NCBI RefSeq assembly: GCF_000499385.1
Contig: NW_013654718.1
Span: forward strand, 1-64,000
DNA from: Eimeria necatrix
Taxonomy: Eukaryota > Apicomplexa > Conoidasida > Eucoccidiorida > Eimeriidae
Direction: 5' to 3'
Length of the DNA stretch: 64,000 bases
Numbering within the stretch: the stretch's first letter is position 1; each line of letters starts with the position of its first letter. Below are positions 1-64,000 of the stretch, in pieces. The notes under the pieces are model-generated. The model was given only the letters and a program-made list of their open reading frames with translations. It did no database searches and was not told the DNA's origin. A program made the translations under genes and the position numbers.

Positions 1-4
1 CCTT

Positions 5-37
<33 letters not shown>

Positions 38-126
38 AGCGGCGGGCCGAAGAGCCCCTGCTGCTGCGGCTGCTGCTGCGGGCCACTGCCACGGCAGTGC
101 CCTGGCGGCGCCTGGAAGACAGCCTG

Positions 127-162
<36 letters not shown>

Positions 163-447
163 GCTGCTGCTTCCGGGTCGCTGTCCAGGGTCTCCTGGTA
201 TGTTGCTTCCTCTGTGTCTAAATCTGCTTCTGTCCCATCTGCTGCTGCTTCCGTTGCTGTGTCTGCTGCTGCTTCTGTTGCTGTGTCTGCTGCTGCTTCT
301 GTTGCTGTGTCTGCTGCTGCTTCTGTTGCTGTGTCTGCTGCAGCTTCTGTTGCTGTGTCTGCTGCTGCGTCTGTTGTTGCTTCCGTTGCCCCATCTGCTG
401 CTGCTTCCGTGGCTGTGTCTGCTGCAGCAACTGATGCTGCATCTGCA

Positions 448-485
<38 letters not shown>

Positions 486-812
486 AGCTGAGTCACCGAG
501 CAAGTCATGGCTGTTGTCCACACTCATTTGCTGCTGCTCTTCTCGAGAGACCGGCGAATCGCCCCTTGCTGCTGCTGCTGCTGCTGCTGCTTCTGCTGCA
601 GCTGCTGCTGCAGGGGCATCAGCATTAAGCGAATGCGAGAGCTGCTGCAGAGCTGCATTGAACTCGCCCTTGCTGCTCATGCTGCTGCTGCTGCTGCTGC
701 TGCCGCAGGTTGGGGAGCCGTGGGCTTCAGTAAGCAGGGCATGCAGTCTGCTGCTGCTGCGCTGCTGCAGAGTCGCTTCTGCTGCTGGCGCTGCGGCTGC
801 AGCAGCTGCTGC

Positions 813-849
<37 letters not shown>

Positions 850-913
850 GTCTGCCCCACTTTAAATGCAGGAGACTTGCTAGCAGGAGCAGCACGCACA
901 GTCTTGAGGGAGA

Positions 914-953
<40 letters not shown>

Positions 954-1100
954 TCTGCGAGGAGGGGGAAGGGAAGGAGCTGCTGAGCCTGGAGGCCCTG
1001 TGCGGCCAAAGCGTGCTGCTGCTGCTGCTGCTGCTGCTGCTCGCGAGGGAGTTGCAGCAGCAGCAGCAGATTCTGCTGCAATAGCTGCTGCCGAAGAAAT
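1..1100. repeat. CAG/CTG-rich block with several tracts
   Basis: Almost continuous (CTG)n tracts on the + strand, interrupted by short unique pieces. All six frames are long and open because the trinucleotide encodes Leu/Ala/Cys on one strand and Gln/Ser/Ala on the other, so open frames here are not evidence of coding. A short unique stretch near 866-918 (starting after TGCAG) could be an exon on the + strand, but I could not join it to anything. No gene is called. Confidence 0.85.
228..425. repeat. 24-bp tandem repeat inside the CTG block
   Basis: Unit close to GTTGCTGTGTCTGCTGCTGC plus TTCT, repeated about five times almost exactly between 252 and 370, with degenerate copies on both sides. 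In the + frame it reads as an eight-residue Val-Ala-Val-Ser-Ala-Ala-Ala-Ser motif. On the - strand it reads as a Gln-rich octamer. It is a higher-order repeat built on the CTG triplet. I cannot say whether it is translated. Confidence 0.8.
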
Positions 1101-1120
1101 CCGGTGGCTTGTTCTCATGA

Positions 1121-1172
1121 CCCTAAACCCTTTGTACCACCGAGGGTTTAGGGTTTAGGGTTTAGGGTTTAG
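1121..1172. repeat. telomere-like hairpin and array
   Basis: CCCTAAACCCT at 1121-1131 faces AGGGTTTAGGG at 1143-1153 across an 11-nt spacer, giving an 11-bp perfect stem. The right arm continues as a (TTTAGGG)n array to about 1172. The same inverted arrangement is seen in resolved introns further along, so this may be part of an intron of an unresolved gene. Confidence 0.85.
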
Positions 1173-1381
1173 CGCTTCGCAACCAGGGGAAACACACCCC
1201 ATCACAGAAGCCCCGAAGCAACAGCTGCCTGGTGCAGCAAAGTGAGAAGCGAGCTGCTGCTGCTGCTGCTGCTGCTGCGATTGCTGCTGCTGCTGCTGCT
1301 GTTGCTGCTGCGGCTGCAGCTGCTGCTGCTTCTGGGGTCTTCGCCGACTACTTCTGCCAGAGGTTGCTGCAGCTGTTTGAG

Positions 1382-1415
<34 letters not shown>

Positions 1416-1942
1416 CAGTCACGCTCCCGCAGGGGGCCCCCTGGGGCCCCGAGGGTTTGGCTTGTTGTCTGCTGCTGCTGCAGGTGGCAGATCTTCTGGT
1501 GGGTGGGGGGCAGCAGCCATTACGAGAGGGGGAGTGATTGCAAACCCTAAACCCTAAACCCTAAACCCTAAACCCTAAACCCTCGCAGCTCGCGACCCTG
1601 TGAGCTGGGAGCAGCTGGCCTCCAGCGATGCCAACCCCAAACCCCAAACCCTAAACCCTAAACCCTAACTTAGATGCAAAAAGAAACATAAAATGGCTGT
1701 TGTTGGTCGCTACTGAGAGAGTTGGGGGTCTCGTGGCCCCACCGTCTAGGGTTTGCTGTACGTACACCTGGCGCTGGGGCAAGTGGAAACCCTAAACCCT
1801 AAACCCTAAACCCTCAGCCTAAACCGCGGCCCCGAACTAGAACTTTAACGCAAAGGCGCCTCTAAAAGAGAAGAAGAGGCTGAGGGAGCCAGGGGATGGC
1901 TTTGGCCCTGGGGTGTAGTGACACCTGAGGGCGGCTGTAGGT

Positions 1943-1973
<31 letters not shown>

Positions 1974-2130
1974 AAGCTGTCTGTACACTCGACGGACTTT
2001 TATGCATTTATTTCGCATTTTAAACCCTCAACAAACCCTAAGACCTGCAAACAACCCCGAGCCTCCCGCAACCCCGCAGCGCCACCGCTGCTGCCAGCAG
2101 CAGTCCTGCTAGCCTCTGTTTGGACCGAAC
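1173..2130. other. CTG tracts and telomere-like arrays, no resolved gene
   Basis: CTG tracts at about 1253-1330 and 1383-1415. CCCTAAA-oriented arrays at about 1546-1582, 1634-1668 and 1787-1815. A piece at 1482-1537 follows CTGCTGCTGCTGCAG, is open and ends in TGA, so it could be a last exon on the + strand. A GTGGAAACCCTAAACCC string at 1785 resembles the telomere-type splice donors seen elsewhere. I could not connect these into a gene. Confidence 0.6.
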
Positions 2131-2425
2131 CCGAGGCGAACTGAATTAAATAAGTTCTTTAAAACATTAAATTAATAAAATGATGCACCAGACATAAGTC
2201 TGCGGCCCAACTTGGCGCCGCAACCGCTCCCGCCGGCTGTCCTTCCAGTGTCTGGCCAGCTTGAGGTGTATGTACACCTCACCCTTTACAACTAGTTCTT
2301 GCCTCCTTCGACAAAACAGCAAAAGGCATAACTTCACAGTGTTTCGCCTCCAGCCCCACAAGCCCAGAGAAGCCGCGAGACAGCAGCACCGATCGCCAGC
2401 TGCTGCAACAGCAGCATATTCCTCT

Positions 2426-2463
<38 letters not shown>

Positions 2464-2642
2464 TCGTGAAGAGATTCATTTATGCTTCCCTAGCTTTGGG
2501 GGACCCCAGTGCATGCGGCCCCCTGAAACCCCTCATTCGCCTTCTTGGCTTTTGGCCTTCTCTCGAAGTCGCTGCTGCTCAGTTTGTCTTCTTAACAAAA
2601 AGTCGAAAATGAAAAGTTGGGGTTTTGTCTTAAGAGGAACAC
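2131..2642. other. unassigned sequence with a (CAG)n tract
   Basis: Mixed-composition DNA with one pure CAG tract at about 2427-2461 and a near-palindrome around 2262-2279 (GAGGTGTATGTACACCTC). I see no supportable gene. Confidence 0.5.
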
Positions 2643-3043
2643 TGCAGCTAGCTAGCCTGTGGCGTGCTTCCTACCTAGCCGGCTACACGGGTAGCTAGCT
2701 GGCTAGCTGGCTAGCCACCTGGGGAGCTAGCTAACTACTGGACAAGCTAGCTAGCTACCTGACGAGCAAGCTGGGTACCTAACTAGCTTGCAAGCTATTG
2801 AGTAGCTGGCTAGCTGTCCGAGTATCTAGCTGCTGCTGCGGCAGCAAATCGCTAGCTGAATACTTCCCATTGCGATCTAGCCAGATCTATTTGACTGGCT
2901 AGCTAGCCAGCTCGCTATCTGGGCGAATGGAAGTGGCTGCGTGGTCAGCTAGCTGGGCAGTTCTTGCCACTGAGCTAACTGGATAGCTGCCTAGCCAGCT
3001 AAGTGTCCACTCCAGTTGAACTAGCTAGCTAGCTAGCTAGCCA
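2643..3043. repeat. CTAG/GCTAGCTA-rich low-complexity block
   Basis: About 400 bp dominated by the self-complementary tetranucleotide GCTA/CTAG (for example GCTAGCTAGCTAGC near 3024-3040), with many imperfect copies. It contains neither CAG nor telomere-like arrays apart from one short CTG run and is sharply bounded, unlike the surrounding repeats. No coding potential seen. Confidence 0.85.
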
Positions 3044-5709
3044 CGCAGCACCTACTTCTGTTGCTGCTTGTATTTCCCTTTTAGTTCTGGTGCTGAGGAA
3101 GTCTTTGGACCTCGCCAAAAATGAGAGAAAGTTGTGCTTCGGTCAGAGGCGCCCAGGAAGGAAGCAGCAAAAAAAGAAAATTAAAATCTCTTTTGCTGCT
3201 GCTGGCAGCACGGCCCTGCTGCTTGTTCCTGGCTTGTCTTTTGCTGCATCTTGGCTTCGGGGACACCTGGCAGCTCCAGTCCTCCTTTTGCTGCTGTCTC
3301 CTCTCTGAAAACTCACAAAAAATCCCCCATTTGCTGCTGCTGGGCCTCCTGCTGCTGCAGCGTGTGCCTGCCAGAGGCAGCTGCAGGAATGCATGTGTTC
3401 TCCATGCGGCAAGTCAGGCTTTTGGGGATTTTCGCAAGTTTAGAGATCTCTGATGAATCCCGAGGGCCTCTCTCTGTCCTTCTTCAATCCTTCTTGAATA
3501 TCCCTTCGAGTCCTCTAGACTTCTTCTTAACTAGATTGTCTTCATTTTCTGTTCTTTTGCTGGGTCTCTTCGGGGTGCTTTTACTTCTCCATTTTCTTGC
3601 CAAAGGTGCAAAAGCAGCAAAATCTTTCTTTCTGAGGCCACAAAGAGAAGGGCCTGTTTTTCTTTTAATTGTCTTCTTAGTTATACAGTTGTAGGAGGCC
3701 TACGGCGGCAGCAGCAGAGATGCACTCAGCTTCAGCTGCAGTCCTTTACGGCAGCAGCACTGCAGCAAAAGTCAATCTTTAAGCTGCAGGCCTAGGAGAC
3801 TTTCTGCAGGCCCAACAAAGAGGGGGCCCCAACACTTGCTTGAGAACCCAAGTCCAGAAGTACTTTTTCTTGGCGGAAAAGGAAAACCTGAAGCCACACT
3901 CCTCCGGAGCAACTCACTGCACACCAGGCCTTCAAACTTTCTTGAGAAGATTTCAGAAAGGCCCTAAAAGCCCCGCGGTTTTGCAGCTGCATGCATGCTC
4001 CCAGCGGGGAAGCCCCCTGGGGCCTGTTGGAGGTTCCCTCGGATATCCGGGATCCCAGATAGTCCACCCGCTTTTGTCTTCTTGAGATTTTTGCAGAAAA
4101 TAAACATCTTTTGTCTGTAGCCCAAAGCCCAGTCGACCCCGTGGCGGTCTTTCAAGTGAGCCAAACTCACCTGTGCTGCCACTTTCTGGCTTTTAAGTCT
4201 TTGTCCTTCTGACTACGGAGGTGGACGCCTGCCAGTGCGCCCAGAAGTCATTCCTAAAACATTAAAAGAGTCCAGAGAACATCCTCGTTGGCCAAATTGC
4301 CAAAGGACACAGCTGTTCTTTCCTACCTGCAGAGCCCCACGGGACCGCTTTCCCTATCAATGAAGCCTTTTACATGATAATAACTTCCGAATTGTTTTTT
4401 GAAATTCAACTTTTTGAGCTGTGGACCCTGAAGGGTATTTCTGGGCTACAAGGAGCGCTGCGCACTCCAGGTGCCCCCAGCCAGAGGCTGTCACAGGAGG
4501 CTTCCTTCTCCTCTCGCAACAAAATTTTTCTCTTTGAAAAATAACGAAGTTAAAAAACTTTTGCAAAAGATACTAGTGGGGTGGCCGCATGGTGGCTGTC
4601 TCCCTCAATCTGCTGCCGGGGCCTACAGGCACTTGCTTCGTTGTTGTCTGGCCAGTCCTTAAGAGGGGCAGCACTTGAAGATTTTCTTAATCCGAAGACA
4701 TCGCTGTATTTAGTCTAAATGCCATTTAGAAAGAACTCCGAAATATTCTCTTTAAAAACGCCGGCAGGAAGGCTTAAGTCAAGAGTGCCTTCTATGTCGC
4801 TTATTCAGAAAGAAAAAGCACCGGCTTCAGCAAAAAAGCTGCCAAAGAGGGGTTAATGAGTGTTTCTGTCTTGAAATCCTGTTTCATTTCGACAAAAAAG
4901 ATTTCAAAAAGAATATTAACTTTTGCGGGGGAAAACCCAGTAAACGCCGTTTGGACTCAGCGCGATTGCGGCCCTTATTTGCTGCTGTTTGCAGCATTCT
5001 GCAGAAGGTATTTGTTTGGAAAAGGGAAGCAATTTAATTTTCCAAACTACGTTTCGAGAATTGTTTTCAAAGAAAACGACTTCAGAGTTCTATGTGGGTC
5101 CTCTCACTGGTACTCGGGCACTTTGGTCTTTCCTTTCCCTCCATATAAGGCGGCCTCAGTAAGCCATTTGTGTTTATTTTCACAAATTGCAGAACAAATT
5201 TAAACTTTAAGAAATTTTTTAACGTTTCAACTTAGACTGTGCTGCTTGCAGGAGCAAGACTTGCTGCCAATCGCAGCTAAAGCGGTCCACCAGCGGCTTC
5301 TAGAGCTGTGGGCCATTTTCATGTAGTTTAGGGCTTTAGCTTTGGCATTTTTTTAAAGTGGCCTAATGAATTTCTTCCGTTTCTCGCAAAGACAGACAAA
5401 CATCAAAAAATTAGCTATTCTTCCGGTCAACTTTCTTAGAAAAAAGAGAGAAATAGCTTTTAAAACTTGGCCAAATTTAAAGAAAGATGAAACTTAATAC
5501 TTCACTGTCACTAAGTGAAGTTTTCCAAAGCCATCATTAGGCAAAGTTAGCCCTTGCTGCAGAGGCTACTGGGGCCCCGTAGCCGTCAAGTATAATGCAG
5601 CATTCTTAAGAAATGTTTAAAGTGCCTTTTGGCAGCTGGGGAAGATAAGAAGGGGTTGTTGAAGAGAAAACAATTACAACTTCACTGTTTTGCTGTCTCA
5701 AGCTCAAAG
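3044..5709. other. 2.7 kb with no recognised gene
   Basis: Pyrimidine-rich sequence with scattered TTTTGCTGCTG motifs and many short open frames on both strands. None has a recognisable domain, signal peptide or consistent splice structure. It may contain untranslated or intronic sequence of a neighbouring gene. Confidence 0.5.
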
Positions 5710-6022
5710 GGGGCAGCAGAGCTTTGCTGCAGCAGACGCTGCAGCAGGAACTTGCCGCAGCAGACGCTGCAGCTGCGTTTTGCTGCAGCAGAGTTTTGCT
5801 GCAGCAGACGTCGCAGCAGGGCCTTACTACAGGAGACGCTATAGAAAAGCTTTGCCGCAGCAGGCGCTGCAGAAGAGCTTTGCTGCTGCACACGCTGCAG
5901 CAGGAACATGCTGCAGTGAACGCTGCAGCAGAGCTTTGCTGCAGCAGAGCTTTGCTGCAGCAGAGTTTTGCTGCAGCAGAGTTTTGCTGCAGCAGAGTTT
6001 TGCTGCAGCAGACGCTGCAGTA
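5710..6022. repeat. 16-bp minisatellite with CTGCAGCAG core
   Basis: Tandem copies of a unit close to AGCTTTGCTGCAGCAG. It is nearly exact in the distal part (about 5930-6020) and degenerate proximally (about 5715-5930), where GACGCTGCAG variants occur. The unit combines the CAG triplet with a PstI-like palindrome. All frames on both strands stay open, so the reading frames here are uninformative. Confidence 0.85.
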
Positions 6023-6089
6023 GAGCGCTGGCGGAAGCACGGCTCCAGCGGTTTGGCTGTGGCTGCTCGGGCACTGGAGTTCAGAGCTT

Positions 6090-6460
6090 GTGCTTTGCGG
6101 GGTTTAGGGTTTAGGGTTTAGGGTTTAGGGTCTAGGGTTTTCCTCACTCTATTCGGCTAGAGATTATACCTAAACAGCATTTAAAACGGCATTTATTACA
6201 TAACTTAGGGTCTAGAATATAAGGGTCTTGATCCAAGGCATTCTTTTGTATTAGGTTAATCTGTAAGAGGGGCCCCCAGGGGCTCTCGGGGCCCCCAGGG
6301 GCCCCCAGGGGCCCCGGGGGCCCCCAGCAGCTGCTTTGGAATCTTTTTGTCTTGTTTGGCTTATGTCTGTAATTGCATTTCTTCTCTTATTAATTCATCA
6401 GAAATTCGATTTTTATTTGCTATGGCGTAGGGTTTAGGGTTTAGGGTTTAGGGTTTGGCA
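6090..6460. repeat. telomere-like arrays and GGGGCCCC-rich stretch before the thioredoxin-like gene
   Basis: (TTTAGGG)n arrays at about 6100-6140 and 6428-6457 flank a stretch at 6268-6330 made of repeated GGGGCCCC/CCCAGGGG palindromes. The second array ends four bases before the ATG at 6461, so it occupies the immediate upstream region (leader or promoter) of that gene. Confidence 0.8.
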
Positions 6461-7373
6461 ATGGGACTTCTGGTGGTTCTCACGCTGCTGCTGCAGTGTT
6501 GGGGGGCCCTCGGATTTCTAGGGTTGGGGGGCCCCAGGGCCCCTCGAGGAACGCTTGAAGCCAAAGATGAGGGAGGTAGCTGCTGCTGCTGCTGCTGCTG
6601 CTGTTGCTGCCAGTTCTGTTTTTGCTGCTGCTGCTGCTGCAAGTGCTTTTTGCTGCTGCTGCTGCCGCCGCCGCCGCCGATGTTTTGCTGCTACAAGTGC
6701 CGCTGTTGTTACGGCTGCTGTTGTACTGCGGATACTGCTATTACCATCGCTGCTGCTGCTGCTGTTGCTGCTGCTCGTGCAGCAGCCAGAGCTGCTGCTG
6801 CTGCTGCAGCCGCCTCTCAACTGCTGCTGCTGCTGCTACTGCAGCTAATGATCTCCGCCTTTGCTGCTGCTGCTTGCGCGTGCAGACGTTGTCCGGCTGC
6901 TGCGCGTTGAAGAGCTTCAAGCCATCAGCAGCAGCAGCAGCAGCAGCAGCAGCCAAGAGGCTGCGGTGCTGCTGTTCACCTCATGGGACTCAAGCAGCAC
7001 GTACTAAACCCTAAACCCTAATAAATAGCCCCTGGCAGCAGAGGGTTTAGGGTTTGGGGTTTAGAAGGGAAAAAGTTACTCCTAAGCCTCTCCTGCACTC
7101 TTGACTTACCTCTGCTGCCTTGTTTACTTGTAGACTCCAGAGTTTAGGGTTTAGGGTCCAATTTAGGGTTTGGGGTTTAGGGTTTAGGGTTTAGGGTTTA
7201 GGGTTTAGGGTTTGGGCGCGCAGGTTGCTGCTGCAAACGTGGCGGCAAGCGGCTCTCGCGTTTCAGCAGAGCCAGCGAGGGTCTCTTTCTTTGTTGTCTT
7301 TGTCTTTATCTCTTTTTCAAAAAAGAGACAAGACGCAGCCCGCCAAGCTGCTGACAGCAGCATTTGACTGCGC

Positions 7374-7416
<43 letters not shown>

Positions 7417-8172
7417 GTGCAGCAGCAGCAGCAGCAGGATGCCAGGTCCCTGTGCCGCAGTCTCGGCGTTTCTGCCTTTCCTGCTCTTCTGTACTTCACT
7501 CCACAGCCGATACGCCCGACGCAGCAGCAGCAGCAGCAACCGCAGCAGCAGCAGCAGCAGCAGCATAGGCAGCTGCAGCAGCAGCAGCAGAAGCAGCAGC
7601 GGTACTGGGGGATTTGGGACGACCAGGAAGATCTCTCTCTGCATCCCCGAGCGACAAGGTAGGAGCTGCGAGAGAGATGAAAACGCTGTTGCTGCTGCTG
7701 CTGCACCCTTTTGCTGCTGCTGCTGCTGCTGCTATTTTTGCGTGGTGTTGCTGCTGCTGCTCACTTGCTGCTGCTGTTCGCTGCTGTTGGTTTTACGGTG
7801 GTGCTGCTGCCGCCGCTGCACACCTGCAGCAGAAGAAACGGGAGACGAACAGCCCAGCAGCAGCAGCAGCAGCAGCAGCATGGGAAGCGGTAAGCCCTAA
7901 ACCCTAAACCCTAAACCCTAGTTGCTCACATTTGCTGCAGGTACAAAGGAGACCTCTTGATGAAGGAAGCAATCGTTGATTGGATGAAGCTGCTGCATGC
8001 AATCTCCCGCCTGCAGCGGGTAGTTAGCAGCAGCAGCAGCAGCAAGGAGGCGCAGCAGCAGCAACTAGAGGAGCGGCTGCAGCAGCAGCAGCAGGTCATT
8101 CAGCAGCAAAAGCAGCTACTGGAGCAGCAACAACTGGAACTGGAGGCGCTGCGTAGGCAGCTGCGTCAGTAG
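6461..8172 (+). CDS. secreted thioredoxin-like protein without CxxC, poly-Gln/poly-Ser rich
   Basis: Proposed exons 6461-6575, 6886-7000, 7224-7658 and 7941-8172. All junctions are GT-AG and phases agree, giving about 298 residues. It starts with a clear signal peptide (MGLLVVLTLLLQCWGALG). A thioredoxin-type domain follows: strand/helix around DVVRLLRVEELQAI, strand AAVLLFTSW, then DSSST where WCxxC is expected, helix LLLQTWRQAALAF, the FDC...LC pair before the cis-Pro-like GVSAFPALLYF, and YKGDLLMKEAIVDWM. Poly-Ser and three poly-Gln insertions sit in loops, and the C-terminus is a Gln-rich coiled coil. Without CxxC it is probably redox-inactive and acts in the secretory pathway as a binding or chaperone-like protein (inference). 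The CT-rich piece at about 7280-7320 may be a further small intron. Stop is TAG TAG. Confidence 0.7.
6576..6885 (+). other. intron 1 of the thioredoxin-like gene, CTG-rich
   Basis: 310-nt intron, donor G|GTAGCT and acceptor TGCGCGTGCAG|AC. It is filled with CTG tracts and a short (GCC)n run near 6663-6678. It begins in phase 1 and the next exon supplies two bases (G+AC), which restores the frame. The CTG repeats here are therefore predicted not to be translated, despite being open in all frames. Confidence 0.65.
7001..7223 (+). repeat. intron 2 with inverted telomere-like repeats at both ends
   Basis: Donor GTACTAAACCCTAAACCCT is fused to CCCTAAA units. The acceptor GGGCGCGCAG directly follows a (TTTAGGG)n array at 7142-7216. 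A 14-bp arm AAACCCTAAACCCT (7006-7019) is exactly complementary to 7042-7055, and the terminal array gives a second, longer partner. Phase 2 on the left and one base on the right agree. Confidence 0.75.
7659..7940 (+). repeat. intron 3 with CTG tracts and an internal telomere-like array
   Basis: Donor ACAAG|GTAGGA, acceptor TTTGCTGCAG|G, and the split AGG codon is restored. It holds CTG/CAG tracts and, at 7888-7920, GGTAAGCCCTAAACCC with four units. This internal GTAAGC could be an alternative donor that keeps 7659-7888 as coding sequence. Confidence 0.6.
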
Positions 8173-8245
8173 TAGCAGTTGCTGCTGCTGCTGTTGCTGC
8201 TGCTGCTGTTGCTGCTGCAGCAACTGCTACTGCTGACGCAGCTGC
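8157..8245. repeat. 29-bp inverted repeat across the stop codon
   Basis: Arms 8157-8185 and 8217-8245 are reverse complements with a single mismatch, separated by a 31-nt CTG-rich loop. The mismatch is at 8170, the first base of the TAG stop of the thioredoxin-like gene (the opposite arm predicts CAG there). A second TAG follows immediately, so the stop is double. The transcript 3' end would fold into a strong hairpin. Confidence 0.85.
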
Positions 8246-8612
8246 AGCAGCAGCATCTAACCCAGCAGCAGCATCCAGAGCAGCAGCAGCATCTAGAGCA
8301 GCAGCAGCTGCAGCAGCAGCGAGACTAGCAGCAGCAGCAGAATAGCTGGTCGGAGCCTCCGCTTAATACTTCTGTTTCTGGGGAAGTTCCCCAGCATCAG
8401 AGCAGCAAGTCGTGCAGCAGGAGCTGCTGCTGCTGCTGCTGCTGTTGCGGTTCTATAAGCAGTTCCTGCTGCTGTAACGGCCAGCGGCGCCGTCACAGCT
8501 CCGCTGCTGCAGCTGCTGCAGCTGCTGCAGCTGCTGCTGCTGCTATGCAGCAGCAGCAGCAGCAGCACCAAGATGTCGCCAAAGGTTCGCAGCTTGCAAG
8601 GCAACAAAAACA
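8246..8612. repeat. CAG/CTG tracts between the two R-segment genes
   Basis: CAG tracts on the + strand to about 8340, a short unique stretch 8342-8415, then CTG tracts and a (GCTGCA)n run at about 8503-8540. No gene is supported. This is the 3' end zone shared by the convergent thioredoxin-like and transporter genes. Confidence 0.7.
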
Positions 8613-8875
8613 ACTAATAAATTGTTGACGCAGCGGTCGCTGCTGCAGCACAAGCAGCAGCTGCTGCTGCAGCACAAGTAGCAATTGCTGCTAGTCGTGT
8701 TGCTGCTTTTCCGTTGTTCTGTTTATTGTGTTGCACCAAACTACTATACGGGATGCAATGCTTTGCTGCTGCTGCTGCTGCTGCTTGCCATTCTCTGCGG
8801 CTCTGCTGCTGCAGGCCCCAAACCCTTCCCCAATGGTACAGCATTGAGGGTTTAGGGTTTAGGGTTTAGGGTTAC
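8613..8875 (-). other. possible alternative last exon of the transporter
   Basis: After GAGAAA|GTAACCCTAAACCC at 8875, a phase-0 acceptor CCTGCAG near 8815 leads into an open, Ala-rich stretch that ends in TAA at 8614-8616. If spliced, the transporter would gain a second Ala-rich tail. If not spliced, it stops within the telomere-like repeat at 8852. Confidence 0.35.
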
Positions 8876-9287
8876 TTTCTCGAGGCCGCTGAGCTCGCTG
8901 TCGCTCGCTGCTGTGTTTACTGTTTCATTTGTAACAGCAGGAGGGTACAGTTTCGCGCTGCTGTCTACTTTTTGTTTGCTGCTGCTGCTGCCGCTGCTGC
9001 TGCTGCTGCTGCTGGGAGATACCAAGGAAGCTCCCTGCACTCGCTGTTCTGCTTGCACCAACTGCTGCTGCATTGCAACGGCTACTTTGAGTGCAAAGAT
9101 GCTGCTGCTGGTTTCCGCAGTTGCTGCTGCTTCCGTTGCTGCTGTTGCAGCTGCTGCTTCAGCTGCTGCTGCTCCTGCTGCTGCTCCGTCTTCAGCAGCA
9201 GACACAGCAGCGGCGCCTGCTGCAGCACCCACCTGCGACGGGGTGGAAAGCATGTCTTGCAGCTCGCCAGCTTCGGCAGCAGCAAGC

Positions 9288-9319
<32 letters not shown>

Positions 9320-11675
9320 TTGCTTCTCTCTTTGCATCCAGCTTTTAATGGTAAAAACGGCGAGAACAATTGCAGAAAAGACGATCAAGCCAGCCCCACA
9401 CAAGGAGGCTACATTGAAACCCTCGCCAATGATCAGCTGCTCGCATTCACGCAGCAGCAGCTCCCAAGGTTAGTGGTAGGGTTTAGGGTTTAGGGTTTAG
9501 GGTTTACGAGCCGGATGGCTCTGCACGAGTTGAGCAGCCACGGCGTTGGCTTTAGGCCTTGGAAACAAATATACACTGCGGGGCAACGCCAAAGCGCCGC
9601 ACCGAGGGTTTAGGGTTTAGTGTTTAGGGTTTAGGGTTTAGTGTTTAGGGTTTAGGGTTTACTTGGAAGGAGTAGCTGAAGACAGCATCCAGGTTTTGGA
9701 CAATGGCGATTGTCGCCGCAGACTCAAACTCTAGAGCGCTTATGAGGCACAGCTGCGCCCCCAGACCCAGACAGGGAAGCACTGCGAAAAAGCGTAAACC
9801 ACTACGGTTTAGGGTTTAGGGTTTGGCGCTTAGGGTTTAGGGTTTAGGGGTTTGAATCTGTCGACCTGGCAGCTGAAGATGTGGAAGCAGCAAGGACTCG
9901 CGGGAGTTCAGCAGGCAAGGGTTTACAGGCAGCTCCGCGTGGTCCCCCGGAGGGGGCGTGGAACCTCGGGTTTAGGGTTTAGGGTTTAGGGTTTAGGGTT
10001 TACGGATGAGGGCTGTCCACTCGGCGGGCTCGAGGCTTTTGAAGAAAGAAGCCGTAAATGGAGAAACGGATAGCACCAAAGGCAAAAAGAAAACAAGACC
10101 AAAAAACATCATAAACAAAACCGAAAGAATAGGGGGCCCCCTTGTGGCCACGTGCCGCCCCAGAACAAACGACACGCCGTCTGCCCTCCACAGCCACACA
10201 AACCCTAAACCCTAAACCCTCAGCCCTCAACCCTAAACCCTAATCCACATACAACCGCCCGAACCCTGTGTGGCCATTCAAAACCCTAGGATTCCACTCC
10301 CCTTCTACGGCCCAGCTTCACAGGTTTGAGACTGCATAGGAAATTTACTATCTAAACCCTAAACCCTAAGTCCTAGACCGTTTTGGCTAAAGCCTATGCT
10401 CCAACTCTCTTGTAAGCAACACTTTAAAAATGCTTTCTTCTTTTGGCAGGCCTGCTCAACCTCTGAGGGTTAAGGGTTTAGGGCTTAGGGTTTAGGGTTT
10501 AGGGTTTACGGAGAAAGGCGCCGACGACCAGCATGATAAAAGCCCCGCCCTTTGTAATGTTGTCAATCATTGCGATCTCACTTTTGGAGTTCTCGGCGAT
10601 AATTGCTGCAAACAAACCCTAAACCCTAAACCCTAAACCCTAAACCTCAAACCTCGTTCTGGGCCTGAAGCAGCACCATGGCTCCGTGATGTGCTAGGGT
10701 TTATATCGCCTCAAATAACAATCCAGGGCTTAACTTGTGCTAAGGACTAGTTTAGGGTTTAGGGTTTAGGGTTTACTGCCGCCCCCGAGGGTCGCGTGCA
10801 TGAGGCCCGGCTTCGCAATGAGCAGAATGCCAAGGCAGCAAACCAAAACCATACTCCATAACCTGCAGCAGCAACAGCAGCAGCAGCAGCAGAAAAGCAG
10901 CAGCAGCAGCAATACCGCCCCCGGAAGCACAAGTTGTCCATTCAGTTTCGTGTTTCTTCAACTCAAAATGTCTGCCCCTACCACAGCAGCAGCAGCAGCA
11001 GCAGCAGCAGCACGCACAGCAACGAAACCAAAAAAAGCGGAACCACAGACAGCAGTAGCAGCAACACAGATAGCAGCAGCAGCAGCAGCACAAACAGCAC
11101 CACAAGCAGCAGCGGCACAAATAGCACCACCAGCAGCAGCAGCCCAAACAGCACCAACAGCAGCAGCGGCACGAACAGTACCAACAGCAGCAGCAGCACA
11201 AACAGCCGCGGCAGCAGCAGCAGCACAAACAGCCGCGGCGGCAGCAGCAGCACAAACAGCCGCGGCAGCAGCAGCAGCACAAACAGCAGCAGCAGCACAA
11301 ACAGCAGCAGCAGCAGCAGCACAAACAGCAGGAGCAATATACCAGCCAAGTCCTTCCTTTTGAATTACAGCCCCAAGAAAAGCGGCCCAAATTGTCGCCG
11401 ACAGCCCCACAGCTGCTGCATCTCCCAGAGGCAGGCGCGAGAGAGCAACATAGTAGAGAGCTGAAGAACAAAAAGAAAAATTAAAAACAAAATTAAAAAC
11501 CCAGCAGCAGCAGCAGCCACTGCAGCAGCAGCAATACGAACAGCTCGGCCCGCAGAAACGGCACCAACAGCAGCAGCGGCATCAACACCCCAGTCGGCAG
11601 CAACAACAGTGACAGCAGCAACAGCAGCGACGGCAGCAGCAACAGCAGCAGCAGCAGGAACAGCAGCAGTAACAC

Positions 11676-11707
<32 letters not shown>

Positions 11708-11892
11708 GCAGCAGCAGGAACAGCAGCAGCAGACCGTGGCAGATAACGGCAATGATCCCTCTGGCGAGTAAAAATTTGGCGAGAGGTTCTTTGTAATGGA
11801 GATATTTGAAAGGGTTTATTTTGCGGACTTGACAAATAACGACACAGAGCACAGACTGAAATATAAACCGAAAAAGCAAGACCTGCAGCAGT

Positions 11893-11926
<34 letters not shown>

Positions 11927-12245
11927 CCGAAACAAAAGCAGCCAACCACGTCAAGAACAGCAGCAACTGGCCCCTCCCGAACTCTTTAAAACGCCTCCCG
12001 AAAAGTTCGCCATGAGATTGGGGTGCCCCTGGGGGGTTAGGGTTTAGGGTTTAGGGTTTAGGGTTTACGTTGAGTATAGGGAGCCCGGCCGAACAAACCA
12101 CCTTTGTGAGCACCCCAGTGCAAGAGTAAAGAAAAGCCCCAATTGCTGACAGCAGAATTCCTTTAGAAGCAGCGCAGCAGAGAGACACGCGGCTGCTACG
12201 CTGCTGCTGCAGCGGAGACAGCCGCTGCAGTGCCGATGATATCAT
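8852..12245 (-). CDS. drug/metabolite (EamA-like) transporter, 10 membrane spans
   Basis: Exons on the - strand: 12245-12069, 11882-11735, 11460-11343, 10862-10777, 10605-10510, 10180-10004, 9781-9663 and 9436-8876, reading through to a stop at 8852-8854. Every junction is GT-AG with matching phase, giving about 501 residues. Ten hydrophobic spans are visible, from KGILLSAIGAFLYS through LLFRFIFQSVLC, LLARGIIAVICHALYYVAL, LPLGDAAAVGLSATIW, VLVCCLGILLIAKPG, GGAFIMLVVGAFL and SVLFMMFFGLVFFLP to LCGAGLIVFSAIVLAVF. The order and motifs (ARG before span 3, PLGDA, GILLIAKP) match the two-repeat EamA/DMT fold. The C-terminal tail is poly-Ala and poly-Ser and cytosolic by inference. Substrate is unknown. 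An alternative end splices at GTAACCCTAAACCC (8875) into the CTG-rich stretch ending at 8614. Confidence 0.82.
9437..9662 (-). repeat. transporter intron G: two telomere-like arrays, each preceded by a donor
   Basis: 226 nt. Starts GTAAACCCTAAACCC (array 9605-9662, with CACTAAA variants). A second GTAAACCCTAAACCC with four units begins at 9508, which would let 9509 to about 9571 act as an optional exon. The acceptor GAATGCGAGCAG lies after a CTG stretch. Phase 0 on both sides joins FSYSFQ to LIIGEGFNV. Confidence 0.8.
9782..10003 (-). repeat. transporter intron F: telomere-like donor
   Basis: 222 nt. Starts GTAAACCCTAAACCC with five units (9968-10003). A second array (9805-9851) is also in CCCTAAA sense and lies before the acceptor CTTTTTCGCAG. 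Here the two arrays are direct, not inverted. The split codon C+TG is restored. Confidence 0.82.
10181..10509 (-). repeat. transporter intron E: inverted telomere-like ends
   Basis: 329 nt. Starts GTAAACCCTAAACCC with several units, some degenerate (10466-10509). Ends with TTTAGGG arrays (10201-10240) and acceptor GGAGGGCAG. A further short TTTAGGG-sense array lies inside at about 10354-10370. The C+AC split codon is restored, giving VVGAFL-HGVSFVLGR. Confidence 0.85.
10606..10776 (-). repeat. transporter intron D: inverted telomere-like ends
   Basis: 171 nt. The coding strand starts GTAAACCCTAAACCC (four units, 10748-10776) and ends with five TTTAGGG-type units followed by TTTGTTTGCAG. The two arrays are complementary and could pair to bring donor and acceptor together. 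The A+CA split codon is restored. Confidence 0.85.
10863..11342 (-). repeat. transporter intron C: 480-nt CTG/GCTGTTTGT repeat
   Basis: Donor GGCTG|GTATAT, acceptor GTTGCTGCTGCAG. Most of the intron is a (CTG)n-based repeat with regular TTTGT interruptions that, if translated, would give Ala-rich, Leu-rich or Cys-rich strings in the three frames. Removing it restores the contiguous EamA motif KEGLGW-LWSMVLVCC with a split TGG codon. Confidence 0.8.
11461..11734 (-). repeat. transporter intron B: CTG tract
   Basis: 274 nt, donor CACG|GTCTGC and acceptor TTTTTGTTCTTCAG. Nearly all of it is a (CTG)n tract with interruptions. Splicing joins AVICH to ALYYVALSRLPLGDA with a split GCT codon, so this repeat is intronic although all frames are open. 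Confidence 0.8.
11883..12068 (-). repeat. transporter intron A: telomere-like donor, CTG-type acceptor
   Basis: 186 nt. On the coding strand it begins GTAAACCCTAAACCC with about four units, then unique sequence, then a CTG tract ending CTACTGCTGCAG. Phase 0 on both sides joins GLPILN to VLLFRFIFQ, which is the expected spacing of EamA spans 1 and 2. Confidence 0.8.
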
Positions 12246-12350
12246 TTTGCTGCAGAAGGAGCCGTTTTGCTGCGAGTGCAGCAGCAGAGAAAAGCACAAA
12301 CGCAAATGTGTATTTCAAGCAGCTGCATTTGGGCGCATGCGGGGCTTCAG

Positions 12351-12365
12351 TGTACGTACACCTGG
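12351..12365. promoter_or_regulatory. palindromic TGTACGTACACCTGG motif upstream of the transporter
   Basis: A 15-bp string with palindromic core TGTACGTACA lies about 105 bp upstream of the transporter start codon. An identical 15-mer occurs at 1757-1771. Two exact copies 10.6 kb apart in non-repeat sequence suggest a protein-binding site, possibly for an ApiAP2 factor (inference). Confidence 0.3.
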
Positions 12366-13990
12366 AAGTGCATGCACGTGTCATTCATTCATTGATGTCT
12401 TTGTTTCCATCCAAAAAAGATATTTCAGATGATTCCGGACTTGTCTTCAAATTCGCGTCACAACGATGTGTTTGCTGCGTTGCATGCATGCAACTGGAAG
12501 CAAAAAACACAAGAAATAAATAAAACGTGCACGGAAACCCGTGCACCTTTGCCCACAGTGTGAATAAGCGCAAAAACACACTTTTCTGGAAATGTGCCGC
12601 ATGCATGCGCGCATGCATGTATTTCCTTGACCAAGAAATGCACAGGCAAAGAAAATGTATAAGAAAAGGCTTGCTCTTACACAAGAATATATACATATAT
12701 ATATAATGTATACTCGAATGCAGGTAAAGATGCATGAATATATTTATATCTTTGCATGCATATATTAATTTCATATGCGCCTTCTCTTGTACCTGTTTTC
12801 TCGGCTTTTCCCAAACGCAGCAGCCAAGTTTGGCCCGGAAAAGGAATTGTAGAGGGCCAGCAGAAAAAGAAATCTAGGGTTTAGGGTTTAGGGTTTAGCC
12901 TTCAGAGTTTCCAGTGGCTCCAAACAAAACCCGTTCTCAAGCCCAAACGCTAAGAGCCAGGAACGGGGGTTACCGCAGCGGGGAACCTAAATAGAATTAA
13001 AAGAAACGGCAGAAAGCGGCAAGAAAGCCTCGAGACAGACGGATCGGGTAAAAAGATTAAAAAGTGCAAAGAGGGGGTTGCTTCGAGCCCCCGAGAAGAC
13101 CTCGCGGAGAGTTCTTCTTCATTCCAAACCCTAAAACCTAGCCCCAAACCCTAAGCCACCGAGCGGCAGAGCTCAACAACAAAGTAAAGCACTCCGCAGC
13201 CGCTGGGCATCATCAACAGCTAGCGAGTTAGCTGGGTTCCGCCTGAAAAGCAAGACAGAAACACCATCAAACCCTAAACCCTAAACCCTACTGCGGCCTG
13301 CACGTAGCGACGCTGCAACGAGGCTTGATTTCGCTCTCGTTTCCCTCAAAGATTAACCTCCTGTTCATGGGTAAAAATCTAAAAAAAGGGTTTGTGGCTG
13401 AGAGGGAAGGGTTTAGGGTTTGTGCTGCAGGGCGTTGGCAACAGACCAGTGGCACAGGCAAGGCGCCGGGGGGTCGGCCACTGCGGAGAAGGGAAAGGCA
13501 AAAAAAAACAAACCCTTAGTCCCCCCAAAACGCTTGTTAGCCAACCTAAATAGAGTTTTTGGCTTAGGGTTTTCTTACTAGGGTTAAAACATCGGAAGAC
13601 AACTGTTTAGAGGCGCTCTCGCGGTGTTCCCGCTCGCCCAGCAGCAAAAGCTCCTGTGCTGCTGCGGCTCAAGCTGCCACTGGCAAGCCCCAGTCGGCAG
13701 TGTGCGCTCGTTTAGTAGTTTTGCCAGGAATTACCCCACCGAATAATTCATTTTAAAGTAATTCTTATCTTGTTTGAGCTGCTCAAATCCGCACTTTCAA
13801 ACCCAGGCACCAAGCGCTAGGCGCCTGGCTGTGGGTCGGCGAGCTGCGGGATTTTATCAAGTTCAGCGACAACGACTGACAGGGAGTACAAACTTGCATT
13901 CTAGACGCTAAACCACGCAAAAACCCAAACCCTAGCTGAATACATGGGTCATAAACGCTTATTCCTTAAAAAGGGATTAGGGGAATTCGA
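12366..13990. other. transition zone from repeat-rich to ordinary sequence
   Basis: Alternating GCATGCATGC and TATATA stretches (about 12480-12770), then short telomere-like arrays at about 12875-12898, 13126-13150 (degenerate) and 13266-13291. The last vestiges are near 13570 and 13925. Past about 13.93 kb neither CAG tracts nor telomere-like arrays recur. A TTTAGGG-sense array before CTTGCTTTTCAG near 13250 (- strand) resembles an intron end, but I could not place an exon. Confidence 0.6.
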
Positions 13991-16483
13991 AAAAAAATCT
14001 CAGAGCTACAAAAAAGCACACACACAAGGCGCTAGAAGCCGCGCCCTTACTCTTTGCGGGCTTATTCTTAGTGCTTCCAGTTTCCGGCGACAGTTACACT
14101 CGTGTGATCCAAGTTCAGCAATTTCATGAGGCATTTGACACTCTCCTATGAAGGTAATACTAAAGTTAGAGGTTCCATGAGGTCCCATACGCCATTTTTA
14201 ACCAAGATAAACTCAGAAAGACATTAGAAAGGCTTCCCCAAGGAGGCAGGCTGCTGGGGCTTCGGCCAATGATGCTAGCAAAGGGAATAGCAGGAAGAGT
14301 AGTGACGGGGAGGTGCCAAATAGTGTCTTTTCCATTTTATTTAAGAGAAAACTCCATCATGTTTCAGCAGCTAGTATGAAAGGGGCTGATGCTACGTAAT
14401 CCTCTCTGGGCTAGCGACTCTGGAGTTCTTATGTGGCTCAAACTGCACACTTTAGTGGAGGCGAGAGCCGTTCCGCCTCGGCAAAATTTCTTCGTCGTAG
14501 TGAATCAATTCCATTGCCATTTTCAGAGAAACAAGCAACAGGAAATCGGATTGTTGCTGAGAAATAGGCAAGTACAGCAACAAAGTTATCCTATTGCACA
14601 CGCAAGATGCTGCTTTCAGTTCAACCGCCTTTCTGGGGAGCTTATCTATATGCAGTTCCACTTGTTTTAAACGCATTTTAAAATGCATTGGTGCACGCCG
14701 ACTGGCGTAAACTGAGAGCGAGAATGCACCACCTACAGATGCTGAAGAATTTTAGTTTCTCATTACACGGCCTGTGCCCATGCTGAAATGTGCAGAAGTG
14801 CACCGCTTTCCAGTTGTGGACTCGCAGCAGCGTAGATTCTTGATCTGAGCTAGATTTTCTGACCTTTGGTTCACACTTAACAGAGAACAGTGCACCGAAA
14901 CGCCAATAGATGTTGGGTTTTTCATGTTGTTCAGAGTGGTCTGGGCCTTGTCACCAGTGCCAGCGTAGAGGGTGTCCTAAATCTGCATAGAAGTGTAGGC
15001 TAAAAACGTTCTGTTCAACCACACCGATAGACAAAACAATTTCATACGGCAACTGCACCATGGTGGGCAGCAGATAAGATAACGACGCTGGCACACTGGG
15101 GGTGGTGAAGGTAGAGTCATTTCCAAGGAACTGCGATGATCATCCGCTCATCAGGTCGCAGTAACCCTGGGGGCTGATGGTGCCAACGGCTCTGCAAGTT
15201 TTTTTCTGGATCGGCTGAAGTGAGGCACCTGGCCCTGTTTTATGGCCCTTGACGAGAAAGGAGGCTTTTCTGCGACTGGCGAAGCCAAAGTTCTTTTCGT
15301 AGTTTCAACCCTAGTGTTTGCATGCATGAATGCAGAGGCGTAGAGGGAATTGTCTAGGTTAGAGTAAAATTTCGGTTTCTTGTGCGAATCGCAGTTCGGA
15401 AAGTTCTGAATGTATTCCGTATGATATCCTTGCTCAGGCAAATTCCTAGAACGGCAATTTCTACGAAGCCTGTAGTGTTATGGATGTACCAGGTCTGCAG
15501 GAGCTTGAGGGTTCCTGTCGATGCTACGTGCTTAGATCTGTTCGTGAAAAAGCGAACTGGGATGCTGACCTGATTTCCACCCAGCTAATGCGCAGAGGAA
15601 TATGCGGAGAACTCCATTTCCTCTGTATGACTGCGAGCTCGTACAACCTGCTTCAAATTCTGGTTTTGTCTTTCCCACTCCCATTGACTGCCAGCCACTA
15701 AACACAGAAGTTCAGTATATGTGCCTCCAGAGAGGCCACTGCTAAGAGCAGTCAAGAAATTGTGGAGCTCACGTGTTGGATACCGCGAGAGTTCAGTATA
15801 TGTGCCTCCAGAGAGGCCACTGCTCAGAGCAGTCAAGAAATGGGGGAGCTCACGTGTTGGATACCGCGAGACTTCAGGCAAAAATTTGCACGAACGATGT
15901 CAACTAGAGAAAATCCACACTGCACAGAAGAAACATTCGTTGCGGAATATCGAAAGCAGTGTGCTAGCACGGTTTGCGTGTCTGATGTAGGCAAAAAAAC
16001 TGAGATTCGAATAATGCGGGTCTGTCGATCTCTTGCTGCATAAAGATTGTCAAGGAAACTGCCATCCAAAGCGAATTGGGATGTCAAGTCTTCAAACTTG
16101 TGCCGGGAAGCCACCAGGACGATGCCTTCCAAAAAGAGGACTCGTTTGCCAGCTTGGCTTGCACTTCATTTCAGGCGTTCTCCTTTGTTCTCCGTGCGAG
16201 GCATTCCATAATCACTAGGGCTAACAAGCGGGGCCTGCAGATATCAGGCGCGTTGTTTGTATCGCAGAATAAATGAAAAGCATGCGACTGTATTCTGTAA
16301 AAGCTGCATCCACAGAGATGCGCTGCCTCGACAAAACTGAATATATGATCAAGCTTACACGACAATAAGCCCCACCAGGGCTCCCAAATCTGAAGCGAAT
16401 GTTTCTCTTTTGATTCCAAATGTTCCTTCAAGAAACTACGTTCACAACATAGCACAGAAAATGATTCAAGCCCCTGAAGCAGC
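13991..16483. other. unassigned sequence downstream of the ABCG gene
   Basis: No supportable gene. It lies 3' of the ABCG gene and may include its untranslated region or missed C-terminal exons. It contains the 81-bp tandem duplication at 15711-15872. Confidence 0.5.
15711..15872. repeat. 81-bp tandem duplication
   Basis: Two adjacent copies (starting at 15711 and 15792) of a segment containing CAGTATATGTGCCTCCAGAG. They differ at only a few positions, so the duplication is recent. It lies in non-coding sequence downstream of the ABCG gene. Confidence 0.9.
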
Positions 16484-19400
16484 TCATTTGGGGTTGAGCT
16501 CTCTTAGGCTTAAATTTTCCCGCTGAAGGGCCCTCCTTGGACTTACGGCGTCTCCCGAAACATTTTCTCCCTCCTCACCAATGAAGTACTCGTTTTCAAG
16601 AATCGTAACGCTAAAAGCCGAAAGTGCATATTTGAATGGTGATAACGCCTGTAACGGAGTAGCACCACTAGCAGCCATATCACTTCACTAAACTGAAGAT
16701 GTCCCCGTGGAAGGAAGTGCAAGAAGTGGGATTTTTTTCTTACCGCAAGGACTCTAAAAAAGGGGCTCAACTGGTCGATCTGTGTCATGAATCCAGAAAA
16801 TAGGGCCAGGACAACTTGGATGACTTGCGTCACCGCTAGTGCAACGACTTCCTGGAGAAACAGAAGCAGCGCAACGGTGACAAGTAAATTGGTGAATATC
16901 CCTTCTCTGCCATTGTGCCTTTGTCTTGGCTTCAAAAAGTGGGCGCATCACTGCTTTCTGCACATGGAGTTATACTGTTCAGGAAAGAACGTCCTTAGAT
17001 ACGATATGACGCATAGAAATACTCCTGTACGCAGCTTCCGTACAAAATCTATGGGAAAAGTGCCAGCAAGCTATTTTTTGAGGACTGCAAATTGGCGAAA
17101 AGCGGCCATTCGTGCGCCATTAGTCTCTTAGTGGTTCTTGGGCTGCAAAGCTTTCAAGCCTCTGCGCTGATGAACTGTTGGAAGGCTACTCGCGAAAAAT
17201 TGTCAAGCAATGAAGATGGCAAAAACAACACAGGAAGGTGAGCTCGCGCAGCTCATTAAAACGTCCAAAACGGTGCTATGATTTATGAATTACCAATTCG
17301 CTGACTTACATCGGTCACAACAGCAGATATAAAGTAGCCGTATGACTGGAGGGATAGAACTGACAGTAGCAAGATGCCCAACGACTGGAAAAATTTGGCT
17401 GCCGAGGAAGCTAAACCCATAATAAAAAATGTAATCCTAAAGACAGAAATGAGGCAAAAAATTGCGCATGAAATGAACCAATGTACTAATCGCATGACGT
17501 TCGTTAGACAACTGCAGCCTTACTGCAAATGGGTTGCACATATCCCTACATATGGCGGCCAAACTCACAAGTGAAAAATGATGGGGAAAACCAGAAATAA
17601 CACAGTGTCGCTAGTCGACGTTCCAATAAAATACACCCACATGCGAATAACACCTGCGCACCCAAAGCAGAATGTCCCATGTTTCCCCGTGACACTTTGC
17701 GCAGCTAGCTGCTGACGCAGTCGGATCCTAGGCAATGCAAGAAACTTGGAAACTACACGTCCAGTAAACTGAAAATGCGCGCCGTTCAAACGAATTCCAT
17801 GAAGCTTCACTAGTGCAACTACCTGTAGAATTCACTGCGATCCTACCTGACTCATATTCCCTTTGCGCTACCGGCCGCGCTTGAGGGAAAAGGCTTGCAA
17901 CGTTAAAAAGGCATGCAAGAGACTGAACAGAAAAGTCAACAGAAAAACAGAAAGCACCGAAAGTTCTTGTTTTATTATGGCCTGTCTTGGGTGGAATGTG
18001 GGCGGGCCTGGTGGTACCTGTGTTAAAACGATTTGGTAGCATGCGGAAACACGGTTCCAGGCATCTCCCAGGCTCCATCCCATCCTTCAGAAACACAAAC
18101 ACACTGTTCTTCAAAAGCGTCTGTTTGGCCTCCGCAGCTGGAACTTCGCCTGCTAAGCTCCTGTACTGTAAACTAAACAGGTCATGTTTTTGATGACGAA
18201 AATTGCAGAGGTTGTGAATTTGACTTACTGGAAGTATATGAATGAGGGTAACAGCGCTGTAATTAAAGTCGCAGCTAGACGAATATAGGATGTAGATGGG
18301 TCTCGCAGTCGCAAAAGCAGCCCTCGCTTTGTCAGGACCCAGGCCTCAGTAAAGGGTGAAATACGTTTGCTCTTTCGGGCATTTCTTGTAGCTCCTACAG
18401 ATGTTAGTGCATTCAAGACATTTTGCTGAGCCGTAACAGCATCAGCAATCCCATTATTGTTGGCATCAATGCTGACCCTGACGCAATTTTCCCTGCATTG
18501 TCCTTCTGCCTCGCCTTGGCCCCTGGATGTACACAATGCAGTCCAAATAGTGCTAATATTGGGTTTTGCGCTGCATGCACTCCGATGACATCCTACAGAC
18601 TTTCCATGCTGCTGGAGCTCGATTCCACTGTGCAGTAAACATATTTCATCAGCTATATGTTCACCGCGTCTACAGGAAAAAGCCCTGGCCGCAGCTGAGT
18701 GGTTATGCTGCCTCCTTCACACCTTGACAGTTGGGCTGGTATTTAGAGTCGACCACACTGTCTACCGTTCCCTTACACAGGCATTCCTTCCCCATCAGCT
18801 TCTTCAACTCTGTAGGTGTTTGGAGCTCCCTGCAGTAGACAGCATACATATCACCGCGCCTGGGCACAGTCTACTGCAGGCGGCTAGTGCGGCAGGGCTC
18901 GAAGTCCTTCACAGCAAAAGGACCCCACAAAACCTGAGAGGCAAGTAAAGTAAAAGGCTGCCTTGGAATGGCATTCTGCTGAGGCTCTAGCAAAATTATC
19001 AAGTCTTTCTATAGTAGCGCTCACCACGGGCTCGAGTATGGACGAAAAGGTGCAGCTGCGCTGCTTGAAGTTGTCTCTTCCTTGTTCTTCCTGCCCACAC
19101 AGCATGCAATAACCGAAGCGATATGCACATGCACGAAGCACAGAGCTGAGACTGACAAGATTATTGCACAGCACACCGTTGTCCATTTCACAAAATATTG
19201 ACGAATGAAAAGCGCTGCGGCCCTGCTACTAACTGGGCGCAAAATGTGGCACCCTTTCCCGTGAGGTGTACAGCTTCAAAGGATGCACCCTGGCTCCTGA
19301 GTGAGAGAGTAATACCACGCAAAGCAATGGCTGTGTACCGAAGAAGTATGTTGCAGTGCATAAAAGCAACAACAACTAACCCAGTTTTTGAGGAATGCTT

Positions 19401-21374
19401 GACCGTTGAGCTTCCATGCTTCAGCCCATTCATGTAGGCGCTTCGTCTTTGCTGTCATGTCAAGGTGCTGAAGGGATGTCACTTTCAGAATATATTCCGC
19501 TGGATTTGCATCAATTTCACAGGGCTTACCGCCCAAATGTTCCAGCCAGGCAATCGCTGCCAGCCGATCTCCATAGTATAAAACGCGGCCTTCTCCTAAT
19601 AAAAGCACCTACATCATATGTCCCACACCACAGAGCACCTAGATTGGAAGGTGCAAGCAGCAAGGGGGAACGTCAGGCAAAAAGAAGCAAGCAGATCAAT
19701 TCAAAGTAAGCCGCCCGACCTTGTTAAAAAGAGAGAAACAAGAACCACTAGGCTGGTGGATAGTGCACACAACTGTGCAACCAGCGGCCGCCAGAGTATA
19801 CAACTGATCACAGACGGCTTTGGCCATGAAGGAGTCCAAACCACTGGTGGGCTCGTCTGCAAAAACTACTGATGGGTTACTCAAAAGCTCGCTTGCAATG
19901 CAAAGCCGCTTCCTTTCGCCCCCCGAAATCGATCTGAGAACACAATGCGAGTATTTGGCACCCTGCTTCCTTAACCGCCCCGGTCAGTTGAACACAAGAC
20001 GCTCTGTGTATTTTATTTTTGTTTAAGCCAAAGAGATGCAGTTTGAGTACTCCGCGTACCCTCGGGCAGCCTCGTGTGGGCCTCCAATAAATGACTTTGA
20101 AATATGTGCCAGACCAAACGATTCCAACAAACACGACGTTGTACGCTTCACTTCCGTATTTGTGGTTCCTTTGGGCAGGCGGAGAGATGCCTGAAAAAGC
20201 ATGTATGTAACAGTCCCAAGGAATCCCTAAACAGAAGCTTAGTGGCACATTAGAAAACAGGAAAGCTCGGGAAACTCCCAAGGCTTCGTTAGAACAAACC
20301 ATTCACGGTTCACGCAAAACAGCACTGCCAGCGGCGATGTCCCGAAAAAAAAGGAGAAAATGTGACTTCAAACGCGTAAAAATCGAGACAAACTAATACT
20401 GAGCGGCATAAGCAGCCAAAATCGTGTGAGAGCATGTGCGTACTTGAAAGTGCAAATGCTCCTCCACCGTTAAGTATCCGAAAATGAGATCTTCTTGCTG
20501 AATAAAACAGCTGAGTTCTTTGCACAGCTGTGGTGTACATGGCCTGCCGTTCATGTCGACTTCCCCTCGCAAACCCGTCGAGACTCTGCCACTCAAGCAA
20601 TTCAACAGGGTTGACTTTCCGGCGCCACTGCTGCCCATCAAAGCAACTGCGTACAAATATACAGAGCAAAGAAATCAAGTGGCAGTTTGCTTGTCGTCCA
20701 AATTCAGTCAATAGACGCAGCTGCGGCTAGGTATGCCTTGCAGCCGAGGAGCCAAATGTGTTACCGAAATCTCCGGGATTAAAAACAAGCTCTATGCCAT
20801 CAAGACACAATATTTCCTTTCGAAGCTTTCGGCGTTTGTCAGCTTCGACATCGGCTTCGCCTGCAGTTGGCTTTCTGCGATCGCACAGCCTCTTTATTGC
20901 CCGGGAGATGAAGGTGCCGTCTTGTGGAATAGCGACTGAGTCTGCAGTGCAGAAGATTCAGAAATATGAGGAAAGTGGGGAGTGCACTAACCGCTCACTC
21001 AACCTGTGATGGGGGGTCGTCAAAAGGGGGGGCTGCCACATCAACGAATGGGCTTTTGCCTCACAGTTTAGGTCCTTGCAGTGAAGCACAACAGGCTGGA
21101 CGCCCTGTTCGTGGGTCTGTATCTGATTCTGTGGAAGTGAGCTATTCGACCTGGCCAAAGCACAAGGGTTTTCATTGGGCAGTGGAGGGGACAAAGATTG
21201 TCTGCAGTTTCCACCAGGTGGATTCATGGCCGGCGAAACTTTACCCGAGGTGCCGCCTGAAGGCAGAAAGAGACCTTTTTCTTCACCCAAGCTCCCTTCA
21301 TGGCCGATGCTTAGAGAAAGAGCAGCATTTGTTGTTTCCACTGGTAGCGTGTTGGCAGGGTATGGGGTTTGCAT
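16484..21374 (-). CDS. ABC transporter, ABCG (white/BCRP) half-transporter
   Basis: Nucleotide-binding domain first, then the membrane domain, the ABCG order. Confident exons with matching phases: 21374-20999, 20941-20765, 20646-20444, 20190-20060, 19933-19720, 19608-19381, 19090-18934, 18394-18229, 18007-17847, 16851-16744 and 16648-16484. One or two exons between 17847 and 17310 are not resolved (pieces RVVSKFLALPRI, VIRMWVYFIGTS and LQSYGYFISAVVTD are visible). Walker A is GSSGAGKST, the Q-loop region QQEDLIFGYLTVEEHLHFQ, the signature SISGGERKR, Walker B plus D-loop VVFADEPTSGLD, and the switch His in TIHQPSG. Membrane motifs include LRDPSTSYIRLAATL, REYESG, FSGFMTQ and LSPFKYALSAF...NEY. 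It should work as a dimer exporting lipids or xenobiotics (family knowledge). A GTAAGT at 16546 may splice to a further C-terminal exon. Confidence 0.9.
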
Positions 21375-24300
21375 GTTCGTCCGTGAGTTCCGCGCAACGT
21401 GATGACGACCTGTCGATTGCGCTTCAATGCAGAATTGCAGCACTGAAGATTGTCACAGCCGATTAAGACGCTGTGTGCTGCCTGGCTCAGGCAGCTTCAA
21501 TGTTCACCCTTCCGGGAATCGCGTCGGACGGGACGGAGTCTAATTCTTGGGCGCAGCTCTGCGGCGAGTCTCCGTCTACAAAAAGCTTGAAAATGCATCT
21601 AGCATTTGCTTAAGATTCAGGATCATGCACTAACTCCCCCCAACGCTTAGTACTTCTGCGCGTTGCTTGGGGGTACAATCACTGTTGAACCCGCCAGCTA
21701 TCCTAAACGTTCCCACAATGACTTATGAATGGTGTGCAAGAGTCAGGATTCTAGTTCAAATTGAGCAAACTATAACTAGGGGCAAAATATTATTGCACTG
21801 TTCGTCGCATTTAAAGAGATTTGTCTTTCCGATACACGGAGCAGACACGTGAGCGCCTGGAGGTGAGCATGCATGGCGTGTACCCGTCCCCTTTTTCAGC
21901 AATTACGAGATGGTCCCGCCCCTGTGGTAGTAAATGAAGAATATCATATTGTGGTGCGTCTGTGACACTCTGTCTATTATCGATGCACGTTGTAGACATA
22001 TCTACTCAGCGAACAACTGGTGCTCTCTCGCTGCTCGTGTAGTCCTCCGAGAACCACCGCCGTACGATTGCATTCACTGCATTCTGTCATGCTGAATCTT
22101 GGCAGTAAAAGTGTGCAATTCTGCGTGGACGTAAATGGTAAGCCCTCGACCGTGCTGACGTAGTGCAGCTAGTGGTGAACAGTTTGCTGATTGGTGAAGC
22201 AAGTACAATGTGCACTAGGAAGCAGTCCCCGGAGGACAAAAGATGACACGATCGATTGCCTATGTACATTTAATACTTGAGCCAAAGTAAGAGTGCCTCC
22301 AGGTGGTATGCTCAGCTCCGAATAACAGGTCTACGCAGAAGTGCGTACAAAAGAGGCGGCACCTAGGAACAGCTGTGGGTGGCTCCACACAATAGGGAAT
22401 CATCGTATTGTCGTTATACAATGTGCCCCATTAGAAGATAATGGGAGAAGGCCTAACGTCTTCGCTGGCATAAAACTACAAGGGCATCCAAGAGAACCGC
22501 GGAGCCCCCCGAGCATCAAGTATAGCGGAGTGCACTGTCAGAAACAATCTGGGAGTATTTTGCGCAATTTGAAGGCTCTCTTCCTGCTCAGATCGGCACG
22601 CAGGTTTAGTTACTGAGTTTTTAAGCCTTTGCGAAGCCGAAAACAGCCAACGTTTCTCCCGAAACGCCTACTTGGTTACTGCCCCACACACGGGCTTCCG
22701 ACGGAATTGCCTGGTATTCCCTTTTTCCATTAGTTGTGCGTTTTTTAAAACGACTTGGAATGACCCTTTTTGATAAAGGTGCTGACTTCGCCTGACCCAA
22801 AGATGCCCGTAGCCAGCATAGGGAGGATCCAGTCGTGACCTTCTTTAGTACCAGAGGACCCACTTAGCTTCTACTATCCACTACAGTTTATTGTCTTTAC
22901 ATTTATTCCGTTTTTATTTAGCTTATCATATAAGTGTTGAATTTATCTCTCGTAACTGGAGATAAATAGGCTCGGCAACACTGCACGCTTTACATCTATT
23001 TCGTGCGTAGCTCTAGCGATACTTCTAGTTATTCGAACTAGCCGAGGGTCAGTTGCCAGGTTGCAGAGTCCCGGACTTGACGTATAACGTCACTCGCCAA
23101 CATTTCGAGTCCCGGCTACGGGGCCATATACGAACGCCAACTTGGATGAGTAGTTTGCTTCGTCAGAAGTCACATCAGACAATATAAGTGCACTGCTTAG
23201 GGTATATCTAACTTCTTAAAGCGCGTTTTCTTCAGTTATTCGTTTAATCTGTAGCTCCTAGGAATGCACTGTAGCGTCTCAGGACTGCCATAGCCATTTT
23301 TAAGGCAGAACACAGAAACAATGCTTATCTTAGCGAAGAGATACTGGCAAAGGTGTTTCGCCTCCCGGAGTACGAAGAGATTCCAGTAACAGGCCGCAGT
23401 CGAATGGGAGTGATTCCAGTAAAGGCGAACCTTACTAATAAAGCCGCAGGAGCAAGACGTAGGCGTGAATTGCAGCATCTAGTTTTCTATCATGAAATTA
23501 TTTTGCAGTGTTTCAGTGCACTGTAGATCGTTTGTATACCGACCTTTTCATTCGCGCAACATCGTCGCTGTAAAGACTTGCTACCGGACTGTCAGTGCTG
23601 CTGCGGGTACCCCATGACGAGGCCCTACACACATCCACAATATAAGTGCCTTGGCTGCTTTTGCTTCTTTGATGACAATTCTTCTGCCCAGCGCCTGAAA
23701 GGCTCAGTAAAGAACAGGGCAATTGTAGCGCGCATTGCTATTCATTGCAGAGGCCGAAACATCTGCTGGGACAACTGTTTGTTGCCATATCCCTGGAATT
23801 TAGCAGCAAATGATGCTAAAGTTCTTATTTTTCATGAACACAACATGCACCACTCCACGACCGTCCGACCATCGCCTGTCATCGTTCCCCGGATGCAATA
23901 TTGCGGGAGCCTTGCCATGATATTTATTTGATTGGGAGACCTTTCATATATCCCTAGATGCAAGCGCTAAATAATGATCAGCGCTAGGTGCGTCGGTGCA
24001 CGTGCCCCCAGCGCTGCTCGTGCTTCTCTCCTTTTGGTGAGCAAAATATACCACCTCTCAAGACCGGATAGATCGACCCCAAGGAGCAATATTTGGGCAA
24101 TGCAGTTCCTATGCTCTCATCTAGATAATTTGGTAACGTAGTAGCCTTAGGGCAGATGGCCTGACAGCTGGCTAGACTTCCCCGCTATATCCAGACTTTT
24201 CACTTATCTCCTGCCCCACTAACAATGTTCACACTCTTTTGTGGTGTGTACAGCATGCGTTATCACAGCTTTCCACGGCGTTTCAAAACCTGAAGGAGTG

Positions 24301-27300
24301 GTCCCAAGGTGACCTGACAACTGTCTGTCGGGTACACAAATGCTACAAGCAAAGGGCCAAGAAGAAACTCATGCTATTCAATGGCTTAAATGTCGGCTTA
24401 TGTGGAGTGATAACGCTCCTTCGAGTCGGTCTGAGTTGCCAGCACCGTTTTGGGGCTCAGGTGCAAACACTTGAAGGAGCAGATCCAACCATGCAAGCTG
24501 TATATACCTTCCTGTCGGAATCTGAAGTCCGAACATGACGCAACGACTTGGCCACACGAGGATGAGCAAGCGTTACACTTTCTTTCAAAGGAGGTGCAGA
24601 CCATCGCAAACCTTTCCAGTGCTTTTGTGTGGCATTTATCTCCATAACAACGGAAGCCAAGACGCAGTGTGTACGATTACAATGCTCTGAATTAACAGCC
24701 TTCAGAAGTTTTAAAATGTTCTTTTTTTAGGCGTGAGAGTCAGTATAATTATTTTAAATAATAAACAGGGATCTTGGAACACGCCAGTTTCGAAGTGTTC
24801 TGCAGCCAGGTCGGCGTTTGGGGCCAATAGTGCTACAGATGCTGCCAGCAGCAACAGGCACATTGGAGCAACTCGAATGAAGCGAAAAGAAAAGAATGGT
24901 TTATTCAAATCATTAGTCGATGTCTTTGCTGCTTGTAGAGGTGCATGCACGTCTGCACCAAGCTAGGAGAACTATTTAAGATCTGGGTAGAGGCGATCTC
25001 ACTACATGAAGCAAACAAACTAGGTTAAGAAATGTAGGCCGTTGCCAGTCACATAGTAAAAAGTGTTTCCAAGCAGCAACGCTGCATCGCGGTCTATTGT
25101 TATGTTTTGTTTGGATCTGAGTGGGCGTTTTGTGTAGAACTAACAAGCGATTCCTCGGGCGCACTCAGGGTTTCTTTCTGGTCGCTCTTCCAAAAGCACA
25201 ACCCTAGGAAGGTACGCTGAACGACCTCTGCCGCTGGAGCGAAGCCTTCAAGAAGTTCACCAAGATATTTGTTGCTCACGCGGACTATTCACACCCTTTA
25301 GGCACTACTGGACTGTGGTGGTCTGCGCCACGCCAGCCGTTACGTTCCGAGGTAGTGAAACGAATTCAACTCTCGGTAATCGGCCTAGACAGCTGCCCTA
25401 GTGCATTTGCCTTAGCACAACGAAAGCAGAACTCAAGGTACAATAAAGTACTATTGGAGTTTCTGCTCAAGATGACAAACTCTTTGGGATATATGGATCC
25501 ACATGTGTCAGGATTCGTTAATCAGGGCTTATTGTGTCTCCAGCGCATCAACGGCACCAAATGAGATAAACATCAACTAGTACACGCCAGCCTCTTTCTG
25601 TTTTACTTTTATTTATCCACTATTTAGTCGAGAGATATGAATAACACTGTGAGAGACTGGCTAGTTGTTTTCTTTTCGAAAAGCCCGTAGCAAGTCACTG
25701 TCCTGTAAGCCACGAAACGGTGGATGAAGGCGAGGTAGTTAGGAACAAACAATACGCAAAACTGTTCATTAAGTAATATTCCACCTAATGGACAAGGCTC
25801 TCTCTAGATGTCTCAGCCAGTATTATTAGTGACATTCACTCTGGCGCGGTGTAAACTGTCTTTTTGGACTGCAGGCGCTTGGAGATAATATGGGACAGCA
25901 CTTCGATTTTAGGTGAGCTCATTTCCCACTGCGAATATATTGAATGCTGTTCGGTAAAACCACATTTTATAGCGACCGTCACATTTTTATTTGGCAGAGG
26001 CATATTTTTGGCAATGAATGCCCGCGCGTATTTATGGCGCATGGCCTCTAGCGGTTTACATTGCACTTAGTGAGTCTCTCTGCGCGCTTGCTCAGGGCAT
26101 GTGTGCTACGAACTCCGCCAATACAAGAGTAAAGCATCAAGTCTTGAAAGCTTATGTTGCAAATGGGCCTGCAGAGACTACCAGCCATAGCATAGCAGAG
26201 GAAACACCTGGTCCCATGAAAAGACTGGCTACAAATCCGGCGCCTGTCACACAGGACAGGGTTGGTCCCAAGGATTGCATCTACCAAGCTCACACCAGTG
26301 TCTTGCTGGCTAGAACTGAGAGCTATAAACAAGTGCGTATGATTCCATACTCTCATTTAGAGAACTCATCCTTAGGGTCAACTTCCGGGCGCACATTTAC
26401 GTAAAAGGACAAAGGCTCGAAAGATACAAGTGCAACTAGTGCAACTAGGAAATTTGAAGAAACCCTTAACAAGTGGCGCTAACCCTCATATTTCTGTTTA
26501 TGACGCGGAGAATCCTAGATAAATACAGGTGAGCTCCTGGGAAACGCAACGCACTGTTTGTTGGAGCCTGTGGCTAGTATGCAGTTGGTGGGGCAATAAA
26601 GACACCGTGGCATGCGCTTAGCAAAACAAAAATCACGGCAATAAGTGTGGACTCAAACAAAGTGATGCTGGGACTCTAACAAAGGGCTGCGGGTAAAGTG
26701 TGTGTTCGCAGAGCTATTTCACATTAGGTACGCGAAGAAGGTAAGCCGGCAGACAATAGACCGGGAGCGCTCATATGTATGAAGCCAGACAGATTGTACG
26801 ACTTCTTGCCGTAAGGAATTTAAGCAACCAAAAGTGAAGGCTGATAATTTTAATGAAGGTGTGACTAACCACTCATTCCTTCGTGTACCTTCCACATGCA
26901 AAGGATGACCCCGTGCACTGCTGCGCTAAGGCGATAGGTCGATGCCCGCGAAGTCGGTTTGCAGTGGTTCCTTTGGCTTCTGAAAACTCAAAATTCTGCT
27001 CCTTTTCGAGCACGGTTCATCAAAACTATCGACAAGTATAGGCAATGCCATTCTATTGCATAGGAGTTGCAGGCTCGAGATTGCTCTCCTTTGTTGCTCG
27101 GATCGCATCGGCAACAGCAGTGTACCGCCAGCTCTACGCACCTTTCATTCGCAGCAAAGCATGGCTTTTCTTACCCAGACAGAGGCCTTCTGCACGAGAT
27201 CAACAGTTTCGAGCGCTTTGCGCGAGGCATGCGCAGTGTTCGATAAAGGTAGGGAGATCTGCTAGAAGTTCGGCTCCTCTATGCTGAAGCTGAGATCTTG

Positions 27301-29192
27301 ATGAAACTCCTTGCATTGAATTGACCGACTATGATGTCATCTATGCAAATTAGTCAGAGTTCTAGGAGGTGGCGGCAGCTAACCGGGAAGGCATTAGAAC
27401 CCAAAAAGAATGAGTTAGTTTGCTCCACAGGCGCAGTCTCCAACACAAGTGACGTAGTCGATTGAGTGCAAGCATGAGCAGGCTGAAAGCGGAAGCTTCA
27501 GGATACAGCCAAAGTAAGCACAGTATCTGTCGCCGCGTATTTGCATGGTGGAGTTGCGTTTGTCTGAGCAAGTTCAGCAGCCGTTCTGTTGCTGAAGCTG
27601 CCTTCATTGGACAAAGCAATTTCTCGACGATAGCAGAAAATTGTGTGTGTGTGTGTTTGTCGAAATAATCCCCAATACAATATTCACTGAAAATGCACTC
27701 CTGGCCACAAGGTCAATTCATAACGGTCAACCACTGTCGAGCAACTGGTCGATCTGTTAGCCCCGGGGCCCAAGGCCTTATGAAGCTCCACTGACAGCAC
27801 GAGTAACAGAGCCGCTGCGCACTGCTAGTAAACGTGCTCATAGGCACAGAGAGTGTGTAAGCATTAGAACTCTGCTAACTCAGCACGGCGCACTGCGCAC
27901 TGCTAAATGCCAACTAACCCGCAGGCGGCATCTAAACATACGTAGAGACACTTCTGTCCCTATCTTTTCAACCGAAGCAGAGTGATCGAGTCAAGAATAC
28001 GGAAAATTTAGTTCTTCCCCACCTCGTTGTGTACGCCAGCAACTGAGCAGTTGAAGTGCGCTCGCTGGCTAACCCAGCCCCAAGTCCTAGACACGAGCTT
28101 TTCGGTGGTTGTGAATCAGAAACAGGACCAATCGGCTACTAAACAAATAAGAAAAGCCAAAACTGTGGGAGCTACGGCTAGCCCAAGAAGCGCGTTGGGC
28201 CACCAGGATCGATGAAGCGAAGAAATAACAAATATGAAAAGTTCAAATATAATAATTCTTGAATAATTCAAATGGTTTAGGTTTGTGACTTTGCCCACAC
28301 CTTTACTGAGGCTTGGTATCAACAGCATCTCGTGCCCAACATGCAGCCCTAAAGCAGAAGAGCGAAATGGCAAGACAGAAAGGTTACACCAACGAACCAG
28401 TTGCTGTCTTGTTACCACAACAGTAAAAATGCCTGTTGATAAAGAGAATCGGTTGAATGCAAAGGCACAAATAATAGTACGTCGTCGGACACGTTCGATT
28501 CATCATGCTGATGCATGCATGCTTTGCATGCTCGCATGCTGAGTCGGTGGGCTTGAAAGTAAATGTAAAGCACTCCGGAATGGATTAACATGCGGCTGTG
28601 ACTCCTTTTGCTCATAGAGATGTAGCGGGTCCCACGTATCCGATTGGATAGTATCCTCTGTACACTGTCCTTGTGCTTCTCCCAGGCGACTTCGACAAGA
28701 AAATCAGGCAACTCCTGGACATCCGTTGTTTCTTTTGGTAGATTTGCCGTCTGTCGCCTGTGAAGTATGCATAGTTCGTTTCTTTTTGCTTGATTCAACT
28801 CCGACGAATGCACCGGCAGCGAGAGGCGTTGATTGATTCCGAGGGCTTAACCGTGGTTCCACTGGAGAATCGGTGCTGTTGGCTAGGAGCAACACCTCTA
28901 CCAGTGCAAAACTGAGAATACTGCCGTGGCTTCTTCAAGAGTTCGGTGCTAGCGCAGCACTCGCTGTACAGCTTCGTGCAGGCAAATGCACGCATTGCAT
29001 AGTGTACGCGTAGGCTTGTCATTTGCCCTTCTCGGTCCCCATAGAGATGTCATAAGCGCATTGGAAACACCTAGGGTAAACTCTAATTGATTTCGTTGTT
29101 AGCTCGTACTTGGCCTGCAGTATACGTTGCACTGCTCGTTGATGACTTCTGCGTGAGTGCGTAGCGCTGCCTGTGCTTCATGCAGTATTAAG
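21375..29192. other. 7.8 kb without a recognised gene
   Basis: Only short, uncharacteristic open frames occur on either strand. None shows a signal peptide, a repeated domain or exons with consistent phases. A (GT)n run lies at 27642-27657 and GCATGC-rich palindromes near 28505-28540. The part nearest 21.4 kb is presumably the ABCG promoter. I cannot exclude a fast-evolving gene made of small exons. Confidence 0.5.
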
Positions 29193-29734
29193 ATGAACAT
29201 GAGCGCCTTCTTTAGGACGCTGCATATACTGGCGCAGCGTCATTTGAGCGACCACGTCTACAGGGTTCTGGTCGTACGGCAACACGGAGCAGTTAGAATC
29301 ATTTCATCGTACAGCGGGCGCTAAGTGTGGTAGCATTTCCCTATAAAACATTAGCACTTGGCACTTGCTCGATTCAATGCATGCGGTGTCTTCTGTGATC
29401 GCAGAGTAGCCCGGCCTTCCAGAGATTTGCAGCTGTTTCATCTCAGCAGGCCGCTGCAGTGGTGAAGAAAGCGGCGGACACAGCAGTCGTGAGTTCAGTT
29501 CTCTCCTGTAGGCGGCTCTTTTACGTTGTCTGTATAGCTTGGGCTTTCCAACTCAGATTTAAAGTGTTCTTTTTCCACACAAATGATGGTATTGCCTGTC
29601 CCGTGAATGCAGGGAGTATGGGGGAGCTCTGGATAGCCACTATGCTGTTTCTTGCTCTTCCTGTTGTGCAGAAAGCCGCCGACGTGGCGCGTAAGTTCGC
29701 GGGTCCGCCTAAATCCACTGGAGGCAAAAAATAA
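29193..29734 (+). CDS. small predicted mitochondrial single-span membrane protein
   Basis: Exon 1 29193-29264 begins MNMSAFFRTLHILAQRH, basic and amphipathic like a mitochondrial presequence. Exon 2 starts at 29405 after GATCGCAG and encodes SSPAFQRFAAVSSQQAA and VVKKAADTAV. The last part encodes MGELWIATMLFLALPVVQ (one membrane span) and ends KSTGGKK, stop at 29732-29734. Between them, a GTGAGT (29489) to GCAG (29612) intron breaks the frame. A donor four bases later (GTTCAG) keeps it, and the stretch is also open if unspliced. Family not recognised. The SURF1-type gene starts 20 bp downstream on the same strand, so a respiratory-chain role is suggested by position only. Confidence 0.55.
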
Positions 29735-29753
29735 GTTCGTGGCGCCGCTTAGT

Positions 29754-31724
29754 ATGTGGAGATTTGGGGAAAGCACATCTTCAGCAATAACTGTTCAATC
29801 CCTGAGAGCAGCAAGGCTTGAGTGTGCCCAGCTCACGACCCACTATGGCTTAAAGCGCTCTGTTGCGGGTCGCCGCAGTTGCCTGCACAGTAGTGCAGGT
29901 TCCAATGTGCGAACAGCAAATAGAGTCAGTGCCTCTTTAGGCAATGGAGAGGCTTCCATAGACAATCGAGGTGACGACACAAAAAGGGAAGCCGGAAAAG
30001 AAACGGCGGCAGACGCTGCTAGCTGTATAGAGGAAGCCGCAATAACAACAGCTACAAAAGCGAAATCGGAAGGAGCGGCAGATGGGAAAACGCCGTTGCT
30101 TCACCCAGTTTTGCCTAAAAATGGAGATTCCGCGCCGGCGTATTGGGGTTTCTCCCCCATTCCGTTTGTGGCACGGGGGAGGTCCATGCCCGGACAACGG
30201 CTACTTCCCTGTACCAAGGAAGATGCTGCAATACTTTCGAAGGCGGCGCCGAAGTACCCTTCTCCCCAGGAGGTGGAGGGAGGGATTATTGTGCGTATAA
30301 TAGCGGCCAAAGATGTACAGAGGGTTACTTCTCCTGTTTTGAGGGTCGTGCGAAACCGCCAATATGGCATTCGCAAAGGGGAGAGGCTGAAACTGGCACT
30401 GGGTGGGGTTCTATTTAGCGGTTTGTTGGCATCACTCGGCTTCTGGCAGCTTCGTCGCATGCACGAGAAGAAGGAACTCATCGAATATAAAATGAAACAT
30501 TTGGCCAGACAGCCAGCAGTAATATCATCATCGCCATTCCCGTGGACGCTCGAAGCTGTCGCGAATGCCAGAAAACGCATGCAGAACCAGAGCTCTGAAG
30601 ACGAGTGCTCAGAAAGCAACGTGGCGGAGACTCAGCCTGGGCGGCCAGCTGGCAAACTGCAAACAAATACGCTATCACCGCGACAGACGCCAACAGAGAG
30701 GACTGCACAGCGCAGTGACGAGGCGACGGCTGTTGCGTCACGCGTTGGCATAGGTGATGGCGGAAACAGCCGCGGCATTGACCAGCACCAAGAAAGCGTA
30801 GCGCAATCTTCAAAAACGCGGATTCAAGGCAGCGGCCGGCTGCTGGCTACCACATGCCCCGAAGACGTTGAAGCGTCGGTGACAGAATGGGCGTACACGC
30901 CAGTTGTGCTTCATGGAGTCTTGGACAGCAGCACTGAGTTGCTCGTTGGGCCACGGCCTGGGCTTGACGTGGGGAACCCAGGATACTGCGTGGTGTCACC
31001 CCTGCGGCTAAAGGATGGATCTGTTATACTAGTAAATAAGGGTCACTTGCCCACGAAACTTGCGAAATTGCCACCATATCCGAAGTCGGTCGACGAGAAC
31101 GCTGCGCTGCTTGCGATGGTGCAACGGCAACGGAGGCAGCAGCAACAGCGAACTCCGCTTGAAGATGTATCGGCAGAGCAAATTGACCACCAAGTGAGGG
31201 CGATGCAGCAACAGCGCCCGAAGCAAAACTACGTGAACTGCGGTGCACAACAATACCTAGAGCATCTGCAGCAGGTGGCTGGAAGCCGGATGGAAGTAGT
31301 CGGCCCCGTGACTGTGCGCGGCATTTTAGAGCCAGGAGAAGTTGCGAATTCGAGTTTCAAGTCTTTGATGCTGAGGAACCGTCCCCATGAGGGCCAGTTC
31401 AATGTGCTTAGTCCAAGAGATCTTGTCGAGGCTACGCCAGGCATTCCGAACGTCGCAGAGGCTTCTCTCCTAATGGTAAATGCATACTCCATAGTGTACG
31501 ATGAGGACCTGCTGCATCTATCTACCAGCTCTAACGACGCTGACGTAGTAGGAGTGGCGAACAGGTTTATGAGCTACGAACAGAAGAAGAAGGATGACTA
31601 CCTGCTGTTTTACGCTGACGAACATACACACTTTAACTACGCCTGCCAGTGGTTCCTAATGGGGCTGTGCACGGCTGCAATGACTCTTTACAAAATAATA
31701 GAGGTGTCCAGATGGCGATGGTAG
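29754..31724 (+). CDS. SURF1: SURF1-family cytochrome c oxidase assembly protein
   Basis: Single exon, 656 residues from ATG at 29754 (the frame is open further upstream but has no earlier ATG after the neighbour's stop). The family frame is two membrane spans with an intermembrane domain. Span 1 (about residues 210-235) contains LGFWQLRRMHEKKELI, the hallmark GxWQxxRxxxK pattern. The central part has VVLHGVLDSSTELLVGPR, GYCVVSPLRLKDGSVILVNKG and PVTVRGILEPGE. The last span is HFNYACQWFLMGLCTAAMTLYKI, with the conserved His-x-x-Tyr-x-x-Gln-Trp. About 200 N-terminal residues and low-complexity insertions (about 255-370 and a Gln-rich one near 455-490) make it twice the usual ~300 residues. It should act in the inner mitochondrial membrane in complex IV assembly (family knowledge). 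Confidence 0.9.
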   Translation: MWRFGESTSSAITVQSLRAARLECAQLTTHYGLKRSVAGRRSCLHSSAGSNVRTANRVSASLGNGEASIDNRGDDTKREAGKETAADAASCIEEAAITTATKAKSEGAADGKTPLLHPVLPKNGDSAPAYWGFSPIPFVARGRSMPGQRLLPCTKEDAAILSKAAPKYPSPQEVEGGIIVRIIAAKDVQRVTSPVLRVVRNRQYGIRKGERLKLALGGVLFSGLLASLGFWQLRRMHEKKELIEYKMKHLARQPAVISSSPFPWTLEAVANARKRMQNQSSEDECSESNVAETQPGRPAGKLQTNTLSPRQTPTERTAQRSDEATAVASRVGIGDGGNSRGIDQHQESVAQSSKTRIQGSGRLLATTCPEDVEASVTEWAYTPVVLHGVLDSSTELLVGPRPGLDVGNPGYCVVSPLRLKDGSVILVNKGHLPTKLAKLPPYPKSVDENAALLAMVQRQRRQQQQRTPLEDVSAEQIDHQVRAMQQQRPKQNYVNCGAQQYLEHLQQVAGSRMEVVGPVTVRGILEPGEVANSSFKSLMLRNRPHEGQFNVLSPRDLVEATPGIPNVAEASLLMVNAYSIVYDEDLLHLSTSSNDADVVGVANRFMSYEQKKKDDYLLFYADEHTHFNYACQWFLMGLCTAAMTLYKIIEVSRWRW

Positions 31725-32228
31725 CCAAGGCACGTGGCACAAAAAGACGCGCCACTCTCTTTGCAAGGTCAGCCGTTGCAGCTTTTGCTGCACTGCGTAC
31801 CTAACGGTTCGTCGACCCCTCGCTTTCTGGAACCTACGCACAGCGCCTGAGTGCTTTGAACACAGAACAGGCTTGCACGCACTTCTGTCATGAGTAGCTG
31901 ATTAGTTTGTAGCGGGCTTCTACACCCGTCCGAGTTCGAAACACGCCTCACGGTGCAGAAAGTTTGCACCTAGCTTCTGTCCACCGTTACACCTCCGGCG
32001 TTAGAGGGGTGGGGGTCACACTTCATTCAGCAGCAGCTGGAAACTATGAGAGGCTCGATTTGCGAAGCAGACGCAGACACAACTCTCCCCTAACCCTGCC
32101 CCTCTTCGGCGCCTGATTCGGAAAAGTAGTTATGCAGAGCGTTTGGAGTCCTCTTCCGCTACGCCTCAGCTGGACATCCATGACGTGGATCCTCCTCTTG
32201 ACGCCCTTCCCATTCGACTATATCATGT
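31725..32228. other. intergenic region with a degenerate copy of a neighbouring coding segment
   Basis: Convergent 3' ends of the SURF1-type and TB2/DP1 genes. At about 32022-32082 it holds a diverged copy of 32631-32692, the part of the TB2/DP1 gene encoding FVYPASLSFQLLLNE. Both share TTCATTCAGCAGCAGCTGGA followed by similar spacing and AAGCAGA(C/T)GCAGA. Confidence 0.6.
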
Positions 32229-32732
32229 CTAATCTGATTTTGGGGCGACATCTGCTGTTCTAGAGGGCTGTCGGCTCTTGTTGAAGTCGTCAGACTGCCG
32301 AGTCCTCGTGCCTGAGATCGCAGCTGCAGCCTTCTCAATCGCCGCTTTCACCTGGGGGGGGCATCTCTCATTATACATTTGGACGCACATAGGGGCTGCT
32401 CTCTCATAGGCAGGATTGATAACGTTAAGCCAGAGCCAGCCAGCCCCTTTGAACTGCGGGGACGCGAGCCAATAGAATAGCACACACTTAATTTCGTAGT
32501 AGAAAGGAAGGTATTGGAAAAGTAGCGCTAAAGGAGGAAACGATTCAATGCAACAGATCCATGAACATAAAATCCAGAACATGACATGTTGCAGGTGGTC
32601 ATTCTTCAGGGCCCCACTTGGCGACGCCTTTTCATTCAGCAGCAGCTGGAAGCTCAGAGAAGCCGGATATACAAAGCAGATGCAGAAGCACAACAAAGAC
32701 CCCAAAAAGGGGCCGAAGAGACTGAAAGCCAT
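32229..32732 (-). CDS. TB2/DP1/HVA22 (REEP/Yop1) family ER-membrane protein
   Basis: Single exon, 167 residues, ATG at 32732 and TAG at 32229-32231. The order of motifs is diagnostic: hydrophobic LGSLLCFCICFVYPASLSFQ (the conserved YPA-S), then MFWILCSWICCIESFPPL, LPFYYEIKCVLFYWLASPQFKGAGWLW and NVINPAYE. The family forms reticulon-like hairpins that curve ER tubules, and REEP/Yop1 proteins work at the ER and early secretory membranes (family knowledge). The C-terminal 45 residues are hydrophilic and Ala/Lys/Arg rich. The middle helix pair is slightly longer than usual because of the NEKASPSGALKNDHLQ insert. Confidence 0.88.
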   Translation of the reverse strand: MAFSLFGPFLGSLLCFCICFVYPASLSFQLLLNEKASPSGALKNDHLQHVMFWILCSWICCIESFPPLALLFQYLPFYYEIKCVLFYWLASPQFKGAGWLWLNVINPAYERAAPMCVQMYNERCPPQVKAAIEKAAAAISGTRTRQSDDFNKSRQPSRTADVAPKSD

Positions 32733-35700
32733 CTCTGCGGAGAGGTGTAGTAGTCCCAGACCACAGAGGGAATGTGACAGAAGACAACACAGGCAACGCT
32801 GTTGCAGGAACCGAACTCAGAAGCGAGCGCAACTCTACTGTCCCTCTCGCTATGTGTGGTACTGAAAGATAAAAAACTAGAGAGCTTACGTTTAGCGACA
32901 CCCGCGAGGAGCAAAAGCCACACCACAGCATTGCTGTCGCGGGCTGCTAACTTGCGCTGGGGGGGCAGCCTGTTGCCACTGTAAGGGCGTTAAGGTCAAT
33001 AAGCCTTCTTTATAGTTATGTGCATCGCTACAAAGAAATAACTGTGTTCTATTTACTTGGGTATGAGTATTTCACTGTCTGCATCTGCCTGTTCTTTTCC
33101 CTCTGGGTATTCGGTCTATCCCCGCGGCATGCGGCCCAGTGATATATTGTCCCAATCATATTTTCCATGAATTACACATTGTTTACGTAGCCAACGAAGT
33201 TAATGGCTTCACTAGAAAGAACATAGAGTATAGAAGAAGACATGTGGGGTCAATACAGACTCATGAATGTAACAGCACTGCTCTTCGAGACCTAGTACAT
33301 TGGGGCTGCTCAAAGCCGCTAGAAAAGGCATAAGCTAAAGTGCAATAACTAATCTGACTATTTGTGGGAGAGTATTAGAAGGCAAAAGTGAGGCCAGAAA
33401 CTGCATAGGGTGTGATTTGTCTTGAATACTGCCAGTCCGTAGATTGGCACAGAGCCACAACCACGACCTTAAGCTGCCAGGGTGAATAGCGTGTCTAACG
33501 GAGGCACTCAGAACTCTTTCTGACGTCTCTTTCTGCGCTAATGTGGGTAGATGTCAATGGAGACGCATTCTAGATACCAGCGAAGTGGCAAATGGAGAAG
33601 GTAACTACGGGCACAGCGTCGCTTTCTACGTTCCTGAATGAATAATAAGCGCATTTCCGGGAAGAGTTAGCACGGTGGCTAGCTCTATATAAAGGCTTCA
33701 CAAAACTGTAGACACCATGTGATGCAGTACAGGTGATTTGGGAGAAGAGAAGGAGACTCCATAGAAAAGGGACTGTCTGACAACAATGGCCCACCAGAGA
33801 GAGCCAGGTAGGTGCAAGGGACTTCCCGAGGCTCCGCCGCTCCCCTCAACATCTAATCCACGTAAACTGTCGGTGAGAAATGCTGTAAACACTTCCAATG
33901 AAACTGTCATGGTATGCGTGTGCAAACAGAGGCAAATAGAAACCGCGGCGTGGCTTTGGTGTCTGCTTAACAGGGAACGCATCCAACGACCAGCAACCGA
34001 CGTCCATTTTGCCCTCTTCGCTACACGGCTTGTTGCACCATCCATCCTTTATTTTTAAACACTGGTGATTTTGCGTGACAGACAAAACAAATCTGTATTC
34101 GTTCTAACCCCGCCATGTCTACATTTGGAGAACAGTAGGCTTCCAGCCCTTCTCCATTATTGATACCAAAGATAGCATCCTTTTATCCCTTTTGTGTTCC
34201 TCGATACTTTAAGGGTAAGCTGGATCAGTTTTATAGCTCGATCATCATGCTAATCTGCATTTACAACAAGGACCTCAATCTTCTAGCCCTATATGCCTGC
34301 TGCATCTTGGTAGGCCGAATTTGTACTAAAATAATCCCCAAAACGTTAATTATGTGTAAATCGGATCAAAAGAGCACAACAAATTTTTCCGACTTTAATG
34401 ACCGCCGTCCACCTTGACGCCTACTGGCTCCTTTCCTCTCTTTTGGTTTTCCCGCCCACCACAAGAAGCTTGTGCAGGTTTCCTTTCGCCTGACGCTTAC
34501 TGGCTCCTTTCCTCTCTTTTGGTTTGCCCGCCCGTGGACTACCACCAAACGATTGATGAGGCACTTACACTCTAACATGTTCGAGGTTCCTCCGCGGCTG
34601 ACCGCCAATCAACGGTGTCCCAAGGGGTTCAAGGATTTTGGGAGCTCCAGTCGCTTCGCAAACGAGCAAAAACAACATTACCCGCTCCATAGCTAACGTT
34701 GTATATGTTGTAACTCGTGTGTTGAACCATGCAAACTGATCAGGAGTAACTTATCGCTAATCCACGCCTGCTAATCCCTGGTTGTGTTGCCTCGCTGATG
34801 AAACTTTCTTCTGCCACCGACGCCCCACGCAAGAGGGCAGGAGCACGAGAAAAAATCAGTTTAACGAGGCAACTTATCCAAGAAAGTAAGCTTTTCGTGG
34901 ATGCGTTTACAGTCCGCCTCCACAAACGAGCCTTTTCTGAGCCTCCACCTGAGGTTGCGTCTCGTAGATCTGGATCTTCAAGTCTGCCTGGCACACTCCA
35001 AATTGCATGTAGTCGTGGAGGCACAAGTATAATTGGCCCTCGCTTTTGGGACCAGTTTATGTCGTCGGCAGATATTGGCCAGAGCGCCCCATCACTAAAG
35101 TCAGCTCCAAAAAGCCCAAACGAAACCCCTTGGGCACTTCGGTCGTAGATATTATATCTGGAAATTGTTGCAACAAGCTTCCGGCACTGCACACTCCGTT
35201 CTCGTTTTATGCCATGTAGCCATTTGGTGGCTATGCTGCCCTGAAGCTTGTTGAAACCCCTGCAGCTCCTGCTGGCACTTTTGCTTGACTTATGCACAAG
35301 ACCCGTTACAGGTTCCACATTCTTCGTTAGAAATAAGCATCCTGTGCACAGAAGCCTTGGGAACTACTTGCTTGATAACAGGAGCTACGAGGAGAAGATT
35401 AACCGGATCGTGTTTGCCAAAGGGTGAACCTTTCGTTAGCCGGCGTTATAACATTTCTGCTACCTATTCAAACAGGCCAGAGGAATGGCGTAGCTCATGC
35501 TCACTTTTTTTAACCCAAGCAAGACACATGCACACGGCTTCACTTCCTTTTAAAAGCAGGAGCTAGAGGCTGTGGTCATCGTGCATGGTGGTGCTCGGAC
35601 TGCTATGTACAGTTGAAGCATTTCTAAAGCGCACACCTTGTACAAACTCTTTCACTTCGTTGCGTGCGCTTTATTCTCTTATCAGGTGGAGAACGCAACT

Positions 35701-38081
35701 ACCATAAAAAAAGCTTTTTAAAAGGTTTCAGGCGAGGCCCGCTGCCGCTCACTCCTTTACAGTGAGGGTCACTCCATCAGTCAATGCGACATCCCGGCTG
35801 TTCCGTGCGCGTGCACTATTTCTCACACTAGTGAGGAGCCGGGGATGCTTGTATTCACTGCAAACGTGCCGATAACTTCTCCGTGAATCCACCGACGCTT
35901 TTTGAGCAGCATTAAGTACGAGACTCATAGCCCAAGACCAGCTGTCCCATTCTCAGTGCATGGAGAGTGTCTCCAGTTGCACGAGTAGACCACTGACAAA
36001 TACGGCCGCATTGATTGAAGGCACACAACTCATACTTCATAAAGGGCTTGCTTTCTAAGTAGGGTAAGATTCATATGAGGAGATGGAGGAGCGATACAAC
36101 CACCAGATGGCCTTGCTGCAATTGCAAAGCCCAGCAGCAGTTATTAGATCCCCAAGCCCTGTGGCAGTGACAGCTGCAAGTCTTTCAATTGGGCTTAGCT
36201 TTCCTCCTAACATGACGCCGATGGATGCTGCGTAGCCTCTGATGACGCTCCTTAGTGGGAACCTCAGTAGTAGTTAGTAGTAACAGGAACAACTTTGCCT
36301 GAGCAGCGGGTGGCATCTCGTAGTGAGCTAATCTAGTTTTGCGTCCACTGGCCTCTCTCGCTCTGATTGCAGAGTCTGAAACCTGCCAGTACTTACTCAA
36401 AACGTCGTCAATAAACAAAAGGGGGTTCAAACAAAATCAGCGTAGGTCCGTTATCCCGAGGGACACATACATCTTTCTCGGCGCGTTTCTTCGTTCCTTC
36501 GTTACATTGCCGCCCGCTGTGGCTTCGGCAACTCCCCTTGCCAGACACAACAGCGGGGCCGAGGTTCAGACCACACTGGGCCTCATCACTTCATAACACA
36601 CTTTCTTTGTACGGTAATTGCTTCTGGTTATTGCATGAATCTACGCACCATTGATTTATATATGACCAAGAAAGCTATTTCTGGGCTGCAGGGCAGTTCC
36701 GCACACTACAATTTCCCTCTTCTCACAGCGGTTCACTCGTCACTCAAGGAGCATATGATCATTTTTCTCCTTTTTATAATCACTACGCCCTGGGTCCGCT
36801 GTGCCCCCATCTTACTTTCTAGCGCAACGTTGTTGGTGCCCAGCTGGGCTCTTGTGTTTTGCGTCCCGTGATATCTCTTTTGCGGAAGGCCTGGCTCGCA
36901 GTGTATCCCTCTAGTTATGATCCCTTCAGCAGACTGTACGAAAGTTTCAGTTCGCGCTACCGCTGGTCACTCAGGTCTACGTTTTTCCTTCCAGTTTGCT
37001 TTTTCACTTCCCGCCACAACAGATGATGGAATCATTACTTTGAATTGGAACTATACAATGAGGTAACTTCAATTGACATTAGAAACGCTACAGAGAAAGT
37101 CAAAACCCTCCGAGTTTTAAAATAGAATTTAGGTCCAACCAAGCGAAAGCGAATTAAGAACCATGCACCATATATGTAAATATATTTCCTACAATAACAA
37201 TCCTTGTTTTGTCCTAGTACTTTATGTTTCTTCTACGTGGTCATTGATCCCTCTCCTTGCTTTCTTTCAACTGTAGCTCAACCTAGATTGTTGGACACAT
37301 TCCAGACAGTCTTGGTTTGCAGCAGCGCGTTTCTAACAACTTTTGATTTTACTCACGCAAGCGCACACTGTTCTAGCCCTAAACTCTAGAGCGTCAATGC
37401 GTGTTTTATGTCACGCTGAGTGTAGTTCTTTTGCGCAGCTTGTGTCGGCCGCTATACGCAGAACCGCAACGCTAAATTCATAGACGCTTAATCCTGAACC
37501 CTGAAGGTTAAACCCTATGCCCTCAGACGCGCTCGTGCAGGGGACAATCGCTCGGCAGAATTCAAATTTTTTGCCACATGAAAGCTATCCAGTTATTTAA
37601 TGCCCCACCCCGCACTGTTTTAGCTTATCCCCTTCTGCTTTGCTTTTGTCATCAACTCGCCGCTTACTTTTTCCCCACTTTTCTCAAATTACTTCGTTCA
37701 ATTTAAGACTTGTAATCATACGTTGTGTAGTGCTATATTTGTTTTTTGTTCGTCCTATTCAATTGTCTCACATTTCATTCCCGTGCAGTCTTGCATGATA
37801 AATGCACAATTCGTGTGGTGTACGCCTCTACATGAAGCGCGTCTGCGGAAGCCCGTGCACTTAGCCACCTAACGGGTGGGTACGTGAGCGTATGTTTTCA
37901 CGATCTCGCCCGTTCCACTCCTTCGCGCAGCTGGCGCCTGCCTGTGGCCTCCGAGCTAGCAGCGAATCTGATCCATACTACCCGTTGACAGAATTCAACA
38001 ACAGTAATGAATACTGCACGGTGAAAACTAGGAAGCTAAGTACACAGGAATAGTGTCTTGGAGCGTGTGAGTAAACAAGGC
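32733..38081. other. 5.3 kb without a recognised gene
   Basis: Short open frames only. The longest (34740-35318, - strand, 192 codons) has mixed composition and no recognisable domain, so it is noted but not called. A 76-bp-spaced direct repeat lies at 34415-34533. The last part, next to the retroelement, may include an eroded long terminal repeat that I could not define. Confidence 0.5.
34415..34533. repeat. direct repeat, period 76 bp
   Basis: TGACGC(C/T)TACTGGCTCC followed by TTTCCTCTCTTTTGGTTT and CCCGCCC occurs at 34415-34457 and again at 34491-34533. The copies are nearly identical over about 42 bp, with an unrelated spacer between them. Confidence 0.88.
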
Positions 38082-38294
38082 TTACCAGTGGCAGTTGACC
38101 GCTCCGCCGAAGCATCTGGCGTTGCCGTAGAGCAAGGCGGGGAAGTTAGTTAGATATTCACCAGGATTTCTCGTAGCCTGATCCTCAGGGAAGCCCCTCC
38201 ACTTTACTCGGTACTGACTGACGTTGTTTGTACCCCTCCTATTCAGGGCACAATTAAATTCTTCTGGTACGCGTCTGGGACTGGAGTCTAACAA
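38082..38294 (-). pseudogene. chromodomain remnant of the retroelement
   Basis: Reads VSQYRVKWRGFPEDQATRNP with EYLTNFPALL after it, matching the chromodomain pattern YLVKWKGYPxxxxTWEPxxxLxNxxxLL. The Trp of TWEP is lost. It lies in the position expected for the integrase C-terminal chromodomain that directs chromoviruses to heterochromatin. Confidence 0.75.
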
Positions 38295-38394
38295 AAAATG
38301 GCTGCCCCTTTCGCGACCATGTGAGTGTCGGGGGACAGTCTGGCACGAATTGGGGAAAATGGAAAAGATTCATATCAAGATTGTGCTATAGAAG

Positions 38395-38640
38395 CTCTAA
38401 ACAGTATACCACACTGCAGAAACGCTTTCTAATAGTAAAGGGGCCGTAGGAAATAGGTTCGAACTTGGTGCATATACAAAAGGTGTGCCACAGTGCCAAT
38501 GCGCTGTGTGGTAGTGGAGGAGCCGCAGGAACAAAGCTCGAACTAGTGAGAGCGCGTTAGCGTTTATTAATAGCCATGCCGTGTCACCTATGATACACTC
38601 GATGGCACCACGTTTGGTGTCAGCGTACGCCTTTCGTTGT
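38395..38640. repeat. degenerate short repeats within the retroelement
   Basis: GCCGTAGGAAATAGGTTCGAACTTG (about 38444) recurs as GCCGCAGGAACAAAGCTCGAACTAG (about 38522), with similar surroundings (GTGCCAATGCGCTGTG). It looks like an old ~78-bp tandem duplication lying between integrase and chromodomain remnants. Confidence 0.55.
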
Positions 38641-38769
38641 CACTTTGCTCGGCCAACATAACTCTACTAAGCCCGCAGACAGAGTCGCTCGAACAGTTTG
38701 GCCATTTAGAGTGTAAGGGTCAGCGCCCAAAAACTAACAGTACCGAGGCTGGTTACATACGGTTCAGGC

Positions 38770-39794
38770 TTAACATGATTTCAGGGGGAGAGAGTTTGTG
38801 TGAAGAGTGGCCGGCTGTATCGTATGCCAGTTCGAGAGCGGGGAGAAGTTCTTGCTCTTGCTCATCATACTGAATGAAAGTGAGAAGCAGCCGGAGCGAA
38901 GTACGAAACAGAGTACAGTTAACTCGTCCCGTTTGTCCATCGTTCTCAAAGTGATAGGCAGAGAATGTGGAGAACTTGATGCTGAACCGGTTGCAGGTCT
39001 GTTGCCATAATTCGGACTGAAAACGAGGACATCTTTTGGAATAAATACATAAGGGAACCTATGGTAGCGAGTGAAACGGCTTACTTCGTTCTCTTCACGC
39101 ACGCCCGGCCAAGATGTGCTCACTTCTCGAAAATAAAATGGCTCACTTGAATGCCACGACGGCGGCATCATTGGCAACCTGCACTCCCTGCCAGTTTTGG
39201 GCAAGAACCTCAACGTTGTCGGCTGCTGCCGGCTGAAGTTAGCCATTTTGCGTGAATAAACAACGAACACAGTATTGGAATCATTGCTGGGGACTGTGAA
39301 AGGCAGACGAGGCGCCAGGTTTGGAATCAAGTGGCTCCAACGAAGAAAGGGAATGACTGCTTGCTGAAGGAATTCTGCAGGCATCTGATTGATTTGGAGA
39401 TACAGCGAACGCAGGATTCCACGTATGCTGCAGTATAGTGACGAATGCCCCGCCAATAGTAATGCTTGCTGACGGTAAGGAATGTCCGCTTTTGTATGCG
39501 GTGGGCAGCTGCAACGTGATTCTTGTGATTGCAGAGCACGTGCGTAAGGAATTCAAGTGGGTTTGATCCACAGATTCGCCGCATGCTGTGAATATGTTTG
39601 GACAAAAGAGTGCCGTTTTTGCTGTAATAAGTGCTGACGTAAGCGATGCAAGAGACTGCAGTGCTGCAAGAGGTTCTGTTGCGCGTGACTGGGAAGCTCC
39701 GCAAGGGAAAGAATGTGTGCAACGCTTGTGGAACGAAGGATGCTGGCATTTGGGGTGTCGTGCGTAAGAAAAACTTAAGGCGGTTTCCCGCCAA
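38770..39794 (-). pseudogene. integrase remnant (zinc finger and core)
   Basis: At about 39410-39560 the H2C2 zinc-binding domain is visible (HKNHVAAAHRI ... YYWRGI ... YVESCVRCIS). The core near 38905-39045 reads YSKRCPRFQSELW and SAYHFENDGQTGRVN, matching SDRDxxFxSxFW and AYHPQTDGQTER; the catalytic Asp of SDRD is Lys here. The C-terminal part near 38770-38860 reads LELAYDTAGHSSHKLSPPEI. The pieces lie in at least two frames. Confidence 0.78.
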
Positions 39795-39994
39795 GGTACT
39801 ACCAAGTTACACGAAGCCCTGCCGCTGCGGTCTCTCTATACCCTGCGTGACTTCCCCGAGTTGTAAATTGGTTACTGACGTTTGGTCAAGAGCGCTAATG
39901 AAGTTATCTCGCCTAGAGTCACTGCAGCCTCAGAGACGCCACTGGTAGCAGACAAGGAAGGCTACCGTAGACTTCGAGACAGCTCATCACCCAA

Positions 39995-40210
39995 TTATAT
40001 GTACCTTGCAGGCGTGTTATTATGAGAACTTGAGATTCCACTAGAAAACTTAGCCAACGAGTGGTAAGACCACGTAAAGGCTTTGACGCTGTTTGCTGCT
40101 GCAAGTGAGAGCCTTCTGGTCGATATACGCGAAGCCTTAGCGGCGCGTAGCAAGTTAAACCACTTGTTCAGAGCGGCGATTAAGGCGAGGAGCTCTTCGT
40201 CGAATGGCAA
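39995..40210 (-). pseudogene. Ty3-type RNase H remnant
   Basis: Starts PFDEELLALIAALNKW, the conserved start of the Ty3/Gypsy RNase H domain (ExELLAI..AL.KW), followed by a degenerate equivalent of the TDH.SL segment (RISTRRLSLAA) and of the RW...L..F...I stretch. It ends without the expected AD.LSR motif. Non-functional by inspection. Confidence 0.65.
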
Positions 40211-40569
40211 ATTTTTGTGCTACACGAGGTCAATTCCTCGGCTGAGGAGGCAAATCGTTTTGTGTGGTCGATGGAGAACTGAACCCGTTGCATATCGTGG
40301 TGCGCCGATATAGAACTCGAAGGGCTTTGTAGTGTCGGATTTGTGAGGCCGTATACTCGATTAAGGCATTATCCAGCGTGTGCGTTAAAGTTCTGTCCAT
40401 TGAGAATGGATGCCTTTGTCTGTGAAGTAAACAGGTGGGCGTATGATGTCTTCAAAGCCAGGACCCACGAACATGCGATAGTAGCATTAGGAAGTCACCC
40501 TACTTGTGTCTTGTTAGTCAGCAACCCCCGAGCAGCTGAGCAGCGTATACCTTGTCAGCGGCCGGCTTG

Positions 40570-41691
40570 ATATCTTTAAACCTGATGGTATAGTTGAGGC
40601 AAGTGAAATCGTGCTTACGAAATTTGCGCTTACGGAACATGGGAACTAGTTGATGCTTGATGAAGACGCTGAGCACCTTCTGCAGAAAATAAACACTGCG
40701 GGGAGAGCGGAATTATAAATCAATGCATTGCCAAGGTACGCAGAGACACACTGGTCTAGCAAAGGGTGGAACTGAGTGTTGATACTTGGATGAGAGATAG
40801 CCCGGGGCGCCCTTGAGATAATATCGCGCAGCTCTTTGTTCTCAAGGGCGCCGAAGAGCCCCACGGCTGAGACAGGCGCACTCTTTCGCCAGTCTTCCTT
40901 GGCCATGCTACTTTGGTGAAAACAAACTTTGACACCATACGTATAGAAATATGTAGCTCTTTCCAGATTTCCCAGACCAGCTTGAACAGAACGTAGAGGA
41001 GGCGTTGAATGCCTGATAGTTGGCGAGCATGCCGCCTAAAGCGTCTTTGCTTTTGTTAAACATGATACTCGGAGCACAGTTAAGGAACTAAGTCGGGCCC
41101 ACTTATCCATTAGCGGCAACTTCGATATCTGTTACTTGTGCAGTGCTACACATTCCATTGGCACCCTGCGTATCGGGGCCTGCTCGGGAGCTTGTCTGGC
41201 ACTAGTTGGCTGCGATAGTCATGTTGATGCTTTGTTGGCTGCCCTGCACATAAACTATTTGCGGGCTTTGCTTGATGTTCTTTTAGCAACTAGAGTCTTT
41301 GCAGGGGTGTCCTCAGGCGTTATCTGCTCATCGAAGTGCATCTATGGATGGTGGCGCAGGGCTAAGGCTACCCTTGCTTGGTAGTCTTTCCTTGCAGATA
41401 GGCATGAAGTGGGAAACGCGACTAGAACGTAAGGGTGAAGTTGCACTGTTCTGCAGATGCACACGGGGGCGGTCCTTGACACTCCCTACGCAAGTGGATA
41501 CTGGTCAACTTCCTCACACCCGGTAACGCCGTGATACTGTTGAGCTCCCGCAGTGCACTCGGTAGGTGTGTTGTATCAGCCTGAGCCTCGCGCAGGAGCT
41601 CCTTCACGAGGAGCCTGAAATTAGCTCTGCGGTTAGCCTTGAAGCGTTTTTGAATGTAACGAAGAAGCCTAGTAGCCTTTGCTGTAGACAC
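40570..41691 (-). pseudogene. reverse transcriptase remnant
   Basis: The region 40690-40780 reads LLDQCVSAYLGNALIYNS, aligning with the RT motif that normally contains Tyr-x-Asp-Asp. Here the two aspartates are Gly-Asn. The following thumb part (QKVLSVFIKHQLVPMFRKRK at 40640-40690) is in another frame. The upstream part near 41422-41691 reads RELNSITALPGVRKL, a plausible start of the RT domain. Frames are broken in several places. Confidence 0.7.
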
Positions 41692-41791
41692 GTGGGAGCT
41701 ATTGGGGCATCACGTTGCAGGCATGCTCAGCTGAGGTCCGTAACCGCGCATTCAGTGGCTCTTTGTGCTGCTTTTTTGCCTCGTGTGTTGG

Positions 41792-42133
41792 TTAGTAGAT
41801 AGCTATACACGTTCCAAGCTCATCGGGCTGAGAGTACCGGGGCATCCTATGGTCCAATAGCCAACCTAGCCCTAGGAAAATGTCACAAGCTGCCGGTCCA
41901 CGAGGAAATTCTCCGCTTCCACAACGCATGCACAGCACCGTCACCTCGCGGCCGGTATGCAGAAGCTGTCCATTGGCAACAGTGAAACGGCAGGTCTCGT
42001 GTAGGCGACGTACCTGCAGCCCCAGCAGCTCGCATTTGATTGGGCGGATGAAACTGTGCGATGTACTTCTGTCTAGAAGAGCATAGCACTCATGCCCGAC
42101 AACCTCGAAGACAAGCACAGCTGTCTTTGCCAC
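41792..42133 (-). pseudogene. retroviral-type aspartic protease remnant
   Basis: The flap-side and active-site pattern is visible as CYALLDRSTSHSFIR, then FTVANGQLL and CDIFLGLGWLLDHRMP, matching retropepsin-like proteases of Ty3/Gypsy elements (LLDxGAxxSFI ... DxILGxDWL). The catalytic D-S/T-G is changed to D-R-S and the GxDW motif to GLGW, so it is not expected to be active. Confidence 0.75.
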
Positions 42134-42650
42134 ATTGCACAGTAGCCCCCGGCTCTCGTCTGTCGAATCGGTATACGGCTGCTCGCGCCACCGCTGCGTT
42201 GTGCCTCCAGTTCTTCACTCAAGAGCCCTATCTAATTCACCCTCCAGGTTTTCTTCGGTAGCTTGAGGGCTAACAGTAGCACTTCCCATCTCTGGCGAGC
42301 TTTGCTTTAAGCAGCAACAATGTTGCTGTACTCCCCGCAGCGCCTCGATAATTATGGCTCGCCTGTCTCATCAAGTTCCGTTTTCTGTTTACGGCGAATA
42401 AACGACTTTTAGCTGTAGCCAGGGATAGCGAAGCCTCCGCAGTGGCGGACCCTTTCGCCTTCATGCAGCAGTGGGGGAGGAGGGGTGAACTATCTCTCCC
42501 GCATGAGGTTGCAGACCCCATTAACAGGGAACAAGAAAAAGGATTACTAGAAAACACTGGCAGAGGATTAGGGAAAAGCGCCAAAAGAATGTGCCACACT
42601 AGTTCCTGGTTCGTCGTGCCAGTTGCGTCACCTGAGTCCATATGATAGCT

Positions 42651-43914
42651 CTACGTGGCTCTCGACCCCTATCAATTAAAACAGAGGGAAAATCTAATTG
42701 AGGGGTTAGGTTATAAATGTCCCAGCGACGGCTAGTAATAAAGCGGTTCCACTAAGGTTAAGAGGTCGTGAACGCCGATGTGGCAAGGTGACAAAGCGAC
42801 GAACGGGGCTCCCCCGCTTCTCATCGCACTACAGTGGTGAGAGAGTCGTTTACTTGCAACTCGTTGTGTTCGTACACAACGAATTCAAAGTAAATAAGGC
42901 AAATCGCCTACCCGTCTCCAAACAACGACCAAGACAACTGTTTTGAAATGATGCAAGTCCCAGACAAAAGTAGCTTGCCTGGCTGGCTGCCTAAAAAATT
43001 ACTCAGGTATCACCGCTTCCGCGCTGTCGGGTTAAGGCCTAGTAGGCACCGCTGAACGACGAAACCACCACAGCGAGCTCTCACTTGTTGCCGTAAAGTT
43101 GGGCTGTGTTTATGTGCAACAAGAGTTCTACTTAGATCAAGTGAGCCTAAAGCAAGCATACTTCTTGAGGAGGAAACACACCAGTGGTACCAAGAAGCTG
43201 CCAATATCCTCTTCGAATGAAGTCTGGGGTAGAGCACACTGTAAATGGTGTGGTCCTCAACCACTCTGGTTCAATTCACGGCATGCACCGATATACTTGC
43301 CCACGCACAAAAGGCAGAAGTGCCCACGATAAGAAGTGCGCATTCCAAAGTTGGCACCACATTCTAATACGTCTGTTATTCGAAATGAAGCAGCCACCGG
43401 CAAGACAAAAAGCGCGTCACGTCACTGGCGCCACGCTTTGATACGCTTGTTATTCGCCACTGCAGCTGGCTCACTGCCACCAGCAGGCCAACGCAAGCAG
43501 CATCCCTTAGTCAGCAATGCAAACGATACAGCGCCACAAGGTTACTCCTTGTCTTGAGCAATGCAGCTTAAAGGCGCATGCCCGGATGCTAGGGGCCTTC
43601 TCTGTTGTCGTGGTTTTCAGCACAGCACTCATCACTTCTTTTGTACCAGGCTCCGCCAATCGGCTGTAACTTCAATAAAGTTCGCATTTTGCATTCCTCT
43701 ACGGCTGCAAATAAGCAAATCAACACAGCTCATCATGGTCGGCACCACGAAGCAATTCCAGAGCCGGAAGTTGCTAACCCGCCTTTGCATTTTCATCGAT
43801 CTACTGAGGCTGGAGATAATGACATTAACGATGTACTTAAAGGAGTATACAGTGTCCTACCAACACCTGAACGTGGGCGATAATCGAGACAATGGTTCCA
43901 GACTCGCTGTCCTT
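42651..43914. other. unassigned sequence upstream of the retroelement
   Basis: No recognisable gene. A degenerate ~75-bp duplication lies at 43354-43500 (TAATACGTCTGTTATTCG recurring as TGATACGCTTGTTATTCG). The 5' LTR and leader of the retroelement would be expected here but cannot be delimited. Confidence 0.45.
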
Positions 43915-46900
43915 CTAAAATGCTGGAAGGCGAAATCTAACGCACCTGGCCATTTCTCTTTCCTTCCACTCGTCAAGCTTCTTTTGCTTTAATCTCTCTC
44001 TTCGTTGCTCGTAGTCCTGTGAGGAGATGAACATGGAATTATTGAAGTTAAGGCAGCTACAATCGAAATCTTCACAGGGCAAATAGCTCCGTCGCCTGCT
44101 CACGTGGAGATATCTAGGGCACTGACCTCTTCTTCGGATTCTTCTTCTTTCTCCCTGCTCTTCTGCCACTTCTCGACAAGCTGCATACGTTTCCGTACAA
44201 GGGGGTTAGATGAACTGATCTTCTTGCATGCAGAGGTGTTGTGCGGTCTCTTTGCAATCCCTCCACTCACACCAGGCGCCGGCGCTCCATCTCGTGTGGC
44301 CGCAGGAGCTGCCACCTCTACCTCTCGACGTCTTGAATCATCTGTAAAACGAGAAAAGAGCAGGAAGTAATGTCGACACATTCTGCATACAGTATGATGT
44401 GAGCTACCATCCGCCATATGCGGCACTTCAGTCTGCCGCCACGGGTTCAAAAAGTGCACTTCCGCACTTATGTTTTGCGGCACTTCTGCAGCTGCACCAA
44501 TACCTGAATCTGCACCATATCATGAGCCTGCCTGAGCACTCCAAGAGCCTGCGATATAGTTGGGGTGCGTCGCCGTGAGGCAACGCGCCCAAAGGGGCGC
44601 TGGCAGCCACTGTGGGCCGCTAGCCTTGAAGTGAAAGCAGCAGCTTCTGCTCGCGCGAGCCGCCCCGTTGTTGGGAAATTAGCGGAGACTTTTCGTTTTG
44701 CCAGGAGTTGACGCATCGAGTTGCTGTGCGTATGCAGCTTGTTCCAAGATGCATACCCCAACGAGCAACAGTGTGGTACACCGTGCTCTCTGGAGTCAAT
44801 ACTACGCAGGAAGAGCCATGACTAAACTTGAGAGGGTGCAATACAAAACTACACCACTACTAACCATATGCTGAGTTAACAAATACGCCCAATGGGCTGC
44901 TTAAGGTCCCAAGGTCCCGGGAGTCAACACATGCAATGCAGCACGAAAGAGTCAAACGGCTGCTGTAGGGGCGTCCCCATCTGAGCGTAGATGGAATCAG
45001 GTATAGGTCTTTGACAACCTGGAGAGTGTGCAATACAGCCAGCGACATACCTGCTGCTGGTGCCACCTCCGCTTGTGCAGGTTCTGATTTTGCTGGAGGC
45101 ACTCCATCTGGAAGCGTCGGGGGTGGCCCTGCAGGGGTAGGAGGGGCAGTGCTGACTGCTGGCGAATCGTCACTATGTTTGCTGCTGCCTCTTGGCGCAG
45201 CAGCACCAATCCTAAGAGCACTCATGGGCCGTCCGCTGCCGGCTTTACTCCCGCTGGCTTTATCCGACCAAGATGCCGCAGCGGCAGCAGCTAGACAATT
45301 TCGAGGGGACGATTTTGTTGCTGAAGTTGCTGATACAGCTGCAGCGGCAGCGGAATACGGGAAAACTGATGCCAGCTCGTGGTGATGCCCTTGTGCTTTC
45401 ATGTCTTGAGAAAGGTGTTTCTGCAGTAAGGACATTGAGGAACAAAAATATTCCGAATTAGCTTTTGTCTGAGAGTACAAGTATGAAGGTATGCCACACA
45501 CGTGCTGCAAGCTACTACAAGCTACTGTCTTGCTTTGCCACGAATAAAGTGGCATTCTTAGCCCTCCGCGCCTCGCATACCTGAAGATCGTGCTGCATCC
45601 GCTCAAGCCTTTTTAAGAAAAAGCTGCTACTCAGCCCTCCATCAATCCAGTCATCCTAAGACAAAAAGTTGTGAGGCGAAATAGTAAGTCACATGACCAA
45701 CGACAAGCTGGGGGCAGATTCCACGTAGCAAAACCATCCCACATATTTGGAATCAGGGTAACAACGGCGTACCAACCGAGCCTTCAAGGCAGCTAACAAC
45801 GATGAGGCCCATTCTTTTTCCACGTTTCCAAGACGCCGTGCAAGAGAAGACGCCAGTAAGCGGACCTGTAAGACATAAAAAAAACAGACGCAGAAGTGTC
45901 AAACGTTTGCGTGGCTTGATCCAGGCCAGCAGATTGTGCAAACTGTTTGTGCGCCTCTATAAATATGAAACCAATACACAAATCCACTGGAAGCCAAGAT
46001 TGTTGCTAACCTTGGCTTGTTGAGACTGCGTCCCTCTGGACTCCAGTAGCCGCTCCCTGCACGTTTCGCATTGTGAAGTGTCAGTCTGCCGGCCTTGTTG
46101 CAGCTGGAGGTCTATGACCTCCTTCAAAAGCTCATCATCTGAACTGCCACCTCGTTCTTCTTGTGAGTGTTTGTGACGTTCAGCTTCATGCTGGCGCTTG
46201 GCAGAGAGAAATCGCTGCAGGCGCAGGCTGACGTCAACCTTTCCGGAGGGAACTGCAGAGTGAGCCGTATTGGCCGGTTCACGCTGTGCTTCCAACTCCG
46301 ACTCGATAAAAGCTAACTGAAGCATAAGCTGCTGCACCTTCTCCGAGCATGTCGACAGCTCTTGGGTCAGTTTAAAGGTAGTAGCAGCCCACTGCCTCAG
46401 GTCATGCTCTTCCTGCGGCTGCCCATTTCTCTCCTTTTTAGAGGCAGCGGAACGCACAGTGGCACTTGGAAGCTCCCACGTCACCTCATCAGTATTTGTG
46501 TTCCAGTAGTAGGTCTCACCAGAGGCAGGGTCCAGAACTCCCTGCCAGACTGCCTGTTGCTGTTGGCCTTGATCTCCTTTACTTTCGGCTGAAGCTTCAC
46601 ACTCTGGAGTCCTTTGTGACCTTTCACTAACCTGCGAGCTTGTCACTGCCATAGCTTGACTATCGTGCTGTTTCACTGGTGCTGCGCACTCAGTACAGCT
46701 GGCCTCCCCCTGCCTTGGGCTTGCCTCCTGGTGTTCCGCTTCCTTCTGGCCGTCAGTCGCTTCCTTCTGGCTGTCAAGCTGCTGGATTTCCTTCATGAAA
46801 ATGGCGAACTCATCTTCGACACTCCCGCGATCTACTGGCGTTGCGGACCTCTTTTGACCCTCATGTGCTTCTGTAGGTGCCTGAGCAGCTGCGGCCACCG

Positions 46901-46946
46901 TTAAACTTGACATTTGTGCAGCTTGGGTACGCGGGGGTCTGTTCAT
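43915..46946 (-). CDS. WW-domain protein, FNBP4-like
   Basis: Exons 46946-46011, 45865-45773, 45655-45581, 45420-45051, 44341-44127 and 44016-43915. All are GT-AG with agreeing phases, giving about 596 residues from ATG 46946. Residues ~135-165 form one WW domain (WQGVLDPASGETYYWNTNTD...TW). The following part matches the formin-binding-protein-4 layout: a coiled-coil segment, then LKARLDDWIDGGLSSSF (family TRIxDWxxGxLxxxY), a Pro/Ala-rich middle, and C-terminal LVRKRMQLVEKWQKSREKEE followed by KKLDEWKEREMA. FNBP4-type proteins bind Pro-rich ligands and are linked to nuclear/spliceosome complexes and formins (family knowledge). The 709-nt intron 44342-45050 is the longest. A longer N-terminus probably exists (see 46943-47572). 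Confidence 0.8.
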
Positions 46947-47572
46947 ATTTCCTGAAGAGCCAAAAAAGATAGGGCACAGACTCTACAATCAACAGCTTGC
47001 CTTACCGAAAGCCTCTGACAGAGGCGACACTGGGTGCTGAGAGTGGCAGGATGGAAAGGGCCCTTACTCTTCATTCGCAACTGCCGAGGTAGGAAAGAAG
47101 GCGGCGGCATGTCTGACTCCACAATTTCTGTGGATAATGCCTTGTCCACACTTAAAGCAGGTGGATCAGATAGCTTGCTTTCAACGCTTGTTGTGGAGGG
47201 CAGGCCAGCAGCAATAGCTATGCCTTCAGAAGATATTGTTGAAAGGCCATTTTCTCCTTTGGGAGAACGAGCTTCACCCATAGATTCCGTGGATGCCGTT
47301 ACAGGTGAAGAAGGCGTGCTCGAAGCCCAATCTGTTAAACCTGTCTTCGGAGACGTGGATGCAGTGACAGGCTCCGGCGGCTGAAGAACTTCTGGAGAGG
47401 CACAATCTCGGTGGTCTGGTTCAGAGCAGGCTGTTCGCTGCACTGTATCGCTACAGTGCTCACTAGCTTCCTCCCCCACTGCATCGTTAGGTTCGTATTT
47501 TGGGCTCTCGAGCTTCCCCTCTGACGGAGCAAGGAGGTCGCTGCGCGCGGCCCCCTCGTCAGACCCTGTCAT
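46943..47572 (-). CDS. probable N-terminal exon of the FNBP4-like gene
   Basis: Open from ATG at 47572 for 209 codons, acidic and Ser/Pro/Glu rich, compositionally continuous with the FNBP4-like protein. It contains a Cys-rich end (CRLCQRL...CRVC). It runs into the next exon's start as ATGA, one base out of frame. A GTAAGG donor at 47005 and a TTTTTTGGCTCTTCAG acceptor at 46952 bound a 54-nt intron, but joining them hits a stop. Either a different acceptor is used, there is a frameshift, or translation starts at 46946. Confidence 0.5.
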   Translation of the reverse strand: MTGSDEGAARSDLLAPSEGKLESPKYEPNDAVGEEASEHCSDTVQRTACSEPDHRDCASPEVLQPPEPVTASTSPKTGLTDWASSTPSSPVTASTESMGEARSPKGENGLSTISSEGIAIAAGLPSTTSVESKLSDPPALSVDKALSTEIVESDMPPPSFLPRQLRMKSKGPFHPATLSTQCRLCQRLSVRQAVDCRVCALSFLALQEI

Positions 47573-48306
47573 GAATGACGGGGATGGAAATGAACAGGAA
47601 GTAAAATATAACTACAGGCCTTCTCTGGAGCTTTTCACAATGCCTCTACTGTGTGGCTTTGACCTCCATGCAGGCTGTCAGAGTCTCTTAACGGTTGAAG
47701 TCGACGGGCGCACTGGAGCCGCTCAGAAAGCCCTTTATGGTTTAACGTTCCAGCGCTCTCCATATACGGCTAATTTTAGCTCAACAGCGTGCTCTGGTGC
47801 CTCTACTACTGTGATTACACTGAACACATGCAACAAATGAATGAAAGAGCACAGACTCTGCGCATACCATAGCAACTAGGCTCGAAAACTCCAGGCAATG
47901 TGGAATCTCACACAATCACTATGAAAAGTAGATACTTGAGCTAGATACAGAAACAAAAGCAGAACTCTTAGTATTCGGAATAGACGGAGAGTGCTTCAAC
48001 TAAGCTCTGTGCTTGTTGAACAAGCGGGGCTTTCTTAAGCCCCATATCCGCCTATACGGATATTCGCTTTTTCTCTGGCGACAATAAAGCGAAGAGAGTC
48101 TGTAATGCGCTTGTTCACAAACATTAGTACGTGAAGCTGATGAAAGTAACCGACTCGGCAGCCACCTGCAGCAAATCCTCCGCAGCGCAGTAGTGAATCT
48201 AGCCGATTATGAAATCCCCCGCAAATAAACGTCTTTTGACGGGAAACCAGCCCAACTAATCTGGAAGTTTAATGTTTTCATCAGCAGCAGGTACCGCCTG
48301 TACATT
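47573..48306. other. divergent intergenic region
   Basis: Separates the FNBP4-like gene (-) from the next gene (+) and presumably holds both promoters. I see no gene or clear motif. Confidence 0.5.
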
Positions 48307-49081
48307 ATGAGCTCTACTTATGGTTGGCTTACTGAAAGCGCTCTTTCCATTGAGCGTCCGATTCCTCTAAAAGGTGTCTCACAACAGTCTCAGCTTCGCC
48401 TGTCTTATATTATCAGGAAACAGCAGGAGAGTCAGCAGCAGCAACTCAATGAGCAAAGGCCGCTTTTTGTCAAGGCGGCCAGAGACGGCAAGCTTTTCAC
48501 GCATGATGCTCCTTGTTCTCGCAGGTGGACCCGACCATCAAAAAAGGTATTCCAAACGTGATGCAGCTAGTTTTAGTCAAGCATTTGCGTATGCTTTAGA
48601 CTATGCGTAGGAGTTGTTTGACCGCACTTCATTTTTCAGTAGCAGTACTAGTGCAACGCTTTGTCCGACACTGCAGCCGCTCGATTGGGCAACACGGAAG
48701 TTAGCGGACAAGAATGATGGCGTCGGCTTAAGAATCGCTGCTGACGAGCTAAAGGGTGGAAAGTGCACTCAAGACCTGCACTCTGTGGCGAGCCATTTGG
48801 ATAGAAAGTCTAAACTGTACGACAGACTAGGTGCGTTGCTTCAGCAAAAAAAGCTCAGCGCCTGTCTTTTGATAAATTATGCGCCTTCATTCATTTGCCT
48901 TGAAAATGTGCTACTGTGTTGCCTCGCAGTGGGAGGCTTGGAGCACAGCACATCCGCGGTGCAGCTGCTTCAGCTGCATCAGAAGCGTCGTATGACTGAA
49001 AGGATTGATTCGCAGCCAGAACCGACAGGCCCCCGTTTGTCGGCCGAAGCTCTTGCCGAGCTCCTAAATTTCAACGAGTAA
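48307..49081 (+). CDS. unidentified hydrophilic coiled-coil protein, multi-exon
   Basis: Exon 1 from ATG 48307 reads MSSTYGWLTESALSI and then a Gln-rich helical stretch (LSYIIRKQQESQQQQLNEQ). A likely second exon begins after TTGTTCTCGCAG at 48526 (VDPTIKKGIPNVMQL). A third from about 48614 contains KCTQDLHSVASHLDRKSKLY, ending in a short motif RLSAEALAELLNFNE and TAA at 49079-49081. A GTGCGT donor after KLYDRLG (about 48831) suggests a further intron. The N-terminal Tyr-Gly-Trp-Leu and Lys-x-Lys-Leu-Tyr motifs look conserved, reminiscent of CCDC174-type nuclear proteins, but I do not recognise the family with confidence. Exon joints are not resolved. Confidence 0.45.
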
Positions 49082-51550
49082 GCAACAGAATGGGCTCTGC
49101 TCTAGCTAACTGACTCTGCTTTGGCTAATGTACTCCGTGCAAGGCGCAAGAAATCGTAGTTGGATGTATCGGCACTATAGAAGTTCTTTGGTCTGTTCTC
49201 GCACGGTAAACTGTGGATAGAGTGGGTCAGAATGTAGAAGTTCACAATGGTTGGTGCAGCCGCGAGACATCCTTATGATTCTGGGTGTGCGGTGCAGGGG
49301 ACTGGTCACATTAGAGGAAACAGAGTACGCAGAAAACGGAAAGCGGTGGCGGGAGTACTTTGTTATTTCTGTTGCTTTTACGGTTAGGACGTGTTACTAT
49401 GCGCACTTTTCTGCTGGCTTCAATGCTTTGGAGTTCGGATGGCTTTTCCTTATGTAGCAAGCTTGGAGGACAGAAAGCTACACCATCTGCGGTGACAGCA
49501 GCAACGCAGTATACCGTGTTTATGGTTTTATTGGCTTGACTTCTCTCTGTTTCTCCTTTGTCATGATGTGTTCCTAGTAGGACTGAACAACAACGAGCTA
49601 CTCGTCTAGTATTCTTACAGGCAAGACTAAACCTTTACAGACACGTGCTGTCTCAGGACCCAGGAGCAATCTGCTTGGAGACACTGACGAATAGGAGGGT
49701 CTTGATCGACTGACCTTACAACTTGCTCTTAGGGAAGGAGAAATTGCACAATGCCGGAGAGTTGCAACGTTCCGTCCGTAAACTTTGGCACTGCATTCGT
49801 AGTATTCCCCTTTCGTCGCAGAGTTAAGGAGGGCGTGCTTGCTTGCAGTGTTGCCATTGCTAATGTAGCACACAACCGCACAATGAAGGCAGTTTGCATG
49901 AAAAAGCAAGATCAAGCAGTGACAGCAAGAACTGTTGCCAAGAGCGAACGATACTTGAGAAGCTGCAAGAAGCGCACGAAGCGTGAGATGATTTTATTGG
50001 GCTACATTTTGTTGGCTTGAGTAGTTCTTCTTGGGTACTTTGAGCGGTGATTCTAGAAATTGATGCAAAAATGAGAGCACACAGGGCGTGGGCGTCAGCT
50101 AGCTCTCAGTGATTCCCTATAGAACTTAGAGAACAGGGCACTGCCAGATGCGCCCAAATTTGGACGAAGTGCCTTGTCCATGGGCAAGGATCCAATCTGA
50201 CTCAGGGATTGCTCATCGTCTACAGTAGGAATGCCTGTAGTGCCTTGGAGGGTGGACCCATTTCGCAGTGTTGCTCAGGTGCACACCGTGCGGAGTTCGC
50301 TCGGACCACGAATGTAGCTTTGCCGGCACTCTGACAAGACTTTCTTGGCCGTATCTGTGGCCGGTCTAACAATACCGCTCGAGTCCTTAGTTGCACTTGA
50401 TGCTGTATGTAGTGGTGTGCAGGACCTGTAAAGGCTCGAACTACACTGTCATGCAACAACTTGTGCCGTTTCGAAGCAGAGAATGGTTCGAATCTATCCT
50501 TTCACAATTCGCGTGCTTCTGTTGCATGAAGAGGCTAGTCTGATGTTTCTGTGGACGCGGGAGAATGTGAGCAATCCCGGAGCATCATTGGTGGTAGATC
50601 TTCTGAAACATGGAAGGGTAGAGGATCCCGTAAGGCTCGGAGTACTGTTGGGAGTATATATCTGAATGAATGGTGAGGCCCGTCGAGAGTACTATGAACG
50701 AAGTCCGGGTACTTGTATTCCTGGCATTCTTGCTGGTCAGACAGGTGCATTACTGATATTAATGGAAAATTTAACCTTATATTACTGAATATTGCCTCTT
50801 TTAAGGAGCTCTGTTCCTCTAGGAACCCGCCACATCACGGAGCGCTACAGAGCTGGGCCCACAGACAGCCGAGCGAATCTTGACACTAAACATTGTCGTT
50901 GCACATAAGAGAACATTATTTAAGGAATCAAAACATTTACATCGAAACACGAAGCGTGGAACTGCGTGCAGTGCAGACGCGAGCGGCAACTAGAGCAGTC
51001 TCAGCCTCCATGACTAACCGGAAAAGGGAGGGCTCGCCCAAAGCTGTTTCGTCAAGTTTTCGCAGCTATAGACTCCTGCGCAAAAGGAAAAATCAATGCA
51101 TATCACTTAATGCACATTAATTTGAAACGCCTTGAATATTAGGAGATTTCGATGCCACCTTGGCGACTATCGCTGGTACCCGTGCTACGACGACCAGCAG
51201 CTCTCGAGGCTTCGCAGAAGGAATGCAGCCGGACCAAATCCCACCACATGGCTTTATTTACATGCCTCTAAACCAGAAGTAATTTTGTGTGCTGAATTTA
51301 TTGAGGCACAGCCAATTTTTAACACCTCCAGAACAGTGTTCACTCCGAAAGCCATGTTAACCAATGGTTGACCGCCTCATCCGTCTCTTCGCTAGACTGT
51401 TCAGTGCAAACGAGCATGCATCCTTCTACCAAAGACACTCATGTGATGAAATAAATCACTAGAGATTCATGTCAACGTGGGATTCCCCGATTTGTTGCGG
51501 GCGCCTTCTGTTGAAAATCGCGGCCCCCCGCAGGGCTGCATCTCGATCAA
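49082..51550. other. 2.5 kb without a recognised gene
   Basis: Short open frames only, with no domain, signal peptide or consistent splice pattern. It likely holds the promoter of the aminotransferase-like gene in its last part. Confidence 0.5.
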
Positions 51551-54419
51551 ATGAACGCACTTGAAGACTCTCTATTTATAATTGAGAGAATTAAAGATAC
51601 GTTTCAGATGAAGCAGGGGAAACGGCAAGGCCCGACAACCATGGCCAACTTGAAGACGGAGTTAGTCTCCACCTTGCATATGGCTACGAAACATTGCGAC
51701 ATTCTCCCACATGGAGCCCCCACTCAAGGTATAAACCCACCCAGCCCACTTAATCCTTTGGCAGCGCTTGCAGCCTACATCGATGTGAATTTCACCGCTG
51801 CTCTCCGAATGCTACGGACAGCGGCATCTGCTGCAGTCGAGGAGGCAAAAGCTGCAGTGTTCTTTGGCAGTAAAGGCAGGTTCAAAATTTCCAGTTTCCT
51901 GCATGGAAAGCTTCAAAAATTATGGCTTCAAGCCTATAAGGGGTCCATGCAGGTCCATATCCAACAAGCCGAGCATACGTGCGTCAGCGGCTTACAGCAT
52001 CACAATGAAGTGGCCAAGCGGAGCACAAGCAAAGCTGCAGGCATAATCGGCAATATGCCAAGCACGATCCACCACAGCCAGGTGTTGTCAAGCAGGGATA
52101 TAGACAAGGAAAGCCCTAATCCAGTGTGCGAGCAATCCGCGGAGCGGATGGGCGCCACTTCCGGACACAATAGGAATCTATCTATTATCCAGCAGTTGCC
52201 AGCCAGTTGGCGTCCTCTTCGGAGAGATGACGGTACATTCGTAGCACCTCCTGTGCAGCTCTTGGCTGCCTATGCAAGCGACGGCTCAAATCACGTGCCA
52301 TCGGTCTTTCGACACGGCTTTGGTCCGAAAGAACAGGAGCTTTCGGCAGCTGGAGGCAAAGCAGCACCTCAACAGGCCTTTGAATGCGTCGTCGGTCTTT
52401 GCGTTCGTAGCTTATTAGACCTTTACATTCAGGCTGTCCGTTCACTCCAGCCTGAGCTATTGCCTGAGGGATCTGTAATTCTTGTTGGAGCTGTAAACGT
52501 CCCGATGATGTTTAGGGTAATGGAAGAGCATCGTCTGATCGTGCAGCCTCTGGACCTCGACCCTCACACTTTGATGCCCACCCCTCAAAGTTTGAAGCAG
52601 GCAATGAGGTGTTGGGGCTCTCAAGCTAAGGCGCTTGTTCATTCTCACCTGTACGGCGGGCTATGCGACTTGCAGCTTCTGGTGAACTTTAGCGCCGAGC
52701 ACAGGCTTCTCCTCATTGAGGACTGCGCGGAATCCTTTGTGGGGGAGCTATACCGAGGTCAGCGACGCAAGCATTTCGTCGGCGTTGACTTTAATTGCAG
52801 CAGTCAATAACAAGCGTCAACTCGAAGTACATCCGCGTGTTGCTTTTCCGCTGTTGCCGTTTTGTTCAGGTCATCCTTTGGCAGATATCAGTCTTTTCTC
52901 TTTCGGTCTAATGAAAACATGCACTGCAGCAGGTGGAGGCATTGCTACAGTAAGCTTGTGACTTAGTTCTGCACGGGTTAACACGAAGAGATGATTTTGC
53001 TTTCGGTAGCAACCAAACGCTCTCTCTCTATTTCTTCTGCATATGGCTGTTTTAGATCGAGATATGCAAGGTTTAGAAAGGGCAAGGCAACCACGGTTGC
53101 TATGTTGGATTTCAAAATGCACTGGTCTTTTGCAGGTGCGTAGTCGGTTCGTCGCTGCCCGTATGCGGTCCTTGCAAGCGTTGTACCCATTTAGCAGCCG
53201 TTGGACATTCTTTAAGAAGCTTTGCGTCACTCTCGGGGCCTGCGGATTGCAGAATGAATTCATAATGAAGACTTTCCTGAGACTGTGCTAGTATGACAGG
53301 CCCAGCTTCGTCGAAACTCTTATAGGCTGCTACTGGCACTCAACTAGGTCGCTTTCACAGCCACTAGAGCTGGATACGTGTGACTGCAAGTATTATCTTG
53401 TTTCGCTTCATTTGAAAGCTCTCCTGCCTTTTGCTTTTGTTCTTGCGTTAGTTTACTCCATTGGAACCCAGGAACGTTTCTTCAATCATTTGTGAGTCTC
53501 CACATATCCTAGAGCTGGAATTCCCGCTTCTTAATTAGAGCTATGTAATGCCTCGTGAATTTCAAAAGCGACACACGTAACCATACCCTGAAATTCGGTA
53601 TCTCTGCACTGCGACTGGCCTGTGCAAAGCAGGTTCGGGGTTTCCCTTCCACAGGTGAACTTTTCAAGCTTCTCCGGGTCCAGCCAAGCGCCTCGCTCCT
53701 CGCAGTGCTCTTGTAAGGACCCAAAACCTTCACATTCCACGGTGTCACGCATTACATGTGTTGGCGATTTGTGGACTTCATGCCTGGTCATTTATGCTGC
53801 TGTGAATGCGAGCTATTCAGAGAGAGGCTAGAATCTTGGAATTTGGAAGAGTTTGTCGAGCAGCAGCTGGCCACTTTGAGGTTCGCTTCGAGGCTCCAGC
53901 ACTTAGGTTTTCGCATTCCAGGAAGTGGTGCTAGTTTCAAGACATTTTGGTGAGGCTTCGCATGGCAGTTTTAGTCTCACTCTACATAGGAACTACGTGG
54001 AGACCAGTTAGTTTGCTTTACTTGCGCATCTCTTTTGTCGCATTTGTTCTTACTAGTTGTCGTACACTAACCACACTTCTTAAGTTACGTAATGCTCTTC
54101 TTATCACTACAGGCTGTTCCCGATCGTCGTGCCCGAAGGTGAAACTTCTTCTGAGCTCGAGGCCGTTCTCCTGAAACATGGATTATTTACCGCCAGCGAC
54201 ACGACAACGCTAGTCTGCTACAATGTAAAGCCAAATGCTGCAGGAAGCGTGGGACTTCCAACAGCGGCGGCTGAGCTGATGCAGCGCATTGTTTATTTGC
54301 CGGTTAATCGCACTTCTACGCGTCGACAGCTGCTGCAAATTGAAGCAGCTTTGGCTAAAGCCTATGGATGTAAACCGAATATGCATATTTGTATTAAACA
54401 GAAAGACTTGTCGATTTAA
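51551..54419 (+). CDS. DegT/DnrJ/EryC1/StrS-type PLP-dependent aminotransferase-like protein
   Basis: Confident exons 51551-52757, 52870-52949, 53136 to about 53290 (end unresolved), 53633-53712, 53821-53949 and 54113-54419. A small exon around 53448-53492 is possible. The ~200-residue N-terminal extension is of unknown function. The fold-type I PLP domain then shows ILVGAVNVPMMF, PLDLDPHTLMP, HSHLYGG, LLIEDCAESFVGELYRG (Asp for the pyridine nitrogen), HPLADISLFSFGLMKTCTA (Schiff-base Lys) followed by AGGGIATV, then FVAARMRSLQALYPFSSRW, RGFPSTGELFKLLRVQPSAS and FKTFWLFPIVVPEG. It resembles bacterial DegT-type sugar aminotransferases closely enough to suggest transfer from bacteria (inference). 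The substrate is unknown. Confidence 0.82.
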
Positions 54420-55025
54420 GGGGAGCACCAGCGAGAGCGGGTGCAGTGCATTGAAGCGCTGGCACGAATGATGAACACAACGATTTAGCAGCCTGAACTG
54501 CCCGTGAGGTACAGCTCTTCACCGAATCATCGCGGCCGTGCCGACCGTTTTTACTAGTATACTTCTTGTGCGTCGGACGATGCCGGGCCACTTAGCAAGT
54601 TTATTTTGTGGCACAAGACGTGTGATTAGCATACTGCCGATTTAAGGATGCAACTTGGCTTTAGCTTGTCGTTGAACATACAGGAAAGAATTTGTTGCGA
54701 TGCATGCAGTTTTCTTTGCGTTTAGGTCGGATAGGAGTTTTTTAGGTAGAACCACTGGCTTGTGCTATGCTCACGTATGACTGTATCATTGCGATTCAGC
54801 ATAGTTGATCTCAGTGAAGCTGAGACAGTGGATGGCTGACAGATGTCTCATCTTGCCTGTTTTTAGCTACCCACATGGCTTCCACGGGTAGGAAGCGGAA
54901 GAAAAGATAATCGTTGAAGATGGAAATGAGTGTTGTCTACTCATTGTATTTGTGGTTGCCATTTACTACACATTCGGTGATTGGGTGAGAAGCCTGTCAG
55001 TGGTATTCGTTATTTGCCCAGCATG
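54420..55025. other. convergent intergenic region
   Basis: Lies between the 3' ends of the aminotransferase-like gene (+) and the dynein heavy chain (-). No gene is recognised. Confidence 0.6.
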
Positions 55026-58000
55026 CTATTGCCCCGTTTCACAGAGCAGTGCAACACTGCGACGAATCCACTTCTCAGGGTCATCATCTGCAGAGATGCA
55101 CCCAAGCAAAACAAAACGACAATGTCTGGCAGGAAACACAGCTGACCCTAGTGGACGGTGGGCGGAGCAAGGGCCTTTGCCCACGAGTTGGCAGCAGACC
55201 TGTTGGTAAGTCTAAGAAGGTAATAACCTCAGAGCAGGCCGTCCTGTCAGCCGTTCTGTATATGGGGCACCTGTGGATTAGGTCATACATTGGTGAAATG
55301 TGGTGCGTTAGGACTGGAATTGTCATTTGCCAGCTATCTGAGGGTTTCTCGCTTTGTTTCCTCGAGGCGCGTTGCGGAAATGCCACAGTGGCTACACTTA
55401 CTTGTATTTGCTTTCACTTGCCACGCAAGACATCTTCGGGACCAACAGAATTGGCGGCATGTCCTGAAACATTACCTTAGGCTTGGCATCAACAAGCTTT
55501 TTGTTTTCAAGCGACCAGGCAGCTCCCTGCAGAAGCAAACAAATTGGTTCATCCTGAGCTGGCATTAACATTATGCATGGTTAACTAGGCTTGCATTTAG
55601 ACAGAACAACTTTGTGTATTATCTGAATTTGTCGGGTGGTGGCAGCAGGTTGCGCTCTTCGCGAAGCATCGAAGCTTCGAGCTATGCGTGGAGCGCCTTC
55701 ATTACCTGGAGAGAGAGACCTGTGATACGAGTTCCCTCATCAGCAGCGGCGTGTACATCAACCACTTCCTCAGCATCAGCAAATTCAGCAGACAATGAAA
55801 GATCGGAGGGCGGCTCCTGAACGAGATGGAAATGCACAGTGCCGCAGGTTGGATTGCTGGCGTGTAAGACTGAGCAGCTTGAGGCACTGACTCTCATGGG
55901 CACTAGATCTATTAATTTATATGCGTAGTAGGTGAATAGATTTTATGGTACGTATATATGTAAGTATGTATTCGTGAGTCAAAAACTACCGTGTATTTCA
56001 GTGCGTCGTAGCACTCCAGCGTATAAGATTGAGATGTCCTCTTAATTACTTGCTATGCTCTAGAGAGTGAACTGAGGATTTTTTCTGGAGTAAACGTGCA
56101 GTTGTGCTAAATAAAGCGTGCCGCTTCCAGATTCCATCGTTTTGTACCTTAATTTTTCGGGCGACAACCCTTAAAGTGGCCTTGAAGAAGCTCTGCGGCT
56201 TGTAAAACGCTGCAATATTGAAGACACTGGGTGGTCCATTTTGAGCCCACTGTCGTGTGCTGCTAACGCGAATACTGAGGTCATGAAGCCATGCCCCAAG
56301 ATTGAGCTTAGAAGGATACGATGATAAAATCCAGGCTCTCGGGACCTTCTGGAAGTAGAGTGCCTGCCCAAGGTTGTCCAGTTCCTCACTCATTACGATC
56401 CATCCGCGTAGTGCCTGCCCAGCATAGTGCTTATGGACTGAACTGTGAATTAAGCTTTTTGTATCATGCATACGAATTATTCCTGCTCTTGAAGCCCCAC
56501 ATTTTCCAAAGATGAATCCCTGTGAGATTTTAATTGCTTGATTAAAGCCTGCTCCCTTGTGTGATCCATTCGCCGCTGCGCTGAACGTACCTCGAGAAGC
56601 TGTGTGAGAGAAACTTGGATAAAGGTGAGGAGAGTATTGTAACACTGAATCTCTCCCTTAAGAAAGTCGCTCAAAGGGCTTAGCTCACTCAGCCCCGTTT
56701 GTACATTTTCGTGCAGCTGGAACACGCTAGTGTTGGATTTCTCCGAGGAAATATCAGGAGGCAGCTTGCAAAGTATATCTGATATCGTGCTTATTAGACT
56801 GTCATCTTTGTTTCCTCCAGTATGCGCCTGCATTTCTCGATGTGCGCTGATGAGGGAGTCTAGGAGTTGGCTGCTCTGCATTTCTTTGTAGCTGAGACAC
56901 AGAAACGCGCCAGTAGATCAAAAGATAACTAACTAGGTGGCTCTTAATACGGCAAACGGAAGCGGTGGAAAGACCCAATTTTGGGGGAATTTTCTGTTTT
57001 TTGCGTGCGTACACCACGGCAGCCCCTGGGTCGAGGCCTAAGATTTCAGGAGCTGGATCAGCCGGCAAGCACATGGCGAATTCGGCGATATCTTTGTAAC
57101 AGTAGTCAGATGGAAGGACATAACCCTTTAGAGCCGGGTCTGCTGTCTGAGATTCCGGGTTATTTGCAGCAAAGCAGCGCTTTAACAATGATTTCAGCAG
57201 CCTTTGGTCCATTTGGTCTGTAACGCGGCCTCCGTAATGGATATCAGCTGTCAAGAAAACAATTCTGTCCCATAGCGTCCCCACTTCATTGATACAGGCA
57301 CATTCGTACAGACTTTGTTGAGAAACCTGTGGAGCCATAAAACAAACAGCAACACGTTTGTCAAAAGGCGGAAATAACATTATTTGGATATCACATTCTT
57401 GTTTCCTGTCCCTCTGTATTCACACGACCGTATTCAGCTATCAGCAACTCAGCAGCGTTCAGGGACAACTATGCAGTGTAAATATTTGGCGCAGCACTGT
57501 CAGCTCACTCGAAAGTCAAAAACTGTCCATTCGTATGCCTTGTTCCACCCAAGGGCTCCAAATTTTCGACGTTCTAGGATAATCGAATGGAAAAGTGCCA
57601 GTGAAAAGAGCCAACGCTTGTAATTTGGACAGTCCGGGATGTCCTCTGCGCCGCTGTTGTCTAGATCGGTGAAGGTCTGCAAAATGTTGTCTCGAAGCCC
57701 CTGAATTTAGAAGGCGAAGGCAACGGCGAGCTACCCCTGTCGGTGGAACTACAGGTTCTTCGTTGAGATGACGAATCCCTCAAAAGCACGCGCTACCACC
57801 ATCAGTGGATTTTGGATTAAACGCAGCCTGGACTACATAATATCCAATTTCTTCGAACTCAGGGCAATAGGTCAAAATAAACCTACAGTCGGTGGCTCAG
57901 TGACGATTTTGATGCCTTGCTTTACTATACTAGTTGGTAGGATATTGGTAGGATGGGAGGTCATAAAAATTCGGAACTGTTGATGCATTTCTTTCTGCTG

Positions 58001-61000
58001 GAAGTGTTCGTACGACTGCTGCAGATAAGGCATGAATGTTTCAGCCAAATGGCAATTCTGAAGGCAAACCCAGCCTCCGTGTTCCCTAAACGGCGGAAAC
58101 GGCACATGGCAACAATCAATAGCATTAAATTCACGAATTTTGCAGACAGTTGGTGTCCGGAATATTGGAGCAGGAGCGCATACGTTCGCAAGAAAGCATG
58201 AGGTCTTATCCCCAGAGTGGCATTAGAGATTTTGCTTACCCAGCCTCCTGCAACAGCTTTTGGGCTGCCTTAGTTTGTCCCTGGCCAAGCGAGATGATAT
58301 GCAGCTGGTCTTCCGGTAATGAGCAATGATCAGCTAGGACTTTTATAGAGCCGATAGGGTCGCTTCCAGGTGACAGAATAAAAATTAATGGCGTTAATGG
58401 ACTAGAGTCGTCCAGAGCCTTTGAAAGATCCTGCTGGGGTGGACTCATATATCGCGGGCCCAATACGTTCTGCACGTATAGTTGGCACCCGAAACGCAAT
58501 TCGCTCCCCCTGAGTATACCAAACGCAAGTTAGCATGATACAGCTAGCAACGTATATGCCGTGGAATTGATATTCTAAAGGTGTGACGTCACTGACAATT
58601 CATTTCAGAAAATCTTCTTTGGAAACTGTCAAGAAGCCATGCCGAGAAGTCAATGAGCGCACCTTATGGCTTTAAGAGCAACTAGAGAAGCAAACGGCCC
58701 CAGATCTTCGCCATTAATTTGTGGCATAATCGATGGGAATTCTTCATCCCTCTCAAGTACCTTTCTCCAGTCGCCTTCATCATCTGCCACTTCTTTGGCA
58801 AATCCTTTGAAGCAACCTCCGATGCTGTTGTCGAGAAAGACAATGTTGCGCCAGACTTCTGGGCTTGTCCAGACTGGCTGAGTGTTAAGCATAGTTTGCA
58901 TAACTCATTGTAAACTTACGAATCCGGTGCGAGCTGCACAACACTTACAGAAGAGTCTTGCAATGCGGCAAACGCACATGGGATCTCAACATGCCAAGCC
59001 GTACCTGAGGAGGGCATGCATGGCCTTTACTTTCCTCCGTAATTCCCCTCAAAAAAAATTCAAGCACTTTCCGCGGAACATTGCCTGCTTCAGTATCAAG
59101 GGCCTTGGCAATCATAAACGCGAGGACCAGCTTGTGGGACTCGAAGAGTCCTCTGCAAGTACTGCAGTATACCTCCCATGTGAACAGTTCCTGAAGGCTT
59201 TGCCCACGGGTTTCGCTTTTATCTTGGCAGCTCTGCAATGTTGACTGTAGCTGAAATTTAAAAGCCTCGAGGGACCACTGATAAAATGGGTTAAGATGGG
59301 ACAAAGCTCGCAGTACAAGGTACAACAGTGTGCCGCGATGAGAAAGCAACTTATATAGTTGCCTGGTCTCCTCAAGCCTGTCCGCTGTGGCAGAAGCCTC
59401 CTCCATACGTCTTTCAATCGCCGCATACGTTGTGCGCGAGTCTCTCAGGGTGTTGAGAAATGTGTCGTCCGCCAGTATGTCGCCTTCGGCGTTGGCCAAG
59501 AGCTTTGCGCACCCAAGAAAGACAGAGGGAGCACAAATGTTGCTATTTTCAGCTGCAGTGCCTTCCAACACTAAGCAACACTAAGCAGCTGCTGATTGAC
59601 GTGAAGATTGACATTATGCTGAAAGAGTGCCAGATGCGTACTTTTAAGGCAAAGGCTGCTGTTCAATATCTCACCAGGAGGATTTTTTCCTGAATTGCAG
59701 CTTTAAGTTCAAGATCTTTTGCAATACTCGTTACGAGCACACTGCGCTGCTCTTCCAGATGTGGCGCTTCGTGGGCAACAATCTGATTCAACAGCTGTTC
59801 TTCAAGGCTTGCTGGAGTAACCCGGAAATTCACGACGCTCAATTGGGTGTATAGCTCAGGAGCCAGCTCAGATGGAGATAATTTTGTCGCCAAAACCATT
59901 TTGAAGTGTTGGTTCCAAATGGCCGCGTGGTCTCCAAGATGAACAATTCTGCGTTCCTCTGGCCAGCTCTTCTGTATAGCGAAGGACAAGCAACTAATGC
60001 CACGCTTGTAAGTTACTATATAAAGGCGCTCACATCATTGCCTTGGACTTAGTTACTGTGCATTTCCACCGTCTTGTAAAGAATTCGAAACCAATCCATG
60101 AAGTTTGTGCGCATACCACTGTTCTCAGCAGAGCCCCAAGCGCTGGGTCCAGAGTCCCCTCAGAAAGAATGACAAGAACGATCATCCCAGCAGTGACAGC
60201 TTCAGATATGAGTCGCAAAGCATCATCGTCGACAGAAGAAATTTCTTTGAACTCTCGTGTAAAGTTCCTCCTTCTGAACCAACGGGTACCCTGCTCTTCA
60301 GGGTCAATCAGTAAGGGACATTTTGAACAGTTGCAGACCAGAATAGCATTCTCGATTGATGCAGCATCCGACGGCAATCCTTCAAGTGACCACTGCCTCA
60401 TTTCAGAAGGCGACGACAAGGTCCGAGCGATGGAAAAGTCTTCTCTTACAGTCATGCCCTCTTCAAGGCAGATGCTCAGCCAGTGACGACTTAATTCCTC
60501 TCGGTATTCGTGCGTGAATGGCCCAAAATAAGTGAGCATACCTGCAGATGTTCAAATATCCGCACCGCAAAATGTTCAACCTAGAGTGAAATGTGCTCCA
60601 GTGCAAATTCCTCGGCAAGTCGCTAGCATCCTCCTATGATGCGTGGAATGAAATTGACTGGAAGTAATTGGGTCTGAATAACATGTCTATGCTTGTAAGC
60701 AAAGACACATTACCAGCTGCCATGAGAATGTCGCCCAAAAGGTTCGACATATCTTCCTTCACGGCTTCTGCATCAGTAGCCCATCTCTCTCCCTCCACAG
60801 ACACTCCGGATAGGACTTCTCCAGCCCTGGCAAGTCTTTGCTCTGTTACTTGTATTTGATTTTCCAGATCCTTAACTCTCTCCTGGCATTCACTGTACTG
60901 CTCTATTAGTGATTGGACCCTGGTCGGAGGATAGCAGCGCACGCCCCTTGAGCGAATTACGTTACGTGTTCCAGCACTCTAGTGGCACTTTTGCATATCG

Positions 61001-64000
61001 ATTAAAGCATTTGACCAACATTTTGAAGATACGGGGCCCCAAAGCGTTGGCTCACCTCCCTTGGACATGATCAAGAGACCGCTGTTTTTCGGCCAGATCA
61101 TCTTCCGCCTTCTTTAGAACTTCCTCTGCGTCTGAAAGCCTCTTTTTTTTTGGCTCCATGACCTTGAGAACCTGAAAAATGGTAATTGGCCAGTGCCGCT
61201 CAGCTTATACACGTACGTCTCTGTGTAGGCTTCCTAGAAGCTCTCTCGCTTTTTGCGTTGCTTACTTGTGCGTAGCTTTCGACTGCTCTCACCCACATGC
61301 ACAACGAAGTCGCTGCCTTCGACACATTGGCGACTCTCTCCGGGAGGAAATCCTCAAGTGCAGTGTATTTGCTAAGCTGCTGTAGAACTTTGGGTGAAAT
61401 ATGATCTTTGTCATATTCCCGTAGAGTGGTTAGCAGAGACGTTTCATTTAGTACTTTCTTGGCCTCGTCCCATGATTCTTTGCGTCCAAGAAGGACGCAA
61501 ACAGCATTCATCACGGTTTCGACAAGCGCTGGAGGGGAAGGAAAGGACTTTACTTCATGTAAGTCACGTTTGTCAAGCGCTTCAAGGGCCTTGAGTGCTT
61601 GATGCAGAAGGGGCATTACTTCATCAATATCCCTTTGACAGTCGTCGCGTATGGAATGAGCCTCTATGCGGGCTAAATTTGCTGCTGCCCTCTCAACTGA
61701 ACAGCTTTGTTCCATTACTGCTGCTTTCTGCATGGTTTCAACAGCGAACAGCGAGCAGCCTCTCCAGAAACTAATTTCATAAATCTAACGTGAAGATCTT
61801 CATTCGGAACAAAAATTGTGCACAAAATGCTCTTGTGTTGATGGCTAAGCTCCACAAGTAAAACTACCATAAGACAGACTTCTAGGCCAAATCCCTGCGG
61901 ACCTCTTTATCTTCTGCTAGTGAGGCCGCCACAGTCTTTGCCTCTTCTCTTGATTTTTCGAGGAGTGGCTGATCCGCCAGGAGCTTTGCTTTCATATTTT
62001 CCACCGCAGAGGACGTTTCCTCCAGCCTGCGGATCCCCGAGGTATATTTTTGGAGGCGCTCATCTGCATGTCACACGAGCTTTGATTGCTTACGCGGCTA
62101 AGGACCTGGAACGAATATGTCTCCCTACACAATCAACGAAATTGACCTTTGACAATATGTCTACAGCTCACCTAAATTCTTTTTCTTTGTTGCAAAAAGC
62201 ATCAAGTACTGCCGAACTAGCTCCACAAAGGACGTGCACGTCACGTGAATAGGCTCTCCAGTCACAGTCATGAACTTTTCCGTTATTCGCTCAGTAGCCG
62301 AGTACATTTCCGCTGATGCACTAAGAATGCCACAATGCAGGACATCTGCTTCTCCACTAAGCTAAAAACTTTCGCGTAAAGACGTGTACTTGCTCTATTT
62401 GGAACACGCCGGGGCTGCGGGGTTTGCCGCTTGCCTTGAGAGCATACGCGTCTCGTCAGCGCTTAGCAGTGGAGACTTTGCCAAAATTTTTGTGCCTATT
62501 GCATGCAGGGCAGATCGGGGCCATGGGTCGTAAAAGTCGAGTATGCAGCCACTCAGTAAACCAGGAAGGCGGCGGCACCTGGATCTGTAAGCACGCAGTG
62601 AAGCGGTTCACGTAAGAAAGCCTTCCATACCATTTTAAGCGTAACACATAGATGCTGAGCGAGTATATTCAAAAACATAGTGCGAACATGCAATACTAAT
62701 CACAAAAACTGTACTACTTCGAGTAAGTGATGTGATTTCCTTCAATGCTCAGAAAATATAACAACATGACGCGATTTCTGCTAATTTCCATAGCTGCATG
62801 TGATGCGTTGAAAGCACTTGCCTGAAAGCCTCGCCAGAAGCGGACATGCTAATCACGAAGTGTAGCTTCCGCTGAATTAGAGACACAACTGCCTCCCAAC
62901 CATCAGCGGAACTTCCGGGCTCCGGCTTTTCGGGGGACCTCACTTGAAACGAAAGTTTTTCCCTATCGGACTGATCAAAGATTCCGTATATCTCTCCTGA
63001 ACATTGTACAACTGCTGAGCCATATTTGAATGTAGCAGACAAAAAAAAATCTATGTGAAAATGAAGGCTGCGGCAATCACTGTGAGCAGCAGTCAATACA
63101 ACAATTCACCTGTGACAATCATGGTAGTTATATCTTGCAGCCATTCGTCATGCTTAATTTTAGATTCTGAGACGCGGAAAACTAGGTCTTTCTTGTCTGC
63201 GCAGATCTGAAGAATAAGATCTCTTAAGTCCTCCCGCAAGTCGTTAGGACCCCACCGAGACCTTGACGAAATAGTAACGGCGCTGAAGTCCATTACGGAA
63301 GCAGCTAGGTTAGACAAACTTTCACGGCCTGTCAATACAGCGCATGTATGTATAGAACTCGAGATTGGTTGGATGCGTTTGTCTCACAAGAGAACGCAGA
63401 TGGACTCTCTCTCTGGGTAACTCAGCAACCACCGTGCCAGCCACAGACGGTGGACGGAATTTTCCCCAGAAGGCTTTCGATCATTCTGCGGGACATGGGA
63501 GTCTGACCTGAACCATTTGAACCTAGAAGAAGTGCATGCCCCCCAGGGATTCTCAGTATCCTGCATAGCCTAGCGATATGCTTGTTTGCGTGTTCGAAAA
63601 ACACCAGGTCGAGGGGTGTTTTTGCCACTGCATTATACTGTTCAAGGTACCTATTAAACAGCAAAACAATTAAGCCAGCAGTATGCATTAGTTTCTTTTA
63701 CGAGTCACCGTACTACACCATTTTAGTGTTTCATAGCTTCCACTTTCACTTCTTATGAAGCCCTTCTGGTCTTGAACTGGGCTCAAAATAGAAGGCCACG
63801 ATTTCTTAGAGCATACCTAGAGAGAATGACATTCATCTCTTCTTCTGAAATCGAAATCTCTGAGTAATTCTTGCGGGAACCTATCTCGGCAAAGTCGCCG
63901 AAAAGTATTTGGGAACAAACGCAGTCCTCCAACTCATCTTTTAGGTCAAGGGAGGCGGAAATTTGCTTGAGCAACACCCTTTCCGTCCATTTTCGGTCCT
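55026..64000 (-). CDS. dynein heavy chain, C-terminal half (partial, probably axonemal)
   Basis: Many short exons; the gene continues beyond 64000. Segments in order: linker into AAA4 (63783-63977), AAA4 P-loop region GSNGSGQTPMSRR (63480-63540), LVFRVSESKIKHDEWLQDI (63120-63190), LHFVISMSASGEAFRQ (62825-62870), stalk and microtubule-binding region (61200-61733), stalk return helix (60634-60942), AAA5 (60030-60539 and 59663-59989), AAA6 with VYCSTCRGLFESHKLVL (58945-59571), LIFILSPGSDP and IISLGQGQTKAAQ (58236-58499), GGWVCLQNCHLAETFMPYL (57872-58105), FGALGWNKAYEW (57500-57682), YGGRVTD (56802-57380), and the C-terminal domain GWIVMSEELDNLGQAL ... VPRAW (56046-56645). The last two exons, 55270-55200 and 55087-55026, read CPIYRTADR...FLDLPT and DDPEKWIRRSVALLCETGQ, phase-matched. 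It should drive microgamete flagellar motility (inference). Confidence 0.9.

Follow-up and report, generated by a model that had tools for sequence, protein, structure and literature searches.

Telomere-like heptamer arrays beside the splice donors of predicted Eimeria necatrix introns

Telomere-like heptamer arrays within genes of Eimeria necatrix probably sit in introns, flush with the 5' splice site, and sometimes the first bases of the array appear to be the donor itself (GT-AAACCC...). This reading is supported by the placement of arrays in four genes, a genome-wide excess of G before TAAACCCTAAACCC, acceptor-side arrays that are mostly G-sense (TTTAGGG) and a peak at intron size of pairs in which a C-sense (CCCTAAA) array is followed by a G-sense one. 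The initial annotation of the window, the whole 64-kb stretch of DNA analysed, had noted such repeats abutting the intron starts of a transporter gene, an observation that our predicted gene structure confirmed. Its interpretation, which combined a place in genes, a fixed orientation and a one-change route from repeat to donor, is partly supported as a whole.

Array placement in a transporter gene and three further genes

Rebuilt from the minus strand, the EamA-type transporter gene (minus strand, 12245-8876) comprises eight exons and seven GT-AG introns in a single open frame. The spliced protein matched PF00892 (EamA-like transporter) with an E value of 2.3e-23 and 83.4 bits, exceeding the curated cut-off of 28.2, and a search of the protein collection with it returned 10 relatives. 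The intron phases (0,1,2,1,1,1,0) are consistent at all seven junctions, as had been claimed, and the homologue P0001 (74% identity, 100% of the query) aligned without a gap across every one of them. In addition, the E. tenella protein P0005, an annotated protein and not a transcript, matches 56% of the query at 99% identity; it begins within exon 4 and contains junctions D, E, F and G. P0005 also lends support to the eighth donor that had been suspected at 8875, since it reads SGLEK/LRTFGD (slash at the junction), the product expected when the GTAACCCTAAACCC donor at 8875 is joined to the intron end at 8593. The predicted features are as follows, in window coordinates.

12069..12245, minus strand: exon 1 of the EamA-type transporter; phase 0 end; homologue alignment
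11883..12068, minus strand: intron A; donor GTAAACCCTAAACCC; donor-side array C-sense
11735..11882, minus strand: exon 2; gene model and homologue alignment
11461..11734, minus strand: intron B; donor GTCTGC (CTG repeat); without telomere-like array
11343..11460, minus strand: exon 3; gene model and homologue alignment
10863..11342, minus strand: intron C; donor GTATAT; without telomere-like array
10777..10862, minus strand: exon 4; gene model and homologue alignment
10606..10776, minus strand: intron D; donor-side array C-sense; acceptor-side array G-sense, at a distance of 8 nt; predicted terminal hairpin
10510..10605, minus strand: exon 5; gene model and homologue alignment
10181..10509, minus strand: intron E; donor-side array C-sense; G-sense arrays internal and 19 nt from acceptor; 39 predicted end-to-end pairs
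10004..10180, minus strand: exon 6; gene model and homologue alignment
9782..10003, minus strand: intron F; C-sense arrays, one at donor and one 24 nt from acceptor
9663..9781, minus strand: exon 7; gene model and homologue alignment
9437..9662, minus strand: intron G; C-sense array at donor; internal second GTAAACCCTAAACCC at 9507-9493, unused in the model
8876..9436, minus strand: exon 8; homopolymeric Ala/Ser stretches
8593..8875, minus strand: intron H; donor GTAACCCTAAACCC; acceptor TTGCAAG; junction matches E. tenella P0005

The window holds six exact copies of GTAAACCCTAAACCC, each of them on the minus strand (12068-12054, 10776-10762, 10509-10495, 10003-9989, 9662-9648 and 9507-9493). 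The first five are the opening bases of introns A, D, E, F and G, which agrees with the claim that five of the seven introns open in this way, B and C being the two that do not; the sixth falls within intron G. In the model this copy at 9507 is not a donor, because the exon that it would close, 9575-9508, has a stop in the frame needed by exon 7 and was rejected.

Together with homologues of KRI1 (15 introns), FRM1 (5) and DBR1 (5), the transporter (8) gave a sample of 33 introns, all read in 264 kb. The three further genes were aligned with a spliced aligner permitting GT...AG ends only, so that the GT-AG ends found at all 33 introns were the only ones allowed, and the junctions rest on protein homology together with these ends. 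For KRI1, the query was a composite of two relatives, and introns 1-3 depend on the more distant one. For FRM1, a formin 1 homologue, the FH2 part was aligned to PDB formin residues. For DBR1, the lariat debranching enzyme, residues read off the gene's exons served as the query; PDB debranching enzymes were used to verify continuity, and one acceptor was placed by hand.

An intron was counted as array-bearing if its longest perfect heptamer run reached 14 nt or more, which was the case for 16 of the 33. An array started no more than 18 nt from the donor in 15 of these 16, compared with a mean of 2.64 and a maximum of 9 in 20,000 trials of uniform random placement. The adjacency persisted when the transporter was left out (9/10; null mean 1.52, maximum 7). 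The sole exception was DBR1 intron 4, whose last array lies 6 nt from the acceptor. Proximity to the acceptor was weak on its own, with 5/16 introns within 18 nt in the four genes (P = 0.11) and 4/10 without the transporter (P = 0.047). CTG repeats likewise begin at donors.

Arrays are expected in introns because every frame of a heptamer array has a stop. Because KRI1 and DBR1 were first noticed through exons near arrays, whereas FRM1 came from a general list of open reading frames, the sample overstates the proportion of array-bearing introns. Position within the intron is less affected by this choice of genes, apart from KRI1 introns 1, 4 and 13, which were seen before alignment. Judged from gene models and homology, the donor-side arrays appear to be a real feature of intron ends, and the concrete place at intron 5' ends proposed for these repeats was recovered in the transporter and the three homologue-aligned genes alike.

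Genome-wide counts, array edges and intron bodies

Genome-wide counts covered 44,016,600 bases in 1,148 contigs, in which the telomere-like repeat was present as 24,043 and 24,561 overlapping 17-mers; the genome lies near to, without fully matching, the E. tenella proteins compared. It is an interstitial repeat, with perfect heptamer arrays in contig interiors forming 129 clusters in the 264 kb, where some of the sampled stretches start at a contig start. Excluding the C of a running array, the base before TAAACCCTAAACCC was G at 1,715 sites (886 + 829), which is the count of GTAAACCCTAAACCC, and A or T at 881 together (401 + 480). G was thus 3.9 times the mean of A and T, in counts that take in copies within degenerate arrays. 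We know of no mutational reason for such an excess.

Among the perfect runs of at least 21 nt in the 264-kb sample, 76 of 134 start with AAACCCT, 57 of them with a preceding C, and therefore the arrays have a preferred register. The commonest edge in the sample was C/AAACCCT, found at 62 of 138 clusters, whereas GTAAACCC belongs to a minority register, with G/TAAACCC at only 15 of 138. These counts do not favour the proposal that a single change (C of CTAAAC to G) is the general route by which the repeat becomes a donor. Other donors were joined to the array by a few extra bases (GTACGC, GTAGC, GTACC and GTCCGC).

Twenty GTAAACCC sites were fetched, one per contig and with their surroundings unseen; contigs sampled earlier were passed over, and in a few cases the chosen site was not the first listed for its contig. 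Downstream sequence was read for the eight with the clearest upstream frame, and seven of them showed a readable exon pair (L030, L031, L033, L034, L039, L045 and L048). The pair at L039 is an IWS1-like segment (TFIIS helical bundle domain) that aligns to IWS1 through the junction, and L033 has a PIP5K-like upstream exon with a candidate acceptor. Because 13 of the 20 sites yielded no exon pair, four of them having no exon upstream (L029, L035, L043 and L044), many of the 1,715 sites are probably not donors. An annotation-free test of open frames beside the clusters, for all 129 and for three subsets, gave a weak result (left better 26-55, right better 11-37, P 0.029-0.050), and its GT counts were confounded by degenerate units. 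A self-trained codon model was dropped after it moved towards GC-rich sequence and gave negative scores to known exons.

A shared intron body was sought among 39 introns, and after masking and dust filtering only 2 of 741 pairs were similar, over 30 and 43 nt. Without dust, the blast search of intron bodies returned 90 rows, and among the matches listed (25) all were between KRI1 introns. A search for target-site duplications in 16 introns found words of 0-4 nt common to the two junction regions, with no consistent pattern. Since their bodies are unrelated and consistent target-site duplications are lacking, the array-bearing introns are not introners in the usual sense.

These data bear on two other explanations. 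In the first, the repeats would merely be tolerated: they would gather anywhere in introns where the region is rich in repeats, and their position at donors would be a chance outcome of a single gene or a local duplication. The genome-wide abundance of the repeat, the four fetched sites without an upstream exon and the frequency of same-orientation clusters would all fit this, but we consider it quite unlikely, given that donor adjacency recurs in KRI1, FRM1 and DBR1 and that G is in excess before TAAACCCTAAACCC throughout the genome. Local duplication is no explanation, because the masked intron bodies are unrelated. In the second, arrays would have been inserted in exons and become introns, so that the splice sites stood at the array edges from the outset. 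Such intron gain would account for arrays flush with splice sites and for the over-representation of one register, as from a templated end. However, in KRI1 introns 1 and 11, which bear arrays, the terminal tract is AT-rich and of the same kind as in array-free introns, and neither a consistent target-site duplication nor a shared body was found, which makes an origin of this kind improbable.

Array orientation and predicted pairing of intron ends

In the four genes, donor-side arrays were C-sense in 11 cases and G-sense in 4, and acceptor-side arrays (within 25 nt) were C-sense in 1 and G-sense in 6 (Fisher P = 0.020). Without the transporter, the donor-side arrays comprised 5 C-sense and 4 G-sense (KRI1_6, KRI1_8, FRM1_1 and DBR1_3), and the acceptor-side arrays 0 and 4 (P = 0.10). 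The arrays had been described in the initial annotation as always having the same orientation relative to transcription, which does not hold for donors outside the transporter; as sense is mixed there, the single fixed orientation is a property of the transporter gene. At the readable GTAAACCC loci, the last array before the acceptor was G-sense in 6 of 7, the exception being L045, where the last long array is C-sense and one G-sense unit lies ahead of the acceptor.

Spacing was counted genome-wide from GTAAACCCTAAACCC to a downstream GGGTTTAGGGTTTG (opposite orientation) or to its reverse complement CAAACCCTAAACCC (same orientation), two strings that are equally frequent in the genome. The opposite and same partners numbered 72 and 157 at 61-121 nt, 251 and 181 at 121-181 nt, and 145 and 96 at 181-241 nt. 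The shift between the first two classes had P = 8e-11, calculated on raw matches that are not all independent; at 121-181 nt, among the rows listed, about 11 same and 2 opposite matches repeat a start. The expectation of a hairpin was tested first at 61-121 nt, where it failed, same orientation being commoner, and the two longer spacings were tested afterwards. Partners in opposite orientation therefore peak at intron size; for comparison, a median intron of 183 nt is given for E. falciformis in the excerpted text of PMC4287421.

Further, 38 introns were folded, and base pairs joining the first 60 nt to the last 60 nt were counted as end-to-end pairs. Stems closing the intron ends were predicted for intron D (-71.5 kcal/mol, z -6.1) and for KRI1 intron 4 (-116.6 kcal/mol, z -10.8). 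Nine of the 38, all with a C-then-G arrangement, had 24-53 predicted terminal pairs (EamA_D, EamA_E, KRI1_4, L030, L031, L033, L034, L039 and L048), and L045 had zero predicted end-to-end pairs. End pairing was also predicted without that arrangement, in KRI1_9 (33 pairs), FRM1_1 (37), DBR1_3 (43) and DBR1_4 (41), and is thus not diagnostic alone. Within the four genes, the C-then-G arrangement was found in 3 of the 16 array-bearing introns (EamA_D, EamA_E and KRI1_4).

One explanation of this pairing is that hairpin introns are selected, the C-sense and G-sense arrays at the two ends folding the intron and joining its splice sites, so that the arrays would be part of the splicing signal; the AG and GT steps contained in the G-sense array would also be masked by the fold. 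The G-sense bias of acceptor-side arrays in the four genes and at the GTAAACCC loci, the peak of opposite partners at intron size and the predicted terminal stems in nine folded introns are consistent with it. However, in the four genes arrays are confined to one end or one sense in most of the introns that bear them, L045 shows no end-to-end pairs, four introns are predicted to pair without the arrangement, and a donor lying in a stem could hinder U1 binding. We therefore regard selection for hairpins as doubtful. It is conceivable, and we propose it tentatively from the predicted folds, that Eimeria has a class of spliceosomal introns with a C-sense array at or in the donor, a G-sense array just before the acceptor and a stem of 24-53 bp pairing the splice sites. 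If so, the class would take in up to about one-seventh of GTAAACCC sites (1,715 in all, with 251 raw matches at a spacing of 121-181 nt), and turnover of the telomere repeat would supply new intron ends.

Proposed mechanism and comparison with known systems

Returning to placement flush with the 5' splice site, which we favour, the pattern could arise as follows. Arrays would originate and lengthen by whole heptamers, starting from a preferred edge, and exons would purge them, each array frame holding a stop, so that splice sites would mark the limit of purging. A GT at the array edge might then be retained because it is spliced, and donor and array edge would become one sequence. Where a complementary array stands at the acceptor end, a stem may set the donor beside the acceptor, and the arrays would then be tolerable or even useful for splicing. 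On this account, a repeat of telomere type, pervasive in a group of livestock parasites, would gain a definite place in genes, and repeat turnover would be tied to splice-site identity. It would also put a natural set of introns at hand for examining the effects of end pairing on splicing, and it calls for caution with gene finders, as array frames may mislead exon prediction.

Intronic splicing elements of the UAGGG type are bound by hnRNP A1. The sense TTTAGGG near Eimeria acceptors likewise contains UAGGG; unlike those elements, the donor-side arrays are mostly the complementary CCCUAAA. In the nonconventional introns of Euglena, complementary ends bring the splice sites together, whereas the Eimeria ends are ordinary GT...AG beside a simple repeat, as found with an aligner that permitted GT...AG only.

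AAACCCT/TTTAGGG repeats in Eimeria are described, in the excerpted text of PMC4287421, PMC9131526 and PMC7564333, as spread in repeat-rich regions and nearly absent from coding sequence. The arrays described here share with them the heptamer, the repeat-rich spread and the exclusion from coding sequence; the same excerpts mention neither a placement at splice donors nor inverted pairs at intron ends. Excerpts of PMC4413850, PMC3310773 and PMC10739835 mention repeats, telomeres or introns, but not the place of repeats in introns. Our full-text literature search found no recognisable account of telomere-like arrays at splice donors, although the 2007 chromosome 1 and 2014 multi-species genome papers might mention them.

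The nearest published parallel found would be the introners of Amoebophrya, an alveolate parasite like Eimeria. According to the excerpted text of PMC7789003, these carry inverted repeats of 8-20 nt at both intron ends, which are proposed to fold and join the exon boundaries. By comparison, the Eimeria introns have telomere-like arms, GT-AG ends, unrelated bodies and no consistent direct repeats at their junctions; the likeness may lie in the inverted repeats at the two intron ends.

Telomere-like arrays and their edges

In a 264-kb sample (the window and stretches L009-L028 of the same genome), 76 of the 134 perfect runs of the telomere-like heptamer start with AAACCCT, which is thus the preferred edge register, and this start is preceded by C in 57 of those 76 runs. 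The register looks as if it were the product of a templated end. In L026, arrays are very dense and occur in both orientations with recurring flanks, giving this stretch a subtelomeric appearance. The array listing of the window contained none at 19279-20700; both ORF regions listed below were characterized by eye.

ORFs in the window
19279-20700, minus strand: ABC-transporter signatures
38000-41900, minus strand: fragments resembling a decayed retroelement, including a chromodomain-like segment

CTG repeats at donors

Sense-strand CTG repeats also start at donors or adjoining them. Among 33 introns of four genes, CTG runs of at least three were found in 13 and CAG runs in 4; exons, in contrast, carry CAG-type repeats (Ala/Gln/Ser).

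Introns with a CTG repeat at or adjoining the donor
Window 11734-11461, minus strand: transporter intron B
KRI1_3, KRI1_9: KRI1 homologue
FRM1_5: formin 1 homologue
DBR1_2: lariat debranching enzyme

A dispersed palindrome at intron ends

The dispersed palindrome GGTGTACGTACACC was found at intron ends; GTACGTAC occurs 32 times in the 264-kb sample.

Example sites of GGTGTACGTACACC
Contig C1 (L009-L011): 20093, 19587, 6903
Window: 12352, 1758

At predicted junctions, DBR1 introns 4 and 5 begin with the palindrome sequence GTACGTACACC as donor, and KRI1 intron 12 ends with the palindrome sequence GGTGTACGTACAG as acceptor.
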